Below are positions 1-64,000 of a stretch of 64,000 bases of DNA, piece after piece. This stretch comes from Prochlorococcus sp. MIT 1223. GTDB lineage: Bacteria > Cyanobacteriota > Cyanobacteriia > PCC-6307 > Cyanobiaceae. Made by a program: the position numbers and the translations under genes. The DNA lies in NCBI RefSeq assembly GCF_034092465.1, contig NZ_CP139303.1, positions 1,082,865 through 1,146,864 on the forward strand, in the 5' to 3' direction. The notes under the pieces were generated by a model, which was not told the origin of the DNA, made no database searches, and saw nothing but the letters and a program-made list of their open reading frames with translations. Position 1 is the first letter of the stretch. Each line of letters opens with the position of its first letter.

Positions 1-100
1 TACCCAAAGACAAGGACAGGCTAGATGCACTCAACTCTCCCTTCTCTAAAAGCAAAGAGAGAGCAGCTTCTCTAGTGGGGACTTGAACCTGTCCAATCAT
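1..100 (-). CDS. sufR: SufR iron-sulfur cluster transcriptional repressor, N-terminal part only
   Basis: The gene runs off the left edge, so only about 33 residues are visible, starting at the ATG complementary to 98-100 with an in-frame TAG 12 bases upstream. They read MIGQVQVPTREAALSLLLEK and continue into a helix-turn-helix-like Ser/Leu-rich stretch. The TREAALSLLLEKGELSASSLS pattern is the start of the winged-helix domain of cyanobacterial SufR, a DeoR-like regulator that binds an Fe-S cluster and represses the suf operon. SufR is usually divergent from sufBCDS, exactly as here, which supports the call. The Cys ligands lie outside the window and cannot be checked. Confidence 0.75.
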   Translation of the reverse strand, partial: MIGQVQVPTREAALSLLLEKGELSASSLSLSLG

Positions 101-210
101 TAGCAAATTCTAACTTGCGATGATAATCACCCATTAATTCCCATCATTAAATCAATATACGAAAATGACAAGATCATTGGCTTCTAATTAGTGTGACGGA
201 GGGTCTATGA

Positions 211-232
211 TACGAAACAAATTGGTTTCGTA
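211..232. promoter_or_regulatory. Candidate SufR operator (perfect inverted repeat)
   Basis: Two perfect 8-base half-sites, TACGAAAC and GTTTCGTA, are separated by 6 bases in the sufR-sufB divergent intergenic region. Known cyanobacterial SufR sites are inverted repeats of about CAAC-N6-GTTG, so the 6-base spacing and the AAAC/GTTT inner halves fit. The site could control both divergent genes. Its role is inferred from position and symmetry. Confidence 0.6.
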
Positions 233-264
233 AATGAACATCTAATAACTCTCGCTTGCTGTCT

Positions 265-293
265 AAGGTATTGCACATGCAATGCTTACCTTG
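265..293 (+). promoter_or_regulatory. Hairpin in the sufB leader
   Basis: AAGGTA and TACCTT flank an inner palindrome TTGCA-CA-TGCAA, with a 3-base bulge on the right arm, about 60 bases before the sufB start. An A/T-rich tract with several T runs follows. It could be an attenuator, a transcript-stabilising hairpin or an operator. The sequence shows the symmetry; the function is unknown. Confidence 0.35.
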
Positions 294-352
294 AAAGCAA
301 AAATTTTTATTTTTCTCAACTCTCACTGCGATGAACTTGAAATCCAAAAATC

Positions 353-1795
353 ATGAATAATTCCAATACAGTAGAAAAACTTGTTTCAAAGCCATATAAA
401 TATGGATTTATCACAGATATAGAAACTGAGAAAATAAGAAAAGGTATAAATGAAGATGTAATTAAGCTTATTTCAAGTAAAAAAAATGAACCTGAATTCC
501 TTCTTAAATTCAGATTAAGAGCATATAATCAATGGTTAAAGATGAAAGAGCCTGAATGGGCTTTATTAAATTATCCAAAAATCAATTATCAAGATATTAT
601 TTATTACGCAGCGCCTAAACAAAGTGAGAAAAAAGAGAGCTTGGACGAGGTTGACCCAAAATTATTAGAAACATTTGAAAAACTTGGCATTCCAATAAGT
701 GAACAAAAGCGTTTAACAAATGTTGCTGTTGATGCTGTTTTTGATAGTGTCTCAATAGCAACTACATATAAAGAAAAGCTTGCAGAACATGGAGTAATAT
801 TTTGCTCAATTACAGAAGCTATTAAAGAATACCCTGAGTTAATTGAAAAGTATTTAGGCAGTGTGGTGCCTATTAATGACAACTTTTTCGCTGCTTTAAA
901 CTCAGCTGTATTTAGTGATGGCTCTTTTGTTTTTATACCAAAAGGCGTCAGTTGTCCAATGGACTTATCTTCATACTTCAGAATCAACTCTGGAGATACA
1001 GGGCAATTTGAAAGAACATTAATAATTGCGGAAGACCGAGCTTCAGTTAGCTATTTAGAAGGATGCACTGCACCAATGTTTGACACTAATACTCTTCATG
1101 CCGCTGTTGTAGAACTGATAGCTCTTGAGGATTCATCTATCAAGTATTCGACTGTGCAAAACTGGTATGCAGGGAATGAAGAAGGTGTTGGAGGTATTTA
1201 TAACTTTGTCACCAAGAGAGGTCAATGCCGAGGGAAAAGGAGCAAGATCAGCTGGTCACAAGTCGAAACCGGTTCAGCTATTACATGGAAATATCCAAGT
1301 TGTATTTTGCAAGGAGACGAGTCAGTAGGCGAATTTTACTCCGTAGCTCTTACCAATAATCATCAAAAAGCTGATACAGGAAGCAAAATGATTCATATTG
1401 GAAAGAAAACTCGTTCTACTATCGTAAGTAAAGGTATAAGTGCAGGTAATTCCAAAAATAGTTATAGAGGACTTGTTCATATAGGAGCTCAAGCCAAAGG
1501 TGCAAGAAACTACAGTCAATGCGATTCAATGTTAATAGGAGACAAAGCTGCAGCGAATACTTATCCCTATATTCATTCAGGGCAACCTCAATCAAATATT
1601 GAACATGAAGCAAGCACATGCAGAATTTCTGAAGACCAATTATTTTATTTGCAAAGTCGAGGGATAGTCTTTGAAGAAGCCATTTCCATGATGGTAAGTG
1701 GATTTTGTCAAGATGTATTCACTCAATTACCTATGGAGTTTGCTGCAGAAGCTGACAAATTACTTGCTCTAAAGCTAGAAGGATCTGTAGGTTAG
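353..1795 (+). CDS. sufB: SufB, Fe-S cluster scaffold component of the SufBCD complex
   Basis: This 480-residue protein has the length and sequence of cyanobacterial SufB. With SufC and SufD it forms the cytosolic scaffold on which iron-sulfur clusters are built from sulfur delivered by SufS. The C-terminal core has the family signature around [18 protein letters not shown], with Cys423 in the position expected for the functional cysteine, and the preceding beta-helix region includes [20 protein letters not shown]. It is first in a same-strand sufB-sufC-sufD-sufS operon divergent from sufR. The start is an ATG with no strong Shine-Dalgarno, normal for this organism. Photosystem I, ferredoxin and nitrite reductase all depend on this pathway. 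Confidence 0.97.
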
Positions 1796-1846
1796 TGATT
1801 CTAAGTAATTTCCATATCAATTAAATAATCTATTTATTAAACAAAA

Positions 1847-2632
1847 GTGACTAATCTAGAAACACAATTAATTCTTGAAGTAAAAGATCTTCATGCTTCT
1901 GTTGAAGGTCAAGTAATACTTAATGGAGTCAATCTGAAAGTAAAAGAAGGTGAAATTCATGCAATAATGGGAAGAAATGGCAGTGGCAAAAGCACTCTTT
2001 CTAAAGTTATCGCTGGTCACCCTGCTTACGAAATAACTGCTGGAGAAATTACTTATAGAGGCAAAGATTTACTCAACATGGAACCAGAAGAACGGGCACA
2101 AGCGGGAATCTTCTTAGGCTTTCAGTATCCAGTTGAAATACCTGGGGTTAGCAATCTTGAATTCCTAAGAGTTGCAACGAATGCGCGTCGTAAAGAACTC
2201 AACAAAGAAGAGCTAGACACTTTCGCTTTCGAAGACTTCGTTAAAGAAAAATTAGATATCGTCCAAATGAATCCTTCATTTTTAGAAAGAAGTCTTAATG
2301 AAGGTTTCTCAGGTGGAGAAAAGAAGCGTAACGAAATTCTTCAAATGGCAATGCTAGAGCCATGTATATCTATTCTTGATGAAACTGACTCAGGTCTTGA
2401 TATAGATGCATTGAGGATTGTTGCATCAGGAGTCAAAAGATTGTCGAAACCAACAACATCAACAATATTAATAACCCACTATCAAAGACTTTTAAATGAG
2501 ATTACTCCTGATTTTGTTCATGTAATGTCTGATGGGAAAATCATAAGGACAGGAAATAAAGAGCTAGCAATTAAATTAGAAAAATCAGGCTATGACTGGC
2601 TTGAAGAAGAGCATGAGAATACAAGGAACTAA
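1847..2632 (+). CDS. sufC: SufC, ATPase of the Fe-S cluster scaffold
   Basis: This 261-residue ABC-type ATPase begins with a GTG codon. It has Walker A at about residues 42-50 (GRNGSGKST), the SufC-type signature [11 protein letters not shown] instead of the usual LSGGQ, and Walker B followed by [10 protein letters not shown]. It has no membrane domain: SufC is a soluble partner of SufB and SufD that uses ATP to reshape the scaffold during cluster assembly. It lies 51 bases after sufB and 2 bases before sufD, so the operon is tightly coupled. The length matches the family. Confidence 0.97.
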
Positions 2633-2634
2633 TA

Positions 2635-3882
2635 ATGATTGACTCTGAAATATCTCTAAAATGGTTGGAATCTCTTAAGGAGCCAAATGGCAAACTGAAA
2701 AAGATTCAGGAAAATGGTCGAAAAAATTTTTATAAAATAAACTTTCCAAGTAATAAGGATGAAGATTGGAGACTAATTAATATTAATAATTTAAAAAGCT
2801 TTCTGAGAGTATCTAAACCTAAAGAATCGAAGGCGAAGTTCAAAGAGCAATATCCTATTCTTAAAACGACTTTAAAAAATATCTATAAAATTGAGCTAGA
2901 TCCTTCCAATAATCTAGATAAAGAAAAATCCTTACCTAAAGGCATAGAAAAATTAACACAATCTGAGCTTGACGTATATTTAGGTAAGGCAATTAATGAT
3001 TGCAAGCGTGATTCAAGTTGGCCTATTTTACTCAATGAATCCTCTGCAAATCAAGTTATTGGGTTAAAGGTAAAAGGCAATAGTTTACCCATCATTGAAA
3101 TTGTTATTCCAGCAATAGAAGATTCCGTTAGTTCTACAAGACTAATTATAAAAGTCGAGGAAAATACAAATTTAGATTTGGTTCAAGTAATTCTTGGATC
3201 CAAAGATTCTGCTCAAAGTAACTTGACTGAGATAATTGCAAGCAAAAATTCACATATAAATCATGGCTTAATTGCCCTAGGAGGAGGGGATGCAAGTCTG
3301 CTTTCAAATTTAGCAATTACGCAAGAAGTCTCAAGTGAATATTCCTTTACATTCCTGCAAGAAGGCTGGAGATTTAGTCGATTAGAACCAAGTTTCTTAC
3401 AAAATTCTGGTGGCGCAAAGACGACATTAAAAGGCCTGCAAATTTCTTCTAAAAGTCAAGAAATTTGCACTCATACCTGGGTACGTTTCAATGGTCCTGA
3501 AGGTGAGCTAGATCAATTAAATAAAGCATCGGCAAAAGATAATTCCCACACATCCTTCAATGGTGTAGTTCAGGTACCTAGAGCTGCACAAAAGACTAAA
3601 GCATCTCAATTAAGCAGGAATCTAATGCTTTCTAAGAGAGCTAAAATCGATACTAAACCAGAATTAGAAATTATTGCTGATGATGTTAGGTGTACTCATG
3701 GAGCAACTGTCAGTCAATTACAAGAAGATGAACTTTTTTATTTAATGAGTAGAGGAATTGGATCGAAGCAAGCAAACAAATTACTTCTTGAAGGTTATTA
3801 CAAAGAAATTTTGACTGGCCTTCCATTATATGAAGATAGATGGTCATTTTTAAATAACCTTATAACTGAGAATAGCAAATGA
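2635..3882 (+). CDS. sufD: SufD, Fe-S cluster scaffold component
   Basis: This 415-residue protein is paralogous to SufB in its C-terminal beta-helix (CTHGATVSQLQEDELFYLMS near the end), with a diverged, Lys-rich N-terminal half. SufD pairs with SufB in the SufBC2D complex and is important for iron entry. The gene starts 2 bases after sufC, and its stop overlaps the sufS start by 4 bases (ATGA), which suggests translational coupling. The conserved core is clear; the N-terminal 150 residues are less conserved, as is usual for SufD. Confidence 0.93.
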   Translation: MIDSEISLKWLESLKEPNGKLKKIQENGRKNFYKINFPSNKDEDWRLININNLKSFLRVSKPKESKAKFKEQYPILKTTLKNIYKIELDPSNNLDKEKSLPKGIEKLTQSELDVYLGKAINDCKRDSSWPILLNESSANQVIGLKVKGNSLPIIEIVIPAIEDSVSSTRLIIKVEENTNLDLVQVILGSKDSAQSNLTEIIASKNSHINHGLIALGGGDASLLSNLAITQEVSSEYSFTFLQEGWRFSRLEPSFLQNSGGAKTTLKGLQISSKSQEICTHTWVRFNGPEGELDQLNKASAKDNSHTSFNGVVQVPRAAQKTKASQLSRNLMLSKRAKIDTKPELEIIADDVRCTHGATVSQLQEDELFYLMSRGIGSKQANKLLLEGYYKEILTGLPLYEDRWSFLNNLITENSK

Positions 3883-5129
3883 ATAATTCAAAATTTACGG
3901 AAAAAGTGAGAGAAGATTTTCCATTATTCTCTTCATTTAAAAAAGACAATAAAAAGATTATTTATTTAGATCATGCGGCAACAAGTCAAAAACCTAAGCA
4001 AGTAATAGATGCTTTAAAAAACTATTACAGTTTTGAGAATGCCAATGTTCATAGAGGCGCACATCAACTAAGTGCTAAAGCAACTGAAGCATTTGAACAA
4101 GCAAGAGATATAACAGCTCGATTTATAAATGCTAAAACTTCTAAAGAAATTGTATTTACTAGAAATGCAACAGAAGCAATAAACTTAGTCGCTAATTCAT
4201 GGGGGGAAATGAGCCTTAGAGAAGGAGATGAGATTCTTTTAACCTTAATGGAACATCATAGCAATATAATTCCCTGGCAAATGATTGCAAAGCGCAAGGG
4301 ATGTACTATTAGATATGCAGGTATTACTGAGAATGGAGAGTTAGATCTTGATGATTTACGCTCTAAACTAACTAATAAAACACGTTTAATTAGTTTAGTA
4401 CATATCAGTAATACACTTGGTTGTTGTAACCCAATAAAAGAAATTTCTAACTTAGCTCATAATCTCGGAGCACTAGTTTGTTTAGATGCTTGTCAAAGTT
4501 TGGCTCATAAAAACATTAACGTAATAGATTTAAATGTTGATTTTCTAGCAGGTTCATCTCATAAACTTTGTGGTCCTACTGGCATTGGTTTCTTATGGTC
4601 TAAAGAAAACATTCTTGACTCTATGCCTCCTTTTCTGGGTGGAGGAGAAATGATTGAGGATGTATTTTTAGAATACAGCACTTGGGCAGATCTACCGCAT
4701 AAGTTTGAGGCAGGAACACCTGCGATAGGAGAAGCAATTGGTCTTGGTGCAGCATTAAAATATTTAGAATCCATTGGTTTAGAAAGCATTCAAAAGTATG
4801 AAAGAGAAATTACAGAATATTTATTCGAAAAATTACACAGTATAGAAGAGTTAAATATTCTTGGCCCCAATCCAATCAATGATCAAAGCCGCGGTGCTCT
4901 AGCATCCTTTAATGTCAAAGGTATTCATTCAAATGATATTGCTGAACTTTTAGATAATCAGGGAATTTGCATTCGAAGTGGGCATCATTGCTGTCAACCT
5001 CTTCACAGGTACTTAGGATTAAACTCAACTGCAAGGGCTAGTCTTAGCTTCACATCAACCCAAGAAGAAATTGATATTTTTACTAATGAACTTATAAAAA
5101 GTATTAATTTTATAAAAAATAATTCTTAA
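3879..5129 (+). CDS. sufS: SufS, cysteine desulfurase (group II)
   Basis: This 416-residue PLP enzyme converts cysteine to alanine and passes the sulfur to the SufBCD scaffold. The PLP lysine is Lys229 in SSHKLCGPTGIGFLW, and the persulfide cysteine is Cys371 in RSGHHCCQP, the group II motif. The DHAATSQKP N-terminal motif and the length are typical. It is the last gene of the operon; its end overlaps the convergent S9 peptidase gene by 4 bases, with no room for an intergenic terminator. Confidence 0.95.
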   Translation: MNNSKFTEKVREDFPLFSSFKKDNKKIIYLDHAATSQKPKQVIDALKNYYSFENANVHRGAHQLSAKATEAFEQARDITARFINAKTSKEIVFTRNATEAINLVANSWGEMSLREGDEILLTLMEHHSNIIPWQMIAKRKGCTIRYAGITENGELDLDDLRSKLTNKTRLISLVHISNTLGCCNPIKEISNLAHNLGALVCLDACQSLAHKNINVIDLNVDFLAGSSHKLCGPTGIGFLWSKENILDSMPPFLGGGEMIEDVFLEYSTWADLPHKFEAGTPAIGEAIGLGAALKYLESIGLESIQKYEREITEYLFEKLHSIEELNILGPNPINDQSRGALASFNVKGIHSNDIAELLDNQGICIRSGHHCCQPLHRYLGLNSTARASLSFTSTQEEIDIFTNELIKSINFIKNNS

Positions 5130-7087
5130 CCACCTAAATGCTTTTTAAAAAATTTCTCTGTTAAATCTAAAATATCTATTTTGACTTCAGTTCCGCGAAA
5201 ACCATGTGCTTCATTTGCAAAAGAATAGTATTCTACTGGGATATTATTTTGTGATAGTTCTTTTACAATCTTATCGGTATCGCTAGACAAAACTACTTTA
5301 TCTTTTAATCCTTGGAAAAAGATAACAGGAGAAAATATCTTGCTTAAATTATTTATTGGAGATCTATTCTCATATTTATTAGAATTATCTTTTAAACTCC
5401 CAACTAATGTATCAAGATAATTTTCTTCAAATCGATGCGTAGATTGAGACATTGATATTAAATTAGTTACTGGATACCTACAAGAAGCAACCTTAAATAG
5501 ATCTGTGTAAGCCAAGCATGATAAGGCAGTAAAACCCCCTGCACTCCCTCCTTCAATTGCAATCATATTCTTATCTATCTTGCCAAGTTTTATAATAGAT
5601 TTTGTTGCACATATGCAATCAATAACATCAGCTTCTCCCCAATTCTGATTTAATCTTTCTCTATAATTTCGACCAAAGCCAGTTGAACCGGAGTAATTAA
5701 CATCAAGTACTGACCATCCTCTGGTGGTCCAAAACTGAATTTCTAAATTTAAAGAAGACTTAGCCATGGCAGTTGGTCCACTATGAATTTTAACCAAAAG
5801 TGGAGATAGTTCATTCACAGTATTAAGTGGAGGGTAATACCAAGAATGAGTAAGTTCGCCTAAATAACCTTGAAACCAAAAAGGCTCTGGAGAGCTAATT
5901 TGTTGCCGTTTTATCTCCAATTGACCTGAATATGAATGGCAAAAAGAATCATTTAGTAAATCAACTTCTAATAATCCTTGAGTGGAATAAGAATTAGCTG
6001 CAATTGCAACTACTCTATCTTTATCTGCCGCTAATCCTGCTAAATCATTAAATGGTTGTCTAATAACATCAACAGAACCTTTAAGAGAAAACTTAGAAAG
6101 ATCCCAATTACCTTCAAAACATCTTGCTACAATAATTTGTTCATTGGCGACAGCAAAAGTTGACATCCCAAAAACCCATTGAGGCATTGCACAATCTGCT
6201 TTCATTGGCCATAGTCTTCGCCATAAAGGAGCACTGTATAATTCAGAATCGACTCTTGCTATCATCAAATTCCACCAACCAGTTTGATCTTCTGCAACGA
6301 TAATTTCATCATTAGAGAACCAAAGAGGCTGAAAAACAGAGACTTTTTTCTCCTGAGTATTAGTTTGACCTGCACAAACTCTGATTCTAGAAATACTTCC
6401 ACAAGATTCAATTACAGCAAGAACAAGGCAACTGGCATCCCATGGCATAAAAGACTTATCCCATTCAACCCAAGCAATTAGATTGCATTTAGGGTTCAAC
6501 GTTAAGTAACCAATAAAATCTTTTGGTTTATACAAAATTGATGGATTTTGTCTCTCTGCCTTCAGACAAAATTCAACAAGGTAATCTTTATTGTCTTTTT
6601 CCATTACCCCTATCCAGCGATTCATTCTTATATCAATAATTCCACCAGACAAGATATGGTCTCCTACTTTAGAAAGGCATTTAGATCTTTGAACTGGAGT
6701 CAAATAATTATTTGAATTTTTTTTGCATGAATTATTAATTGACCATATTTGAAACCACAAACAACCATCCCTCGAATCTATCCAACTAATTAAAAATATA
6801 TTTTCTTTTTTGGTTACAGCAAAGACCCCTCCTCCATAACCATGGATTTGACTACGTAAATTTATGGAGAATGGGGTTAACTCTTGCGGCTCACAATGTT
6901 TTTGCTTCCAAGGTTTAACTAATGCTGTTGTACGTCCTTCTTCCTGAGGTCTCTGTTCTAACCAAAAGACAAAATCTTCTATTATTCTAGGCTCCTTAAA
7001 ACTTGATGTTTCTCCAACCGCCTGCGAAGGAGTTAAAGGTTGAAGATCTTTTTGAGAGCTTTCACTCCCATCTACAATAAAATTCAT
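5126..7087 (-). CDS. Prolyl-oligopeptidase-family (S9) serine peptidase
   Basis: The protein has about 653 residues from the chosen start. The C-terminal alpha/beta-hydrolase carries the nucleophile in EGGSAGGFTAL, a likely catalytic Asp in GLKDKVV and the His in NEAHGFRG. The N-terminal part is a beta-propeller-like region that limits access of substrates, as in acylaminoacyl and dipeptidyl peptidases. The reading frame is open to an ATG at 7180, but that extension overlaps the start of def on the other strand; the Met at 7087, shortly before the conserved SQAVGE..FKEPRI segment, leaves a normal divergent spacer. The substrate is unknown. It probably degrades peptides in the cytosol, as no signal peptide is seen. 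Confidence 0.85.
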   Translation of the reverse strand: MNFIVDGSESSQKDLQPLTPSQAVGETSSFKEPRIIEDFVFWLEQRPQEEGRTTALVKPWKQKHCEPQELTPFSINLRSQIHGYGGGVFAVTKKENIFLISWIDSRDGCLWFQIWSINNSCKKNSNNYLTPVQRSKCLSKVGDHILSGGIIDIRMNRWIGVMEKDNKDYLVEFCLKAERQNPSILYKPKDFIGYLTLNPKCNLIAWVEWDKSFMPWDASCLVLAVIESCGSISRIRVCAGQTNTQEKKVSVFQPLWFSNDEIIVAEDQTGWWNLMIARVDSELYSAPLWRRLWPMKADCAMPQWVFGMSTFAVANEQIIVARCFEGNWDLSKFSLKGSVDVIRQPFNDLAGLAADKDRVVAIAANSYSTQGLLEVDLLNDSFCHSYSGQLEIKRQQISSPEPFWFQGYLGELTHSWYYPPLNTVNELSPLLVKIHSGPTAMAKSSLNLEIQFWTTRGWSVLDVNYSGSTGFGRNYRERLNQNWGEADVIDCICATKSIIKLGKIDKNMIAIEGGSAGGFTALSCLAYTDLFKVASCRYPVTNLISMSQSTHRFEENYLDTLVGSLKDNSNKYENRSPINNLSKIFSPVIFFQGLKDKVVLSSDTDKIVKELSQNNIPVEYYSFANEAHGFRGTEVKIDILDLTEKFFKKHLGG

Positions 7088-7140
7088 CGATGCAATAGGT
7101 CTTAAGTTCTCAAAAGCGAGTAAACTCTCATTTGTATTAA

Positions 7141-7758
7141 ATGAGAGTACCTTTGGCTGGAAGCTTTGCTCAACTTGCAAAAAAAGCTGAACTCGAGAAT
7201 GTATCTATAACAGTGCCAAAAGAGCCTGTTGATGATCCGCCTCTAGAAATTTATCAATTAGGTAATGAGGTCTTAAGGAGCACAGGAAATCGCATCAGCA
7301 AAGTAGATGCATCTATGAGAGATTTAGCAAAGAACATGCTTATTAGCATGTACTCAGCTAAAGGAATTGGTCTAGCTGCACCTCAAGTAGGAATTCAAAA
7401 ACGAATCTTAGTAATTGATCTAGATATTGAAAATCCAGCTACTCCTCCACAGGTATTTATCAATCCAGAAATAATTACATCAAGTGCAACTATCGATACT
7501 TATGAAGAAGGATGCCTGAGTATTCCAGGCGTATATCTTGATGTAATAAGGCCAACTGCGATTAAGGTTGGTTATAGGGATGAAATGGGAAGGCCAAAAA
7601 AAATGAACGCAGATGGACTATTAGCTAGATGTATCCAACACGAAATTGATCATTTAAATGGAATTCTCTTTGTAGATAGGGTTAAAAATGAAGAGAATCT
7701 CATTAAAGAGTTAGAAGAAAATGGTTTTTCCCATAAAGACGTACAGAAGATTGCGTAA
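7141..7758 (+). CDS. def: Peptide deformylase
   Basis: This 205-residue metalloenzyme removes the formyl group from nascent proteins. All three family motifs are present: GIGLAAPQ, EEGCLSIPG (metal-binding Cys) and QHEIDH (two metal-binding His and the catalytic Glu). About 30 residues precede the core domain, as in other picocyanobacterial deformylases. The gene is divergent from the S9 peptidase and followed by rpsU, so translation functions cluster here. Confidence 0.96.
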   Translation: MRVPLAGSFAQLAKKAELENVSITVPKEPVDDPPLEIYQLGNEVLRSTGNRISKVDASMRDLAKNMLISMYSAKGIGLAAPQVGIQKRILVIDLDIENPATPPQVFINPEIITSSATIDTYEEGCLSIPGVYLDVIRPTAIKVGYRDEMGRPKKMNADGLLARCIQHEIDHLNGILFVDRVKNEENLIKELEENGFSHKDVQKIA

Positions 7759-7830
7759 CTAATAAATGCTGATTATGCATGGTTGAGTTCAATCCCTTGC
7801 TATCATTAATCACACTAAAAGTTTTATTGG

Positions 7831-8007
7831 ATGTCTCAAGTTACCATTGGAGAAAACGAAGGAATTGAATCAGGGCTAAGAAGATTCAAGCGACAGGTAT
7901 CCAAAGCAGGTATTTTTGCTGAATTGAAACGGCTGCGTCATCATGAAACGCCTGTAGAAAAGTACAAGCGTAAACTTCAACAAAGACTCAGACAACGTAG
8001 GAAATAA
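7831..8007 (+). CDS. rpsU: 30S ribosomal protein S21
   Basis: A 58-residue basic protein begins [20 protein letters not shown] and ends in a QRLRQRRK tail, which is the S21 pattern; S21 sits on the small ribosomal subunit near the anti-Shine-Dalgarno end of 16S rRNA. The ORF is short and easily missed. The Arg-rich tail and the conserved [30 protein letters not shown] arrangement make the call secure. It stands 72 bases after def on the same strand. Confidence 0.95.
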
Positions 8008-8251
8008 TTGAGAGAGCCTTTGAAACTACTATTTTCCAAGGAAAATATCAGAGTAAAACTAAATTAGAGTTAATAATTAAAAACGAAAATTCTGAATGGT
8101 GCAGTCAGGGAATGGTAATTAAATAGATTGGGATATACACTCTGCAATTCAGATATACCTCAGGACCCCCACCTCAATGGGAACTGAGTATTTTAGTTAA
8201 AAGCACTGAAAGGTAAGATCTTTAGAATGCGCCAACTCTTTCTAATACTTG

Positions 8252-8593
8252 ATGACTGAAGAAACAATTTTTAATCGTATTTTAAAAGGAGAAATTCCTT
8301 GTGATGAAATCTATAGAGATGAGCTTTGTCTAGTTTTTCGTGATATTCAGCCGCAAGCTCCAGTTCACCTACTTGTAATTCCGAAGAAAAATATACCAAG
8401 TCTTAAAGAGGCAAGCCATGAAGATGCGTCTTTATTAGGCCATTTACTTCTAGTAAGTGCAAAAGTTGCTAATAAAGAGGGTTTGGAAAGTTGGAGAACC
8501 GTTATCAATACTGGTGAGTCAGCCGGTCAGACAGTCTTTCACCTCCATCTTCATGTGATTGGGGGCAGAGATTTACTGTGGCCACCTGGCTAA
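8252..8593 (+). CDS. HIT-family (HINT-like) nucleotide hydrolase
   Basis: This 113-residue protein has the histidine-triad motif HLHLHVIGG at the C terminus and TIFNRILKGEIPCDEIYRD at the N terminus, typical of the Hint branch, which hydrolyses AMP-linked phosphoramidates. The ATG at 8252 is preferred to the overlapping TTG at 8249. The 244 bases before it contain no convincing gene. The natural substrate cannot be told from sequence. Confidence 0.92.
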   Translation: MTEETIFNRILKGEIPCDEIYRDELCLVFRDIQPQAPVHLLVIPKKNIPSLKEASHEDASLLGHLLLVSAKVANKEGLESWRTVINTGESAGQTVFHLHLHVIGGRDLLWPPG

Positions 8594-8696
8594 TAGAGAC
8601 AACATTCTGGAATTGCAATCATTTAAATCACTGGCCAAACAAAATCTTATGTGCAAGCTACTTATGAGTTATAGATGAACCCATTGGAAATTTATA

Positions 8697-8885
8697 ATGC
8701 AATCCCAAGAAAGTTTTTCAGTTTCTGCGACTGAAGATCGATTAAAAGAGCTATTTCTTTCACAATGGAGCAGTCTGAGCTATAGCCAAAAAAAATGTCT
8801 TAGAGAGATAATGAGCCGTTGTCAGCTAGAAATGGCAATGGCAAGTATTAATAAATACTGCCTTTCTCATTATTTGGATTCTTGA
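8697..8885 (+). CDS. Small conserved-looking hypothetical protein
   Basis: A 62-residue soluble, mostly helical ORF with no membrane segment and no motif that I recognise. Charged and aromatic residues are distributed as in a real protein (EDRLKELFLSQWSSLSYSQKKCLREIMSRC). No clear ribosome binding site is present, but such sites are weak throughout the window. It stands alone between the HIT gene and the ABC transporter; 264 bases with nothing recognisable follow. Confidence 0.5.
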   Translation: MQSQESFSVSATEDRLKELFLSQWSSLSYSQKKCLREIMSRCQLEMAMASINKYCLSHYLDS

Positions 8886-9149
8886 TAGAACTATTACTGG
8901 AATAAATAGGTTTGACATCCACATCCTTCAGTCATCTTATGTACCTGAATGGATTGCATGAATTGTGGGAATTCATTGATTATGCTTATTGAATAAAGCG
9001 ATTTATGTAATTACGCTAAAACGATATTGATTAAAATTAAACTATTAAGACTTTAAGGACGATATAGTTACTTGAAATATTTGGTTTACTGTATTGATGG
9101 TCAGATAAACCTTTACCAACTTCTTTCTCAAGAATACAAATAAATTAAA

Positions 9150-11141
9150 ATGCAAGAAAATCTAAACATAAATAAAAAAAATATTAATATAACCCTAGAA
9201 CAGCTAAGGAGATTAGCCCAGCCTTTCTTCCTTCCTTTAGATCAAAGTAATGGTTGGCAGTTTATCTGGCTACTTGTTTCATTACTCTTTTGTGTAGGAG
9301 GCTTAGTCCTTGTTTTACTAACTGGGCTAATTGAAAGCTTAGATAATATACAACCTCTTCTTACAGAAAAATATCTTGGAGGTGTTGTAAATACTATTGA
9401 ACAAATATGGTCAAGTTGGTGGGGTTGGTTTTTCTCGGCACTGTTTATAATTGGAACAACAAGTTTCTTTAGTTTTCGTCATCAATTAAGGAACAAAAGA
9501 TGGCTGCATTGGTTATTCCTAGGAATAATTGTTTTAATGCTACTTGCTGTAAATGGTATAAATGCAGGCATTGGATTCATTGCTAGAGACCTTACAAATG
9601 CTTTAGTAGCAAAGCAACAGGAAGGATTTTATAGAATACTTCAGATATATGCATGTTGTTTCATAGTTGCTTTACCAATAAGAGTATCTCAAATATTTTT
9701 TACTTATAAGTTAGGAATTATTTGGAGAGAATGGCTATCTAAAAGTTTAATTTCAGATTATATGAATAATAAAGCTTATTATATCCTTAATCCAAATGAT
9801 GAGCAATCTACAGATGTTGACAACCCAGATCAAAGAATAACTGATGATACAAGGGCTTTTACAGGACAAAGTTTAACATTTACTCTTGGAGTCTTTGATG
9901 CATTGCTAACATTTTCACTGAATATTATAATTCTTTGGAGTATTAGCACAACACTTACCTTCTCTCTTTTTGGTTATGCAACTTTCGCAACATTGATATT
10001 AATAATTGCGGGTAAGAATCTAGTTAGAATTGATTATGACCAACTCAGATATGAAGCAGATTTTCGTTATGGTTTAGTACATATTCGTGACAATGCGGAA
10101 TCTATTGCTTTTTATGCAGGTGAAGAACCTGAAAAAACAGAAACTCAAAGGAGACTTGGAGAGGTTGTTAGAAATTTCAATCTTTTAATTATCTGGAGAG
10201 TCATCATTGATGTAATGAGGCGCTCAATTAATTATGCAGGAAATTTCTTTCCCTACCTAATAATGGCAATCCCATATTTTGCAGGTGAAATAGATTATGG
10301 AAGATTTATTCAAGCAAGTTTTGCTTTTGGTATGGTTGAAGGTTCTTTATTTTTTGTAGTTAATCAAATTGAAGAGTTAGCTAAATTTACAGCGGGCATA
10401 AGTAGACTTGAAGGATTCCAATCGGAAGTTGAAAATGTAAATAATAAATTGCCCGAAAATGTAAATAATCAAGAATCTGAATTCAGTGATTCAATATTAA
10501 TTAATCATACTAATTTATGTCCTCCAGGAAGCCTAAACCCAATCATATCTGATCTTAGCTTAAGCATTTCTAATTCAGAAAGTTTGTTGGTAGTAGGTCC
10601 ATCAGGATGCGGGAAAACCTCTCTTCTAAGAATGATAAGTGGATTATGGAAACCCACCAATGGATCAATCAAGCGACCAAAAAAAGAAGATCTACTATTT
10701 ATTCCTCAAAAGCCATATTTAATTCTAGGTTCTCTAAGAGAACAATTATGTTATCCAGCAGAAGAAACTAAGTTTAGTGAAGATCATCTAAGATCAGTTC
10801 TATCAGAAGTCAACCTTGAATCACTTTTAGAAAGGTATCCAAATCTTGATATTACGCAAGACTGGTCAAGAATACTTTCGCTTGGGGAACAACAAAGATT
10901 AGCGTTTGGCCGACTACTACTAAATTCGCCTAGATTTGCCGTTTTAGATGAAGCGACTAGTGCTTTAGATGTAAAGACTGAAAGAAAGTTATATGAACTT
11001 CTTAAGAAAAGAGATCTCGCTTTTATTAGTGTTGGGCATAGGCCAACACTAATTGAATTTCATTCATCAGTATTAGAGCTTTTGGGCGAAGGTGCTTGGC
11101 GTCTTATTCCCTCAACAAACTACAAATTTGATCAACTATGA
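9150..11141 (+). CDS. ABC transporter, fused membrane and ATPase domains (SbmA/BacA-like)
   Basis: This 663-residue half-transporter has an N-terminal membrane domain of about six helices (residues 35-400) of the SbmA/BacA/ABCD type, with the long cytosolic segment carrying RYGLVHIRDNAESIAFYAGEE, a mark of that family. The C-terminal ATPase has Walker A GPSGCGKTS, signature LSLGEQQRLAFGR and Walker B FAVLDEATSALD. Relatives import peptides, cobalamin or very-long-chain fatty acyl groups; the substrate here is not determinable. It probably works as a homodimer. An Hli gene follows 15 bases after its stop, so the two may share a transcript. Confidence 0.88.
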   Translation: MQENLNINKKNINITLEQLRRLAQPFFLPLDQSNGWQFIWLLVSLLFCVGGLVLVLLTGLIESLDNIQPLLTEKYLGGVVNTIEQIWSSWWGWFFSALFIIGTTSFFSFRHQLRNKRWLHWLFLGIIVLMLLAVNGINAGIGFIARDLTNALVAKQQEGFYRILQIYACCFIVALPIRVSQIFFTYKLGIIWREWLSKSLISDYMNNKAYYILNPNDEQSTDVDNPDQRITDDTRAFTGQSLTFTLGVFDALLTFSLNIIILWSISTTLTFSLFGYATFATLILIIAGKNLVRIDYDQLRYEADFRYGLVHIRDNAESIAFYAGEEPEKTETQRRLGEVVRNFNLLIIWRVIIDVMRRSINYAGNFFPYLIMAIPYFAGEIDYGRFIQASFAFGMVEGSLFFVVNQIEELAKFTAGISRLEGFQSEVENVNNKLPENVNNQESEFSDSILINHTNLCPPGSLNPIISDLSLSISNSESLLVVGPSGCGKTSLLRMISGLWKPTNGSIKRPKKEDLLFIPQKPYLILGSLREQLCYPAEETKFSEDHLRSVLSEVNLESLLERYPNLDITQDWSRILSLGEQQRLAFGRLLLNSPRFAVLDEATSALDVKTERKLYELLKKRDLAFISVGHRPTLIEFHSSVLELLGEGAWRLIPSTNYKFDQL

Positions 11142-11156
11142 AGAAGGTTAATTTTC

Positions 11157-11396
11157 ATGAATAACGAAAAAACAAATCTCGAAGAATCTTTAGAGGAAGA
11201 AATCATGTTAGAGGAAAGCAAAAAAACCCTTAAAGGGACACCAAGTGCCACCACTACAGATGTTCCAAGTTTTGGTTGGAGTAATTATGCAGAAAGAATC
11301 AATGGGCGATTTGCGATGATTGGTTTTATATTTATTTTATTTATTGAACTCTTAAGTAATAAGGGATTTCTCTTTTGGTCTGGTTTTTTAAACTAG
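11157..11396 (+). CDS. hli: High-light-inducible (Hli/Scp) chlorophyll-binding protein
   Basis: A 79-residue protein with one C-terminal membrane helix carrying ERINGRFAMIGF, the chlorophyll-binding ExxNxRxAMxGF motif of the Hli/LHC family, followed by FILFIELLSNKGFLFW. The first 40 residues are an acidic, Lys-rich soluble extension, longer than in minimal Hli proteins. Hli proteins dimerise in thylakoids, bind chlorophyll and carotenoid, and quench excess energy during photosystem II repair. The 15-base spacing to the upstream ABC transporter is unusual for an hli gene. Confidence 0.92.
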   Translation: MNNEKTNLEESLEEEIMLEESKKTLKGTPSATTTDVPSFGWSNYAERINGRFAMIGFIFILFIELLSNKGFLFWSGFLN

Positions 11397-11407
11397 ATTC
11401 CTTCTTT

Positions 11408-12376
11408 TTAATCATCAAACCTAGAAGTATTGTCTCTATTTCTGTTCTGAGATGAACGAGGAGAACGGCTATATGTTGAACCAGATGAAGATCTTTTAGC
11501 AGATGAATTACCTAAATTAGATCCAGGTTTGTCTTGAGGCCTTCGTTGAGTAGGAGGTTTAGAAGAGGAAAAAGCTGCATCTTCAATTTTTGGATTAGAG
11601 ATGTTTCTCTGTGCATTGCTAGCTCTCCTTTTCGGTAGTTTCATATCTTTAGGAGGCGAATCAATATCTTGAGAACTCTTTCTTCTTCTAAGTGGAGGCT
11701 CTTCATTAGATAAAGGCCTAGTTCCCCTTCTTAGATCTTGGCGAGCATTTCTACGAGATCCAAAATTTGATCGTTTTTCATCTTGATAATCATTTTTTCT
11801 AAATCTTTCTCTTCTTCTTCTTGGGTCTTCTGTATCCCCAAAACTATCTGTTTGAGTCCTTCTCCTTCTACCTACTCGACTTTCTGCTTCTTCAGGTATA
11901 GCAACTCGGGAAGCTCGTCTAGTTCTGTAAATATCCCTTTCTGAAGGTTCTTCTTCATATTCATTCCTACTAGAGAATCGTCGATTTATTCGCTGAGGTT
12001 CATCAAAACTATCAACATTATCCTCCCAGTTACGTCCTCTTAAGCCTTCGACACGAGAAGGATCAGAAGGCATTGGATCATCGAAATATGATGACCTTCG
12101 AGCTTGATCTGTAGCAACACCCCTTAGACGAACACTTTCATAAGCAAAAAATACTGTTGTGCCAGCTAATAAAAACTGACCAAACTGAAGGATTGGATCT
12201 AGTCTCCAACCCTGGAAAAACAGGATTCCACCACAAAGCAGACCAATTGCAGCAAAGAAAACATCGTAATCACGCGCAAGAGCTGGCTTAAAAGACCGCA
12301 TGAAATATAAGCCTGCCCCGCAAATAGCGAGAACAATGCCAACAATGCTGGCCCAATTCAGACTGGCATTGACCAA
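11408..12376 (-). CDS. ycf66: Ycf66 family membrane protein with long basic/acidic tail
   Basis: The 322-residue protein has three hydrophobic helices in residues 5-85 (ASIVGIVLAICGAGLYFMRSF, DVFFAAIGLLCGGILFF, FGQFLLAGTTVFFAYESVRLRG), which is the Ycf66 domain found in cyanobacteria and some plastids. Residues 100-322 are a low-complexity, Arg/Ser/Asp-rich, presumably disordered cytosolic tail. The function of Ycf66 is unknown. Its end is 11 bases from the convergent hli gene, and psbX lies upstream on the same strand. Confidence 0.85.
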   Translation of the reverse strand: MVNASLNWASIVGIVLAICGAGLYFMRSFKPALARDYDVFFAAIGLLCGGILFFQGWRLDPILQFGQFLLAGTTVFFAYESVRLRGVATDQARRSSYFDDPMPSDPSRVEGLRGRNWEDNVDSFDEPQRINRRFSSRNEYEEEPSERDIYRTRRASRVAIPEEAESRVGRRRRTQTDSFGDTEDPRRRRERFRKNDYQDEKRSNFGSRRNARQDLRRGTRPLSNEEPPLRRRKSSQDIDSPPKDMKLPKRRASNAQRNISNPKIEDAAFSSSKPPTQRRPQDKPGSNLGNSSAKRSSSGSTYSRSPRSSQNRNRDNTSRFDD

Positions 12377-12457
12377 GGTTGCGCGCCCTCCAAAGAAAGA
12401 ACTGTAGATTGAAAATCAATCTCAGTACATACAGTCTAAGAAAAGCGCAAGAGTTGA

Positions 12458-12664
12458 CTAGCGGCCACGAGTTAATGCGTCATTCTGGCTAACCCAGATA
12501 AGAGCAAATGCTGCTGGTACAACAATCAAAGCGCCAGCAGCCAGGAAGCTGCCAATCATTCCAATAGCTGAATTTGTAGCGACCTCGCCTGAAAATCCAG
12601 TGGTGAGGAAGGTGTCTAATAATGGAAAAGCCATTGCAGCTGTTTCTGAAGCAATATCGAACAA
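12458..12664 (-). CDS. psbX: Photosystem II protein PsbX
   Basis: This 68-residue protein has one membrane helix ([24 protein letters not shown]) followed by [10 protein letters not shown], matching the C-terminal half of PsbX, a small subunit at the edge of photosystem II near cytochrome b559 and the QB site. Like other Prochlorococcus PsbX proteins it has an N-terminal extension ([12 protein letters not shown]) compared with the roughly 40-residue form. It sits upstream of ycf66 on the same strand, and is divergent from ycf19. Confidence 0.85.
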
Positions 12665-12710
12665 TATTACGAAGTAACGGCTTGTTTATACGATGTATTA
12701 GTAATTAGTG

Positions 12711-13046
12711 ATGCTTTTCAGAACAGAAATGTCTTCTTTCATGAGTTTCCTGCCAATATTCAATTTAATTTTGGGGCTAGTGCTTGCAATATTTATATTG
12801 GGATTCCTTTTAAGGATTATTCTCACTTGGTATCCTCAAATCAACCTTAACAAGGGATTTTGGCCTCTAATTGCATGGCCAACTGAACCATTTTTAGCAT
12901 TCACACGAAAATTTATAAATCCAATAGGAGGAGTGGATATAACCCCTGTCATATGGCTTGGCATAACAAGTCTTTTTAGAGAATTACTTGTTGGTCAGCA
13001 AGGTTTACTGACACAAATCCTTAGAAAAAGTGAACATTTAATTTAA
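12711..13046 (+). CDS. ycf19: YggT/Ycf19 family integral membrane protein
   Basis: The protein has about 111 residues, with two hydrophobic segments and the family pattern ILTWYPQ, then WPLIAWPTEPFLAFTRKFINPIGGVDITPVIWLGI. YggT/Ycf19 proteins are thylakoid or inner-membrane proteins implicated in nucleoid distribution and membrane organisation; in plants a relative (CCB3) acts in cytochrome b6 haem attachment. The start could be the GTG at 12708, the ATG at 12711 or an internal ATG at 12729. It is convergent with accC. Confidence 0.85.
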   Translation: MLFRTEMSSFMSFLPIFNLILGLVLAIFILGFLLRIILTWYPQINLNKGFWPLIAWPTEPFLAFTRKFINPIGGVDITPVIWLGITSLFRELLVGQQGLLTQILRKSEHLI

Positions 13047-13066
13047 TTTTTTGATCAGGCAAGAAA

Positions 13067-14410
13067 TCACATCATCTGTTGTTCAACAAATTTTGTATGA
13101 ACGTCTCCTTCTAAGAATTCAGATCTACTAAGTAAAGTCAAATGGAAGTCAATAGTTGTAGGTATACCAGTAACTGCGCATTCATTTAATGCTCTTTCCA
13201 TTCTTTTAAGAGCAGCCTGTCTATCATTCCCCCAAACAATTAGTTTCCCAATCAAAGAATCATAAAAAGGAGGTATTTCATACCCCGTATAAACATGGCT
13301 ATCTACTCTGACACCAGGTCCTCCAGGAGGAAGCCATCCTGTAATTCTTCCTGGACAAGGTCGGAAATTATGTGATGGATCTTCAGCGTTTATGCGACAT
13401 TCAATTGCATGCCCATTGAGATGAATATCTTCTTGACAAATTTGTATTGGGTCACCTCCAGCTATTCTCAATTGTTCAGAAATTAAATCAATCCCAGTAA
13501 CCATTTCTGTAACTGGATGCTCTACTTGAATACGTGTATTCATTTCCATGAAATAAAAATTACCTTCCCGATCTAAAAGAAACTCCACAGTTCCTGCACC
13601 CTCATAATTAATACTTTTTGCTGCAGAGACAGCTGCTTCGCCCATGCGAAGTCGTAATGAATCATCTAAAGCAGGGCTAGGGGATTCTTCTAATAATTTC
13701 TGATGCCTTCTTTGAATAGAGCAATCGCGCTCCCCTAGATGAACGACTTTTCCAAATTTATCTGCCAAAATTTGAACTTCTACGTGGCGAGGACGATCTA
13801 TAAATTTCTCCATATACAAACCAGAATTACCAAAGGCGGCCTCAGCTTCGCCTTGAGCGGCCTTAAATAGAGATTCAAGCTCATCTGGACTATTTACTAA
13901 TCGCATCCCTCTTCCGCCTCCGCCTGCGGTGGCTTTGATCATTATTGGATAGCGCATGTCAGCGGCTAATCGTGCTGCCTCTTCACAATCTGCTAGTAAA
14001 CCCTGGCTACCCGGAACAGTAGGCACACCAACTTTTTCCATGGTGGATTTTGCCGTAGATTTATCTCCCATCGATCTAATTGAGCTTGGAGAAGGACCCA
14101 CAAAAACAATCCCATGGTCATTACATATTTCGGCAAAACGATCATTCTCAGCAAGGAACCCATAACCAGGATGAATTGCATCAACTCCTCGAGAAGTTGC
14201 AGCCGCAATGATGTTTGGAACATTTAAATAGCTTTTATTGCTCGGTCCATCGCCAATACAAACTGCTTCATCAGCGAGCTGGACATGCAAAGCATTTCTA
14301 TCAACTGTGCTGTAAACAGCAACAGTTGATATGCCCATCTCCCTGCAACTACGAAGGATTCTCAGGGCAATCTCGCCCCGATTAGCTATTAGAAGTTTTC
14401 CTATCGGCAT
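13067..14410 (-). CDS. accC: Acetyl-CoA carboxylase, biotin carboxylase subunit
   Basis: This 447-residue ATP-grasp enzyme carboxylates biotin on AccB, the first step of fatty acid synthesis. Visible motifs are the N-terminal [18 protein letters not shown], the glycine-rich loop [14 protein letters not shown] and the metal- and bicarbonate-binding [15 protein letters not shown]. Length and motifs match bacterial AccC. It stands alone on the minus strand between ycf19 and a tRNA gene, as is common in cyanobacteria, where acc genes are scattered. Confidence 0.97.
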
Positions 14411-14527
14411 CCAATCTGCTGAAAGCCTAAGAATGATCGTATCAGCGCTAGCTCCCCTCGCAGTAGAAAAAATAAAATAGGTTGACCGTTATGATCGTTT
14501 TTACTGAGTCTTTAGACTTGGTTTATT

Positions 14528-14609
14528 GCGGATGTGGCGGAATTGGTATACGCGCACGCTTGAGGGGCGTGTGGCTTCGGCCTTGCGAGTTCGAGTCTCG
14601 CCATCCGCA
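14528..14609 (+). tRNA. tRNA-Leu (anticodon GAG)
   Basis: An 82-base class II tRNA. The acceptor stem GCGGATG pairs with CATCCGC and ends in discriminator A, with no encoded CCA. The anticodon stem CACGC/GCGTG holds the loop TTGAGGG with GAG at 14562-14564, which reads CUC/CUU Leu codons. A long variable arm and the T loop TTCGAGT are present. I see no integrase or repeat beside it, so there is no sign that it is in use as an attachment site here. Confidence 0.95.
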
Positions 14610-14646
14610 TAAATTTCTTAAACCACGAACCATTATTTGCAAAGGA

Positions 14647-15918
14647 ATGCAAGAAGCTTCACTAGTAGTGGTGATGGTCTCAAATGGTCCAGGAGAGTTA
14701 TCAACCTGGGTAAAACCTTTAGCTGAACAATTACATTCAAGGTTGTTGATCAGACCAAGATATAACAATTCATCAGTCAGTCTGAGACTAGTTTTGGTGC
14801 CTTGCCCAAATTCAACTGGAACAGAAAAGAAAGCAGCTTCTAAATGGAATCAATTTGAACAAATCACTTCAGCAAAAAACTTTTGGAGCTTATTAATAAA
14901 TCCTAGAAAATATGGATATTGGCCTTCTAAAGGTTTGGTGATTTTTTTAGGAGGTGATCAATTTTGGAGTGTATTACTTGCAGCAAGATTGGGTTACTTG
15001 AATACAACCTATGCAGAATGGGTCGCTCGCTGGCCTTATTGGAATGACCGAATATTTGCAATGTCAGAAAACGTAAAAAAACAACTACCAAAGAACTTAA
15101 AAAAACGTTGCATAGTTGTTGGTGATCTCATGGCAGATATTTCCAATCAAGCAAAAATAAAAAAACCTCTCCCAGAAGGAACATGGATAGCTCTATTGCC
15201 AGGGTCAAAAAAGGCAAAGTTAAGTATAGGAATACCCTTCTTTCTTGAACTTGCAGATCAACTAGCAGAATTAATGCCAAATTGCAGATTTTTTCTTCCT
15301 GTAGCACCAACAACTAGTGTCAATGAAATTATATCTTTAAGCACTTCGGCTAACCCAATTGCAAAAGAATATTCTTCAGGAATTGCTAAAATGGTGGATT
15401 CCAAAAATGAAAAAAGTTGGAGTAAGTTAATCACAAATTCTGGAACAGAAATATTTTTAAACGAAGAGTATCCTGCGCATACTTACTTAAGTCAATGCAA
15501 TCTAGCACTTACCACAGTAGGGGCTAATACTGCTGAATTAGCAGCATTAGCAGTCCCAATGATTGTTGTAATACCTACACAACATTTAAATCTAATGGAA
15601 GCATGGGATGGGTTATTAGGAATTTTTGCAAGACTTCCATTTTTAAAAAAATGTATTGGAATTGCAATCAGCTTATGGAGACTAAGGCAACAAAGGTTTA
15701 TGGCATGGCCAAATATTTCTGCTGGAAGGATGGTTGTACCAGAGAGAATGGGAATAATTAGCCCTAAAGATATTGCAAAAGAATCATACGAATGGCTTTC
15801 ATCTCCACAGAAACTTAATGATCAAAAGCAAAATCTGATAAAACTTCGAGGATCTAAAGGTGCTGTGAAAAAAACTAATGATGAAATAATAAAGTTAATT
15901 AATTCTATAAAAAAATAG
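14647..15918 (+). CDS. LpxB-like glycosyltransferase (lipid-A-disaccharide synthase related)
   Basis: The protein has 423 residues from the ATG at 14647; the longer open frame upstream runs through tRNA-Leu and is not used. The N-terminal VSNGPGELSTWVKPLAEQL, the central IALLPGSKKAKLS (donor-binding segment in GT-B enzymes) and TTVGANTAELAALAVPMIVVIP resemble LpxB, the enzyme joining two lipid A sugar units. Whether it acts on lipid A or another glycolipid is uncertain, since picocyanobacterial lipid A differs from the enteric type. No lpx neighbours are present here. It could be another GT-B enzyme. Confidence 0.65.
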   Translation: MQEASLVVVMVSNGPGELSTWVKPLAEQLHSRLLIRPRYNNSSVSLRLVLVPCPNSTGTEKKAASKWNQFEQITSAKNFWSLLINPRKYGYWPSKGLVIFLGGDQFWSVLLAARLGYLNTTYAEWVARWPYWNDRIFAMSENVKKQLPKNLKKRCIVVGDLMADISNQAKIKKPLPEGTWIALLPGSKKAKLSIGIPFFLELADQLAELMPNCRFFLPVAPTTSVNEIISLSTSANPIAKEYSSGIAKMVDSKNEKSWSKLITNSGTEIFLNEEYPAHTYLSQCNLALTTVGANTAELAALAVPMIVVIPTQHLNLMEAWDGLLGIFARLPFLKKCIGIAISLWRLRQQRFMAWPNISAGRMVVPERMGIISPKDIAKESYEWLSSPQKLNDQKQNLIKLRGSKGAVKKTNDEIIKLINSIKK

Positions 15919-15933
15919 CCTTATAGAAAAAAT

Positions 15934-16974
15934 TTACCAAGGGTCCTCAATAGGATTATCAATTATTTTTTTAAGGTCTTCTTTTCTCTTACTTTCAAAA
16001 TTCTTGTCATTTGGAATAGGTTCTATATCTAAAGGATCTTCAATTTGCCTGGCAATTCTTCTACTTGAAGCTTGTTCATTTATCGTTGATTGATTTTTAA
16101 TAACTAACTCCCGCTCAAAATCTACATTAGAGGTATTCGTTTCTTCATCATTAAAATTATTATCTAATGGAATATTCCCTTCATCTATATATCTTAATTT
16201 TTGCGTTTCTTCTTGAATATTCTCTCCAAGTTCAACATATTCAAATTGTTCTTCTTCAAAGTTTTCCTCCTGAGAAGCTTCTAAAACTTTTTGAGACTCT
16301 TCAATAAGTTCTCCTGAACCCAATTGATTTTCAACAGGAACAAGATTGACTCTATATCGTTCTCTTTCTCTTTCGTCCCAACTTGATCCACCAACTCCTA
16401 ACTTCTCCAAAACTCCACTATTAAGCTGCTTGAGATTATCTTCAGCTCCTTCGTAAACAATAATACGATCAGCGCCACTGCTTACAATCTCATCAACTTT
16501 AATTTCCCAAGTACTCAAGACTCCTTCGCCTAAAAGTGGGACCCCTAAAGCTCCCATAACCAAAGTTATCAATTCTCCTGTTTCTATATCAAAAGAAAAT
16601 CCAAGTACTCTTCCTAATTGCTGTCCTGATTCAGTAATTACCTCACAATTAATAACTTTGCTATAACGATCCGGAGTGAAATCTTCACTCAAAGAATCTA
16701 TTGAATCAACAAGAATTACATCGCCAACCTGACATATTCGATCAAGTGTCATCCAACGAGGCAAACCTGGCAAAAATCTAGTTAAAGGGTTATCTCTTAA
16801 ACCAAGAGCAATTACCTCTCTTCTATCAATATCTACAACAACCTCTCCAACAACTCCCAGTCGGCGTCCACCATCTCTAGTAATTACTTGGGTGCCCATC
16901 AACTCTGATCGCAACCAGAGCCTGTCACTCGGTACGGAGTTAATTGGATCAATTGGAGATTGAGTATTGGTCAA
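15934..16974 (-). CDS. PRC-barrel domain protein
   Basis: The 346-residue protein has two PRC-barrel units: residues 20-95 (LRSELMGTQVITRDGGRRLGVVGEVVVD) and 100-175 (VINCEVITESGQQLGRVLGFSFDIETG). A long acidic, Glu/Asn-rich, probably disordered tail follows. PRC barrels occur in photosynthetic reaction-centre H subunits and in RimM and act as protein- or RNA-binding modules. The function in cyanobacteria is unknown. It lies 60 bases downstream of smc on the same strand, so the two may be cotranscribed. Confidence 0.8.
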   Translation of the reverse strand: MTNTQSPIDPINSVPSDRLWLRSELMGTQVITRDGGRRLGVVGEVVVDIDRREVIALGLRDNPLTRFLPGLPRWMTLDRICQVGDVILVDSIDSLSEDFTPDRYSKVINCEVITESGQQLGRVLGFSFDIETGELITLVMGALGVPLLGEGVLSTWEIKVDEIVSSGADRIIVYEGAEDNLKQLNSGVLEKLGVGGSSWDERERERYRVNLVPVENQLGSGELIEESQKVLEASQEENFEEEQFEYVELGENIQEETQKLRYIDEGNIPLDNNFNDEETNTSNVDFERELVIKNQSTINEQASSRRIARQIEDPLDIEPIPNDKNFESKRKEDLKKIIDNPIEDPW

Positions 16975-17034
16975 ACTCGGTTTTCAGTGATGGGTTATCA
17001 ATTCATTTTGGCGCAAAGACCAAATTGAAAAAGT

Positions 17035-20000
17035 TCAAGCTGCAATAGGCAAGCCAACTACCTGCGTATGGGCACCCCTTGCTTGAGTAACTCCAATAGT
17101 ACGAGTAGATGCACCAATCATTGGGCGGCGATGACTAACAACTAAGAATTGTGCCTCAGTGGATTGCTTAGCAATTAAAGCAGATAACCTTTCAACATTC
17201 ACTCCATCCAAAAAGCTATCCACCTCATCTAATGCATAAAAAGGTGAAGGACGAAAACGCTGTAAAGCGAATAGAAAACTTAATGCAGTTAAAGATTTTT
17301 CTCCTCCTGACATAGCGGCAAGTCGTCTTACCGATTTACCTTTGGGATGCGCAACCAAAGTCAGTCCTCCCTCTAAAGGATCTTCCATATTTTCAAGTTG
17401 AAGATGTCCATCTCCTTCAGAAAGATTTGCAAATATTTCTCTGAAATGAATATCAACTGCCTCGAAAGCTTCCATAAATGCTTCCTGACGAAGAGTTGCA
17501 ACAGTTTCAATCCGAAGCAATAGTTCTGTTCTTTCTTCAGATAAAACATCCAATCTTTGGCATAAATCCTCTAATCTTTTTTCTAGCTTGCCAAGCTCTT
17601 CAAGTGCCAACATATTTACTGGTTCAAGAGATTCCATACGGCGCTGTAAATTTTCCAAATCAGCTTGATGAGCAACTAATCCATTGGTTCTTATAACATC
17701 AGAAATTTCAGGTAACGGATCAGGCAATTTTTGTTTTAATTCTTGGAGACGAATATTTCCATTGCGAATCTCTTCTTCCAAAGAAATTCTTTCATCTCTA
17801 AGACGATCGAGATTCCATTGTGCCTCTTGCAAAACTTGTCGTTGTTTTGCAACATCGGCCTCCACTAGATCTCGTGTGCGCCGTTGTTCACCAAAATGTA
17901 TTTCAAGATCTTTTTGTTCATTTGAAAGCTGATTTCTTCTTCGATCAATATCAATATTTTGTTGTCGCCAAGTCTTATGAGAGCTAGAAAGTTTTTCTAC
18001 TGATTCTTTTAACCTATTTTCCTCAATTAATAGACTATTCATCTGATCTTGTAGACGTTCTAAAGAAAACTGATGCTGCCTAGATTCATTAACTAGGTTA
18101 TCTCTGTGTAACCTTGCCTTATCTAATGCAGAGTCTGCTGACTCAAGGTCTATTTGTAATTGCTTTAAGTTTTCACCATCAACATCTTTATCTAAAAACT
18201 CTTCGTTTTTTTCTATCTTTTCTATTGCAGATAACAATGGTTCAATCTCTTTAATGACTAAAGCTAGATCATTCTTATAAATATCTTTTGAAGAGTGAAA
18301 CTCTTGAAGCCTATTTTTACGTAAATTTTGTCTTTCTAAAAGAGGTTCATTAGAAGTTTGACTAGAAGTTCTCTCAGTTTCTAATGCAACTTGACGTTCG
18401 TTCAACTTGACTAAATCAGTTCGTAATTCTGACAGTAGTTTATTGAGTCGAGCCTCTTCTAAAAAGCATTTTGCAAGAGTTTCTCCAAGTAGAAGTAATC
18501 TTTCACGCATTGGTTCCAATTCATCTCTTTCTTTGCTAATTCCAAAAGATAATCCACTGCTTTTAGCTGCAAAACTTCCGCCTGTCATCGCGCCATTCTT
18601 TTCAAGTAACTCGCCTTCCAAAGTCACAGTCCTTTTTCTTCCTAGCTGAATACGTGCAGAATTTAGATCTCGATAAACTAGTGTTTCTCCAAAAACATAA
18701 TTAAACACATTCTCATAAATAGATTCAAATTTAATCAAATCAACTGCTCGCCCAATGAAAGGCTCATCAAGAGAAATAGAAGATGTGAAAGTATTTCTTT
18801 GTATTGCTTTATTAATTCCTAAAGGTCCTTGATTGATTTTATTAAGTGGTAAAAATGTCAATCTTCCTGCTTTTCGTAACTTTAATAATTCAATGGCTTT
18901 TGCAGCAATTTGATCATTATCAACAACAATTTGACCCAGTCTGGCTCCTGCTGCTACTTCAAGAGCTTGGCGATAGCAGTCATCAACTTCGCCCAATTGA
19001 GCAACTGGTCCATGAATTCCATCTAGTCCGGCTTCTAAAAGAAGCCGTAAAGCACCAGTACCTCTGCTTTCCTGCAATGTTTCTCTACGACTTTCTATAC
19101 GAGCAATGTCTCTTTCTAATTTCGTTTGTTCTTGCTCCATTCTCTGACGAGTTCTTTCTTGAATAGAAACATCGTCTGACAAATCTTTTATACATTTTTT
19201 CTTTTCTGTAATTTCAGATATCAATGATTTCCATGCATTGTCTAAAGAAAGTAGTTTTTCATGAACTTTTTTATTATCGCTAATATCTCTTTGTTGAGCC
19301 TCTTCTAATTCTTCAAGTCTTGTATCTAATTGAAGTAATTTTTCCTCAATAGTTTGCTTTTTTTCTATGAGAGGTCGAAGAGAAGATTGAATCTCTTGTT
19401 TATAAGAACTTCTCTGACGCTGATTCTCCAACCAAGCGCCAGACCTTCCTGCAACCTCAGATAACCTTCTCCGTGAAGCATCAACAGCTGCCTCAGCATT
19501 TTGACAATCATTTTCTGCCTTTTGAATAAGGTCTGGATCTATAAATGTTTTACTACTTTCTTTTTTCTCTTCTATTTTATCTCGTCTAGATAATAAATCC
19601 TTTCTCTGTTCATGTAATTGCTCTCCTTCCTGTTTGTGGATCTGAGCTTGACGATCTAACTCTTTAGATTGGGTATCTAATCCAGCAATCTCTGCCTGAA
19701 TTGAAAGCAATTTATCTTCACCAAGGTCTTTTACTATCTGCTGCAAAGTTTTTAATTTTTCAACCGAAGAAGATAATTTTTCTTTTAGCTCTGTAATTTC
19801 ACATTCGTCTTTCTTAGCTTTTTCACCTAATTGTTCATGGCGAGATTGTAAACCAATTAAGCCTTTTTTAGCTTCTTCAAAAATTAACACTAATTCTTGC
19901 TTTTTCCCAATTTGAAATTTTTCCTTTAAATCCCTGTAGATACGAGCTTTCTCGCAATCTTTTTGTAAGCGTTGCTGACCAACCAGCAATTCTTGTTCAA

Positions 20001-20643
20001 CTATTCGACAACGTTCTTGTCGCTCATGAACATCATCAAGCTTGAAGCGTGTTTGCTCAATTCGACTATCAAATAAGGCAACTCCAGCTAACTCATCTAT
20101 TAATCCACGACGATCTTTATTACTCATTGAAACAATTCTAGTAACGTCTCCTTGCATAACTACATTGCTCCCTTCGGGGTCAACTCTGAGTCTTCTTAAT
20201 TGAGTTTGTAATTGCTGAAGATTACATATTTCACCATCTGAGTAATAGGTAGAGCTATAAGAACCTCCAGGCATAATTCTCAATTTACGCGTCACTGTCC
20301 AATCCTTTTGGTCAGATTTAATCCAAGGACCCTCTTGAGAAGGTTCTAATCCTTCCTCTGCACTATCAGGCTTCCAATCCGTTAGATCAAATCTCACGCT
20401 AACTACTGTTTCTGCTGATTTACCTGCTTTTAAGACACCACTATTGACTAAGTCTGGCAATCGATCAGCACGCATTCCTCTACTCGTAGCCAAGCCCAAA
20501 CAAAATAAAACACCATCTAGAATATTGCTTTTACCTGAGCCGTTTGGCCCAGTAACAACAGTAAAATCTTGCTCTAGAGGGATTTTCATAGTCCCTCCAA
20601 AGGACTTGAAATTCGAAAGTTCAACCTGATTGATGTAAACCAA
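17035..20643 (-). CDS. smc: Chromosome segregation ATPase SMC
   Basis: This 1202-residue protein has the complete SMC layout: the N-terminal head with Walker A GPNGSGKSN near residue 35, a coiled coil to about 520, a globular hinge at about 520-680 (GIHGPVAQLGEVDDCYRQALEVAAG), a second coiled coil, and the C-terminal head with signature MSGGEKSLTAL and Walker B ALDEVDSFLD. SMC dimers extrude DNA loops to compact and separate chromosomes. The length is normal for bacteria. It is the longest gene in the window. No scpA or scpB is adjacent. Confidence 0.97.
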   Translation of the reverse strand: MVYINQVELSNFKSFGGTMKIPLEQDFTVVTGPNGSGKSNILDGVLFCLGLATSRGMRADRLPDLVNSGVLKAGKSAETVVSVRFDLTDWKPDSAEEGLEPSQEGPWIKSDQKDWTVTRKLRIMPGGSYSSTYYSDGEICNLQQLQTQLRRLRVDPEGSNVVMQGDVTRIVSMSNKDRRGLIDELAGVALFDSRIEQTRFKLDDVHERQERCRIVEQELLVGQQRLQKDCEKARIYRDLKEKFQIGKKQELVLIFEEAKKGLIGLQSRHEQLGEKAKKDECEITELKEKLSSSVEKLKTLQQIVKDLGEDKLLSIQAEIAGLDTQSKELDRQAQIHKQEGEQLHEQRKDLLSRRDKIEEKKESSKTFIDPDLIQKAENDCQNAEAAVDASRRRLSEVAGRSGAWLENQRQRSSYKQEIQSSLRPLIEKKQTIEEKLLQLDTRLEELEEAQQRDISDNKKVHEKLLSLDNAWKSLISEITEKKKCIKDLSDDVSIQERTRQRMEQEQTKLERDIARIESRRETLQESRGTGALRLLLEAGLDGIHGPVAQLGEVDDCYRQALEVAAGARLGQIVVDNDQIAAKAIELLKLRKAGRLTFLPLNKINQGPLGINKAIQRNTFTSSISLDEPFIGRAVDLIKFESIYENVFNYVFGETLVYRDLNSARIQLGRKRTVTLEGELLEKNGAMTGGSFAAKSSGLSFGISKERDELEPMRERLLLLGETLAKCFLEEARLNKLLSELRTDLVKLNERQVALETERTSSQTSNEPLLERQNLRKNRLQEFHSSKDIYKNDLALVIKEIEPLLSAIEKIEKNEEFLDKDVDGENLKQLQIDLESADSALDKARLHRDNLVNESRQHQFSLERLQDQMNSLLIEENRLKESVEKLSSSHKTWRQQNIDIDRRRNQLSNEQKDLEIHFGEQRRTRDLVEADVAKQRQVLQEAQWNLDRLRDERISLEEEIRNGNIRLQELKQKLPDPLPEISDVIRTNGLVAHQADLENLQRRMESLEPVNMLALEELGKLEKRLEDLCQRLDVLSEERTELLLRIETVATLRQEAFMEAFEAVDIHFREIFANLSEGDGHLQLENMEDPLEGGLTLVAHPKGKSVRRLAAMSGGEKSLTALSFLFALQRFRPSPFYALDEVDSFLDGVNVERLSALIAKQSTEAQFLVVSHRRPMIGASTRTIGVTQARGAHTQVVGLPIAA

Positions 20644-20680
20644 CAGGCAGAGCCCGAAATCGATTAAAGACTAGCGAAAC

Positions 20681-21085
20681 TTACGAGAAGCTCAAGTTGA
20701 AATTATCAATTTTAGATTTTTGAGAAAAAATTTTACAGAAGCCCGATTTAATTACTATGTATCCACAGATTGTTTTGCTTTGCAATTGAACACTTAGCTC
20801 ATCTAACCGTTCAATTGGAAGCTGTCCAATAAAGACTCCAGACTCTATTCTGCTAGCCCAGCCTCTCCCTCCTGAAACTTGAGCTTCCTTCTTCTCTAAC
20901 CATTGAAGTTTATGCAAGGGAGAATGAATTGCTTCGACTTTTTTTCCATCTAAAACTGGTATTTCTAATAACTTCCAGGTTCTACAAGCATTTCTATCCT
21001 CTATAAGTAGATCAAAGTGTATTTTTTTTTGATCATCAGGGGCATTAATATGCTTTAACAGCACCCATCGATTTCCTGTAGACAT
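20681..21085 (-). CDS. Conserved hypothetical, possible LigD-type 3'-phosphoesterase-like domain
   Basis: The protein has 134 residues. The order of motifs is reminiscent of the LigD 3'-phosphoesterase fold: WVLLKH (residues 7-12), IHFDLLIED, a TWKL strand, then HSPLHKLQWLEKKEAQVSGGRG, where LigD proteins have a DHPLDYADFEG..PEGEYG segment. The first His pair and the Asp are in place, but the Arg after HxD is replaced by Leu, so activity on DNA 3' ends is doubtful. It lies between smc and a 69-residue gene on the same strand. I infer this similarity by eye; a plain conserved hypothetical is the safe label. Confidence 0.6.
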   Translation of the reverse strand: MSTGNRWVLLKHINAPDDQKKIHFDLLIEDRNACRTWKLLEIPVLDGKKVEAIHSPLHKLQWLEKKEAQVSGGRGWASRIESGVFIGQLPIERLDELSVQLQSKTICGYIVIKSGFCKIFSQKSKIDNFNLSFS

Positions 21086-21104
21086 TAAAAGAAATAATCT
21101 AGTG

Positions 21105-21314
21105 TTAATTATTTATTTTTCTAGCTTTTTCTAATTCAACTGCTCTTAATGTAGCCCAATTTGCAATGGCCGTTTTTTGCTCATTTATTTTTACTAACTC
21201 AAGTGCTATTTCCTTTAAAAGATGAATATCTCTACAACTCTGGATAGTTCGAGATAATCTCTCAGTATGGAATTTAAGCTGAAGAGTTGGTTCTATTGAA
21301 TCTTGAATAGTCAC
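21105..21314 (-). CDS. Small helical hypothetical protein
   Basis: A 69-residue, probably fully helical soluble protein (LQLKFHTERLSRTIQSCRDIHLLKEIALELVKINEQKTAIANWATLRAVE). It resembles small conserved proteins I associate with cyanobacteria, but I cannot attach a function or family name. It lies 19 bases upstream of the phosphoesterase-like gene on the same strand and may form a small operon with it and possibly smc. Confidence 0.6.
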   Translation of the reverse strand: MTIQDSIEPTLQLKFHTERLSRTIQSCRDIHLLKEIALELVKINEQKTAIANWATLRAVELEKARKINN

Positions 21315-21466
21315 ATGAGCTAAATTTGTTTGATCTTGAAAATTGAGAAAACAAATAATGAATAATATACCTTTATTGGATTATCCAATAAAAGGATAAA
21401 AAGTTTCTTTCAGAATCATTGAATGAAAGAGAAAACACTCTTTCAAAGTTTCTTAAGAAAAATTGT

Positions 21467-21604
21467 TCAATTGTCTCCCTGCGGAACAAAGCGCAAAGCA
21501 ATCAATAGGAGACTTCCTGCTCCAGCAAATGCAGCTAAAATCATGCCAAAACTAGTAGGCAAGGTACTGGACGCAAAAAACATTGCTAATACTCCACCGT
21601 CCAT
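21467..21604 (-). CDS. 45-residue single-helix membrane protein
   Basis: Reading the minus strand from the ATG complementary to 21602-21604 gives 45 residues: MDGGVLAMFFASSTLPTSFG, then a hydrophobic helix MILAAFAGAGSLLLIALRF and the tail VPQGDN. The single helix with a short polar tail is typical of small thylakoid or inner-membrane subunits. Promoter-like TATATATT lies about 20 bases upstream. An antisense ORF of 72 residues covers the same DNA but translates to a low-quality basic sequence, so I take the minus-strand frame as real. The function is unknown. Confidence 0.6.
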   Translation of the reverse strand: MDGGVLAMFFASSTLPTSFGMILAAFAGAGSLLLIALRFVPQGDN

Positions 21605-21828
21605 GGTCAAAAAAACTAGAGAATATATACAAGACCTTTAGCACTAAATCACTTCTCATCGCAATAAATGTAAGCAAAGACGACGGAGAAATTTTAAAAA
21701 GGGCCAATATTTGAGTTTTTTTTAAGAGAAAAGGAAATTTAAGCTGCTTTGATTTGAAAAAATCGACCTTTAGAAGGGTTTCGATTCAGCAAAAGCCTAA
21801 CTAGGCTTGAACAAAGTTTCTGGGGCTT

Positions 21829-22278
21829 ATGGAATCAGTGAATTCTAATTCCCACGATCAAAGTCAGATGGATCCTCCTCCTGAAAAAGAGGAGCAATGG
21901 TTCAATGATCATTTTGAAAGCGTACTTCCTCAAATTCAAGAACGATGGCCGGATATGGCAAAACAAACTTTAGAAGCCACACGTGGCAGCTTGGATGAAT
22001 TGGTGCGTGTCATTTCTCTTCACTCAGGTAAAACAAGTTATGGGGTCAAAGAACAACTTGAAGAACTGTTCAACACAGCAAGTAATCGAACAAAAAACCT
22101 AGCTGAAAATTTAGAGCCTCTTGAAAAACAATTGGAAGATTTATTAGATGAATTAAATAGTTCACTGCGCCCAAGAATAGAAAAACCTGTCCGCCAAAGA
22201 CCCTTACTTTCTATTGGAATTGCAACTACTGTTGGTGTTCTACTTGGACTACTTCTGGCTGGAGGGAGGAAATCCTAA
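21829..22278 (+). CDS. YqjD/ElaB-like (DUF883-type) membrane-anchored protein
   Basis: The 149-residue protein has an acidic N-terminal soluble region, amphipathic helices at residues 45-115 (QTLEATRGSLDELVRVISLHS, LEPLEKQLEDLLDELNSSL) and a single C-terminal helix after RQRPLLSIGIATTVGVLLGLLLAGGRKS. This is the plan of the YqjD/ElaB family, tail-anchored proteins that associate with ribosomes in E. coli. Its stop overlaps the start of the next gene by one base, giving the yqjD-yqjE order known elsewhere. Family membership is inferred from layout rather than strong identity. Confidence 0.65.
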   Translation: MESVNSNSHDQSQMDPPPEKEEQWFNDHFESVLPQIQERWPDMAKQTLEATRGSLDELVRVISLHSGKTSYGVKEQLEELFNTASNRTKNLAENLEPLEKQLEDLLDELNSSLRPRIEKPVRQRPLLSIGIATTVGVLLGLLLAGGRKS

Positions 22279-22664
22279 TGACTGAATATAAAAGCAAAAA
22301 AAACTTTGGTGCAGCAGCAAGAGTCACAGCACTAGCTAATTCAATCATGGATTTACATGTGAGAATTGCTCTGCAAGAAATGGATAGAGAGAAGCGACGT
22401 CTCATTAGTGGTGGAGTTTTCTTGGCTTTAGGAGGAATATTAATGCTATTTACATTACTTTTTCTTCATCTATTACTGGGAATATTAATGGTATCAAAAT
22501 TACAATTCTCAATAGAATTAACTATTTTATTAATTGCTTTTATGGATGTAACTTTAGCTGGTATAAGTTTAAGGGTAGGAGGTTATTTAGCCAGAGGTCC
22601 ATACTTGCCAGAAACTTTAGAGGGTATTAGCAAGACGACAAAAGCCGTACTCGGAAAAAATTAA
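22278..22664 (+). CDS. YqjE-like (phage holin family 3_6) membrane protein
   Basis: The 128-residue protein has an N-terminal amphipathic helix (ARVTALANSIMDLHVRIALQEMDREKRRL) and two hydrophobic helices (LISGGVFLALGGILMLFTLLFLHLLL and SIELTILLIAFMDVTLAGISL). This is the arrangement of the YqjE/DUF1469 family, which is called holin-like by structure only. It is coupled to the DUF883-like gene through TAATG. Probably a stress or envelope protein; there is no evidence for a lytic role. Confidence 0.7.
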   Translation: MTEYKSKKNFGAAARVTALANSIMDLHVRIALQEMDREKRRLISGGVFLALGGILMLFTLLFLHLLLGILMVSKLQFSIELTILLIAFMDVTLAGISLRVGGYLARGPYLPETLEGISKTTKAVLGKN

Positions 22665-23797
22665 TTAATTCTATAATTTAACCACCTACAATCAATACCT
22701 CCGTTGCTAATAGGCATACGTTTAGTTGCTTTCATTTTAAGGAATTTAGTTAAATTAGCATTACCACTCAATAGCCATAAATTCCAACCAGATGCTTTCG
22801 TTTTGCAATATATACCAAGCTCTTTATAAAGTAATTCTAACTCATTTTGATTCCCTAGCCTTTTTCCATATGGAGGATTACATAACAATATTCCTTTTTC
22901 ATCAGGCAAACTTAAATCACCAAAATGTATATTTTTAACCTCTATAAATGACTGCAAATTCGCTTCAGCAATATTAATCCTTGCTTGCTCAGCAATATCA
23001 AAATTCTTTTCACAGCCGATGATTAATGGAAGTTGATTAGTTTTAGGTAAATGCTGTTTAACAATTTCTTTTTCATTAGCCCACAGCTGAGAGTCAAAAT
23101 CCAACCACTGCTCAAATAGAAAAGATTGCTTAAGGCCAGTTTGTAATCCAAGGGCAATACTTACTGCCTCAATTAAAAAGGTTCCAGAACCACATAAAGG
23201 ATCAATTAGCGGTGTTGAGTAATTCCATTGTGTTGCCCGAATAAGTCCTGCTGCAATATTTTCCTTGAGTGGCGCTAAACCCATTGCAGGTCTAAATCCT
23301 CTTCTATGCATACTATGAGTAGAGCTAGCAAAACTTAAAGCTGCCTTACCTCCTCCAAGATGAAGATGTATACAAAATTCAGGTTTATCTAAATTTACGT
23401 TTGATCGCAAACCAAAATATGATCTCTGTACATCGATAATTGCATTCTTAACTTGTAAAGCTGAGTAATGATTACTGGGTAAACCATAGGTGCTGCCTGA
23501 AACATCTACTCTAAAGCTCAAAGAAGGATGTATCCATTCCTTCCAATCAAAAGCTCTTTGAACATTTTCATAAAGAGATTCTGGGGAATTACATTGAAAT
23601 TCTGCTATTTCTCTTAAAAAACGAAAGGGTAATCTTGCACAGAGATGAACTCTATAGAAGCAAGACCAATCCGCATTGAATAATACACTTCTACTTTTTG
23701 GGACAACTGACTTAGCACCTAATTCTATTAACTCTTTTGCCCCTTCTTCTTCAAGACCTTGGGGCAATACAGCTATTAATTTCATTGATTGACTCAT
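22661..23797 (-). CDS. THUMP-domain RNA N2-guanine methylase (RlmL/TrmN-like)
   Basis: This 378-residue methyltransferase has an N-terminal ferredoxin-like/THUMP region (residues 1-165) and a C-terminal SAM-binding domain with DPLCGSGTFLIEA (motif I) and the catalytic NPPYGKRLG. The family modifies guanine in 23S rRNA or tRNA. At this length it corresponds to the N-terminal half of E. coli RlmL, without the RlmK part. It is convergent with the YqjE-like gene, overlapping it by 4 bases. Confidence 0.88.
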   Translation of the reverse strand: MSQSMKLIAVLPQGLEEEGAKELIELGAKSVVPKSRSVLFNADWSCFYRVHLCARLPFRFLREIAEFQCNSPESLYENVQRAFDWKEWIHPSLSFRVDVSGSTYGLPSNHYSALQVKNAIIDVQRSYFGLRSNVNLDKPEFCIHLHLGGGKAALSFASSTHSMHRRGFRPAMGLAPLKENIAAGLIRATQWNYSTPLIDPLCGSGTFLIEAVSIALGLQTGLKQSFLFEQWLDFDSQLWANEKEIVKQHLPKTNQLPLIIGCEKNFDIAEQARINIAEANLQSFIEVKNIHFGDLSLPDEKGILLCNPPYGKRLGNQNELELLYKELGIYCKTKASGWNLWLLSGNANLTKFLKMKATKRMPISNGGIDCRWLNYRIN

Positions 23798-23859
23798 CGA
23801 TCTAATCTAAGAAATATCTATCTGTAGGTATATAAATAAATCTATTGCTTCAATATTCG

Positions 23860-24160
23860 TATTGCTGCAAGAATGTAACTGTCTATTTTCGAATGGACTA
23901 GGTGATCCACACCGGTTTCTCGGACAGCGGTTCGATTCCGCTCAGCTCCATTAATTAATAATCTGGGGCTGCAATGGTTTCGACGGGGCATTAGGAGGGT
24001 GACTGAAGCCTGCTCGGTAAGAGCAAACACATAAACGCTAACAACATAGTTAGTTTCTCTCGTCAGAAAGCACTTGTTGCGGCCTGACCCTTATAGGGAG
24101 ATGGGGTTAGATCAGCCTTATTAACCAAATGATCCATGGAGCCTGAAAGGGCTCCTCTTT
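23860..24160 (+). ncRNA. ssrA: tmRNA, circularly permuted two-piece form
   Basis: The order of parts is reversed: the acceptor piece, with T-arm GCGGTTCGATTCCGC and the 3' end CAGCTCCA ending at 23950, comes before the coding piece, which begins GGGGCTGCAATGG at 23965. GGGGCTG pairs with CAGCTCC, so the two halves form one tRNA-like acceptor after the 14-base linker is removed. The tag reading frame at 24037-24087 gives ANNIVSFSRQKALVAA and a TGA stop, close to the marine-cyanobacterial tags ending VAA. It rescues stalled ribosomes with SmpB. The outer ends are approximate; a CCA is encoded. Confidence 0.93.
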
Positions 24161-24166
24161 ATTTTT
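24137..24166 (+). terminator. Rho-independent terminator after ssrA
   Basis: The stem GGAGCC / GGCTCC, with a short TGAAAG loop, is followed by a T-rich run (TCTTTATTTTT). It ends the tmRNA transcript; part of the stem may belong to the RNA's 3' domain before processing. Confidence 0.75.
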
Positions 24167-24237
24167 GTAATCGCACACAGCCGTCGAACTGGCCTGAGCA
24201 CATAAAAGTAACTCACAAGAATGAGTAACTTCGGTAA

Positions 24238-26088
24238 ATGATTAGAAGCAGTAAAACCTTTGATCTTCTTTGGAGGCTTCTGAAAGTTCTTTCTTTCAGA
24301 AGGAAAAGATCGATTGGTCTACTGTTACCTGTATCTGCTATTGCAGGATTAGCAGACTTATTCGTAGTAGGACTAATTTCTAGACTATTTAGTCTTGTTG
24401 TCGGTCAACCTAATAAACCTTCAATACCCTTTCAAGAACTTGTCCCAAATGATCCAGTAGCAAAAATTTTATGGTTAGTAATTTTTTATATAAGTATGAA
24501 TTGGTTGGCATCATTTTTAAAATTCTTCTTAAGAGCATGTCAAGAAAAACTTACTGCTTCTATATGGCTAGATCTATCAGAGCTAGCACAACAAAAGTTA
24601 ATGGCCCAAAAATATGAATTCTTTTTGAATAATAAGACGAATGATTTATCAGGAAAAATTCTATTAAATATTTCACGAGCATCAGAAAAAGTAATTTTCC
24701 CTCTATTACAAATAAGTAGTGGTTTATGCATAGTTGCTTTTATTTGCTTGGCGATTCTAATAGTAGGCGAACCAAGAGCACTTTATTTAATTTTTAGCTT
24801 ACTAGTTTGCTATACATTTATATCACTGATAGTCACTCCTTATATCAGATCAGCCAATAAAGAAAGAATTTTATTAGAGACAGAAACTAATAATGTCTTA
24901 ACTGAATCTATCAAGGCTATAACTGATGTACATTTAACTAATTCTGAACTTTATTTTGAGAAAAAATATGCCAAAGCTGGTGAAAATGCTATACCTTTTT
25001 TATGGAAGGCTGAAACACTGCCAACACTTCCCAGAGCAATTATAGAACCATTCGGAGTCACTCTAATCTTTGCAGTAGGTTTATTTCCTTTAATAAGTAA
25101 TAAACAACCTTCAAACCTTGTTGAAATTGTACCTTTTGTTGCAACTATTGCAGTAGCATCTCTAAAGTTAACACCTCCACTTCAAGATCTATTTCAGGGT
25201 TTAACTAGACTCAGGGGAGGACTACCAGATCTTGAGGAGACTCTAAAATTAGTAGAATTACCAAATGAAAGATTGATATTAAGAAGCAAAGGCGTTACAT
25301 CACCTGAAGGTTTAGAACCTAGAAAAAATATTAGTTTAAGTAACTTAAAATATAAGTATCCAAATAATAATAATTACGTTTTAAAAAATATAAACATCAC
25401 TATTCCAGTAGGAGCAAGAATTGCACTTGTAGGAAAAACTGGTAGTGGAAAAACAACAACAGCAAACCAATTACTCTCTCTATTAAGACCATCATCAGGT
25501 TCATTACAAGTTGATGGTATTGAAGTTAGTGAGTCTGAAATTCTTTCATGGCAAGCTTGCTGCTCTTATGTACCACAATCTATTAATCTCCTCAATGGAA
25601 GTATTCTAGAAAATGTTGCCTTTGGTATTGAAGAAAATAATATCAGTATTGAAAGAGTATGGGACTCATTAAAAGCTGCCCAAATTGATAATGTTGTTGC
25701 TGATTTACCGTTAGGCCTATATACCTCTGTAGGTGAAAATGGAATTAGATTATCAGGTGGACAAAGACAACGAATTGCCTTAGCGAGAGCATTCTATAAA
25801 AACTCTCATTTTCTAGTTCTTGATGAAGCCACTAGTGCACTGGATACAAAAACAGAAGCAGAAGTAATGAATGCAATAGAGCTAATTGGTCGTAGATGCA
25901 CAATTGTTATAATTGCACATAGACTTTCAACGATAAAAAAATGTGATTGTATTTACGAATTCGAAGATGGAAAAATTAAAGCCTCAGGTAATTATGAAGA
26001 ATTAATAGATAGTTCAAAAACATTTGCAGAAATGATCAGTACTGAAGAAAAGAAACACCATGAAAGAAGTAATGAGATAGATCTATAG
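24238..26088 (+). CDS. ABC exporter, fused membrane and ATPase domains
   Basis: This 616-residue half-transporter has a six-helix type IV membrane domain (about residues 20-320), then an ATPase with Walker A GKTGSGKTTTA, signature RLSGGQRQRIALARA, Walker B FLVLDEATSALD and switch His IIAHRLS. It is similar to lipid, polysaccharide or drug exporters (MsbA, PglK and HlyB types). No partner genes are adjacent, so the substrate is unknown. It begins about 70 bases after the ssrA terminator and opens the accessory stretch that reaches to 31 kb. Confidence 0.88.
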   Translation: MIRSSKTFDLLWRLLKVLSFRRKRSIGLLLPVSAIAGLADLFVVGLISRLFSLVVGQPNKPSIPFQELVPNDPVAKILWLVIFYISMNWLASFLKFFLRACQEKLTASIWLDLSELAQQKLMAQKYEFFLNNKTNDLSGKILLNISRASEKVIFPLLQISSGLCIVAFICLAILIVGEPRALYLIFSLLVCYTFISLIVTPYIRSANKERILLETETNNVLTESIKAITDVHLTNSELYFEKKYAKAGENAIPFLWKAETLPTLPRAIIEPFGVTLIFAVGLFPLISNKQPSNLVEIVPFVATIAVASLKLTPPLQDLFQGLTRLRGGLPDLEETLKLVELPNERLILRSKGVTSPEGLEPRKNISLSNLKYKYPNNNNYVLKNINITIPVGARIALVGKTGSGKTTTANQLLSLLRPSSGSLQVDGIEVSESEILSWQACCSYVPQSINLLNGSILENVAFGIEENNISIERVWDSLKAAQIDNVVADLPLGLYTSVGENGIRLSGGQRQRIALARAFYKNSHFLVLDEATSALDTKTEAEVMNAIELIGRRCTIVIIAHRLSTIKKCDCIYEFEDGKIKASGNYEELIDSSKTFAEMISTEEKKHHERSNEIDL

Positions 26089-26440
26089 ATAATTTATTTA
26101 TGTAGATTGATTAACTTGAATCATTTTCTTAAGCACTTTATCTAACGTACTAAGCTCACTATTCAAATCAATAAGCTTTTGAGTAATAGTTTCTTTAGAA
26201 AAGCTTATATTACTTGCGATATGTTGGTTAACTTTATATCTTCAGTAAATATCTATAATAAGAGAAAAACTGAAAAGCATGAAATGATTAAAACAAAATT
26301 GAGGCTAATATAATTTTTTTAATTTTAAAACTCTGTGTAAATAAAGTCACTCAGAATATTTTTCTATAAATCTAAAAATTATCCTTAAGTATTAATATAC
26401 TTAATGATAATTGCTTTTACTAGAACTAGTTCAAATTAAT
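26089..26440. other. Intergenic region, no intact gene
   Basis: This region is AT-rich with no complete ORF. On the minus strand, a frame open from about 26237 to a stop at 26098-26100 gives a helical, heptad-like sequence (QKLIDLNSELSTLDKVLKKM) but lacks a usable start codon. It may be the remnant of a gene, or chance. Nothing else is recognisable. Confidence 0.4.
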
Positions 26441-26758
26441 TTATTCTTCTGAGTTTTCAAATTGCTTGGCAAGTTTTAATGCCTTGCGAATAATTAAATA
26501 ACCTCCATACACTCCTGCAATTAAAGGGATAATAATATATGGATTAGGGCTGTAATTCGCATAGTCCTTAACTCCATCAACATATTCAACACCGGAGCAT
26601 TGTAAAGAGAAAAAACTTATAAATATTATAGACCAACCAATTATAGAAAGTATTCCTCCTTTCTTATCTCCCTCATAGAACCTGTCTAGGCCTAATCCCC
26701 AGCCTACTGAAAGAAGAACTCCTCTCGTGATAGCGTTTTTTTCTTGCTTACGAAGCAT
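26441..26758 (-). CDS. TM2-domain membrane protein
   Basis: The 105-residue protein has the TM2 pattern: a first helix, LLSVGWGLGLDRFYEG, ending in the DRFY motif, a short polar turn (DKKGG), and a second helix ILSIIGWSIIFISFFSL. A third hydrophobic segment, IIIPLIAGVYGGYLII, extends it. TM2 proteins are small membrane proteins without an agreed function. It lies in the accessory region, upstream of nothing related. Confidence 0.75.
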   Translation of the reverse strand: MLRKQEKNAITRGVLLSVGWGLGLDRFYEGDKKGGILSIIGWSIIFISFFSLQCSGVEYVDGVKDYANYSPNPYIIIPLIAGVYGGYLIIRKALKLAKQFENSEE

Positions 26759-26896
26759 TGTCCAATAATTTGTAATTTCAACAGTGACAATAACGGAATT
26801 ATTTGATTTCTGCTTAAAGAGTCAGAAAAATTTGTTAATCCAGAAAAATGAATGTCAAAAGATGATCCAAAATTATTAGCTTGATGAAAAATATAT

Positions 26897-27361
26897 TTAT
26901 GATTTGAGCCATTTGTAAAGTGATTTGTCTTTGGTTCGAATATCTATGAGGGAAGTATAAAAGTAATCCTCCCAACCAATGGCGGGAAGACCTGCAAACA
27001 CCATTAAATTAAGTGGATAATCTTCTGAATCTGTACAACGACGAAAATCATCACGAAACAAAAAAATTGGTTTACCTAATGCTATTGCTGCACCCAATTC
27101 AATCATCACTCCTTCATCTGGTGGAGTTCCATTAATAATGGCAAACATACCATCAGAGTTTTTAACATCTTCAAGATCAGAAATAGCAACCTTATGTGCC
27201 CAACCTTTACGAGAAGTATCAATTTGATTATTTCTTTGGAAGGGTTCCCAAACTTCAGCTCCTATTGCTTCAAGTTCGTCAATAAATTCAGGAAGAAGTT
27301 TTTCACGCCATTGCTCCGCAAAACCATATGGAGATGCTAAATAAATAATTTTTTTAGGCAT
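26897..27361 (-). CDS. Nucleoside 2-deoxyribosyltransferase-like protein
   Basis: The 154-residue protein begins with IIYLASPYGFAEQWREKLLPEF and contains SDLEDVKNSDGMFAIINGTPPDEGVMIELGAAIALGKPIFLFRDDFR. The S-P-Y nucleotide-binding start, the central D and the catalytic Glu in GVMIELGAA are the marks of the nucleoside 2-deoxyribosyltransferase/DNPH1 family, which cleave or exchange the base of deoxynucleosides or their monophosphates. It is 6 bases downstream of a phosphoribosyltransferase gene on the same strand, suggesting a base-salvage or nucleotide-cleaning pair. Such genes also occur in cyanophages, so transfer is possible. Confidence 0.82.
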   Translation of the reverse strand: MPKKIIYLASPYGFAEQWREKLLPEFIDELEAIGAEVWEPFQRNNQIDTSRKGWAHKVAISDLEDVKNSDGMFAIINGTPPDEGVMIELGAAIALGKPIFLFRDDFRRCTDSEDYPLNLMVFAGLPAIGWEDYFYTSLIDIRTKDKSLYKWLKS

Positions 27362-27367
27362 TTACAT

Positions 27368-27754
27368 TCAAAGGCGACGACTTTTGTAAGAACACTCATC
27401 TTCAACTGCAAAATCTATATTCTCCCAAGGAAAAATAATCCATTCATGAGACTCGGATACATCTATAGCATTCCACCACTTTGGTTGAACTTTGCTACAC
27501 CAAACAAAAGCTGTCATATCTGCATGGTCAAAGACTTCGCTAAGTGTTGTCCCAGTTTCGTAGACATCGTCAACGACGAGACATCCAGTTTGAGGATGAT
27601 CAAGGAAGGGGATATTCAAAGCATGGCTAAGCGCAACCGCTAAACAAATACCTCCTCGAGGAATTCCATAAACACCACAAAATTCTTTTTTATCACAAGC
27701 CAAAACAATGCTTTTAATACAGATATCAAAGTCGTCCCAACTGAGTATTCTCAT
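27368..27754 (-). CDS. Type I phosphoribosyltransferase domain protein
   Basis: The 128-residue protein has the PRPP-binding motif CLVVDDVYETGTTL and, earlier, YGIPRGGICLAVALSHAL, the loop that binds pyrophosphate. This is the core fold of hypoxanthine/xanthine and related purine phosphoribosyltransferases, here short, with a Trp-rich end (VQPKWWNAIDVSESHEWIIFPWENIDF) seen in xanthine-type enzymes. It is followed after 6 bases by the deoxyribosyltransferase-like gene. Together they could convert a base released from a deoxynucleotide back to a ribonucleotide. The substrate is inferred only. Confidence 0.82.
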   Translation of the reverse strand: MRILSWDDFDICIKSIVLACDKKEFCGVYGIPRGGICLAVALSHALNIPFLDHPQTGCLVVDDVYETGTTLSEVFDHADMTAFVWCSKVQPKWWNAIDVSESHEWIIFPWENIDFAVEDECSYKSRRL

Positions 27755-28057
27755 ATGAAGAACTAATAATTACAGTAACAAGGATGAACAAAGAGATGTG
27801 TAAGAGAAGAAATAGAGTCTATATGCTAAGAAAATTATTTTAACAGCTCTCCTAAGAGCATTCATTTAAATGTAAATATGCTTTTTGTGTTCCATAGAAA
27901 GATAAAGTGGGTGGCTCTATAGTTTTAGCCATCTTTAAATCCAGACATACTTCTATAGACTAAAATAGACCGATTTCAATATTCTTAAAGATTGAATAAT
28001 TCATAGAAATTGATAATTCTCAAATTTAGGTATTTGGGTTAGTAAACTGCAGGGAGT
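27755..28057. other. Intergenic region between divergent genes
   Basis: About 300 bases between the phosphoribosyltransferase gene (minus) and hemG (plus). It must hold promoters for both. Only very short frames are present, and I see no clear operator, tRNA or terminator. A GGCT...AGCC mini-hairpin near 27916-27930 is weak. Confidence 0.5.
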
Positions 28058-28609
28058 TTGAAACTTCAAGACGTGGCTGTAGAGAAATCTAAACTTCTAA
28101 TTCTATATTCTAGTATTGACGGGCATACCAAACATATTTCTGAATATATTAAAGATAAATTAGATCAAGAAAAAGAAATATCAATTTCTTCTATGGAAGA
28201 ATATAATCAATTTAACCTGGATGCATTTGATGAAATAGTTATCGGAGCAAGCGTAAGATACGGTTATCATAGGAAAAATGTTTATGAGTTTATTGAAACA
28301 CATAAACAACTATTAGAAAGAAAAAAATCTGGTTTCTTTTCTATTAATCTAACAGCACGAAAACCAGAAAAAAACGCTCCTGAAACTAATCCCTATATTA
28401 TCAAATTCCTAAAAAAAGTTAACTGGAATCCATCTATAAAAGAAGTTTTTGCAGGAAGGTTAGATTATCCAAGTTTAGATTGTGCAAATAAGCTAGCCAT
28501 TTTGTTCATAATGGTTATTACTAATGGTCCTAAAGATATTTCACAAGTATATGAGTTAACAGACTGGGAAAGAGTTGATCGATTTGTTAAATCTATTTCA
28601 AAACTCTAG
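28058..28609 (+). CDS. hemG: HemG, flavodoxin-like protoporphyrinogen IX oxidase
   Basis: This 183-residue flavoprotein aligns by eye with E. coli HemG throughout: LLILYSSIDGHTKHISEYI (FMN loop), EIVIGASVRYGYHRKNVYEFIETH, FFSINLTARKPEKNAPETNPYIIKFL (the HemG-specific loop) and the closing TDWERVDRF. HemG oxidises protoporphyrinogen IX for haem and chlorophyll, feeding electrons to quinone. Most cyanobacteria use HemJ or HemY, so a HemG gene in this accessory stretch suggests acquisition by transfer. The start is uncertain: TTG at 28058 lies one base after AGGGAG, while GTG at 28073 has a long spacing. Confidence 0.88.
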   Translation: MKLQDVAVEKSKLLILYSSIDGHTKHISEYIKDKLDQEKEISISSMEEYNQFNLDAFDEIVIGASVRYGYHRKNVYEFIETHKQLLERKKSGFFSINLTARKPEKNAPETNPYIIKFLKKVNWNPSIKEVFAGRLDYPSLDCANKLAILFIMVITNGPKDISQVYELTDWERVDRFVKSISKL

Positions 28610-28613
28610 TTTC

Positions 28614-28640
28614 AATAGAGTATGAATACAATACTCTATT
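28614..28640. terminator. Perfect 10-bp hairpin after hemG
   Basis: AATAGAGTAT and ATACTCTATT pair perfectly around a 7-base loop, four bases after the hemG stop. Only a short TT follows, so it may be a weak terminator or a 3'-end stabilising hairpin. Confidence 0.55.
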
Positions 28641-28709
28641 TTGATGTCACCTAATATACGATATCAAAATATAGAGCAAGTAGAAAGATTTTTAGAAAGT
28701 ATAAGTATT

Positions 28710-28731
28710 TAAAATCTTTATCAAGATTTTA
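28710..28731. terminator. AT-rich 9-bp hairpin, possible bidirectional terminator
   Basis: TAAAATCTT and AAGATTTTA pair perfectly around a TATC loop. It lies between the ends of the convergent hemG and the hypothetical gene at 28855-29292, a natural place for a terminator serving both strands. Confidence 0.4.
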
Positions 28732-28854
28732 AATAAATGCAATGATTATGTAATAAGAATAAATCTATGGATAAGTTAATTAAACTTAAAGTGAAAAAAG
28801 ATGATAAAAGAATAAATCTTAATCATGGTATTTTATTATCATTGATTCTTTGTA

Positions 28855-29292
28855 CTAAGTTCGTAAGGATAATCTTGCCAACAAGCCCAGCTCTCTTCTT
28901 TTTACTGAAATTAGATTACCTTTAGGTGTAAGAAAAACTTTCTCAATAACCTGGCCTTTGATTACAATTATCTGTACTATTTGACCAGAAAATCTACCAC
29001 GAGTCCAATCAATATTGTCTTTATGATGATTATCTGCTTTTTTATTTGATAATGTCGGTAATTTAGAGTCCTTAATCTGCGATATTGTTTTGTTTTTAGT
29101 AGGTATTATAGATTTTTGCAGCAACCTATTTAAGTTAGATCGTACTAATTCTATTTCAGTTGTTTCTCTATAAAACCTTGAAGTTACCTTCTCTTGAATT
29201 AATCCATATGTAGATTCAAGCTGTTTTGCTACATGTTGATATCTCAACCCTAGTGTCTTCTGCTTATCCCGCAAATACGTCTTAACAGCCAT
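28855..29292 (-). CDS. Hypothetical basic protein
   Basis: The 145-residue protein is Lys/Arg-rich with no membrane helix. The N-terminal half is helical (YLRDKQKTLGLRYQHVAKQLESTYGLIQ), the middle is a polar linker, and the C-terminal third looks like a small beta domain (GRFSGQIVQIIVIKGQVIEKVFLTPKGNLISVKRREL). I do not recognise a family. It stands alone on the minus strand in the accessory region. Confidence 0.6.
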   Translation of the reverse strand: MAVKTYLRDKQKTLGLRYQHVAKQLESTYGLIQEKVTSRFYRETTEIELVRSNLNRLLQKSIIPTKNKTISQIKDSKLPTLSNKKADNHHKDNIDWTRGRFSGQIVQIIVIKGQVIEKVFLTPKGNLISVKRRELGLLARLSLRT

Positions 29293-29551
29293 CTCATTAT
29301 TAAGTACTAAACTTTTTTATCGTATATATGATTAGATTTCCAGATATTGAAATACTTTTAATTCATACGACAAAAAGCAAAATTACATTTGTAGAACAAT
29401 TATTCTCATATGCTTTAAAAAAGTAAACAGGCCACGATTGATATTAATGAAACAGATAGCTTCACCGACAACGTTTTAGGAATAAAAGAGATTCTGTTAA
29501 TCCAATTCTTATAGTTAAAAGTAAGGAAGAGAACCAGGGACTAAAGGGTTC

Positions 29552-29791
29552 TTATTTCCCTCCATTACAAAAACGGACAGCCGCAGATGTACGGCTACCA
29601 GCTTCTCTTAGATCTTCAACGCAATTATTAAACAATTTTGACTCCTTAGTAACTGAAGCAAAACCTAATGCAATTAAAGAAAGTGATAATGCGGAAACGA
29701 AGCTAGAACCTAACTGAACAAAACCATAAGCAATCATTACATGCCTGTTTTTCTGACACTTTTTTGAATCGGTTTTAATCTCGTCAGTCAT
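29552..29791 (-). CDS. Hypothetical single-helix membrane protein
   Basis: The 79-residue protein has a Lys-rich start, one hydrophobic helix (HVMIAYGFVQLGSSFVSALSLSLIALGFASV) and a soluble tail with two cysteines (FNNCVEDLREAGSRTSAAVRFCNGG). The pair of Cys and the TSAAVRFCNGG ending could form a disulfide if the tail is outside the cytosol. No family is recognised. A weak AGAACC/GGTTCT hairpin overlaps its stop codon. Confidence 0.55.
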   Translation of the reverse strand: MTDEIKTDSKKCQKNRHVMIAYGFVQLGSSFVSALSLSLIALGFASVTKESKLFNNCVEDLREAGSRTSAAVRFCNGGK

Positions 29792-29969
29792 TGGAATTAG
29801 TTAAGTATATATACAACATTAGTAAAAATATGATCAAGAAGTAAAAAAATCCCCTTTTAAAGAAGCTTTTCTAATAATCATGAAAACTCTGTTCCTTGGC
29901 TATGCATCCAAGAAGATCGGGACCTGTTGGCTTAAGTATTATTACCTGTAGATTAATTGCCTGCAATAT

Positions 29970-30257
29970 CTAATTATTTGGTCTTATGGTTTCAGACATC
30001 ATAGGCAGTGGTTTATTAGTTATTTGAAATCTTGGTTTATTTAGAGTCTGCTTAAAACTACCAAAAACCATAAATATCAAAGGCGCAATAAAAGCAGTTG
30101 CAGCAATGAGAGCAAATACTTGAACGGGCTTTACCAAAGTTTTTTTCACTAATTGATCTCCACATTGGCCGCAGATCATTACTCCATCTCTACTCCGTTT
30201 ATGAAACTGATAACGTGGTGAACAATAAGGGCAATAATATTGATGAATTAATTTCAA
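29970..30257 (-). CDS. Zinc-ribbon membrane protein
   Basis: The 95-residue protein has two CxxC pairs, CPYC near residue 9 and CGQC near residue 34, which make a zinc ribbon. A membrane helix (VFALIAATAFIAPLIFMVFG) and a polar tail follow. Similar short zinc-ribbon membrane proteins occur in other picocyanobacteria as conserved unknowns. It is downstream of a possible 43-residue gene on the same strand. Confidence 0.7.
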   Translation of the reverse strand: MKLIHQYYCPYCSPRYQFHKRSRDGVMICGQCGDQLVKKTLVKPVQVFALIAATAFIAPLIFMVFGSFKQTLNKPRFQITNKPLPMMSETIRPNN

Positions 30258-30298
30258 GAATCTTCTCTAACTTTAGACAATTAAAAAAATTATAGGAT

Positions 30299-30430
30299 CT
30301 AGACAAAACTGAAGACAAGTCTAATAAGCTGTAAAGCTATTAAAAAGAAAAATAACCACATTAATGTCATTCCCAATTTGTTGTGAAATGATCCTTTCCT
30401 GTATTCAGATGGTCGAGAATCAAAACGCAT
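30299..30430 (-). CDS. 43-residue putative membrane peptide
   Basis: From the ATG complementary to 30428-30430 the frame gives MRFDSRPSEYRKGSFHNKLG, then a hydrophobic helix MTLMWLFFFLIALQLIRLVF and SFV. AAGGA lies about 12 bases upstream. A basic N-terminal part plus one helix is the usual layout of small membrane proteins. No family is known to me, and its shortness keeps confidence low. It is 41 bases upstream of the zinc-ribbon gene. Confidence 0.45.
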   Translation of the reverse strand: MRFDSRPSEYRKGSFHNKLGMTLMWLFFFLIALQLIRLVFSFV

Positions 30431-30466
30431 TAAAAGTTTTATCCTTTTTTATATGATATAAGACTG

Positions 30467-30802
30467 TTGTATCGAGTACAAAAAAAAGCTAGTAGTGTGG
30501 CGAATAAAGATTTCTATAAAATATTCAAAGGCTTTAGAGATGAATATTATTGCTTAAATATAGTTCCAAGAAAAGAAATGGGACTTAGTAGAATAGAAAT
30601 GGTAACCATTGTTTTTAAATACCAAAAGCTTTTGTCTTTGCTTACTCCTATTCAACAAGCAGGGTGTGAGAGGTCTTCGGACAAGAAATCAATGGATGTC
30701 ATGGCCCATGGTAGATGTTTTGAATTATTGAAGGGTCCGATATGTTTCTTTGCAAAGAAACTATTTCTGGAAATCTCTAAACTAGCGTTCCTTTTAAACT
30801 AA
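30467..30802 (+). CDS. Doubtful hypothetical protein
   Basis: The open frame has 111 codons from a TTG, or 74 from the ATG at 30578. The Cys- and Lys-rich sequence shows no domain. Its stop overlaps the next ATG by one base (TAATG), which slightly favours a real gene with translational coupling. It may be a degenerate or chance ORF. Confidence 0.35.
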   Translation: MYRVQKKASSVANKDFYKIFKGFRDEYYCLNIVPRKEMGLSRIEMVTIVFKYQKLLSLLTPIQQAGCERSSDKKSMDVMAHGRCFELLKGPICFFAKKLFLEISKLAFLLN

Positions 30803-31095
30803 TGAATGAAGATGAACTAATGATTAAATACTCAACAGGAGAGATCCTCAATGAAAATGAAATAAACTACTTAGAAGATAAACTAATTATTTTAGTTAAC
30901 GAAGTAAGATTATCCCATGCTCGACCTACAATCGCAAATGATCACATATGTAATTTTTTGGGGATAAGGAATGAATCATTTAAAATGAGTTGCATTGCAA
31001 CTATCCTCGATAGAATTAAACCTATAGACAATAATATGTGTAGAGAACAACAGGTTTTTCATGTCCTTTTACAAGCTAAGTTTCTTTACTATTGA
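30802..31095 (+). CDS. Hypothetical protein
   Basis: The 97-residue acidic, helical, soluble protein reads MNEDELMIKYSTGEILNENE and continues with a central KLIILVNEVRLSHARP and IANDHICNFLGI. I recognise no family. The composition is protein-like, and the start overlaps the preceding ORF's stop. It lies at the right end of the accessory stretch, convergent with hupE. Confidence 0.5.
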   Translation: MNEDELMIKYSTGEILNENEINYLEDKLIILVNEVRLSHARPTIANDHICNFLGIRNESFKMSCIATILDRIKPIDNNMCREQQVFHVLLQAKFLYY

Positions 31096-31165
31096 TCTTC
31101 ATTAACGAATAAATTTTAAGGCCTATAATGTTTCATTTCTTCTAACATCTCTTAAGTGCTAGAGA

Positions 31166-31798
31166 TTATTGAATAAGAGCAACCCAAGAAAACGCAACTC
31201 CTATTCCTATCCAGATACCAGCAAAGACATTCTGTCGATTTACATCAAAACTATTTATCACTTTTTGAGATGCTGCAGTGACAAGTAGCAGTAAAGATCC
31301 TTGGCCAAGAAAAAGACCTACGAAATAACCTATCAGAGGAGTCGATTCAACCCCAACAATGGTGTTCCCCAGTAAATAGCCGTGTAAAGCAAACATTGGA
31401 AGGAGCCACTTTGAACTCAAAAAATTGAGAACAATGCAACCTTCTATGGCTAACGATAAAGAGACAATTGCCTCTATCCACGGAGTAAGCAAATAAGGTA
31501 AAGGCTGCAACTGCGCAAATGCACTTCCTCCTAAACCAAAAGCTAAAAGAGGTAAAACCCATCTCTTCGTACTTTTTAATCCCAATAAGGCAATACCTAA
31601 CATAAAAAGCAAATGGTCTGGTCCAAGCAATGGATGTCCAACACCACTAACTAGAGATTGCCAAACTGACAGATCCGAACCATCTCCCATGCCGAAGGGA
31701 TGATGGGCTAATCCTGGAGAAACTACAGCAATTAACAAAAAACAACAAGAAGCTAAAGCGAAAAGCAAATACTTACGCACAAAAAAAGTAAGAGTCAT
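31166..31798 (-). CDS. HupE/UreJ-family metal transporter, probably for cobalt
   Basis: The 210-residue membrane protein has a signal peptide-like first helix (YLLFALASCCFLLIAVVSPGLA) followed by HHPFGMGD and about six helices. GVGHPLLGPDHLLFMLGIALLG carries the HPLxGxDHLLFM motif of HupE/UreJ proteins, which move nickel or cobalt. A cobalamin riboswitch lies directly upstream, so cobalt for corrinoid synthesis is the likely substrate, in keeping with cyanobacterial HupE genes under B12 control. Expression should fall when cobalamin is plentiful. Confidence 0.85.
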   Translation of the reverse strand: MTLTFFVRKYLLFALASCCFLLIAVVSPGLAHHPFGMGDGSDLSVWQSLVSGVGHPLLGPDHLLFMLGIALLGLKSTKRWVLPLLAFGLGGSAFAQLQPLPYLLTPWIEAIVSLSLAIEGCIVLNFLSSKWLLPMFALHGYLLGNTIVGVESTPLIGYFVGLFLGQGSLLLLVTAASQKVINSFDVNRQNVFAGIWIGIGVAFSWVALIQ

Positions 31799-31824
31799 AG
31801 ACCGATCCTCGTCGAATTTGAAAT

Positions 31825-31935
31825 AAGGCGGGCATTCTGACTGATATCGATGAATTTCGATAGTTCACAGCTGCGGGACAGCAGCGGATTTACACCGCTT
31901 TTCCCCGTTACCTCCAATGGCTGATATCCATTAGA
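31825..31935 (-). promoter_or_regulatory. Cobalamin riboswitch
   Basis: The minus strand shows the conserved core in order: AGCCATTG, GGGGAAAAGCGGTGTAAATC, CGCTGCTGTCCCGCAGCTGT and, after a variable stem, GTCAGAATGCCCGCC. These match the B12-element consensus (GGGAA, GGTG, AAATCC, GCTG..CCCGCAACTGT and the 3' CAGAA..CCTGCC box). It ends about 26 bases before the HupE/UreJ start, so it probably controls translation or transcription of that transporter. Boundaries are approximate. Confidence 0.9.
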
Positions 31936-32069
31936 ACCTATTAACATTAATCTAATACTTCTCATCCGAAAAAAAAGAAGATAAAGGTTAAATTAGAAAT
32001 TAAATCCTTTGAAGTCAGTAGATTTGAGAACTAGATAGTATCATTAGCATTTGAAAATTTCTTCAGGAG

Positions 32070-32807
32070 TCAAATCATGCAGTCTAACGAAGAATTTATA
32101 TGTTGATGTGAGATTTGTTTTTGCGCGATACTTCTATGAGTTTCACTCACGAATTGTTGTGATAATTTAGACAATGACTCTACACTTTGTATGGTTCCAA
32201 TAGAGCCCAAAGCTATCAAAGCAGTTTCTACTATTTTGTCAGTCCCATTACGTGCAATTTGACTGATACAATCAATGATTTCAACTTCATCTCGACGCTG
32301 AAGTATTTTTATAACCTGTATAACTACTTCTTCTCGAAAATCATCTAACAAATCCACAACTATATCCAGTAGTTCATTTACAGTCAGCAAATGAGCTTTA
32401 AAACTTAGCAAATTTAAACCGGCTAAACGCATCTGCATTGAATTTTCACCTAAGATTCTTTTAAGTTCTTGCGTGGAAAGTATTGCACCCCAACAGGCGA
32501 GAGCTCTGACAAGAATAATGTTAGGTTTAGCTTGTTCTCTTAAAAGCTGCAACAAAAAGTTGCAGGCTCCTTCTTGATGACATAGACCTGCAGCATGTAT
32601 TAACTCAGGTTGATTACCATAGACATCGATAAGCACCTTAATCACATCCCAACCTTCTTTCGCTAAAAGCCCTAATCGTTCTCCAATAGTCCAACGAAGT
32701 TCATCAGATAAATCTAATGAATAAACACCCTTTAACCAATCTGCTGATATTAAGGTGGATTTATTCGTATTAAACCTATCCCATATTTGAGTTTCTGTAA
32801 TAATCAT
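32070..32807 (-). CDS. HEAT-repeat protein of the nitrite cluster
   Basis: This 245-residue all-helical protein contains about five HEAT/PBS-lyase-like repeats (LVRALACWGAILSTQELKRIL, MRLAGLNLLSFKAHLLTV, EEVVIQVIKILQRRDEVEII, IVETALIALGSIGTIQSVESL). Such repeats act in protein binding, and in cyanobacteria also in bilin lyases. It starts 8 bases after focA on the same strand, so it is in the nitrite-assimilation transcript. An uncharacterised gene called nirX is known in marine nitrite clusters; I cannot tell whether this is it. A role in assembling or regulating nitrite reductase is plausible but unproven. Confidence 0.75.
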   Translation of the reverse strand: MIITETQIWDRFNTNKSTLISADWLKGVYSLDLSDELRWTIGERLGLLAKEGWDVIKVLIDVYGNQPELIHAAGLCHQEGACNFLLQLLREQAKPNIILVRALACWGAILSTQELKRILGENSMQMRLAGLNLLSFKAHLLTVNELLDIVVDLLDDFREEVVIQVIKILQRRDEVEIIDCISQIARNGTDKIVETALIALGSIGTIQSVESLSKLSQQFVSETHRSIAQKQISHQHINSSLDCMI

Positions 32808-32815
32808 CTATCAAA

Positions 32816-33727
32816 CTAACGTGCCCCTAGTTCCGCAGCCAATTCTCTTTCTAATTTCTCATCATGAACCTTAGGTAGAACATTACTCATTTTGGTTCTA
32901 TGAGTGCTATAGAAAAGCATACCAATAAAGACCATCCCACCAACAATATTGCCTAGAGTTACTGGCAGAAAATTCCAAAAAATAACTTGGTTAAAGCCAA
33001 CCCCTGAACCTAGTAAAGGTCCAGCTGTATGAAGAAACATATTCACTACTATATGTTCCATACCCATAGTTTGGAATGCGGTAATAGGAAGCCAACAAGC
33101 AAGGATTTTGCCAGGAACACTTTTACTAACTAAAGCCATTGTCACGCCAAGGCAAACCAACCAATTGGCAATAACACCCCGTAAAAAAGCTAAAAACAAT
33201 CCTGTGCTACCTAATGCTTGATACTTAACCAAAACATTTGACTTATTTATAGCAATAATTTTTGCAGCGACTACAGCCCAACCTTTCCCTCCCGCCGCCG
33301 CAGCTAGCGGTTCAACAGTACCTGCACTAGTAAGGCTAATAGACAATAAAAGTGCAACAAGAGCTGTTCCAAGAAAATTACCTATCCACACCCATATCCA
33401 ATTCCTAAACGTTGCTTGCCACGTACTTTTACCCGCCCAGGTTGCCATAGGTAACAGAGCAAAGTTACCAGTCACTAATTCCATTCCAAAAAGAACAATG
33501 CTTGCAAAACCAAAAGGGAATAGTACTGAGCCCAAAAAAGGCATACCTGATTGAATCCCTACAGTAATAGCAAGGCATGTAGCCAATCCAAGAATGGCAC
33601 CGGAATAGAAGCCACGTAGCAATAAATTTTTGATACTTACATTAGATTTTTTCCCTCCTGCCATTATCATCCCATCTACTAATTCATTCGGCAGGACATA
33701 GTCCATCTGGGAAGGGTTTGATTGCAT
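32816..33727 (-). CDS. focA: Formate/nitrite transporter family channel, nitrite uptake
   Basis: The 303-residue FNT-family membrane protein has six helices and the family signatures FGFASIVLFGMELVTGNFALLP and MGMEHIVVNMFL. FNT proteins form pentameric channels for formate, nitrite or hydrosulfide. Its place immediately downstream of nirA and a small ORF points to nitrite uptake, as in other Prochlorococcus strains that use nitrite. The gene order here is nirA, 47-residue ORF, focA, HEAT protein, all on the minus strand. Confidence 0.93.
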   Translation of the reverse strand: MQSNPSQMDYVLPNELVDGMIMAGGKKSNVSIKNLLLRGFYSGAILGLATCLAITVGIQSGMPFLGSVLFPFGFASIVLFGMELVTGNFALLPMATWAGKSTWQATFRNWIWVWIGNFLGTALVALLLSISLTSAGTVEPLAAAAGGKGWAVVAAKIIAINKSNVLVKYQALGSTGLFLAFLRGVIANWLVCLGVTMALVSKSVPGKILACWLPITAFQTMGMEHIVVNMFLHTAGPLLGSGVGFNQVIFWNFLPVTLGNIVGGMVFIGMLFYSTHRTKMSNVLPKVHDEKLERELAAELGAR

Positions 33728-33761
33728 TTTGATTTGTAAATTGTTTTTTTGGTGAATACTT

Positions 33762-33905
33762 TTAGCCGCTTATACGATTCATTAATTTAGAAAAGAAATC
33801 CTGGCCTCCATTAACTTCCTTAATTGAAGGTTCATCATTGACTAAAGCAGAAATCCAATGAAAGAATGAAGAGAAAGAATTTTGTTTTTTTGATTTTGTA
33901 TCCAT
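33762..33905 (-). CDS. 47-residue ORF between nirA and focA
   Basis: The frame starts at the ATG complementary to 33903-33905 and ends 34 bases before focA. It encodes a soluble peptide starting MDTKSKKQNSFSSFFHWISA and ending GGQDFFSKLMNRISG. The ending resembles the last residues of NirA itself (NDDFFSRFMNWFSELG): both have DFFS, a basic residue and MN in the same spacing. It may be a small conserved partner of nitrite reductase, or the relic of a duplication of the nirA end. No family is known to me. Confidence 0.55.
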   Translation of the reverse strand: MDTKSKKQNSFSSFFHWISALVNDEPSIKEVNGGQDFFSKLMNRISG

Positions 33906-33948
33906 GAGTTGAATAAAATAATTTTAAAGTTGAGAAGAAAGTAATTAA

Positions 33949-35562
33949 CTAATCAGTACTAGCTTCTCCGAGTTCACTAAACCAATTCATAAAACGCGAA
34001 AAAAAATCATCATTATTTTGTAGCCTGGGTAATGCTTTATAATTATCAATCAAAAGTTGCTTAATAGTATCTTTCAATTCATAAATAGGAACTGATTTTT
34101 TATGTAATTTACCTACTTTATTAACTGGTCCTTGCATCCCGCCAATAGCAATATCAAATGCCTCAACTGTTTTGCCATGTTTGTCTTTGGTTCTTTTACC
34201 AGTCAAACCAATAGCTCCCATGTATGCCTGACCACAACTATTGGGACAACCGGTCCAATGAATCTTTAATTCCTCTGGCAGGATTAGCTCATTATCTAAT
34301 TCTTCTGCGATTTTTTGAGCTTGATCTTTGGTGTTGACTAATGCAAATCCGCAATAAGTCTTCCCTGTACATGAGACAGTTCCAGCAGATACTTTACGAG
34401 GGTTTAAAGGGAATTTCCTTAGTAAATTATCATTTTTGAAATCAAATAGATTTTCCTCAGGAATATCAATAATGATTATATTTTGATCTTCAGTAAGTCG
34501 TAATTCTCCAGTCCCATACTTGTTAATAAGATCTGATAAATCTTGAAGATCATTCGATGTAAGCCTACCAACGGGAACATGAATACCAGCATAGAATTTA
34601 CCTTCTTGCTTTTGATTATTAATACCAAAAAATGATCTAGGTTTCTTGCTAAAGTATGAACCTGGGTCTTCCTGAAGTTCTCCAAATTTCTCTTCTACTA
34701 AAGAACGAAATTTTTCAATCCCTATCTGATTTAAATAACTCCTAAACCTACCTTTTGGCCTTGCAGACCTTTCTCCATTATCTCTCCATATAGTTAAAAT
34801 TATTTGAGTTAATTGACAAATTTGATCTTCTTGAATCCAAGCATTCAATGGAATCGCATAATCATTTAAAACAGAAGATAGAATACCTCCAACCCAGACA
34901 CTAAAACCTAATTCTCCATTATTAAAAACTGGATGAAAAACTAAATCATTGTGTAAAAGAAAATTGTCACTTGCCCCTGCAACAGCTGTGTTCCACTTCC
35001 TTGGAAGATTGGAGAATTCTGGATTACCTTGACCATTTTTTGTTAGAAATTCATTTAACTTAAATGTATAAGGTCTGGTATCAATTACTTCTTCTGGATC
35101 TACTCCTGCCAAAGGATTACCTGTTACATTTCTTGGATTATCAAATCCTGATTGTATTGTTTCTATACCTGCCAATTTCAATCTTCTAAGTATTTCTGGC
35201 AGATCACTTATCAGAATCCCTCGCAGCTGTAAATTTTGCCTAGTGGTTATATCGCAGTTTCCATTCTCACCATATCTGGCAACAATTGAAGCTATGATAC
35301 TTAGTTGGATTGAATTAAGAACGCCATTTGGTATTCTTAATCTCAACATAAACTTTCCTGGGGTCTTAGGTCTCCAGAACATTCCATACCATTTTAATCT
35401 TAATTGTAAGTCTGTTTTATCAATATTTTCCCAGCCTAGTCTTGCAAATTCCTCTAATTGACTACCTACTTCTAATCCATCTTTTTCATGCTTATCTTTT
35501 TCAATCTTATTTAATTTTTTATCTTTGAGATAATACTTTAAAGGTTTAGAAATTGTCGTCAT
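33949..35562 (-). CDS. nirA: Ferredoxin-nitrite reductase
   Basis: The 537-residue enzyme reduces nitrite to ammonium with six electrons from ferredoxin. The 4Fe-4S/siroheme ligands are visible as CTGKTYC (Cx5C) and CPNSC (Cx3C) in the last third, with the usual nitrite/sulfite reductase half-domains before each. The PKTPGKFMLRLRIPNG and TTRQNLQLRGI segments are typical of NirA. It heads the minus-strand nitrite operon and is divergent from the siroheme genes, with NtcA-type sites in between. There is no nitrate reductase in the window, so this strain may use nitrite only. Confidence 0.96.
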   Translation of the reverse strand: MTTISKPLKYYLKDKKLNKIEKDKHEKDGLEVGSQLEEFARLGWENIDKTDLQLRLKWYGMFWRPKTPGKFMLRLRIPNGVLNSIQLSIIASIVARYGENGNCDITTRQNLQLRGILISDLPEILRRLKLAGIETIQSGFDNPRNVTGNPLAGVDPEEVIDTRPYTFKLNEFLTKNGQGNPEFSNLPRKWNTAVAGASDNFLLHNDLVFHPVFNNGELGFSVWVGGILSSVLNDYAIPLNAWIQEDQICQLTQIILTIWRDNGERSARPKGRFRSYLNQIGIEKFRSLVEEKFGELQEDPGSYFSKKPRSFFGINNQKQEGKFYAGIHVPVGRLTSNDLQDLSDLINKYGTGELRLTEDQNIIIIDIPEENLFDFKNDNLLRKFPLNPRKVSAGTVSCTGKTYCGFALVNTKDQAQKIAEELDNELILPEELKIHWTGCPNSCGQAYMGAIGLTGKRTKDKHGKTVEAFDIAIGGMQGPVNKVGKLHKKSVPIYELKDTIKQLLIDNYKALPRLQNNDDFFSRFMNWFSELGEASTD

Positions 35563-35682
35563 TGATACATTTTTTTAGAAAGTAAATCTAATTGAATTTA
35601 AATTGAACACATCCAGTTAATTGAATGATCGATATTTAAAATCGAATTAGTATTATTAACTCTCATGGTGTGCATATCTTTT

Positions 35683-35696
35683 GTATCTGAAATTAC
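35683..35696. promoter_or_regulatory. NtcA-type box 1 (GTA-N8-TAC)
   Basis: GTATCTGAAATTAC is a perfect match to the NtcA consensus. It is 121 bases upstream of nirA and 92 bases upstream of the chelatase-like ORF start. Reading towards the chelatase, TAATTT begins exactly 22 bases after the box, the usual distance to the -10 element. NtcA with 2-oxoglutarate activates nitrogen-assimilation genes. Confidence 0.7.
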
Positions 35697-35728
35697 AATT
35701 TATAAATTTTGATTAAAATAATTTTTTA

Positions 35729-35742
35729 GTATAAATGACTAC
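35729..35742. promoter_or_regulatory. NtcA-type box 2 (GTA-N8-TAC)
   Basis: GTATAAATGACTAC is a second perfect consensus match, 46 bases from the first. Reading towards nirA, an AT-rich TATAAA element follows about 24 bases away. Two boxes between divergent genes suggest that each promoter may have its own NtcA site; a chance match is possible in AT-rich DNA. Confidence 0.55.
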
Positions 35743-35787
35743 CTAAAGCGGTACCTGTTTTTTGCTATTTACTAATCAACTTGATCA

Positions 35788-36669
35788 ATGATATTGGCGT
35801 CCGATTTCACCAAAAGCTGTAATAGTTCCTCTTTTCAGCATTTCCCAGACGTGCTTCATCGCAGCCAGGTCTCTATGAAAAGTGGTCTTAAATTTTCGAG
35901 TTCTTTTCACTTTATGAATTCTCAAGTCACTAATTATAATGTTAATAGTATACATAGTTCCTCTATAATTTCTTCGTATAATAAAAACAAAACTAATTTT
36001 AGCTCAACATCTTTATCTAAAAAAAATCCGTTGCGAATGATACCAAAAATTAAGAATGTTAGTCCATTTCGAAGCTTGAGATTAATTATACATGGCTCAT
36101 CAGGAGGTTATATCCACCCATTAGTAAATTACGTCATCAAACAAGTAGAATATCTTAGAGGGTCTAGTGTTGATCTAGAAGTACTCACACAAAAGAAACC
36201 TAAACATTCAAGATCTTCTTCTGTTCTAGTGGTTCCATTATTGTTACTGCCTGGCAAACATGTGCAACATGATATTCCTCAAATATGTAAACGTTTAAAT
36301 CATGAAGGGATAAATACACAATTACTGCCTTTTTTAGGTTGCTGGTACCAATGGATTTCAATATTAAAATATTTCATTAATATTGAATCCCAAATCGGAA
36401 AACCTATACTACTTCATCATCCATTAAATAATAGTATTGGTTCAAGTTATTTAGAAAAGTTAAACAGAACATTAAAAATACCCATTGAGCCATGGAGCAA
36501 ATGGAGTAAATTAAGAGAAAAAGAAGATCCAATATATACCCCAATTCCTTTTTCATTAACACCTAATAAAAATACAAAAAATTTAAGAACACATGACTCA
36601 ATTTCATCTTTATTAGAAATTGATATCTTCTTATTTGGATTAATTAATATTTTGACTCACTTACCATGA
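35788..36669 (+). CDS. CbiX/SirB-like chelatase, probably for siroheme
   Basis: The open frame has 293 residues. From about residue 97 it resembles the CbiX/SirB chelatases: LRLIIHGSSGG carries the first metal-binding His (102), and VVPLLLLPGKHVQHDIPQI carries the second (158). These enzymes insert Fe or Co into sirohydrochlorin. The gene overlaps cobA by 4 bases and faces nirA, so iron insertion for the nitrite reductase siroheme is the likely job. Residues 1-83 are Ser/Asn-rich and unlike the family; the true start may be the ATG at 36037, giving about 210 residues. Confidence 0.72.
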   Translation: MILASDFTKSCNSSSFQHFPDVLHRSQVSMKSGLKFSSSFHFMNSQVTNYNVNSIHSSSIISSYNKNKTNFSSTSLSKKNPLRMIPKIKNVSPFRSLRLIIHGSSGGYIHPLVNYVIKQVEYLRGSSVDLEVLTQKKPKHSRSSSVLVVPLLLLPGKHVQHDIPQICKRLNHEGINTQLLPFLGCWYQWISILKYFINIESQIGKPILLHHPLNNSIGSSYLEKLNRTLKIPIEPWSKWSKLREKEDPIYTPIPFSLTPNKNTKNLRTHDSISSLLEIDIFLFGLINILTHLP

Positions 36670-37481
36670 AAAAAAACAATAATGGAACAATTTATTTAGT
36701 AGGAGCAGGTCCAGGAGATCCTGATTTACTAACAGTCAAAGCAAAAAGATTGCTAACTGAATGTGATGCCTTGGTTTATGACGCTTTAATACCAAAAGAA
36801 TTTCTCAAATATACTCCTGATTCATGTAGACATTTTTTTGTTGGCAAAAGACGTGGTAACCATTCACTTGATCAAAAGCAAATCAACAAATTCTTAGTGG
36901 AAATATCAAAAGACCACAATTCTGTAGTGCGTCTTAAAGGTGGAGATCCTTTCTTGTTTGGTCGAGGGTGTGAAGAAGCAGAGTGGCTAATTAAACATAA
37001 TATTCAGGTTCAAGTAGTACCTGGTATTACTTCAGGTATGGCGGCACCTACTTACATGGGAATTCCTTTAACACATAGGGAAACAGCATCGTCAGTTACA
37101 TTCGTGACAGGTCATGAGGGAAAGGACAAAAAACATTCTTCAGTAAAGTGGCGTAGACTTGCAAACGCCTCAGATGGAATAGTCATTTATATGGGTATGC
37201 ATAATCTTAATTACATTATTAATGAGCTGATTGCTGGTGGTTTAGATCCTGAAACGCCATCAGCCATAATTCATCAAGCGACGTTAGCCAATCAGCAATA
37301 TATCAAAGCACCATTAAATAAACTTTTACTAAAACAGAGATATAGAGGTATAGAATCTCCTTCCATAATAGTAATTGGGAAAGTAATTACTCATCAAATT
37401 AAAAAATGTGCACCTGAACCTACAGGTTTGAATTTGTCTAAGCTAAATAATTTAATAGCGTTAAAAGCAAAGCTTATCTAA
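36666..37481 (+). CDS. cobA: Uroporphyrinogen-III C-methyltransferase
   Basis: This 271-residue SAM-dependent enzyme makes precorrin-2, the branch point to siroheme and cobalamin. The motifs are VYLVGAGPGDPDLLTVKA-like at the start (IYLVGAGPGDPDLLTVKAKR), VVRLKGGDPFLFGRG and VVPGITSGMAAP. It has only the methyltransferase domain, without the CysG dehydrogenase/chelatase part, so the upstream CbiX-like gene complements it. The ATGA overlap indicates translational coupling with that gene. Confidence 0.95.
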   Translation: MKKNNNGTIYLVGAGPGDPDLLTVKAKRLLTECDALVYDALIPKEFLKYTPDSCRHFFVGKRRGNHSLDQKQINKFLVEISKDHNSVVRLKGGDPFLFGRGCEEAEWLIKHNIQVQVVPGITSGMAAPTYMGIPLTHRETASSVTFVTGHEGKDKKHSSVKWRRLANASDGIVIYMGMHNLNYIINELIAGGLDPETPSAIIHQATLANQQYIKAPLNKLLLKQRYRGIESPSIIVIGKVITHQIKKCAPEPTGLNLSKLNNLIALKAKLI

Positions 37482-37606
37482 TTTTTAAATTCGAAAGAAA
37501 TTGTCTATCACGATCTGTATGCAATACATTCCAAAGTACTTTTACTTTGTAGTTACTCCTCTATCTAAATGTGCTTATATCCGCTGTCCTGTAATAGATC
37601 TTGAGC

Positions 37607-38863
37607 TTAAGTAGTATAATCTGCATTTATCCTTATATATTCCTCCGATAAGTCACAACCCCAAGCTACGGCCTCTCCTTTACCTTTGCCAACTTTAAGT
37701 CGAATTGTAATTGAATTATTCTGCAAATAATTATCGTTAAATTTCTCCTTCATATACTCTGAAACTTTAGAACGATCAAAAAGAATTGGTTCGCCTCTGC
37801 TAACTAATTGAAAAGATCCAATCCATAAATCAATTTCGTCGGATGATAATGGCACTCCTGCTCTTCCAGTAGCAGCTACAATCCTTCCCCAATTTGGATC
37901 ATGTCCATTAATCGCTGTCTTAACTAATGAAGAACTAATAATTGTTCTGGCTATCAAGCGCGCATCTTCCGAAGTTTTACAACCTTCTACTTTAATCTCA
38001 AGCAAAGAATTTGCTCCTTCACCATCTCTAGCAATAGCTTTGGCTAAATGTTGAGATGTCTTGAGTAATCCCATTTCTATATGTTCTAGGAATTTATCTG
38101 CAACAGGTTCACCAGAAGAAAAGGCTAAAAAAGAATCATTAGTACTTGTATCTCCATCAACGCTAATTGCATTAAAAGAAGAGTTCACAACTCGTTGGAT
38201 CATTGTCGACCATAAATCAAAAGATACACCAACATCACAAGTTAAGTATGCAAGCATCGTTGCCATATTGGGGTGAATCATACCTGAACCTTTTGCCATA
38301 CCTCCGATTCGGACTCGTCTGCCATCTACAAATGATTCATAGGCTATTTGTTTATCAACAAGATCTGTTGTAAGAATTGCTTGAGCAGCATTATTACCAC
38401 CAGAATCATCTAAACTAGAAACAAGTTTTTCCAATCCATTTAATAATTTTTGCATAGGTATTGCTTCGCCTATGACACCTGTCGAACACATCAAAACTTG
38501 CGAAGTAGGTAAACCTAAGTGATCTGACAAATCATTAATAGCTCTATAAGAGTCAATAAATGCTTGTTTACCTATACAAGCATTGGCTTGACCAGAGTTA
38601 ATAAGAACAGCTCTAACTTTACCTGCGCATTCTTTAAGCTTTTGTTGACAAATATCTACACATGCAGCACGAATTGAAGATTGCGTAAAAGTGCCTGCAC
38701 AAATAGCATCCTTTGGAGCCAAGAGTAGGGCTAAGTCTAATTTACCAGAGCTTTTTAAACCAGATTTTATTCCAGCAGCTCTATATCCTAACGGACTAGT
38801 TATACCTCCACTAATAGGAGACCATAATGATGGGGGGGAAGGAGTCACAACCTTCAAGAACAA
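37607..38863 (-). CDS. argJ: ArgJ, glutamate N-acetyltransferase / amino-acid acetyltransferase
   Basis: The 418-residue precursor has the self-cleavage motif in GSGMIHPNMATMLAYL, where the peptide bond before Thr is cut to give alpha and beta chains with Thr as nucleophile. It recycles the acetyl group between ornithine and glutamate in arginine synthesis. The ending NADYTT is typical. It is divergent from coaE with 28 bases between the starts. Confidence 0.96.
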   Translation of the reverse strand: MFLKVVTPSPPSLWSPISGGITSPLGYRAAGIKSGLKSSGKLDLALLLAPKDAICAGTFTQSSIRAACVDICQQKLKECAGKVRAVLINSGQANACIGKQAFIDSYRAINDLSDHLGLPTSQVLMCSTGVIGEAIPMQKLLNGLEKLVSSLDDSGGNNAAQAILTTDLVDKQIAYESFVDGRRVRIGGMAKGSGMIHPNMATMLAYLTCDVGVSFDLWSTMIQRVVNSSFNAISVDGDTSTNDSFLAFSSGEPVADKFLEHIEMGLLKTSQHLAKAIARDGEGANSLLEIKVEGCKTSEDARLIARTIISSSLVKTAINGHDPNWGRIVAATGRAGVPLSSDEIDLWIGSFQLVSRGEPILFDRSKVSEYMKEKFNDNYLQNNSITIRLKVGKGKGEAVAWGCDLSEEYIRINADYTT

Positions 38864-38891
38864 ACTTCATTAATACTCATCGTGATCCATT

Positions 38892-39512
38892 ATGGAAAAG
38901 TTTCAAGAAGAAATTGACATCCCTAAATGTATAGGAGACCAAAGGCGTATTGGCATCACAGGTGGTATAGCCAGTGGTAAAAGTACTATTGGAAGTTATC
39001 TAGAGAAAATTAAAAATCTTCCAATTTTAGATGCTGATGTTTTTTCAAGAGAAGCTCTCAAGCCAGGAACTAATGCTTATCACTCGGTAATTCAAAGATA
39101 TAAAACAGGAGTTCTCAAAAACAAACTTATAGATAGAAAAGTACTTTCTAAGATTATCTTTAATGATGCAAATGAGCGATTATGGTTAGAAAGTCTTATT
39201 CATCCGATAATTTACAATAAGTTTTCAGAGGCAATACAATGTCATCAACAATCAAAAATCCTAATAATGATAGTGCCATTATTATTAGAAGCAAATTTCA
39301 CAGATTTATGTACCGAAGTATGGGTAGTTAATTGTTCTAAAGAGCAACAATTAAAAAGACTTATAACGAGAGATAGTTTAAATAAAGATGAAGCCATTAA
39401 AAAAATAGAGGCCCAATGGCCATTGGAAAAAAAAATAAAATTTGCTAATTTTGTTATTGATAATTCTTCTGAATCAAACGTATGGAAGGAACAAATAGAC
39501 AATTTAATTTAA
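38892..39512 (+). CDS. coaE: Dephospho-CoA kinase
   Basis: This 206-residue P-loop kinase catalyses the last step of coenzyme A synthesis. GITGGIASGKSTIGSYL is the Walker A loop, LDADVFSRE follows, and VVPLLLEANF and WVVNCSKEQQLKRLITRD are typical family segments. Length and motifs are normal. It is convergent with gatB, with a 4-base overlap. Confidence 0.94.
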   Translation: MEKFQEEIDIPKCIGDQRRIGITGGIASGKSTIGSYLEKIKNLPILDADVFSREALKPGTNAYHSVIQRYKTGVLKNKLIDRKVLSKIIFNDANERLWLESLIHPIIYNKFSEAIQCHQQSKILIMIVPLLLEANFTDLCTEVWVVNCSKEQQLKRLITRDSLNKDEAIKKIEAQWPLEKKIKFANFVIDNSSESNVWKEQIDNLI

Positions 39513-40984
39513 GATGAGAGCTTCTTGCTTAATATTTGATTAGCCTTTTTGGGATCGGCTTTACCTTTTGTTTCTTTCATTAACTGACCAATAAAAAATC
39601 CTTGCAGTTTTGTCTTTCCTTCACGGAATGCTTGCACTTCATCAGGATGATTAATCAAGATTCTATCAATAATCTCTGCAAGAAGATCGGAATCACTAAT
39701 CATTCCTAGTCCACGTTTATCAACTATCTCTAAAGGAGATCCACCTTGATTCATTAATTCAGGCAAGATATCTTTTGCGATCTTGCCACTAATCTGCCCG
39801 TTAATTATCATCTTAACCATTTCAGCCAGTTGATCTGCTTTAAAAGGAAGGTCTTCAAAGCTCTGCTTAGTTGCTTTTAAATGAGCTGAAATATCGCCAG
39901 TAATCCAATTACATGCTGCTTTAGGTTCAGCACCAGCTGCTACAGCATTTTCGAAATAAATAGCCATACCAGATTCATCAGTTAACACTCGAGCGTCATA
40001 CATTGAAAGGGCATATTCTTTGGCATACCGATATCTTTTAGCGGATGGCAACTCAGGTAATTCAGAAGACCACAGTTGAAGCAATTCTTTTGTGATCTCA
40101 ATAGGTCCCAAATCAGGATCAGGAAAATAACGATAATCACTACTACCCTCTTTTGACCTCATGCTCTTAGTTAATTGCTTACTTTCATCCCAAAGACGTG
40201 TTTCTTGAATCACTGATTCTCCAGCTTCATACGCTTTAATTTGTCGTTCTATCTCATATTCACAAGCTTTCTGAATAGCCGAAAAAGAATTCATATTCTT
40301 TATTTCTACCTTTGTCCCAAAAGGAGCTGTGGAACTAGGCCTCACTGAAATATTAACGTCACATCTCAAAGAGCCTTCTTGCATATTCCCATCAGATACG
40401 CCTAAATATCTAACAATTCTTCTTATTTCTGCAGCATACTCTGACGCTTCTCTCCCAGTTCTAAGATCAGGCTTACTAACTATTTCTGCTAGAGCAACCC
40501 CAGCTCGATTGTAATCAACAAGAGAATGTGTAGAACCTGCTAATCGATCACTTCCGGCATGGACTAATTTGCCTGCATCTTCTTCCATATGAAGACGCTC
40601 AATGCCTATTTTTTTTATATAGGTTTCTTTCCCTTTTTCAGCAACTTCAACTTCAATCCAACCATTCTCAGCTATTGGCTCATCAAATTGAGAAATCTGA
40701 TAATTTTTTGGTAAATCAGGATAAAAATATTGTTTCCTATCAAATTTACTGTGCTCAGCAATGTGTAAATTTAAAGCTAAGGATGCTTTAACTGCATACT
40801 CCAATACTTTCTCATTCAAAACAGGGAGAGTTCCTGGCAATCCACAAACAACAGGATCAATATGAGTGTTAGGCTCATCACCAAAATTAGTAGATGCTGA
40901 AGTAAATATCTTGCTATTAGTTCCTAATTGAACATGTGTTTCCAATCCAATAACAGGCTGCCATGCACTATTGGTTTCAGACAT
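39509..40984 (-). CDS. gatB: Aspartyl/glutamyl-tRNA amidotransferase subunit B
   Basis: This 491-residue subunit of GatCAB corrects Glu-tRNA(Gln) to Gln-tRNA(Gln), needed because cyanobacteria lack GlnRS. GLETHVQLGTNSKIF at the start, the GLPGTLPVLN loop, the HMEEDAGKLVH region with metal/phosphate-binding residues and the C-terminal YqeY-like tRNA-binding domain (about 400-490) are all present. It is not adjacent to gatA or gatC. Confidence 0.97.
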   Translation of the reverse strand: MSETNSAWQPVIGLETHVQLGTNSKIFTSASTNFGDEPNTHIDPVVCGLPGTLPVLNEKVLEYAVKASLALNLHIAEHSKFDRKQYFYPDLPKNYQISQFDEPIAENGWIEVEVAEKGKETYIKKIGIERLHMEEDAGKLVHAGSDRLAGSTHSLVDYNRAGVALAEIVSKPDLRTGREASEYAAEIRRIVRYLGVSDGNMQEGSLRCDVNISVRPSSTAPFGTKVEIKNMNSFSAIQKACEYEIERQIKAYEAGESVIQETRLWDESKQLTKSMRSKEGSSDYRYFPDPDLGPIEITKELLQLWSSELPELPSAKRYRYAKEYALSMYDARVLTDESGMAIYFENAVAAGAEPKAACNWITGDISAHLKATKQSFEDLPFKADQLAEMVKMIINGQISGKIAKDILPELMNQGGSPLEIVDKRGLGMISDSDLLAEIIDRILINHPDEVQAFREGKTKLQGFFIGQLMKETKGKADPKKANQILSKKLSS

Positions 40985-41085
40985 TAATTTTGACTTAGAT
41001 GCTTAAATCTTATGGAATCAAGGTCCATTCAGGCTATATATGCTGAACTTAAACAAAACAAAACGCTACTTTCATACCCAATAAG

Positions 41086-42192
41086 ATGGGGGTTCATTCA
41101 ACAGACCAGTTACTAATTATTGGTGGTGGCTTAATGGGACTTTCTGTCGCTCATAGCCTTGCCAAGAAAGGAAAGAAGGTGATTATTTTTAGCCGAAGAA
41201 GGAATGAAGCTGCAGGCTTTGTAGCAGCGGGAATGCTTGCTCCTCATGCCGAAGGACTAACAGGACAGATGCTTAAACTAGGTAAATTAAGTCTTCAGCT
41301 TCAATCTAATTGGGTTGCAACAATTGAAAAAGATAGTGGTTTAGATTGTGGTTTAAGGAATTGTGGAATAGTTGTTCCATTTAGAAATTTTGCAGAAAGA
41401 GATAAATATCCAACTGCTCAATACGGAGAATTATTAGATCGAAATGCACTATTAAAGGAAGCCCCAGGCTTACATCCTCAATGGAAAAGCGGAATTATTT
41501 TTCATCAAGATGGTCAAATTGATAATCGACGTCTTTTAATGCGAGCACTTGAAAAAGCTTGCTTTGAATTAGGTGTGCAATTCCAAGAAGGGGTAAAAGT
41601 TCTCAAGTTAATTAATAGCTCTAAAGGATTTGAAGGTGTTCAAATTCAAAATGCAGAAGGAAAAATTAAATCTATTCATAGTAAAGAAGGTGTTTTATGT
41701 AGTGGTGCATGGGCAAAAGAATTACTCACAGACCTCCCAATATTTCCAGTAAAAGGACAAATGTTATCTATTCAAGGGCCTAGAAATGCACTTAAAAGAG
41801 TAATTTTTGGGCCAGGAACTTATTTAGTCCCTCGTCAAGACGGGTTAATTATTGTAGGAGCCACAAGTGAAAAAAATGCTGGATTCGATGAAGGATTAAC
41901 TCCAATTGGTCAAACCCAATTACAAGAGGGCATTAGCTCTCTTCTTCCAAAAGCAAGTAATTGGCCACATATGGAACGCTGGTGGGGATTTCGACCCTGC
42001 ACGCCTGATCAAAAGCCAATTCTAGGAGTTTCATCTATCAAAGGCCTCTGGCTGGCAACTGGCCACTATCGTAACGGGGTCTTGTTGTCAGCTATTACTT
42101 CATATCTTTTGCAAAAAATTATTTGCAACGAGAATCTAAATACAGAGGAAAAAGAAATTTTGAAAACTTTTAAATGGGATAGATTTCAATAA
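41086..42192 (+). CDS. thiO: ThiO-like FAD-dependent glycine oxidase
   Basis: The 368-residue amine oxidase starts with the FAD-binding LLIIGGGLMGLSVAHSLAKKG and contains AAGMLAPHAEG, characteristic of the ThiO/DAO group, plus GVLCSGAWAKEL and the C-terminal GHYRNGVLL. ThiO makes dehydroglycine for the thiazole half of thiamine. No thi genes are adjacent, so the thiamine role rests on family similarity. Confidence 0.85.
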   Translation: MGVHSTDQLLIIGGGLMGLSVAHSLAKKGKKVIIFSRRRNEAAGFVAAGMLAPHAEGLTGQMLKLGKLSLQLQSNWVATIEKDSGLDCGLRNCGIVVPFRNFAERDKYPTAQYGELLDRNALLKEAPGLHPQWKSGIIFHQDGQIDNRRLLMRALEKACFELGVQFQEGVKVLKLINSSKGFEGVQIQNAEGKIKSIHSKEGVLCSGAWAKELLTDLPIFPVKGQMLSIQGPRNALKRVIFGPGTYLVPRQDGLIIVGATSEKNAGFDEGLTPIGQTQLQEGISSLLPKASNWPHMERWWGFRPCTPDQKPILGVSSIKGLWLATGHYRNGVLLSAITSYLLQKIICNENLNTEEKEILKTFKWDRFQ

Positions 42193-42194
42193 TA

Positions 42195-42653
42195 TTATTC
42201 TTCCTTTCTCCATATTTGATCTGCTGGTGTCCAATCAGCAAGTTCAGAGCTTTCAAACCACAATGCAATCTCAAAATTTGCAGTATCTAGTCCATCTGAA
42301 CCATGAATTACATTTCGACCAATATTTACGGCCAAGTCACCACGAATAGTGCCAGGTTCAGCTTCTAAAGGTTTCGTTGCTCCTATTAACTTTCTTGCAC
42401 TAGATATAACACCATCTCCCTCCCAAACCATTGCAACCACAGGGCCACTTGTAATGAAAGCGACTAGATCAGAGAAAAAAGGACGATCTTTATGAACCCC
42501 ATAATGTTTTGAAGCCAATTGCGTGCTTGGTACTACTTGCTTAAGTCCTATTAATTTAAATCCTTTGCGTTCAAACCGTCCCAAAATCTCTCCAACCAAA
42601 CCACGTTGAACCCCATCAGGCTTAATCGCAATAAAAGTTCTTTCAGCAGACAT
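42195..42653 (-). CDS. ndk: Nucleoside diphosphate kinase
   Basis: The protein has 152 residues from the Met at 42653 ([19 protein letters not shown]), which is the family's usual start; the frame continues upstream for 26 codons without homology. The catalytic His is in RNVIHGSDG, preceded by GDLAVNIG. The enzyme equalises NTP pools. It is convergent with thiO (2 bases between ends). Confidence 0.97.
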
Positions 42654-42798
42654 AGAATCAAAAGGCCAGAATGAGGCTATCGTCATCTTCTGACCACCCA
42701 CTTGGCAAGCAAAATCTGACAAGAAATACAAGTTTTCTTAGATTTTGTCTAATAATTAAACAGCCAAATCATTATTTCAAACACAACTCTTTACTCTC

Positions 42799-44751
42799 TT
42801 GAACAAAGAAGGACTTACTTCTGAAGATACATGGAATGTTTCCCACAGCTCATCGTTATACGGGCTAAATCGTTGGGGTGAAAAATATTTTTCAATTAAT
42901 TCACTAGGAAATATCGTTGTAAAGCCAAAAGGAGAAAATGGAGAAACACTTGATCTCTTTGAACTGGTGAAAGAATTAGAAGGAAGAAATCTTAAATTGC
43001 CTTTATTAATTAGGTTTGATGACATTCTAGAAGATAGGATAAAAAGTATAAATACAGCATTTGAGCAAGCAATAAAAAAATATAAATATGAAGGCATCTA
43101 CCAAGGTGTCTATCCTGTCAAATGCAACCAACAGCAACAGGTTGTTGAAACGTTGATGAAATATGGACGACCATGGAATTTAGGATTGGAAGCCGGAAGC
43201 AAAGCCGAGCTCTTAATCGCTTTATCTTTGATTAGTGATCCAAAAGCTCTTTTAATTTGCAATGGATATAAAGATAAGAGGTATATAGAAACAAGTATTC
43301 TCGCTAGACAGCTAGGTCAGCAACCTATATTAGTTATCGAACAAGCAGATGAAGTAGAACGAATAATAAAAGCGAGTAAAGAGCTAGGTGCTGCACCCTT
43401 AATAGGTATTAGAGGGAAACTTTCAACTCAAAGTAATGGCAAATGGGGGGAGTCTATTGGAGATAAATCAAAATTTGGACTTTCTATTCCAGAAATATTG
43501 CAAACTGTGGAATCTCTCAAACAGGCGAACCTCCTTCACGAGTTAAGACTTTTACATTTCCATGTAGGAAGTCAAATCAATGACATAGCTATTTTTAAGG
43601 ATGCTTTGCAAGAAGCAGGGCAAATCTATATCGAACTAAATAAATTAGGTGCACCTATGGGATACCTCGATGTAGGCGGTGGCCTTGGAATCGACTATGA
43701 CGGGAGTCAAACGTCGACTGCAGCATCAACAAATTATTCTCTCCAAAATTATGCTAATGACGTAGTGGCAACTATTCAGGAGTGCTGCCTCGGTCGTGAT
43801 GTAAGTCCACCCAATTTAATTAGTGAAAGTGGTAGAGCAATAACTAGCCATTTTTCTGTACTTATTTTTAATATCCTTAGTGAAAGCAAAGTACCGTCAA
43901 ATGTTCCTTCAAAGCCTGATAGTCAAGAATGTCTCATCATTAAGAATCTAAGAGAAACACTCAATTCAATAAATGACTTTTCAGATAGCTCAAAAGTAAA
44001 GATAACTCAACTCCAAGAAGCCTGGACTGATGCTCTGAAATTCAAAGAAGATTCATTGGCTGCGTTTCGACTTGGTTATATGAGTATTTTAGAAAGATCC
44101 ACTGCAGAGCAATTAACCTGGGCATGTGCAAAGTCATTAATTAGAGAAGTTGAAAAAATAAATGGTCAAATCATTCCAAAAGAATTACAAGGTTTAAATT
44201 ACTATCTTGCAAGAACATATTATGCAAATCTTTCTATTTTTCGATCTGCACCAGACACATGGGCCATTAATCAACTTTTCCCAATTATGCCAATTCATAG
44301 ACTCAGGGAAAAACCAACAAACTTAGGAGATTTTGCTGATTTAACTTGTGATTCAGATGGAAAGCTATCAAGCTTTATAAATAATGGTCAAGTAAAGCCT
44401 TTGTTAGAACTACATGAGTTAAAAGCCGATGAAAGTTATTTAATAGGAATGTTTTTAGGAGGTGCATATCAAGAAGTAATGGGTAACTCTCATAATCTTT
44501 TTGGAAGCACTAATACTGCACATATTCGCTTATCTAATGAACGTAGCTATAAAGTAAATCATGTTATTCGAGCCGACAGTAAAGCCGATCTATTAGAGGC
44601 TATGGAACATAATCCTAAGCTTGTTCTAGAAAGACTAAGAATAGCTAGTGAGTTGGCAATTCAGGAACGCAGGTTAAGCATCAACGATGCACAACGGCTA
44701 ATGGAGCATATCGAAATTAGTCTAAGAGAAAGCACATACCTTCAAGAGTAA
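42799..44751 (+). CDS. speA: Biosynthetic arginine decarboxylase
   Basis: This 650-residue PLP enzyme makes agmatine, the first step to polyamines. The PLP lysine is in YPVKCNQQQQVV, HFHVGSQIND and DVGGGLGIDYDGS bind cofactor phosphate, and the long insertion of SpeA-type enzymes is present in the second half. The start is a TTG; no in-frame ATG lies close to the conserved SSLYGLNRWGEKYFS start. It is convergent with alaS, one base apart. Confidence 0.95.
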   Translation: MNKEGLTSEDTWNVSHSSSLYGLNRWGEKYFSINSLGNIVVKPKGENGETLDLFELVKELEGRNLKLPLLIRFDDILEDRIKSINTAFEQAIKKYKYEGIYQGVYPVKCNQQQQVVETLMKYGRPWNLGLEAGSKAELLIALSLISDPKALLICNGYKDKRYIETSILARQLGQQPILVIEQADEVERIIKASKELGAAPLIGIRGKLSTQSNGKWGESIGDKSKFGLSIPEILQTVESLKQANLLHELRLLHFHVGSQINDIAIFKDALQEAGQIYIELNKLGAPMGYLDVGGGLGIDYDGSQTSTAASTNYSLQNYANDVVATIQECCLGRDVSPPNLISESGRAITSHFSVLIFNILSESKVPSNVPSKPDSQECLIIKNLRETLNSINDFSDSSKVKITQLQEAWTDALKFKEDSLAAFRLGYMSILERSTAEQLTWACAKSLIREVEKINGQIIPKELQGLNYYLARTYYANLSIFRSAPDTWAINQLFPIMPIHRLREKPTNLGDFADLTCDSDGKLSSFINNGQVKPLLELHELKADESYLIGMFLGGAYQEVMGNSHNLFGSTNTAHIRLSNERSYKVNHVIRADSKADLLEAMEHNPKLVLERLRIASELAIQERRLSINDAQRLMEHIEISLRESTYLQE

Positions 44752-44752
44752 A

Positions 44753-47416
44753 TCATTCAAACAAGGCAATCAAATTCTGCCTTGCATTGTCTAATGCCAA
44801 AGATAATGACTTGGCATCACGTCCACCCGCTTGTGCAATATTAGGCCTACCACCACCACCACCACCGCAATCTCTAGCAATTGGCCCAATAAATTTTCCT
44901 GCATTTAAACCTTTCCGAACCAAATTTAGTCCAAAGGCTACTATCAAGGTAACTTTATCAGGATTGTCTAAATCTGGTAAACCACCAAGAATTACAGCAG
45001 TATTATCGCCCAATTCATTAAGAAGTTTCAAGGCAGCAGATTGAAGTGAAGTAGCATCAATGCCGTCAAGTTGTTCAATAATATATTGACTATTCCCAAT
45101 AGAAGTTACATGTTTCTTCAACGCTAATACCCTTGACATAGCTAGCTCTTCTTTAGTCGTTTTAAGGTTAATTTTGAGTTCTTTTATTTCATCCTGCAGT
45201 GCACTCACCCTATGAATAATTTGATGAGGTTGTGACTTAAATAGCTCACTCAATTCCTTAACGATCAAATCTCTATCATTTAAATAACTTAAAGCTGATG
45301 GACCAGCTACAGCTTCGATTCTTCTAATTCCGGAAGCAATCCCCGATTCGCTAATAATCTTAAAAACACCTAATTCGGAAGTACTTGTTACATGAGTCCC
45401 TCCGCAAAGTTCCTTAGAAACTCCTGGAACATCTACAACTCGGACAATATCACCATATTTCTCACCAAACATAGCCAATGCACCTTCTTGCAAAGCTTCA
45501 TCAATTGGCATGTATTCAATTGCAATTGGATGATCCTCAATGATCCACTTATTTACCAGAGTTTCCATTTCTCTTAATTGACGATTATTAATAGCTAAAG
45601 GAGCATTAAAATCAAATCTCAATCGATCAAATGCGACTAAAGACCCTCTTTGCCCAATATTAGAATCAATAACTGATTTGAGAGCAGACTGTAATAAGTG
45701 TGTTGCAGTGTGATTAGCTGTTGCGGCACTCCTGGTGAAACTATTAACTATCGCTGTTACTCTATCCTTAATAGCCAATGTACCGTGAATAATCTCAGCT
45801 GAATGGACAAAAATATTTTGCACTCTAGTTACATTAGATATATTTACTTTCAAATCATCTCTTATTAAAGATCCTGTATCGCCTATTTGGCCACCAGACT
45901 CGCCATAAAAAGGAGTTCTATCAAGGATGATTTTAACTTTATCTCCTACTGTGACACTGTCTGCTACCTGTCCATCAAAAATAATTGACAAGACTGAACT
46001 TTGAGACTCTAAAGCTTCATAACCTAAGAAATTAGTTTTTTTCAAGTTTAAGGCAATTTTTTCAATTGCTCCTTGCGCGGTTAAGTCTATTTTTACGGCT
46101 GCATCTTTAGCTCGCTTACGTTGTTGATCCATTGCGTCATCAAAACCTTTTATATCAACTGAAAGATCATTTTCTTCAGCTATTTCTTGTGTTAACTCTA
46201 GAGGGAATCCATAGGTGTCATACAATTCAAATGCCTGATTACCGGTAATTAAACTTGTATTGCTAGCAATGATTTGATCCAGTAGTTTCTCACCTCTATC
46301 TAATGTTTCTAAAAAACGAAGTTCTTCGATTTTAAGTTCAGAAAGAATCAAATTACGTTTACCGACAAGATTAGGATAAGGCTGCTTCATTAAATTGATG
46401 GTTGCATTGCCAAGCTCTGCTAAAAAATTTTGTTTATTACCCAGCAATCTTCCATGCCTCACCATCCTTCTAATTAGACGCCTCAAAATGTAACCTCTTC
46501 CAAGATTACTAGCAGTAACTCCATCTGCTATCAGATGTATAACAGCTCTAGAGTGATCACCAAGTATTTTTAGAGATGTTTGTTTAGTTTCATCTAATTT
46601 ATGATAATTGACATTAAATAATTTATTTAATACTTCTATTAATGGAAAAATTAGATCGGTTTCATAATTATTAGGAACTCCTTGTAATATTTGAGCCATT
46701 CGCTCAAGACCCAGACCTGTATCAATATTACGTTTTTCTAAGGGTGTGAGTTTGCCCGCTTTATCGCGATTAAATTCCATGAAAACAAGATTATAGAATT
46801 CGATAAATCGGTCATCATCCTCAAGATCAATATCTATATTGCCGAGATCAGGTTTAAAGTCATAATAAATCTCGGAACAAGGTCCGCAAGGACCAGTCGG
46901 TCCAGAACTCCAAAAGTTATCTTGCTCATCCATTCGAATAATTCTCTTAGGAGTTACACCTACTAAATCACGCCATATAGATTCAGCCTCATCATCTTCT
47001 CGAAAAACACTAACCACAAGATTACGGGGATTTAATCCGTAAATATTGGTACATAATTCCCAAGCCCATTGAATTGCTTCTTTCTTGAAATAGTCGCCAA
47101 AAGAGAAATTACCAAGCATCTCAAAAAAAGTGTGATGTCTGGCGGTGCGACCGACATTCTCAATATCATTTGTCCTAATACATTTCTGACTGCTCGTTCC
47201 CCTTGCTGAAGGCCTTGGCTCCTTGCCCAAGAAGACAGGTTTGAAGGGTAACATCCCTGCAATTGTCAACAATACTGTTGGATCATCAGGGACTAAAGAA
47301 GCACTTGGAATAATCTTATGTCCTTTACCAGCAAAAAAATCAATAAACGTACTTCTAATCTCGTCCCCACTCCATGATCGGGACAAATTAGACTTAGATT
47401 TTTGCTTAGCTGTCAT
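44753..47416 (-). CDS. alaS: Alanyl-tRNA synthetase
   Basis: The 887-residue enzyme has the class II catalytic core (RTARHHTFFEMLGNFSFGDYF), the editing domain with HTATHLLQSAL and CGGTHV zinc ligands, and the C-Ala domain ending with the GGGGGGRPNIAQAGG motif. It charges tRNA(Ala) and removes misattached Ser or Gly. The length matches bacterial AlaS. Confidence 0.97.
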   Translation of the reverse strand: MTAKQKSKSNLSRSWSGDEIRSTFIDFFAGKGHKIIPSASLVPDDPTVLLTIAGMLPFKPVFLGKEPRPSARGTSSQKCIRTNDIENVGRTARHHTFFEMLGNFSFGDYFKKEAIQWAWELCTNIYGLNPRNLVVSVFREDDEAESIWRDLVGVTPKRIIRMDEQDNFWSSGPTGPCGPCSEIYYDFKPDLGNIDIDLEDDDRFIEFYNLVFMEFNRDKAGKLTPLEKRNIDTGLGLERMAQILQGVPNNYETDLIFPLIEVLNKLFNVNYHKLDETKQTSLKILGDHSRAVIHLIADGVTASNLGRGYILRRLIRRMVRHGRLLGNKQNFLAELGNATINLMKQPYPNLVGKRNLILSELKIEELRFLETLDRGEKLLDQIIASNTSLITGNQAFELYDTYGFPLELTQEIAEENDLSVDIKGFDDAMDQQRKRAKDAAVKIDLTAQGAIEKIALNLKKTNFLGYEALESQSSVLSIIFDGQVADSVTVGDKVKIILDRTPFYGESGGQIGDTGSLIRDDLKVNISNVTRVQNIFVHSAEIIHGTLAIKDRVTAIVNSFTRSAATANHTATHLLQSALKSVIDSNIGQRGSLVAFDRLRFDFNAPLAINNRQLREMETLVNKWIIEDHPIAIEYMPIDEALQEGALAMFGEKYGDIVRVVDVPGVSKELCGGTHVTSTSELGVFKIISESGIASGIRRIEAVAGPSALSYLNDRDLIVKELSELFKSQPHQIIHRVSALQDEIKELKINLKTTKEELAMSRVLALKKHVTSIGNSQYIIEQLDGIDATSLQSAALKLLNELGDNTAVILGGLPDLDNPDKVTLIVAFGLNLVRKGLNAGKFIGPIARDCGGGGGGRPNIAQAGGRDAKSLSLALDNARQNLIALFE

Positions 47417-47593
47417 AACTTAGAAAAATATTAAAAGTGGCTGGCAGGCAAATCCTTTTGGAAAATAACAGCCTTATAGATCATTTTATAAATTAAAGGT
47501 AATGATTTGCATAGTTTTATCGTAAAAAGTTTTTAACAGGGTTAATTAAAAGTTCAATAAGGAAATATATGAAGAGCGTAGAGTAGTGTTCTG

Positions 47594-47770
47594 ATGGATC
47601 TTCTCAAGAAAAATAGTAAAAACAACTTCCTCTTAGATAAAATAGATGACGAGATAACCTCTAACCTGTCATCATTACTAAAGAACACGTTTTATTATGT
47701 TGGATATTCAACGACTCAAGCAGAAATCTTTTTTAAACCTCTAAATATCATGAGTGCGTTGCAGCAATGA
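47594..47770 (+). CDS. 58-residue ORF coupled to the SNF2 helicase gene
   Basis: From the ATG at 47594 the frame gives MDLLKKNSKNNFLLDKIDDE, then ITSNLSSLLKNTFYYVGYST and TQAEIFFKPLNIMSALQQ, and stops with TGA at 47768-47770. That stop overlaps the helicase ATG (ATGA), a typical sign of translational coupling. The peptide is soluble with mixed helix and aromatic residues and no known motif. It may be an uncatalogued first gene of the SNF2-SWIM operon or a leader ORF. Confidence 0.5.
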   Translation: MDLLKKNSKNNFLLDKIDDEITSNLSSLLKNTFYYVGYSTTQAEIFFKPLNIMSALQQ

Positions 47771-50700
47771 CATTACTGCACGCCACATGGCTTCCAGCTA
47801 TACGAACGCGAACAAGTTCTGGACGTCCTGCAATGTTGGTATGGGCTGATAATTGGTGTGTTGCTTCTCCGACTGGGCCAGATATCACTCCAGCTGAAAA
47901 TCCTTTTTCTCTCCGTCATAAAGAATTACGCAATTGGCTAAAAGAAATAAATTTACTCCCAAATGGAATTATTGACGCAAGTGCTTGCTTAACTCTTCCT
48001 ACTAAATCTATAAAAGGTAAAACTGATTTAATTTGGCAAGGTCTTCCATTACAAGCCGACGAACCTATTCCTCAAGATTGCGAATGGTGGCCATGGCAAG
48101 TAGAAGGACTGGCAATAGAGCCAGCTGCTACTGTTGAATGGTTGTCAAAAATTCCCCTTTCCGGACACCATCAAGCTTTAGGAGATGAAATTCGTTGGTG
48201 GAGTCACTTGCAACGGTGGTCTTTAAGTTTAATTGCACGCGGAAGATGGCTACCTCAAGTAGAGCTAAGTAAAGGAGAAGGTTATCCTCATCGGGCACGC
48301 TGGGTACCTATATTAAATCAAGAAGATGATAGACATAAACTAGAAGAACTTGCATTGAGACTACCTCTTGTAGCCACCTGTGCTCTGCCATGGAGAGAAC
48401 CCACTGGGAAAAGAAACAACAGAACGACAAGATTACGTACCGAAGCAATGAGGGAAGCAAATCCAATTGCTTCTTGTCGACCAAGAAGTGGTCGATTAAG
48501 AGTAGCAACACTCCTTCAAGATTTAGTTGATGCACAATTACGTAAACAATTTACGACTAAAACGGAGGGACTAGATGGACTATTAACAGCATGGCAATTA
48601 GCACTATCTTCAGATACAGGAATTCTGAATTTGAATGAAGAAGAGATTGAGCGACTTGCTAAAGCAAGTAATCATTGGAGAGAAGGTATTAGTGGCAATG
48701 TTGCACCAGCTAGAGCATGCTTACAACTGAGTAGTCCCGAGCAAGGAAAAGATGCATGGAAATTACGTTTCTCATTGCAAGCAGAAGTAGATCCAACATT
48801 GATTATTCCTGCAACAAGTGCATGGAATGCTGGTTCTGAAGGTGTCCAGCTTGGGGAAATACAAGTCAATCAACCTAGCGAAATACTCTTAGAAGGGTTA
48901 GGTAGAGCTCTTTCTATATTTGAACCAATTAAACGCGGATTAGAAAATGCTGTACCAGAATCTATGGATTTATCAGCATCAGAAGCTTTTATATTAGTAA
49001 GAACAGCAGCTTCTCTCCTACGAGATGTTGGCGTCGGAGTAGAGCTACCTCCTAGTTTGTCTGGTGGACTAGCAAGCAGACTTGGTATAGCGATTAGGGC
49101 TGAGATACCTAAAAAATCTACTGGTTTCTCTTTAGGCGAAAACCTCCAATGGAGTTGGGATCTAATGATAGGAGGAAATTATTTAACACTAAAAGAGTTA
49201 GAAACTCTTATGAAAAAAAATATTCCATTAGTAAAACACAAAGGGGTCTGGATTGAATTGCGACCGAATGATATGAGAAACGCAGAAACATTTATGAGTT
49301 GCTCTCAAGAAATGAGTCTTGATGATGCTTTAAGGCTTACATCAACTGAAGGAAATACATTCAGAAAATTACCTGTGCATCAATTCGAAGCAGGACCCAG
49401 ACTTCAAAATGTTTTAGAGCAATATCATCAAAAAAAAGCTCCAGAAGCTTTACCCGCACCTGAAGGCTTTCAAGGACAATTAAGACCATATCAAGAGCGT
49501 GGATTGGGGTGGCTCGCTTTTCTTTATCGTTTTGATCAAGGTGCTTGCTTGGCAGATGATATGGGCCTAGGAAAAACTATACAACTACTAGCTTTCTTCC
49601 AATATTTAAAAGTGGAAAAGAAACTCAAAAAACCAATATTATTAATAGCTCCTACATCTGTACTGACAAATTGGGAAAGAGAAGCAAAAGTTTTTACACC
49701 CGATATCCTAGTCTTGGAACATTATGGTCCAAAAAGATCTTCAACGATCAAATCATTAAATAAAAATCTTATCGGTATAGATCTAGTACTTACTAGTTAT
49801 GGACTTATGCAGAGAGACAATGAACTTCTGGAACAAATAGATTGGCAAGGAGTAGTCATAGATGAAGCACAAGCTATAAAAAATTCAAGTAGTAAACAAA
49901 GCTATGCTACAAGAAGTATTGCTAATCAAGTTAAAAAAAATAGATTTAAGATCGCGCTAACTGGAACACCTGTTGAAAATAGAATTAGCGAACTATGGTC
50001 GTTAATGAACTTTTTAAATCCTACTGTCCTAGGCGAGGAAAATTTTTTCCATCAAAGGTATCGACTACCAATTGAACAATATGGAGATGTATCCTCTCTC
50101 AAAGATCTTAAAGCAAGAGTAAGTCCCTTCATTCTGAGACGATTAAAAACTGATAAATCTATAATATCTGACCTTCCTGAAAAAGTTGAATTAACTGAAT
50201 GGGTCAGTCTGAGTGGTGAGCAAAAACAGCTTTATAATAAAACAGTAGAGAAGAGTATTCTTGAAGTAGCAACGGCACCAATAGGGAAACGCCATGGCAA
50301 AATTCTAGGATTATTAACTAGATTAAAACAAATTTGCAATCACCCTGCATTAGCCTTGAAGGAAGAAAAGATAACAAGTGATTTTCTGCATCGATCTATA
50401 AAGCTACAACGCTTACAAGAAATTCTAGAAGAGGTAATTCAATCCAGTGACAGAGCTTTGCTTTTTACGCAATTTGCAGAATGGGGAAAACTACTAAAAA
50501 TTTATCTAGAAAAAGAATGGAACTGTGAAGTCCCTTTCCTCTATGGTGGAACCAGTAAAAACGAGCGGCAAGCAATGATTGACCGCTTTCAAGAAGATCC
50601 ACGGGGTCCACAACTCTTTATCCTCTCTTTAAAAGCAGGAGGGTTGGGACTGAATCTGACACGCGCAAATCATGTTTTCCATATTGATAGATGGTGGAAT

Positions 50701-50925
50701 CCGGCCATCGAGAACCAAGCGACAGACAGAGTTTATAGAATAGGACAAGAAAATCGTGTGATGGTTCATAAATTTATTACTAGTAATTCAGTAGAAGAAA
50801 AAATTGACAAACTAATTCAATCTAAATCACGTCTTGCGCAAGAAGTTATTGGATCAGGAGAGGATTGGCTAGGTAGCCTTAATATTAATGAATTAAAAAA
50901 AATCGTGGAACTTGGAGAAAACTAA
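47767..50925 (+). CDS. SNF2/SWI2-family DNA helicase-like ATPase
   Basis: The 1052-residue protein has an N-terminal accessory half (about 1-560) of the bacterial SNF2-associated type and a C-terminal helicase core: Walker A LADDMGLGKTIQ, motif II VIDEAQAIKN, motif III ALTGTPVENR, and in the second lobe GGLGLNLTRANHVFHIDRWWNP and ATDRVYRIGQ. SNF2 ATPases translocate on double-stranded DNA to remodel protein-DNA complexes. The gene is followed 3 bases later by a SWIM zinc-finger gene, a pairing conserved in many bacteria. The function in cyanobacteria is unknown, perhaps transcription or repair. Confidence 0.93.
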   Translation: MTLLHATWLPAIRTRTSSGRPAMLVWADNWCVASPTGPDITPAENPFSLRHKELRNWLKEINLLPNGIIDASACLTLPTKSIKGKTDLIWQGLPLQADEPIPQDCEWWPWQVEGLAIEPAATVEWLSKIPLSGHHQALGDEIRWWSHLQRWSLSLIARGRWLPQVELSKGEGYPHRARWVPILNQEDDRHKLEELALRLPLVATCALPWREPTGKRNNRTTRLRTEAMREANPIASCRPRSGRLRVATLLQDLVDAQLRKQFTTKTEGLDGLLTAWQLALSSDTGILNLNEEEIERLAKASNHWREGISGNVAPARACLQLSSPEQGKDAWKLRFSLQAEVDPTLIIPATSAWNAGSEGVQLGEIQVNQPSEILLEGLGRALSIFEPIKRGLENAVPESMDLSASEAFILVRTAASLLRDVGVGVELPPSLSGGLASRLGIAIRAEIPKKSTGFSLGENLQWSWDLMIGGNYLTLKELETLMKKNIPLVKHKGVWIELRPNDMRNAETFMSCSQEMSLDDALRLTSTEGNTFRKLPVHQFEAGPRLQNVLEQYHQKKAPEALPAPEGFQGQLRPYQERGLGWLAFLYRFDQGACLADDMGLGKTIQLLAFFQYLKVEKKLKKPILLIAPTSVLTNWEREAKVFTPDILVLEHYGPKRSSTIKSLNKNLIGIDLVLTSYGLMQRDNELLEQIDWQGVVIDEAQAIKNSSSKQSYATRSIANQVKKNRFKIALTGTPVENRISELWSLMNFLNPTVLGEENFFHQRYRLPIEQYGDVSSLKDLKARVSPFILRRLKTDKSIISDLPEKVELTEWVSLSGEQKQLYNKTVEKSILEVATAPIGKRHGKILGLLTRLKQICNHPALALKEEKITSDFLHRSIKLQRLQEILEEVIQSSDRALLFTQFAEWGKLLKIYLEKEWNCEVPFLYGGTSKNERQAMIDRFQEDPRGPQLFILSLKAGGLGLNLTRANHVFHIDRWWNPAIENQATDRVYRIGQENRVMVHKFITSNSVEEKIDKLIQSKSRLAQEVIGSGEDWLGSLNINELKKIVELGEN

Positions 50926-50928
50926 ATA

Positions 50929-51819
50929 ATGACTATTGAACATAGAGATATTATGACAGCTATTGGAAATGAAGGTTTAGGCAATCAACCTTGGTGGGTA
51001 GAACAATGGATGGAGTTAATTAATTCATATCGCTTTAAAAAAAGACTTGAACGCGCATGGACTTATGCAAGAGAAGGTAATGTTACTTCAATCCGATTTG
51101 AAGGTAGACGTGTTCATGCACGTGTACAAGGAACAGGGGAAGAGCCTTATAAAGTCAAATTATGGCTTGATACTCTTAGCGACGAAGATTGGATATATGT
51201 ATTAGAAGCATTGGCCCAAAAAGCCCGTTGGTCGGCACAATTACTTGCCGGAATTATGCCTGAAGATATAGAGAGAGCGTTTGCAGCAAGTGGTAAAAGA
51301 CTATTTCCTTTTAAATTACAAGAAATTCGGAGTGAATGTAATTGTCCTGATAAAGCTAATCCTTGTAAACATATAAGTGCAATATATTTCTTGATGGGCG
51401 AGAGGTTTCGCGAAGATCCATTTGTCTTATTTCAACTACGTGGTAGAAGTCGAGCAACTTTATTACTCAACTTAGCCGATCAACGCAAGCAAGCCTTGGA
51501 TCATAATCTCCCTCAAAAATTAGAAAAAGCCAAGTCAAATGATCAAGCAAGCGAATTACTAGAGAAAGCATCTATGCAAAACCCAGCCATTCAGGATCCA
51601 AGTTTATGGTGGAAATACGAAGGGGAGCTAGACCCTGATCTAGTAGTTATCACTCCTGCATTAGAAGAAGAAACTGGACTATCAGCTGCAGGGGAATTAC
51701 CTTTAGCAGAAGAACCAAACTATCCAGGATCGCGTCAAAAGTTCCTGGATCACCTTCAAGAGCAAAGACAAGTGTTTGCTAACCAAGCGATGATCCAAGC
51801 AATGAATACAAAAGTCTAA
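50929..51819 (+). CDS. SWIM zinc-finger protein
   Basis: The 296-residue protein carries the SWIM motif CNCPDKANPCKH (CxC-x6-CxH) near residue 140, preceded by VHARVQGTGEEPYKVKLWL. SWIM domains bind DNA or proteins. The gene lies 3 bases after the SNF2 helicase, and the two products probably form a complex. The C-terminal third is acidic and less structured. Confidence 0.9.
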   Translation: MTIEHRDIMTAIGNEGLGNQPWWVEQWMELINSYRFKKRLERAWTYAREGNVTSIRFEGRRVHARVQGTGEEPYKVKLWLDTLSDEDWIYVLEALAQKARWSAQLLAGIMPEDIERAFAASGKRLFPFKLQEIRSECNCPDKANPCKHISAIYFLMGERFREDPFVLFQLRGRSRATLLLNLADQRKQALDHNLPQKLEKAKSNDQASELLEKASMQNPAIQDPSLWWKYEGELDPDLVVITPALEEETGLSAAGELPLAEEPNYPGSRQKFLDHLQEQRQVFANQAMIQAMNTKV

Positions 51820-51986
51820 ATAAAACAAAATACGAACATATGCAAATAATTGAAGCAAGATTCAAAGCATCCACTTTTTGATGCGCTTTGCTATAAACTA
51901 AACAATATTCACATAGGTATTTATAGCCATGAATACCAAGTTTTTTAATCTAAAGACCGCTTAAGCCAAACTTCGTCTCTGAAGCA

Positions 51987-53744
51987 ATGACCAGCAGTAT
52001 TTCAAAACCAAAAAGACATAAAGGGCTGTCGATTCAAGTCAAGGCTATAGCTGAAGATACTTCAACAATAAGGTCACTGGATTGGGATCGTAATAGATTC
52101 GATATTGAATTTGGATTAAGGAATGGAACTACTTACAATAGTTTTCTAATTCAAGGAGAAAGAACTGCACTTATAGATACAAGTCATGAAAAATTCCAAA
52201 ACACTTGGTTTGAACTACTAAAGGAAACGATTAACCCGCAAAAAATTGATTTTCTCATCGTCAGTCATACTGAGCCAGATCATTCAGGACTCATCGGTGA
52301 GCTGTTAGAAATTAATCCAAATATTGAAATAGTCGCATCAAAAGTAGCAATAAAGTTTTTAAACGATCAAGTCCATCGACCATTCCGTTCAATAGAAGTT
52401 AAAACTGGAGAAAAACTAGATTTAGGTATTAATCCGACAAGTGGAGTACATCATCATTTTGAATTTATAAGTGCGCCTAATTTACATTGGCCAGATACGA
52501 TCTTTTCTTTTGATCAAGGTACTTCTGTACTATATACATGCGATGCATTTGGGCTTCATTATTGCTCGGAAGAACTATTTGATAGTCAGCCTGAACTAAT
52601 CAATGAAGATTTCAGATTTTATTATGAATGCTTAATGGGTCCAAATGCTCGAAGCGTTATTCAAGCACTCAAGAAATTAGATAAGCTTCCCAAATTACAA
52701 ATGATCGCGGTAGGGCACGGGCCACTCCTAAAATATAATCTCAATCTTTGGCTTGAAAATTACAAAAACTGGAGCAGCAAGCGCAGTAGTGGAGAGAACT
52801 ACGCAGCCATTTGCTATATAAGTCAATATGGCTACTGTGATCGTCTAAGTCAGGCTCTTGCACATGGAATAGGAAAAGCTGAAGCTCAAGTACAACTAGT
52901 TGATCTTCAAGCATCTGACCCACAAGAACTGAGTGCTCTTATCAATGAAGCCAATGCAGTAATAGTACCAACTTGGCCAAATAGGCCTGATAATGACTTG
53001 CAAAGTTCGCTTGGAACGTTATTTGCCTCACTTAAGCAAAAGCAATGGGTAGGTGTTTACGACTCCTTTGGTGGGGATGACGAACCTGTTGATGTAATTG
53101 TCAGCAATCTAAAAGCACTTGGACAAAAAGAAGCCTTCACTCCACTCCGTGTCAGAAGGACCCCAGATAGTAATACTTATCAAAGATTTGAAGAGGCTGG
53201 TACTGATTTAGGACAATTACTAAATCGTAAAAAAAATATTGAGACTATAAAAAATATTGACGGCGGGCTATCAAAAGCAATGGGTCGCTTAAGTGGAGGG
53301 TTATATATCGTAACGGCAAGTCAAGGGGAAGGTATTAGTAAGCGTAGTAGTGCAATGGTTGCAAGCTGGGTAAGTCAAGCTAGCTTTAATCCTCCAGGTT
53401 TGACAGTTGCAGTAGCGAAAGATCGTGCAATTGAAACTTTAATGCAAGTCGGGGATAACTTCGTTATAAATATTCTGCAAGAAGATAATTATCTTCACTT
53501 ATTTCGTCATTTCTTGAAAAGATTTCCACCTGGAACTGATAGATTTCAAGGAGTAGAGATACTTGAGTTAGCCAAAGGTGGGCCTGTTTTTTCAGATGCA
53601 CTAGCATATCTAGGGTGTAACGTCCAACAAAGACTAGAGACTCCAGACCATTGGATAATTTATGCAATTATAAAAGAAGGTAATGTAGCCAATGCAGAGT
53701 CTAAAACAGCTGTACATCATCGACGAGTAGGAAGTAACTATTAA
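51987..53744 (+). CDS. flv3: Flavodiiron protein, Flv3 type
   Basis: This 585-residue three-domain protein has a beta-lactamase-like diiron domain with intact ligand motif HTEPDH (His94, Glu96, Asp98, His99), then a flavodoxin domain and a C-terminal flavin reductase domain (LSGGLYIVTASQGEG...MVASWVSQASFNPPGLTVAVAKDRA). It reduces O2 to water with NADPH electrons, protecting photosystem I. The retained ligands identify the Flv3-like partner. The gene overlaps flv1 by one base (TAATG). Confidence 0.93.
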   Translation: MTSSISKPKRHKGLSIQVKAIAEDTSTIRSLDWDRNRFDIEFGLRNGTTYNSFLIQGERTALIDTSHEKFQNTWFELLKETINPQKIDFLIVSHTEPDHSGLIGELLEINPNIEIVASKVAIKFLNDQVHRPFRSIEVKTGEKLDLGINPTSGVHHHFEFISAPNLHWPDTIFSFDQGTSVLYTCDAFGLHYCSEELFDSQPELINEDFRFYYECLMGPNARSVIQALKKLDKLPKLQMIAVGHGPLLKYNLNLWLENYKNWSSKRSSGENYAAICYISQYGYCDRLSQALAHGIGKAEAQVQLVDLQASDPQELSALINEANAVIVPTWPNRPDNDLQSSLGTLFASLKQKQWVGVYDSFGGDDEPVDVIVSNLKALGQKEAFTPLRVRRTPDSNTYQRFEEAGTDLGQLLNRKKNIETIKNIDGGLSKAMGRLSGGLYIVTASQGEGISKRSSAMVASWVSQASFNPPGLTVAVAKDRAIETLMQVGDNFVINILQEDNYLHLFRHFLKRFPPGTDRFQGVEILELAKGGPVFSDALAYLGCNVQQRLETPDHWIIYAIIKEGNVANAESKTAVHHRRVGSNY

Positions 53745-55552
53745 TGTCTATATCAGTTGTTAAGCGAGAAGTAATTTTTCTACCTATAGAAAATAATTTT
53801 CTATGCATTAGAGGACTGAGTCCTAAAAAATTGCGCTTTGAAATTGAATACGGTCTAGAGAGAGGGAGTACAGCTAATTCATTCCTCATAACTCCAAATA
53901 AAATAACAGAACCTGCTGTTCTTATTCATCCACCTGGTGCAACTTATGCTGAGATTTTTATAAAAAATTTAAAGAATGTTATTGACACTAAAACCCAACC
54001 AATACAAATAATTATTGGTCATATTAATCCGAATAGAGTTGGATTATTAAAAGAAATTACACATCAATATTCTAACGTAACTTTAATTCTATCAAGCCCA
54101 GGAACAAAACTTTTAAAAGAACTTTGGTTCCAAAAACATCCTTCTAATGAAAAAAACAATGACACAGAATCAATAATGCCATTGCCCAAGATTCAAACAA
54201 TTGTCAATGAAGAAATACTTCGTATAAATAACAACTACGAATTGGAGTTAATCCCTACACCTACGGCTCGTTGGCCTGGAGGACTAATGGTCCTGGAGAA
54301 AAATTTAGGTCTTCTAATGAGTGACAAATTTTTTGGAGCTCATATATGTACTCGGGATTGGGAAGAAACAACTCCACTAAGTACAGAAGAAGATCGCAGG
54401 TATTACTACAATTGCTTAATGGCCCCAATGAGCACACAAGTCAATGCAATAGTTGAAAGACTTGAAGAACTTGAAATTCAAGCTATTGCGCCTAGTCATG
54501 GACCTGCAATAGAAGGAAGCTGGAGAAGTTTGCTAAAAGATTATCAAAGATGGGGCGAAATCGAAAAAAGAACAAATATTAAAGTATTGATGTTATTTGC
54601 GAGCGCATATGGAAATACTGCATCGATGGCTGATGCACTTTCCCGAGGAGTAAGTCGTACCGGAATCAAGATCGAAAGTATCAATTGTGAGTTTGTTAGT
54701 ACAAGTCAATTGATTGAAGCAATTCAAAAAGCAGATGGATACTTAATCGGATCACCGACAATTGGAGGTCATGCACCAACTCCGATTGTCTCTGCATTGG
54801 GAAGTCTTCTTAGTGAAGGTGATAGATCTAACCCTATAGGGATTTTTGGTAGCTATGGATGGAGTGGAGAAGCAATTGATTTACTTGAAAATAAATTACA
54901 TAATGGTGGGTTTAAGTTAGGTTTTGAACCAATCAAAATCAAATTCAAACCAGATCCTTTAATGATTAAAACCATTGAAGAAACAGGAACACTCTTTGGA
55001 AGAAATCTTTTAAAAATCAAGCAGCGCCAGCAAAGAAAAACTAGAGGAAGCTTAAATGCTGCTAAAAGTGATCCTTCAATGCTGGCATTAGGACGTATTG
55101 TTGGATCATTATGTATCCTCACGACAGAGAAAGGCGATGATACAAAATCAATTACAGGTGCAATGGTTGCCAGTTGGGTAAGTCAGGCTAGTTTTAGTCC
55201 ACTTGGATTAACAGTTGCGGTCGCAAAAGATCGTGCAATTGAAAGTCTTCTATATAAAGGAGATAAGTTCACGCTAAATATTTTAGGAGTAAAAAACCAC
55301 CAGGAGATACTTAGACAGTTTCTTCAATCTTTTAAGCCAGGTGAAAATAGACTAGAAGGAATTTCGATTAAAAAAAGCCCAGGAGGTCAGCCTATCCTTC
55401 CCGACGCTTTAGCATGGCTAGAGGGTTGCGTAAAAGATCGGATGGAATGTGGAGATCATTGGCTAATATATTCAGAAATTAACTTTGGCAACGTGCTAGA
55501 TCAGAATGGAACAACAGCTGTACATCACCGACGAACCGGAGCAAATTACTAA
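53744..55552 (+). CDS. flv1: Flavodiiron protein, Flv1 type
   Basis: The 602-residue protein has the same domain order as its neighbour, but the diiron motif is degraded: GHINPNR replaces HTEPDH, so Glu, Asp and the second His are Asn, Asn and Arg. Loss of these ligands is the mark of Flv1, which works as a heterodimer with Flv3 in light-driven O2 reduction. The flavodoxin (LMLFASAYGNTASMADALSRG) and flavin reductase domains are intact. Coupled translation with flv3 suits a one-to-one complex. Confidence 0.93.
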   Translation: MSISVVKREVIFLPIENNFLCIRGLSPKKLRFEIEYGLERGSTANSFLITPNKITEPAVLIHPPGATYAEIFIKNLKNVIDTKTQPIQIIIGHINPNRVGLLKEITHQYSNVTLILSSPGTKLLKELWFQKHPSNEKNNDTESIMPLPKIQTIVNEEILRINNNYELELIPTPTARWPGGLMVLEKNLGLLMSDKFFGAHICTRDWEETTPLSTEEDRRYYYNCLMAPMSTQVNAIVERLEELEIQAIAPSHGPAIEGSWRSLLKDYQRWGEIEKRTNIKVLMLFASAYGNTASMADALSRGVSRTGIKIESINCEFVSTSQLIEAIQKADGYLIGSPTIGGHAPTPIVSALGSLLSEGDRSNPIGIFGSYGWSGEAIDLLENKLHNGGFKLGFEPIKIKFKPDPLMIKTIEETGTLFGRNLLKIKQRQQRKTRGSLNAAKSDPSMLALGRIVGSLCILTTEKGDDTKSITGAMVASWVSQASFSPLGLTVAVAKDRAIESLLYKGDKFTLNILGVKNHQEILRQFLQSFKPGENRLEGISIKKSPGGQPILPDALAWLEGCVKDRMECGDHWLIYSEINFGNVLDQNGTTAVHHRRTGANY

Positions 55553-55600
55553 TATTTTAATTAAATTAAAATATTAGACCCCCATCGCTATAACTATCAA

Positions 55601-56125
55601 ATGGATACAACACAAGATCTCTTAATCATTTCTGCAAGCAATGGAGAGAATTTAAAACTGGCTACTAGATTTCTCCAAAGAGCAGAAAAGCAAGAAATAG
55701 GAGTAGAGTTAATAGACTTAACTGAATTATCTCTTCCGCTATTTAATCCAAGAACTCACGCACAAGATGCCATTACTGCTGAAATAGATGTATTAAGTAA
55801 AAAATTACGCTCTGCTCCAAGATGGGTTATTTGTGCTCCAGAGTATAACGGTTCAATACCTCCTGTATTGACAAGTGTTATTGCATGGCTTTCGACAGAA
55901 AGTGATGATTTCAGAAGTCTATTCAATGGAAGACCTATTGCTCTAGCAAGCTTCTCAGGAGGTGGATGTATGGAATTACTACTTTCAATGAGAATACAAT
56001 TCACGCATTTAGGAGCCCAAGTCGTAGGAAGACAGCTGGCCAGTAATAGCCAGAAGCAAGCTAGTGAAGAATCAATCGACGATTTATTAAAACGTATTAT
56101 GCAAATGAAACCCTTAAAATTATAA
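55601..56125 (+). CDS. NADPH-dependent FMN reductase family protein
   Basis: The 174-residue flavodoxin-like enzyme has the FMN loop LLIISASNGENLKLATRFLQ, PRWVICAPEYNGSIPPVLTSVIAWLS (the family APEYNGS motif), and SFSGGG. It could supply reduced flavin or detoxify quinones. It lies 48 bases after flv1 on the same strand, so a link to the flavodiiron system is possible but only inferred. Confidence 0.85.
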   Translation: MDTTQDLLIISASNGENLKLATRFLQRAEKQEIGVELIDLTELSLPLFNPRTHAQDAITAEIDVLSKKLRSAPRWVICAPEYNGSIPPVLTSVIAWLSTESDDFRSLFNGRPIALASFSGGGCMELLLSMRIQFTHLGAQVVGRQLASNSQKQASEESIDDLLKRIMQMKPLKL

Positions 56126-56228
56126 AAACAAAACCTAATTAGGTTGAGATGTCAAATATGTTACCTACTTTTAAGAGCTTGAATGTATCCATAAAATTAT
56201 TGTTCTGACAGTCAATAACAAAATCTTT

Positions 56229-58046
56229 TCAATCACTATCGCTAGAACGTATTAATTGCCATATTTCCAGCATCTGTCTTGCCATTGGCAATGCATGTAC
56301 CGAGCCACCTCCAGGGGTGTTTTGTGCAAATGCAACCACTACTATTTCACTTTCTTCATAAGGAGCAAAGCAAGCAAACCAAGCATGATCCAATCCTCCA
56401 CTACTATCTTCCGCAGTCCCTGTCTTCCCAGCAACAGGTGGTAAGTTTGGTAAATTATAATTTATCTGCATCCCTGTACCTCTTCTAACTACTTGCCTTA
56501 AACCATTACGAATAGTATTGATAGTAGAAGGTTTTATGTCTACTTTTTTCCTGTATGGTGTCGACGTCCAATCAATTTCTCTATCCACAAAGTGAGGGGT
56601 GATTAAAAAGCCACCATTAGCAAAAACTGCATATGCTCTAGCAAGTTGTAATGGAGTTACTTGAACAACAGATTGTCCTATAGAAGCACTAGCAATATCT
56701 TCTGGAATCCAAGGTGTTTGACCAGCTTTACCCCAACCTCTTCCTGAATTTGCCCAAATTTCATTACCAACTAATCCCTTGCTTTCTTCAGATTTAAGTT
56801 CTATTCCAGTCAACTGATCAAAACCTAGTTTTATTGCTGCTTCATATAAAGCCCTTGATCCAGTGCCTACACCTACTTGATAAAAAAATGTGTTACTCGA
56901 GACCCTAAATGCATCTGCATAGCCAATTCTTCCAAATCCTTTTTTATTATGTTCGGGGAAACAATGGCCTCCATATTTTATACATGGAGCCGTCTCAAGT
57001 TTAGTCTTTGGAGGAAACTTTCCACTTTCCATTCCTGCCATTCCAGTTACTACCTTCCAGGTACTTCCAGGGTCATATGCATTGAGAGCCCTACTTAAAA
57101 ATGGTAAAGAGTTTCCTAAAAACAAATCATCGTATTCTTTTTTATTAGTCTTTGATTGAGTAAAAAATTCTGGAGAAAATGTAGGTTTACTAGCCATAGC
57201 TAAAATTGCACCTGTTCTTGGGTCCAAGGCAACAATTGCACCAGCTGACTTATCCTTCAAAGCGCTTTCTGCCGCTTGTTGAAGTCTCAAATCAATCGTT
57301 AAGGATAAATCTTTACCTGATTTAGGAGCTCTAAAGCCTAAACTTTTTTGCACAATTCCCAGTGAATCTACTTCCAATAATTCTCCACCCCATTGTCCTC
57401 TTAAATGACTTTCATAAGCAGCTTCTAAGCCAGTTCTTCCAATTCGATCGTTGATGGAATAACCTTCTTTAGATAGTGCATTATATTCATTATCTGTAAT
57501 GAATTGAGTGTAACCAAAAGAATGAGCAGCTAATGAACCAAAAGGATAGCTCCTGACAAATTCTCGATAAATTTGAGCTCCTTGTAATTGTTGCTCTTGC
57601 TCCTTAAATCTCAAGATCATTTCATCTGAAATGTCTCGAGATAAAATCACTCTTAAAGATTGTTTTTTTAATCCTTCATTAAACGCTAAATCCATTTTCT
57701 GTTGAGAAAGTCCTAAGTATTGAGAAAGCTTATTTCTTAATATGGGCCACCTCTCTCGATTAATCGAAAGAGGTTGAATAGAAATAGAGTATAATAATTT
57801 ATTTTTTACTAGCACCTCTCCATTTCTATCAATGAAACGGCCACGAATAGGAGGTGTATAAACTAAACGAATGCGATTCTCATCTGATAATTCTTTATAA
57901 TAATTTCCTTTTAAAACTTGTAGCCAAAGTAATCTTGAAATAATAATAAAAAAACAGAGTACAACAAAAGAAAATAAAACTGTTGGCTGATTAATTAACC
58001 TTAATTTCTTTTCCTTAAATGAGCTATTAGTGTTTATACTTTTCAT
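56229..58046 (-). CDS. mrdA: Penicillin-binding protein 2, cell-elongation transpeptidase
   Basis: This 605-residue PBP2 has one N-terminal membrane helix (PTVLFSFVVLCFFIIISRLLW), a dimerisation domain (ENRIRLVYTPPIRGRFIDRNG), then a transpeptidase domain with STWK (active Ser), SSN and KTGTAED. It crosslinks peptidoglycan during elongation. It lies 7 bases after a 133-residue conserved gene on the same strand. mreB, rodA and other rod genes are not in the window. Confidence 0.95.
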   Translation of the reverse strand: MKSINTNSSFKEKKLRLINQPTVLFSFVVLCFFIIISRLLWLQVLKGNYYKELSDENRIRLVYTPPIRGRFIDRNGEVLVKNKLLYSISIQPLSINRERWPILRNKLSQYLGLSQQKMDLAFNEGLKKQSLRVILSRDISDEMILRFKEQEQQLQGAQIYREFVRSYPFGSLAAHSFGYTQFITDNEYNALSKEGYSINDRIGRTGLEAAYESHLRGQWGGELLEVDSLGIVQKSLGFRAPKSGKDLSLTIDLRLQQAAESALKDKSAGAIVALDPRTGAILAMASKPTFSPEFFTQSKTNKKEYDDLFLGNSLPFLSRALNAYDPGSTWKVVTGMAGMESGKFPPKTKLETAPCIKYGGHCFPEHNKKGFGRIGYADAFRVSSNTFFYQVGVGTGSRALYEAAIKLGFDQLTGIELKSEESKGLVGNEIWANSGRGWGKAGQTPWIPEDIASASIGQSVVQVTPLQLARAYAVFANGGFLITPHFVDREIDWTSTPYRKKVDIKPSTINTIRNGLRQVVRRGTGMQINYNLPNLPPVAGKTGTAEDSSGGLDHAWFACFAPYEESEIVVVAFAQNTPGGGSVHALPMARQMLEIWQLIRSSDSD

Positions 58047-58053
58047 TTAAGAA

Positions 58054-58455
58054 CTAATTTTCTACAGAAGATTCAGTAATAGACTTTTCATCTGTATCCG
58101 ATTGCAAATATCCATTTAAAATATTTAATCGATGTTCAATATTATTTAAAATATGAAGCAAAGGCTTCATATTTTCGTTGTCTTCTATTTCAACTTCCTC
58201 TTCATTGACCTCAATATTTACAGACATAATAGGATTTCCTAAACCTGGTTTAATTTTATCCAATTGCTCTCTAATAGATTTAGCTAAAGGTTCTCCTTCT
58301 TCTCGTAAATCTTGTAATGGTTGAGTGGATTCCGTCAAAGTATCCAAAACACTCCGGGGTCCTTTAATCTTGACACGATCAAAAATTGCAATGCCTACAG
58401 GAAGTAAATCCTGCATTAAAGTAAGGCGAAGGCGTTCAAGGGGTTCTTCAGCCAT
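58054..58455 (-). CDS. Conserved hypothetical protein
   Basis: The 133-residue acidic soluble protein reads MAEEPLERLRLTLMQDLLPV, continues with a helical segment containing GIAIFDRVKIKGPRSVLDTL, and ends in a negatively charged tail. It lies between mrdA and a 203-residue gene on the same strand, spaced 7 and 14 bases, so the three are likely cotranscribed. No function is known to me; an envelope link is only suggested by mrdA. Confidence 0.7.
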   Translation of the reverse strand: MAEEPLERLRLTLMQDLLPVGIAIFDRVKIKGPRSVLDTLTESTQPLQDLREEGEPLAKSIREQLDKIKPGLGNPIMSVNIEVNEEEVEIEDNENMKPLLHILNNIEHRLNILNGYLQSDTDEKSITESSVEN

Positions 58456-58469
58456 TTCAAGCCATAAAT

Positions 58470-59081
58470 CTATTTAATAATAGTTTGATCAGTAGAGTTA
58501 AAGAATGGGGAACAAGTGTTATTTGAAATCCCCATTGACCATCCGGTAAAACATGAGATTACAATAATTGCAAAAAATGGAACAAACGCTTGATGTGTAG
58601 CTTCTAAAGACAACCATTCTCTCCAAGACCTAATGAAGCGCTCCCTAGCAAATCTTTGTTTCTCTCTATTAGCTTGATTAGATCGACGTCGGAAAGTTTT
58701 TTCTATCCATCGTTCAAAGGCCAACTTTTTTGTAACTGCCATTTTACGCTCAATCTCTAATAACTGACCAGCACTTAGTTCAGGGTGATATGTGCTAATA
58801 AGATCTAATGTCTTTAAAAACATTTCCACAGCACCATCTTTAATTGAAAGTTCTTCTTCGTCTAAATAGTTCCAATCTATTTCTGGATAAAAGCGACATC
58901 GATTCAAAGCAATTTGTTCTTCAGTTAATTGTCCAGGCTCCCTAAGCCATCTGTCTGTATTGCTATCAAAACGACGCCAATATAAAAATGGATTTATATA
59001 AATAACTTTACCTGCAAGATTTATACTGTCTTTCTGCAAGCGTTGATTGAGCTGCAAATCAGTTTCTTGAGCTACTGTCAA
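58470..59081 (-). CDS. Conserved hypothetical protein with C-terminal membrane helix
   Basis: The 203-residue protein is soluble and rich in Arg, Trp and Tyr for 160 residues (INPFLYWRRFDSNTDRWLREPGQLTEEQI, ERWIEKTFRRRSNQANREKQRFARERF), then has one helix, AFVPFFAIIVISCFTGWSMGI. It leads the likely three-gene unit with the 133-residue protein and mrdA. Such Tyr/Trp-rich segments are common in cyanobacterial proteins of unknown function. No family is assigned. Confidence 0.7.
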   Translation of the reverse strand: MTVAQETDLQLNQRLQKDSINLAGKVIYINPFLYWRRFDSNTDRWLREPGQLTEEQIALNRCRFYPEIDWNYLDEEELSIKDGAVEMFLKTLDLISTYHPELSAGQLLEIERKMAVTKKLAFERWIEKTFRRRSNQANREKQRFARERFIRSWREWLSLEATHQAFVPFFAIIVISCFTGWSMGISNNTCSPFFNSTDQTIIK

Positions 59082-59274
59082 TTTTAACTAAGCTATTAAA
59101 CTAGATTATCTTTAATTTAATCAAGAAACCAGTCTTGATTGATGTAATCTGATTTTCGTCTTTATTCAAGTTCGTATGTGCTAGAGATTAATTCAGAAAG
59201 AATCTTGTATATGCCAATTCAGTAACTTAACCACTACATATTGAGCCTTCTAATTTCCTCTAATAAGTTTTATT

Positions 59275-59362
59275 TGTGAGGAGTTAAGATCCTTCGCAGT
59301 GGAAACAAGGAAACACTTGCGACGGATCATAAAAAAGACCTGCTAGAAAGCAGGTCTTTTTT
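59275..59362 (+). ncRNA. Yfr2-family small RNA
   Basis: A long stem (GATCCTTCGCAGTG paired with CACTTGCGACGGATC) carries a loop region with two GGAAACA copies in tandem, the hallmark of the cyanobacterial Yfr2-5 family. A strong terminator follows directly, and TAATAAG lies about 12 bases before the likely 5' end, giving a transcript of about 88 bases, the expected size. These abundant RNAs are thought to act through the GGAAACA loop; targets are unknown. The ends are approximate. It accounts for the 59082-59547 gene-free stretch; the rest of that stretch shows nothing. Confidence 0.75.
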
Positions 59363-59363
59363 A
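59330..59363. terminator. Strong terminator, usable on both strands
   Basis: AAAAAAGACCTGCT-AGAA-AGCAGGTCTTTTTT forms a perfect GACCTGCT/AGCAGGTC stem with A and T runs on either side. It ends the Yfr2-like RNA on the plus strand and could also stop minus-strand transcription from the guaA side. Confidence 0.85.
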
Positions 59364-59547
59364 TGATTATTAAGCCTAATAACGAATTTTATTTACGGGG
59401 TCAATAATAAAGAGAATCATTTGAAAAACGAGGTTAGGAAGTAATGAAAGTTTTTTAAGCAGCAAAACAGTCATTCACTATTGCACATTAAAACTTTGAT
59501 TCACTTTAGTCATCTTGTTTCTCCCAAAAAAGATACAAGTCAGAAAA

Positions 59548-59706
59548 TTATTCTCTCGTATTAACAATAGCGGTACTCTTGGAAAGTAATTTCCATCCCA
59601 ATGAATTGCTTTTGTTGATTATTTGTCCAATTCCAGTTTCTTCTCTAAAAGTATTGACATTCTCGACGGCGTAGTAAATATCAAGATCTTTTTTAATTTT
59701 TGCCAT
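59548..59706 (-). CDS. Small hypothetical protein downstream of guaA repeat
   Basis: The peptide has 52 residues from the ATG complementary to 59704-59706: MAKIKKDLDIYYAVENVNTF, then REETGIGQIINKSNSLGWKL and LSKSTAIVNTRE. A longer open frame starts inside the duplicated guaA tail at 59742, but that start is likely fortuitous. It is soluble, with no known motif. It sits just outside the duplicated guaA end and may be a remnant of the element discussed there. Confidence 0.4.
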   Translation of the reverse strand: MAKIKKDLDIYYAVENVNTFREETGIGQIINKSNSLGWKLLSKSTAIVNTRE

Positions 59707-59729
59707 AACGCAAACTATGTAGTCCTTGT

Positions 59730-59749
59730 TATTCCCACTCAATAGTTCC
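59730..59749. repeat. Direct repeat copying the guaA 3' end (distal copy)
   Basis: TATTCCCACTCAATAGTTCC is identical to 59930-59949, which encodes the last residues of GuaA. The copies are exactly 200 bases apart and in the same orientation. This is the pattern left by site-specific integration at a gene's 3' end. Confidence 0.75.
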
Positions 59750-59810
59750 TACCATATATGGGGCGTAAAAACGCAGTGAGTGACTTGGTTTCTTAAATGT
59801 AATATAGCAT

Positions 59811-59889
59811 GGGGAACATACGGGGAACAGAGCAGTTGAAACCCCTTATCACTCCGTCACTTCATTCCCACGGGGAACTCACGGGGAAC
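59811..59889. repeat. Two pairs of GGGGAAC repeats between the guaA-end copies
   Basis: GGGGAAC occurs at 59811, 59822, 59872 and 59883: two pairs, each with an 11-base period, about one helical turn, and 61 bases apart. The shared unit is approximately GGGGAAC-4 bases-GGGGAACA. Such phased short repeats look like binding sites, for example integrase arm sites. They are inferred to be functional from spacing only. Confidence 0.5.
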
Positions 59890-59928
59890 ATTCATTTTCA
59901 ATCTATAACTACGTTTTAGTAGTCGATA

Positions 59929-61515
59929 CTATTCCCACTCAATAGTTCCAGGTGGTTTACTTGTTATATCTAAAACAACTCTATTAACTCCTTCGACTTC
60001 ATTAACTATTCGATTAGAGATGATCTCTAATGTTTCGTAAGGCACGCGCGACCAATCTGCAGTCATTCCATCTTCACTTGATACACAACGTACGACAATC
60101 GGCCAAGCATAAGTTCGCTGATCTCCCATAACTCCTACAGAACGAACAGGAAGTAACACGGCAAATGCTTGCCAAATATCATGATATAAACCTGCTTTAG
60201 CAATTTCTTCTCTAACGATTAAATCTGCATCTCGCAAACAATTTAATTTTTCAGCGCTCACCTCACCCAGAATTCTGATTGCTAATCCTGGCCCAGGGAA
60301 GGGATGTCTACGCACGATTTCATCAGGTAGCCCTAGAGATTTACCAACTTTTCGAACCTCATCTTTAAATAATCGCCTCAATGGTTCCACTAACTTGAAT
60401 TGAAGATCCTTAGGTAAACCTCCCACATTATGATGGCTTTTAATTTTGACTGCTATACGTTCTCCAGTTTTAGGATCAATATTTGTTCCTGAACTTTCAA
60501 TTACATCAGGATAGAGAGTGCCTTGAGCTAGATAGTCAAAAGGTCCTAAACGAACACTTTCTTCTTCAAAAACTCTAATGAATTCAGTGCCAATAATCTT
60601 TCTCTTTTCTTCAGGATCAATAACTCCTTTTAACTTAGAAATAAACCTTTCGCGTGCATTGATATATTCAACATGTATATCAAACTTTTGATCAAAAAAT
60701 TCCATTAAAAACTCTGGCTCACCTTTTCTCATAAAACCTTGATCAATAAACATACAAGTCAATTGGTCTCCTATTGCTTTGTTTAGTAAAAAAGCAAGTG
60801 TTGATGAATCAACACCACCAGACAATGCAAGTAGTACTTTTTTTTCTCCTACTTGGTTTCTAACCTGTGCAATAGCTTCATCAATAAAAGTGTTAGTGGT
60901 CCAATCAGGTTCACAATTACAAATGTTGTATACAAAGTTTCTTAGTAATGACATTCCGTGTATTGAATGCACAACCTCTGGATGAAACTGGACGCCGTAA
61001 CGTTGATGTTTATGAGAACCAATTGCAGCAATTGCAGTATTTGAAGTATGAGCTAAAGAAACAAAATCTGGGGGTAAGTCTTTTACGGAATCACCATGAC
61101 TCATCCACATCGTTGAACCATCAAAAACATTGGTCAAAAGAGCAGTGGGATCATCTACATATAATTCAGCTTTGCCATATTCAGCCATGCCACTTGCTAC
61201 CTGAACTTTTCCTCCTAGTTGATGAACCATTAACTGCATTCCATAGCAAACGCCAAGAACAGGGATATTCAAGTTCCATATATTGGGATCACATACTGGT
61301 GCACCCTCTTCATATACAGATTTTGGGCCCCCACTAAGTATTATTCCTTGAGGATTAATTTCTTGTATCTCTTCTATAGAAGTGTTATAACTCATCACTA
61401 AAGAATAAACCTCTGTCTCTCGAACACGTCTCGCAATTAATTCTGAATATTGTGAACCAAAGTCAAGAATTACAATTGCGGGATTTCGCTTTGTATCAGC
61501 CAAAGAAACAGACAT
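59929..61515 (-). CDS. guaA: GMP synthase (glutamine-hydrolysing)
   Basis: The 528-residue enzyme makes GMP from XMP. The N-terminal class I amidotransferase has GVCYGMQLM with the catalytic Cys and FHPEVVHS with the His; the ATP-pyrophosphatase has [12 protein letters not shown], and the dimerisation domain ends with [11 protein letters not shown]. The end of the gene is the source of the 20-base repeat 200 bases downstream; GuaA itself is intact. Confidence 0.97.
59930..59949. repeat. Direct repeat at the guaA 3' end (proximal copy)
   Basis: This copy overlaps the guaA coding end (the GTIEWE residues) and is identical to 59730-59749. It is the likely core attachment site retained by the chromosome, since it preserves an intact GuaA. 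Confidence 0.7.
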
Positions 61516-61567
61516 ATATCAAAGGAACTAAGATCTCTTTAAATACCAGATTAGATACACATTAAAT

Positions 61568-62803
61568 CTAAGTCCTTAGAGATTGCCCTAAACTTCCAAG
61601 TTGCTTAAGACCATGAGGTCCAAACCACCTCAATTTTCGATGGCGATCAAATAAAACAGCTCCGATTTCCATTGAAGAATGAACATATCTACCTAAATAC
61701 TTAGAACTCCTAAATTCTATTTCTCGAGCTATTCTTAGCCATAAACTCTTTGCAATATCAGAATGCTCTTTATCTAGAAGCAGAAAAGCCTGTTCTATAG
61801 TTTTCATTTTACTCAGTGACTCTATTAAATACTGAGGTATACCCTCTTGAACAGCTAGATAAGTAAGGATTTCTAAACGACTGTCAGCCAAATGATGATG
61901 CGTATGAAATATACCTCCAGCCAACTTAATTAATTTGCCATGATAACCAAATAAAAGAAGTTTTTTTACCCCCGAATTAGCAGCCGCAACTATTGAAGGG
62001 CCAATCCAATTTCCTGTTTTGATAATTGATGTTTGGTCAAATCCAACCTTGGTGGCTAGCTCAAAACCATTTTCACCAATAACAAAAATTAAATCTCCTG
62101 AGAAATTACAATCATCACATCTTGTTCGTAAATCATCAATGATTTTTTTCAATTGATCTGGAGAAGCACTGGTTTGGACTTGAGCCTGTGTCCCAATCAA
62201 AGCAAGACCTTCTACTACTCCAAAAGCACTATTACTTGTTCTCTCAGCTAATTCCTTGCCTTGTGGGAAAACAATTTCTAAGTTCAAAGAAAATCCTTTA
62301 GGAACCAAATCTCGAATATTCAAATTCAGCAATTCATAAGTAAAGGTTGAAATTGACGGTTTGCCTGTAGAAATATGTCTACCAAAGCCAAAACCAGGAA
62401 CCAAGTTTAACCAAGAATTAATCTCATCAGAATTTTTTCTGCTCTTTAACAATTCATGATTTTTCTGAAATTGGACCAGAGCCCATATCTCCATACCTCT
62501 AGTAATATCTAGCACTTCTCCAGGGTCAGAATAGTTAATTGCTAAAGCTTTATTTCCATGATCAATCAAAGAGGTTGATTGAACTGGTATTGATATTTTT
62601 TCTTGAGTATTAGGTAGTCTAATCAGTTGATCAGGTTCAAAATCATTCCCCAACAAAACTTGGGTAGCCGCTTTAGCAGCTGCTACAACCCAAACAGGGA
62701 GAGTAAATCCTTTCTCAACTGTAGAAAAATGATTAATAACTGAAAAAACTCCAAAATACTTTTTAGTATGTTTAATTTTGGACCTCGAGACTATGCAGGA
62801 CAA
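61568..62803 (-). CDS. cbiD: Cobalt-precorrin-5B C1-methyltransferase
   Basis: The protein has about 411 residues. GFTLPVWVVAAAKAATQVLL replaces the usual GYTTGTCAAAA start but keeps the CbiD arrangement; GDDPGE-type residues appear as YSDPGEVLDITRG, and GVEGLALIGTQAQVQTSA and LLLFGYHGKLIKLAGGIFHTHHHLADSR match CbiD late segments. It methylates C1 in anaerobic-type (cobalt-early) corrin synthesis. The only available start is TTG at 62803, which overlaps the divergent aminotransferase start at 62793. Its presence fits the B12-controlled HupE gene. Confidence 0.88.
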   Translation of the reverse strand: MSCIVSRSKIKHTKKYFGVFSVINHFSTVEKGFTLPVWVVAAAKAATQVLLGNDFEPDQLIRLPNTQEKISIPVQSTSLIDHGNKALAINYSDPGEVLDITRGMEIWALVQFQKNHELLKSRKNSDEINSWLNLVPGFGFGRHISTGKPSISTFTYELLNLNIRDLVPKGFSLNLEIVFPQGKELAERTSNSAFGVVEGLALIGTQAQVQTSASPDQLKKIIDDLRTRCDDCNFSGDLIFVIGENGFELATKVGFDQTSIIKTGNWIGPSIVAAANSGVKKLLLFGYHGKLIKLAGGIFHTHHHLADSRLEILTYLAVQEGIPQYLIESLSKMKTIEQAFLLLDKEHSDIAKSLWLRIAREIEFRSSKYLGRYVHSSMEIGAVLFDRHRKLRWFGPHGLKQLGSLGQSLRT

Positions 62804-63935
62804 ATTAACCCTGATGATCCCGGGCCCTACTCCTGTGCCAGAGAGAGTACTAAAAGCATTGTCTCAGCACCCAATAGGACATCGTAGCCCTGAATTTCAA
62901 GGTATTACCAAAAGGACTAATGAGTTACTTAAATGGTTACATCAAACAAGTCAGGATGTCTTGACAATTGCTGGTAGTGGAACAGCTGCAATGGAGGCAG
63001 CAATCATTAATACCCTTAGTAAAGGAGATAAAGTTATTTGCGGGGAAAATGGAAAGTTTGGAGAACGTTGGGTCAAAGTCGCACAATCTTTTGGATTGGA
63101 AGTAGAAGTTATAAAAGCTGAATGGGGGAATCCTTTAGATCCTGAACAATTTAGAAAAGCACTTGAAGCAGATGCAGAAATAAGAGCAGTAATTGTCACC
63201 CACTCAGAAACATCAACGGGTGTAATAAATGATTTGAAATCAATTTCGAATCACGTACAAAAACATAAAAATGCATTAATTATTGCGGACTGTGTAACTA
63301 GTCTTGGGGCATGCAATGTACCCATGGATGAATGGGGAATAGACGTTATAGCTTCAGGATCGCAAAAAGGATACATGATGCCTCCGGGTTTGAGTTTTGT
63401 AGCCATGAGCGAAAAGGCATGGGAAGCAAATAAAAGATCTAATTTGCCAAAATTTTACTTAGATCTAAGTTCTTATCAAAAAACAATTTCAAAAGACAGC
63501 ACACCTTTCACACCATCAGTAAATCTATATTTTGCTTTAGAAGCTTCACTAACCATGATGCAGGAAGAAGGACTAGAAGTTATTTTTAAAAGACATGAAC
63601 GTCATAAAAAAGCTACTCAAGCTGGGATCAAAGGTATGGGTTTAAATCTATTTGCAGCAGAAGGGCATGGAAGTCCATCTATAACTGCAGTGGCACCACA
63701 AGACATTGATGCAGAGAAGATCAGAAAAATTGTTAAAACTAAATTCGACATATTGCTTGCTGGCGGACAAGATCACCTAAAAGGAAAAGTTTTCAGAATA
63801 GGACACCTTGGATTTGTAAATGATAGAGACATAATTACAGCAATAGCAGCTATTGAAAGTTCTCTGGAAAGTCTAAACTTGTTAAAAAAACCTATAGGTA
63901 GCGGTATAGCAGCAGCCTCCAAGGAGCTTAATTAA
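62793..63935 (+). CDS. Class V aminotransferase (alanine/serine-glyoxylate type)
   Basis: The protein has about 380 residues from the ATG at 62793 (TTG at 62778 is the outer alternative). IPGPTPVPERVLKALSQHPIGHRSPEF and TIAGSGTAAMEAAIINTL are typical, and the PLP Lys is in SGSQKGYMMPPG. The family transaminates alanine or serine with glyoxylate, which would fit photorespiratory glycolate metabolism; related enzymes act as aspartate aminotransferase-like proteins. The start overlaps that of the divergent cbiD. Confidence 0.9.
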   Translation: MQDKLTLMIPGPTPVPERVLKALSQHPIGHRSPEFQGITKRTNELLKWLHQTSQDVLTIAGSGTAAMEAAIINTLSKGDKVICGENGKFGERWVKVAQSFGLEVEVIKAEWGNPLDPEQFRKALEADAEIRAVIVTHSETSTGVINDLKSISNHVQKHKNALIIADCVTSLGACNVPMDEWGIDVIASGSQKGYMMPPGLSFVAMSEKAWEANKRSNLPKFYLDLSSYQKTISKDSTPFTPSVNLYFALEASLTMMQEEGLEVIFKRHERHKKATQAGIKGMGLNLFAAEGHGSPSITAVAPQDIDAEKIRKIVKTKFDILLAGGQDHLKGKVFRIGHLGFVNDRDIITAIAAIESSLESLNLLKKPIGSGIAAASKELN

Positions 63936-64000
63936 CTTATAAAGTCAAAATATAAATTAAATATTTGAGTTGATTTAATGTAAATAATAGACATCAAGAA
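63936..64000. other. AT-rich right edge, no gene visible
   Basis: Only 65 bases remain; they are AT-rich and contain no reading frame or hairpin of note. Confidence 0.6.

Follow-up and report, generated by a model that had tools for sequence, protein, structure and literature searches.

The window, the whole stretch of 64,000 nucleotides from Prochlorococcus sp. MIT 1223 analysed here, contains directly upstream of smc a gene for a stand-alone protein of 134 residues that is a variant of the LigD 3'-phosphoesterase (PE) superfamily and not a canonical PE. The protein is homologous to LigD PE, is predicted to share its fold and keeps its metal-ligand residues; its gene adjoins smc, and Ku was not found in the 36 listed genomes of its family. 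Most likely, the gene product is a metal-dependent 3'-end phosphoesterase that is co-expressed with SMC, as a candidate activity. The kinship had been proposed in an original prediction based on the order of short motifs, an observation that was confirmed in part and whose interpretation as a relative of LigD PE is supported.

Table 1. Features of the PE-like gene and its surroundings in the window (residue numbers with the prefix of the three-letter code refer to P. aeruginosa LigD).
Feature	Position	Strand	Basis
Stand-alone LigD-PE-like gene, 134 aa, ATG start	20681..21085, stop included	minus	ORF list, conserved family, predicted fold
H12 codon, counterpart of Mn ligand His42	21050..21052	minus	His in 69/69 rows
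H23-F24-D25 codons, counterparts of Mn ligands His48 and Asp50	21011..21019	minus	His and Asp each in 69/69 rows
L27 codon, at the place of phosphate-contacting Arg52	21005..21007	minus	alignment
H58 codon, counterpart of His84	20912..20914	minus	His in 69/69 rows
W62 codon, at the place of Tyr88	20900..20902	minus	alignment
R74 codon, SGGRG loop, candidate replacement of Arg52	20864..20866	minus	alignment
smc, the adjacent downstream gene, same strand, starting 37 bp past the PE-like stop	17035..20643	minus	Pfam SMC_N and SMC_hinge
69-aa ORF directly upstream of the PE-like gene	21105-21314	minus	ORF list
DUF883-like gene and holin-like gene (Phage_holin_3_6) near the smc locus	21829-22664	plus	Pfam

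Kinship to the LigD phosphoesterase

Searched alone, the window protein scored 15.8 bits against PF13298 (E 0.015), below the gathering score of 31.1 bits, and gave no match in NCBIfam. Its top match among PDB sequences was the GAF domain of cone PDE6 (E 0.0048), which ranked above the PEs. This weakness of the lone sequence speaks for a chance resemblance, in which the order of motifs would have arisen by coincidence in a short ORF or in a protein of other descent. Profile A1 comprises 34 rows, namely 33 cyanobacterial sequences and the planctomycete sequence L004. Against 177,635 PDB sequences, its ranks 1-5 were all LigD PEs (3p43, 3n9b, 2lj6, 3p4h and 5dmp; E 0.0012-0.097), and the first non-PE was a CDGSH protein at E 0.29. 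PF13298 was the sole Pfam family matched at E <= 1, in 21 of the 34 A1 members; none of the matches across 292 sampled cyanobacterial genomes reached its gathering score. An hhalign comparison of A1 with six reference PEs from plasmid entries, of which five bear the annotation DNA ligase D and one that of a DNA polymerase ligase N-terminal domain protein, yielded E 3.1e-5 and a probability of 73. In this comparison, H12 is aligned with the His that forms the first metal ligand in reference LigD, and a 5-residue insertion follows H12. The cone PDE6 GAF domain, OPG035 and CDGSH proteins seen among the PDB sequence matches were rejected as chance, being gone or ranked below the PEs in the profile search and lacking from the 50 structure matches listed.

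Phylum-wide searches were started from cyanobacterial and planctomycete genomes, and profile A1 found matches in 82 of 246 genomes of the Planctomycetes, the phylum of L004. The best-scoring 30 of the 82 were fetched as planctomycete rows, among them L064, a second label for the gene that A1 contains as L004. Ten of these 30 were scanned with PF13298 and seven passed its cut-off; one such relative over the cut-off, L070, matches an annotated DNA ligase D by tblastn (6e-10). This planctomycete bridge and the fold described below tie the window protein to LigD stepwise, by sequence as well as by structure, and shared descent with LigD PE is detectable in the sequence comparisons. In a tree of 121 columns and 69 rows with many weak forks, all cyanobacterial sequences cluster together (99/100) and those of reference LigD branch among the planctomycete rows, a placement at which the tool warns of long branches meeting. 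Four planctomycete sequences (L081, L086, L091 and L093) carry the PE-like domain within open frames of 555-616 aa in which Pfam shows no ligase or polymerase domain; these may be nothing more than the extended frames that GC-rich DNA produces.

The AlphaFold model of the window protein, built from four sequences, reached pLDDT 81.7 and pTM 0.77, the other four versions 71.9, 58.9, 47.2 and 40.5. With this model, Foldseek returned PE chains at ranks 1-7 (E 2.3e-5 to 1.4e-3), with VioE next at E 0.061. VIA-align gave Z 9.9-14.2 against PEs and 3.8 for the best non-PE chain, the top value being that for 3p43 (rmsd 2.1 over 111 residues). The model of the orthologue L002 is a partial replicate, since the four input sequences were identical; pLDDT was 77.4-81.4 across its five versions, and its Z scores were 10.1-14.4 against PEs and 5.0 for the best non-PE. 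The window protein is thus modelled with the PE beta-barrel fold, and the remote kinship suggested beforehand holds up in the profile ranks, in the gap between model Z scores of 10-14 for PEs and at most 5 for unrelated folds, and in the planctomycete bridge.

Selection was assessed in three groups of close relatives. The median pairwise dN/dS was 0.29 in group 1 (36 pairs, range 0.15-0.58), 0.21 in group 2 (6 pairs) and 0.18 in group 3 (3 pairs), ratios by which the PE-like gene is under purifying selection. Sixteen positions, H12, H23, D25, L27, E29, C34, W37, P43, H58, W62, L63, S71, R74, G75, G83 and C117, are unchanged in all 33 cyanobacterial rows, a set that includes the window and from which L006, truncated by a contig end, was left out for all residue counts. 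Judged from such comparative data, the 134-aa ORF is a real conserved gene and no chance ORF. The profile search, the predicted fold, the bridge sequences and residue conservation point the same way, and a chance ORF or motif was rejected on the PE-led profile search, the VIA Z gap, dN/dS and residue conservation; it would be an extraordinary coincidence.

Active-site residues and predicted activity

Residues were counted in a 69-row alignment that combines 33 cyanobacterial and 30 planctomycete sequences with six reference LigD sequences. The motifs on which the original prediction was based, LKH (H12), HFD (H23, D25), TWKL, HSPLHKLQW (H58, W62) and GGRG (R74), are all present in the ORF, and the candidate His and Asp residues H12, H23, D25 and H58 are conserved in every row, those of reference LigD included. 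Thus, the metal ligands His42, His48 and Asp50 are all retained. Of the phosphate ligands Arg52, His84 and Tyr88, only His84 is kept, so that two of the six canonical catalytic residues are replaced. The place of Arg52 holds Leu in 33/33 cyanobacterial rows, as had been read from the HxD motif, and Arg in 6/6 reference rows; at Tyr88, Trp is found in 33/33 cyanobacterial rows, and Tyr in 30/30 planctomycete and 6/6 reference rows. A looser text-pattern check returned 'P' in three and 'Y' in one cyanobacterial sequence and 'F' in one planctomycete sequence; all five come from other parts of these proteins.

The planctomycete rows have Met (20), Leu (8) or Phe (2) at Arg52, and the column of R74 holds Arg in 63/63 rows without Arg52; in the six rows with Arg52, it holds Gln (three), Glu (two) or Asn (one). 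This exchange across rows suggests that R74 may have taken over phosphate binding, although the pairing of R74 with reference LigD is less certain than that of other columns because a 3-column gap follows directly after it. The uniform planctomycete result at the Arg52 and R74 columns (30/30) is biased towards the residues of profile A1, by which these rows were picked, because Leu27 and Arg74 are already part of this profile; canonical planctomycete LigD lay outside the sampling.

According to PMC4797286, the three metal ligands together with Arg52, His84 and Tyr88 are strictly conserved in the species and PEs aligned there, and point mutants of Tyr88 are reported as inactive in a review (PMC8656161). 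The protein could be a non-catalytic derivative that no longer cleaves but still binds metal and the 3' end of DNA or RNA, as an end-binding accessory, perhaps of SMC. The absence of Arg52 and Tyr88 throughout the cyanobacterial rows, the inactive Tyr88 mutants and the missing N-terminal arm (see below) would fit such a role. However, the metal ligands and His84 are kept in 69/69 rows, and a dead enzyme would need none of them. Moreover, the loss of Arg52 is common to all 30 planctomycete relatives (best of 82), which retain Tyr88, and is accompanied by another Arg in all 63 rows. We regard a non-catalytic derivative as unlikely.

The N-terminal arm of the reference LigD rows is absent from the window protein. 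In P. aeruginosa LigD, this arm holds residues needed for the 3'-phosphatase step (PMC8656161), and other PEs are also described without the arm in PMC4797286. With the arm and its 3'-phosphatase residues missing, the predicted activity is more likely to be the release of a terminal nucleotide than that of a phosphate.

Distribution, smc neighbourhood and Ku context

The PE-like gene was found in 31 of 292 cyanobacterial genomes, all from the window's own family, by a protein search and with the same count by the 34-row profile. The window's own genome gave a single match, as did each of the two other searched genomes of its genus; two named carriers are Prochlorococcus records with 43-46% identity. 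Among the 36 listed family genomes, which are those at the top of listings apparently ordered by kinship, 31 carry the gene; 241 further genomes, all lacking a match, fall outside the listed part. Its occurrence in Prochlorococcus, which had been thought unusual, is thus the rule within this family. No relatives turned up when viral contigs were scanned with the window protein and L004, and a viral structure library gave no matches at E <= 0.001; more divergent viral carriers may exist.

In 34/34 cyanobacterial loci examined (L006 included, the G109 gene L048 left out), smc starts 37-84 bp past the PE-like gene on the same strand. The gene had been described as lying downstream of smc; because smc shares the minus strand, it lies upstream, at a distance of 37 bp. 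In five of the 36 family genomes, smc is present but the PE-like gene is absent, and gene order therefore falls short of showing joint function. In these five, the DUF883-like gene adjoins smc, and a filter-off profile search for PE-like remnants at their smc loci gave a best E of 2.7; the same search gave a match with E 0.096 in L099, a non-smc locus. A single gain beside smc fits this clean pattern of presence and absence, and loss in the five genomes also fits; the tree gives no direction.

The 69-aa ORF had no match in a Pfam scan and has relatives in six of the 34 cyanobacterial loci, the window counted (tblastn), and a PRC-barrel gene comes after smc in the window. Relatives of the DUF883-like and holin-like genes were detected in 31/34 and 28/34 loci, respectively, with short flanks, and in all five family genomes that lack the PE-like gene. 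An inverted repeat (21366-21398; 16-nt arms, 88% complementary, 1-nt gap) lies between the 69-aa ORF and the divergent DUF883-like gene, and part of it is scored as a minus-strand terminator-like hairpin. A promoter scan returned two plus-strand sites, fewer than in shuffles, and these were set aside.

Ku was found in 0/36 listed family genomes, with B. subtilis recovered as the control, and an NHEJ module was rejected on this ground. ATP-dependent ligase domains are present in 22 of the 31 genomes with the PE-like gene and in four of the five without it. An obligate ligase partner was rejected, because no such domain was found in nine of the 31 carriers, the window's genome among them, while 4/5 non-carriers have one; an optional partnership may exist, given the ligase in the other 22. 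The mention of LigB-type ligases in Prochlorococcus marinus in PMC10140301 agrees with the latter count. As a separate observation, 10 of 11 genomes of one genus (G163, G165, G171, G211, G219, G221, G245, G251, G261 and G263) contain two to three ATP-dependent ligase domain matches each, in most cases with one frame of ~550 aa and one of ~445 aa, and none was found in the window's genome.

The lack of Ku matches in the 36 genomes would also suit an active metal phosphoesterase with another substrate, for instance a small phosphodiester or the 3' ends of RNA, unrelated to DNA repair. The altered phosphate side hints at a changed task, as do C34 and C117, which are invariant in the cyanobacterial branch and occur in 3/30 and 0/30 planctomycete rows, respectively. 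Positive evidence for another substrate was not obtained, however, and the constant place beside smc in all loci examined argues against it; this reading appears quite improbable.

The explanation that we favour, with somewhat more confidence than doubt, is that of a 3'-end enzyme of the LigD PE fold. A divalent metal would be held in the beta-barrel by H12, H23 and D25, and a blocking group or the terminal nucleotide would be removed from nucleic-acid 3' ends. The phosphate side would be remodelled by the change of Arg52 and Tyr88 to Leu and Trp, with H58 retained and R74 possibly holding the phosphate. The gene is probably co-transcribed with smc, and its product may have a role in replication- or segregation-linked DNA-end upkeep and not in Ku-dependent end joining. 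This explanation has to contend with the replacement of two of the six residues reported as strictly conserved (PMC4797286) and the reported inactivity of Tyr88 mutants (PMC8656161), with the lack of any PF13298 pass in 292 genomes, with the missing arm, and with a four-sequence model whose versions span pLDDT 40.5-81.7. A bolder version, in which a Ku-independent PE branch has moved its catalytic Arg to the SGGRG loop and provides an SMC-coupled 3'-end repair or trimming enzyme in marine picocyanobacteria, is put forward as a tentative possibility. If active, the protein would represent a second job for the PE fold with a naturally rearranged active site, in a branch present in 31/36 listed genomes of one family that is Ku-less as searched, and located beside smc in every locus examined.

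Comparison with known phosphoesterase systems

Among the open-licence papers listed in literature searches, none was about this gene as judged by title and abstract start, an absence that is weak evidence. One of the closest known counterparts is the PE of P. aeruginosa LigD (PF13298; PDB ID: 3n9b), with which the window protein is predicted to share the beta-barrel and has counterparts of His42, His48, Asp50 and His84 in the same order. In contrast to it, the 134-aa ORF is without a ligase or polymerase part, has Leu for Arg52 and Trp for Tyr88, contains five additional residues between the first two ligands and lacks the N-terminal arm. It also falls under the Pfam cut-off and, unlike LigD PE systems, belongs to a family in whose 36 listed genomes Ku was not found.

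The archaeal PEs 3p43, 3p4h and 5dmp are separate PE proteins like that of the window and are among its best structural matches (Z 14.2, 13.9 and 12.2). Two of them are described as more compact in PMC8656161. Unlike the window protein, the archaeal PEs aligned in PMC4797286 retain all six residues, and according to that paper the Methanocella PE shares an operon with a polymerase and a ligase of NHEJ.

The window's smc had no match in the 30 planctomycete loci, whose flanks extend no further than ~1.5 kb on either side. The planctomycete LigD_N-like proteins (best 30 of 82) resemble the window protein in the exchange of Arg52 for Met, Leu or Phe and in the Arg at the place of R74, both in 30/30, whereas they retain Tyr88 in 30/30 where the window protein has Trp.
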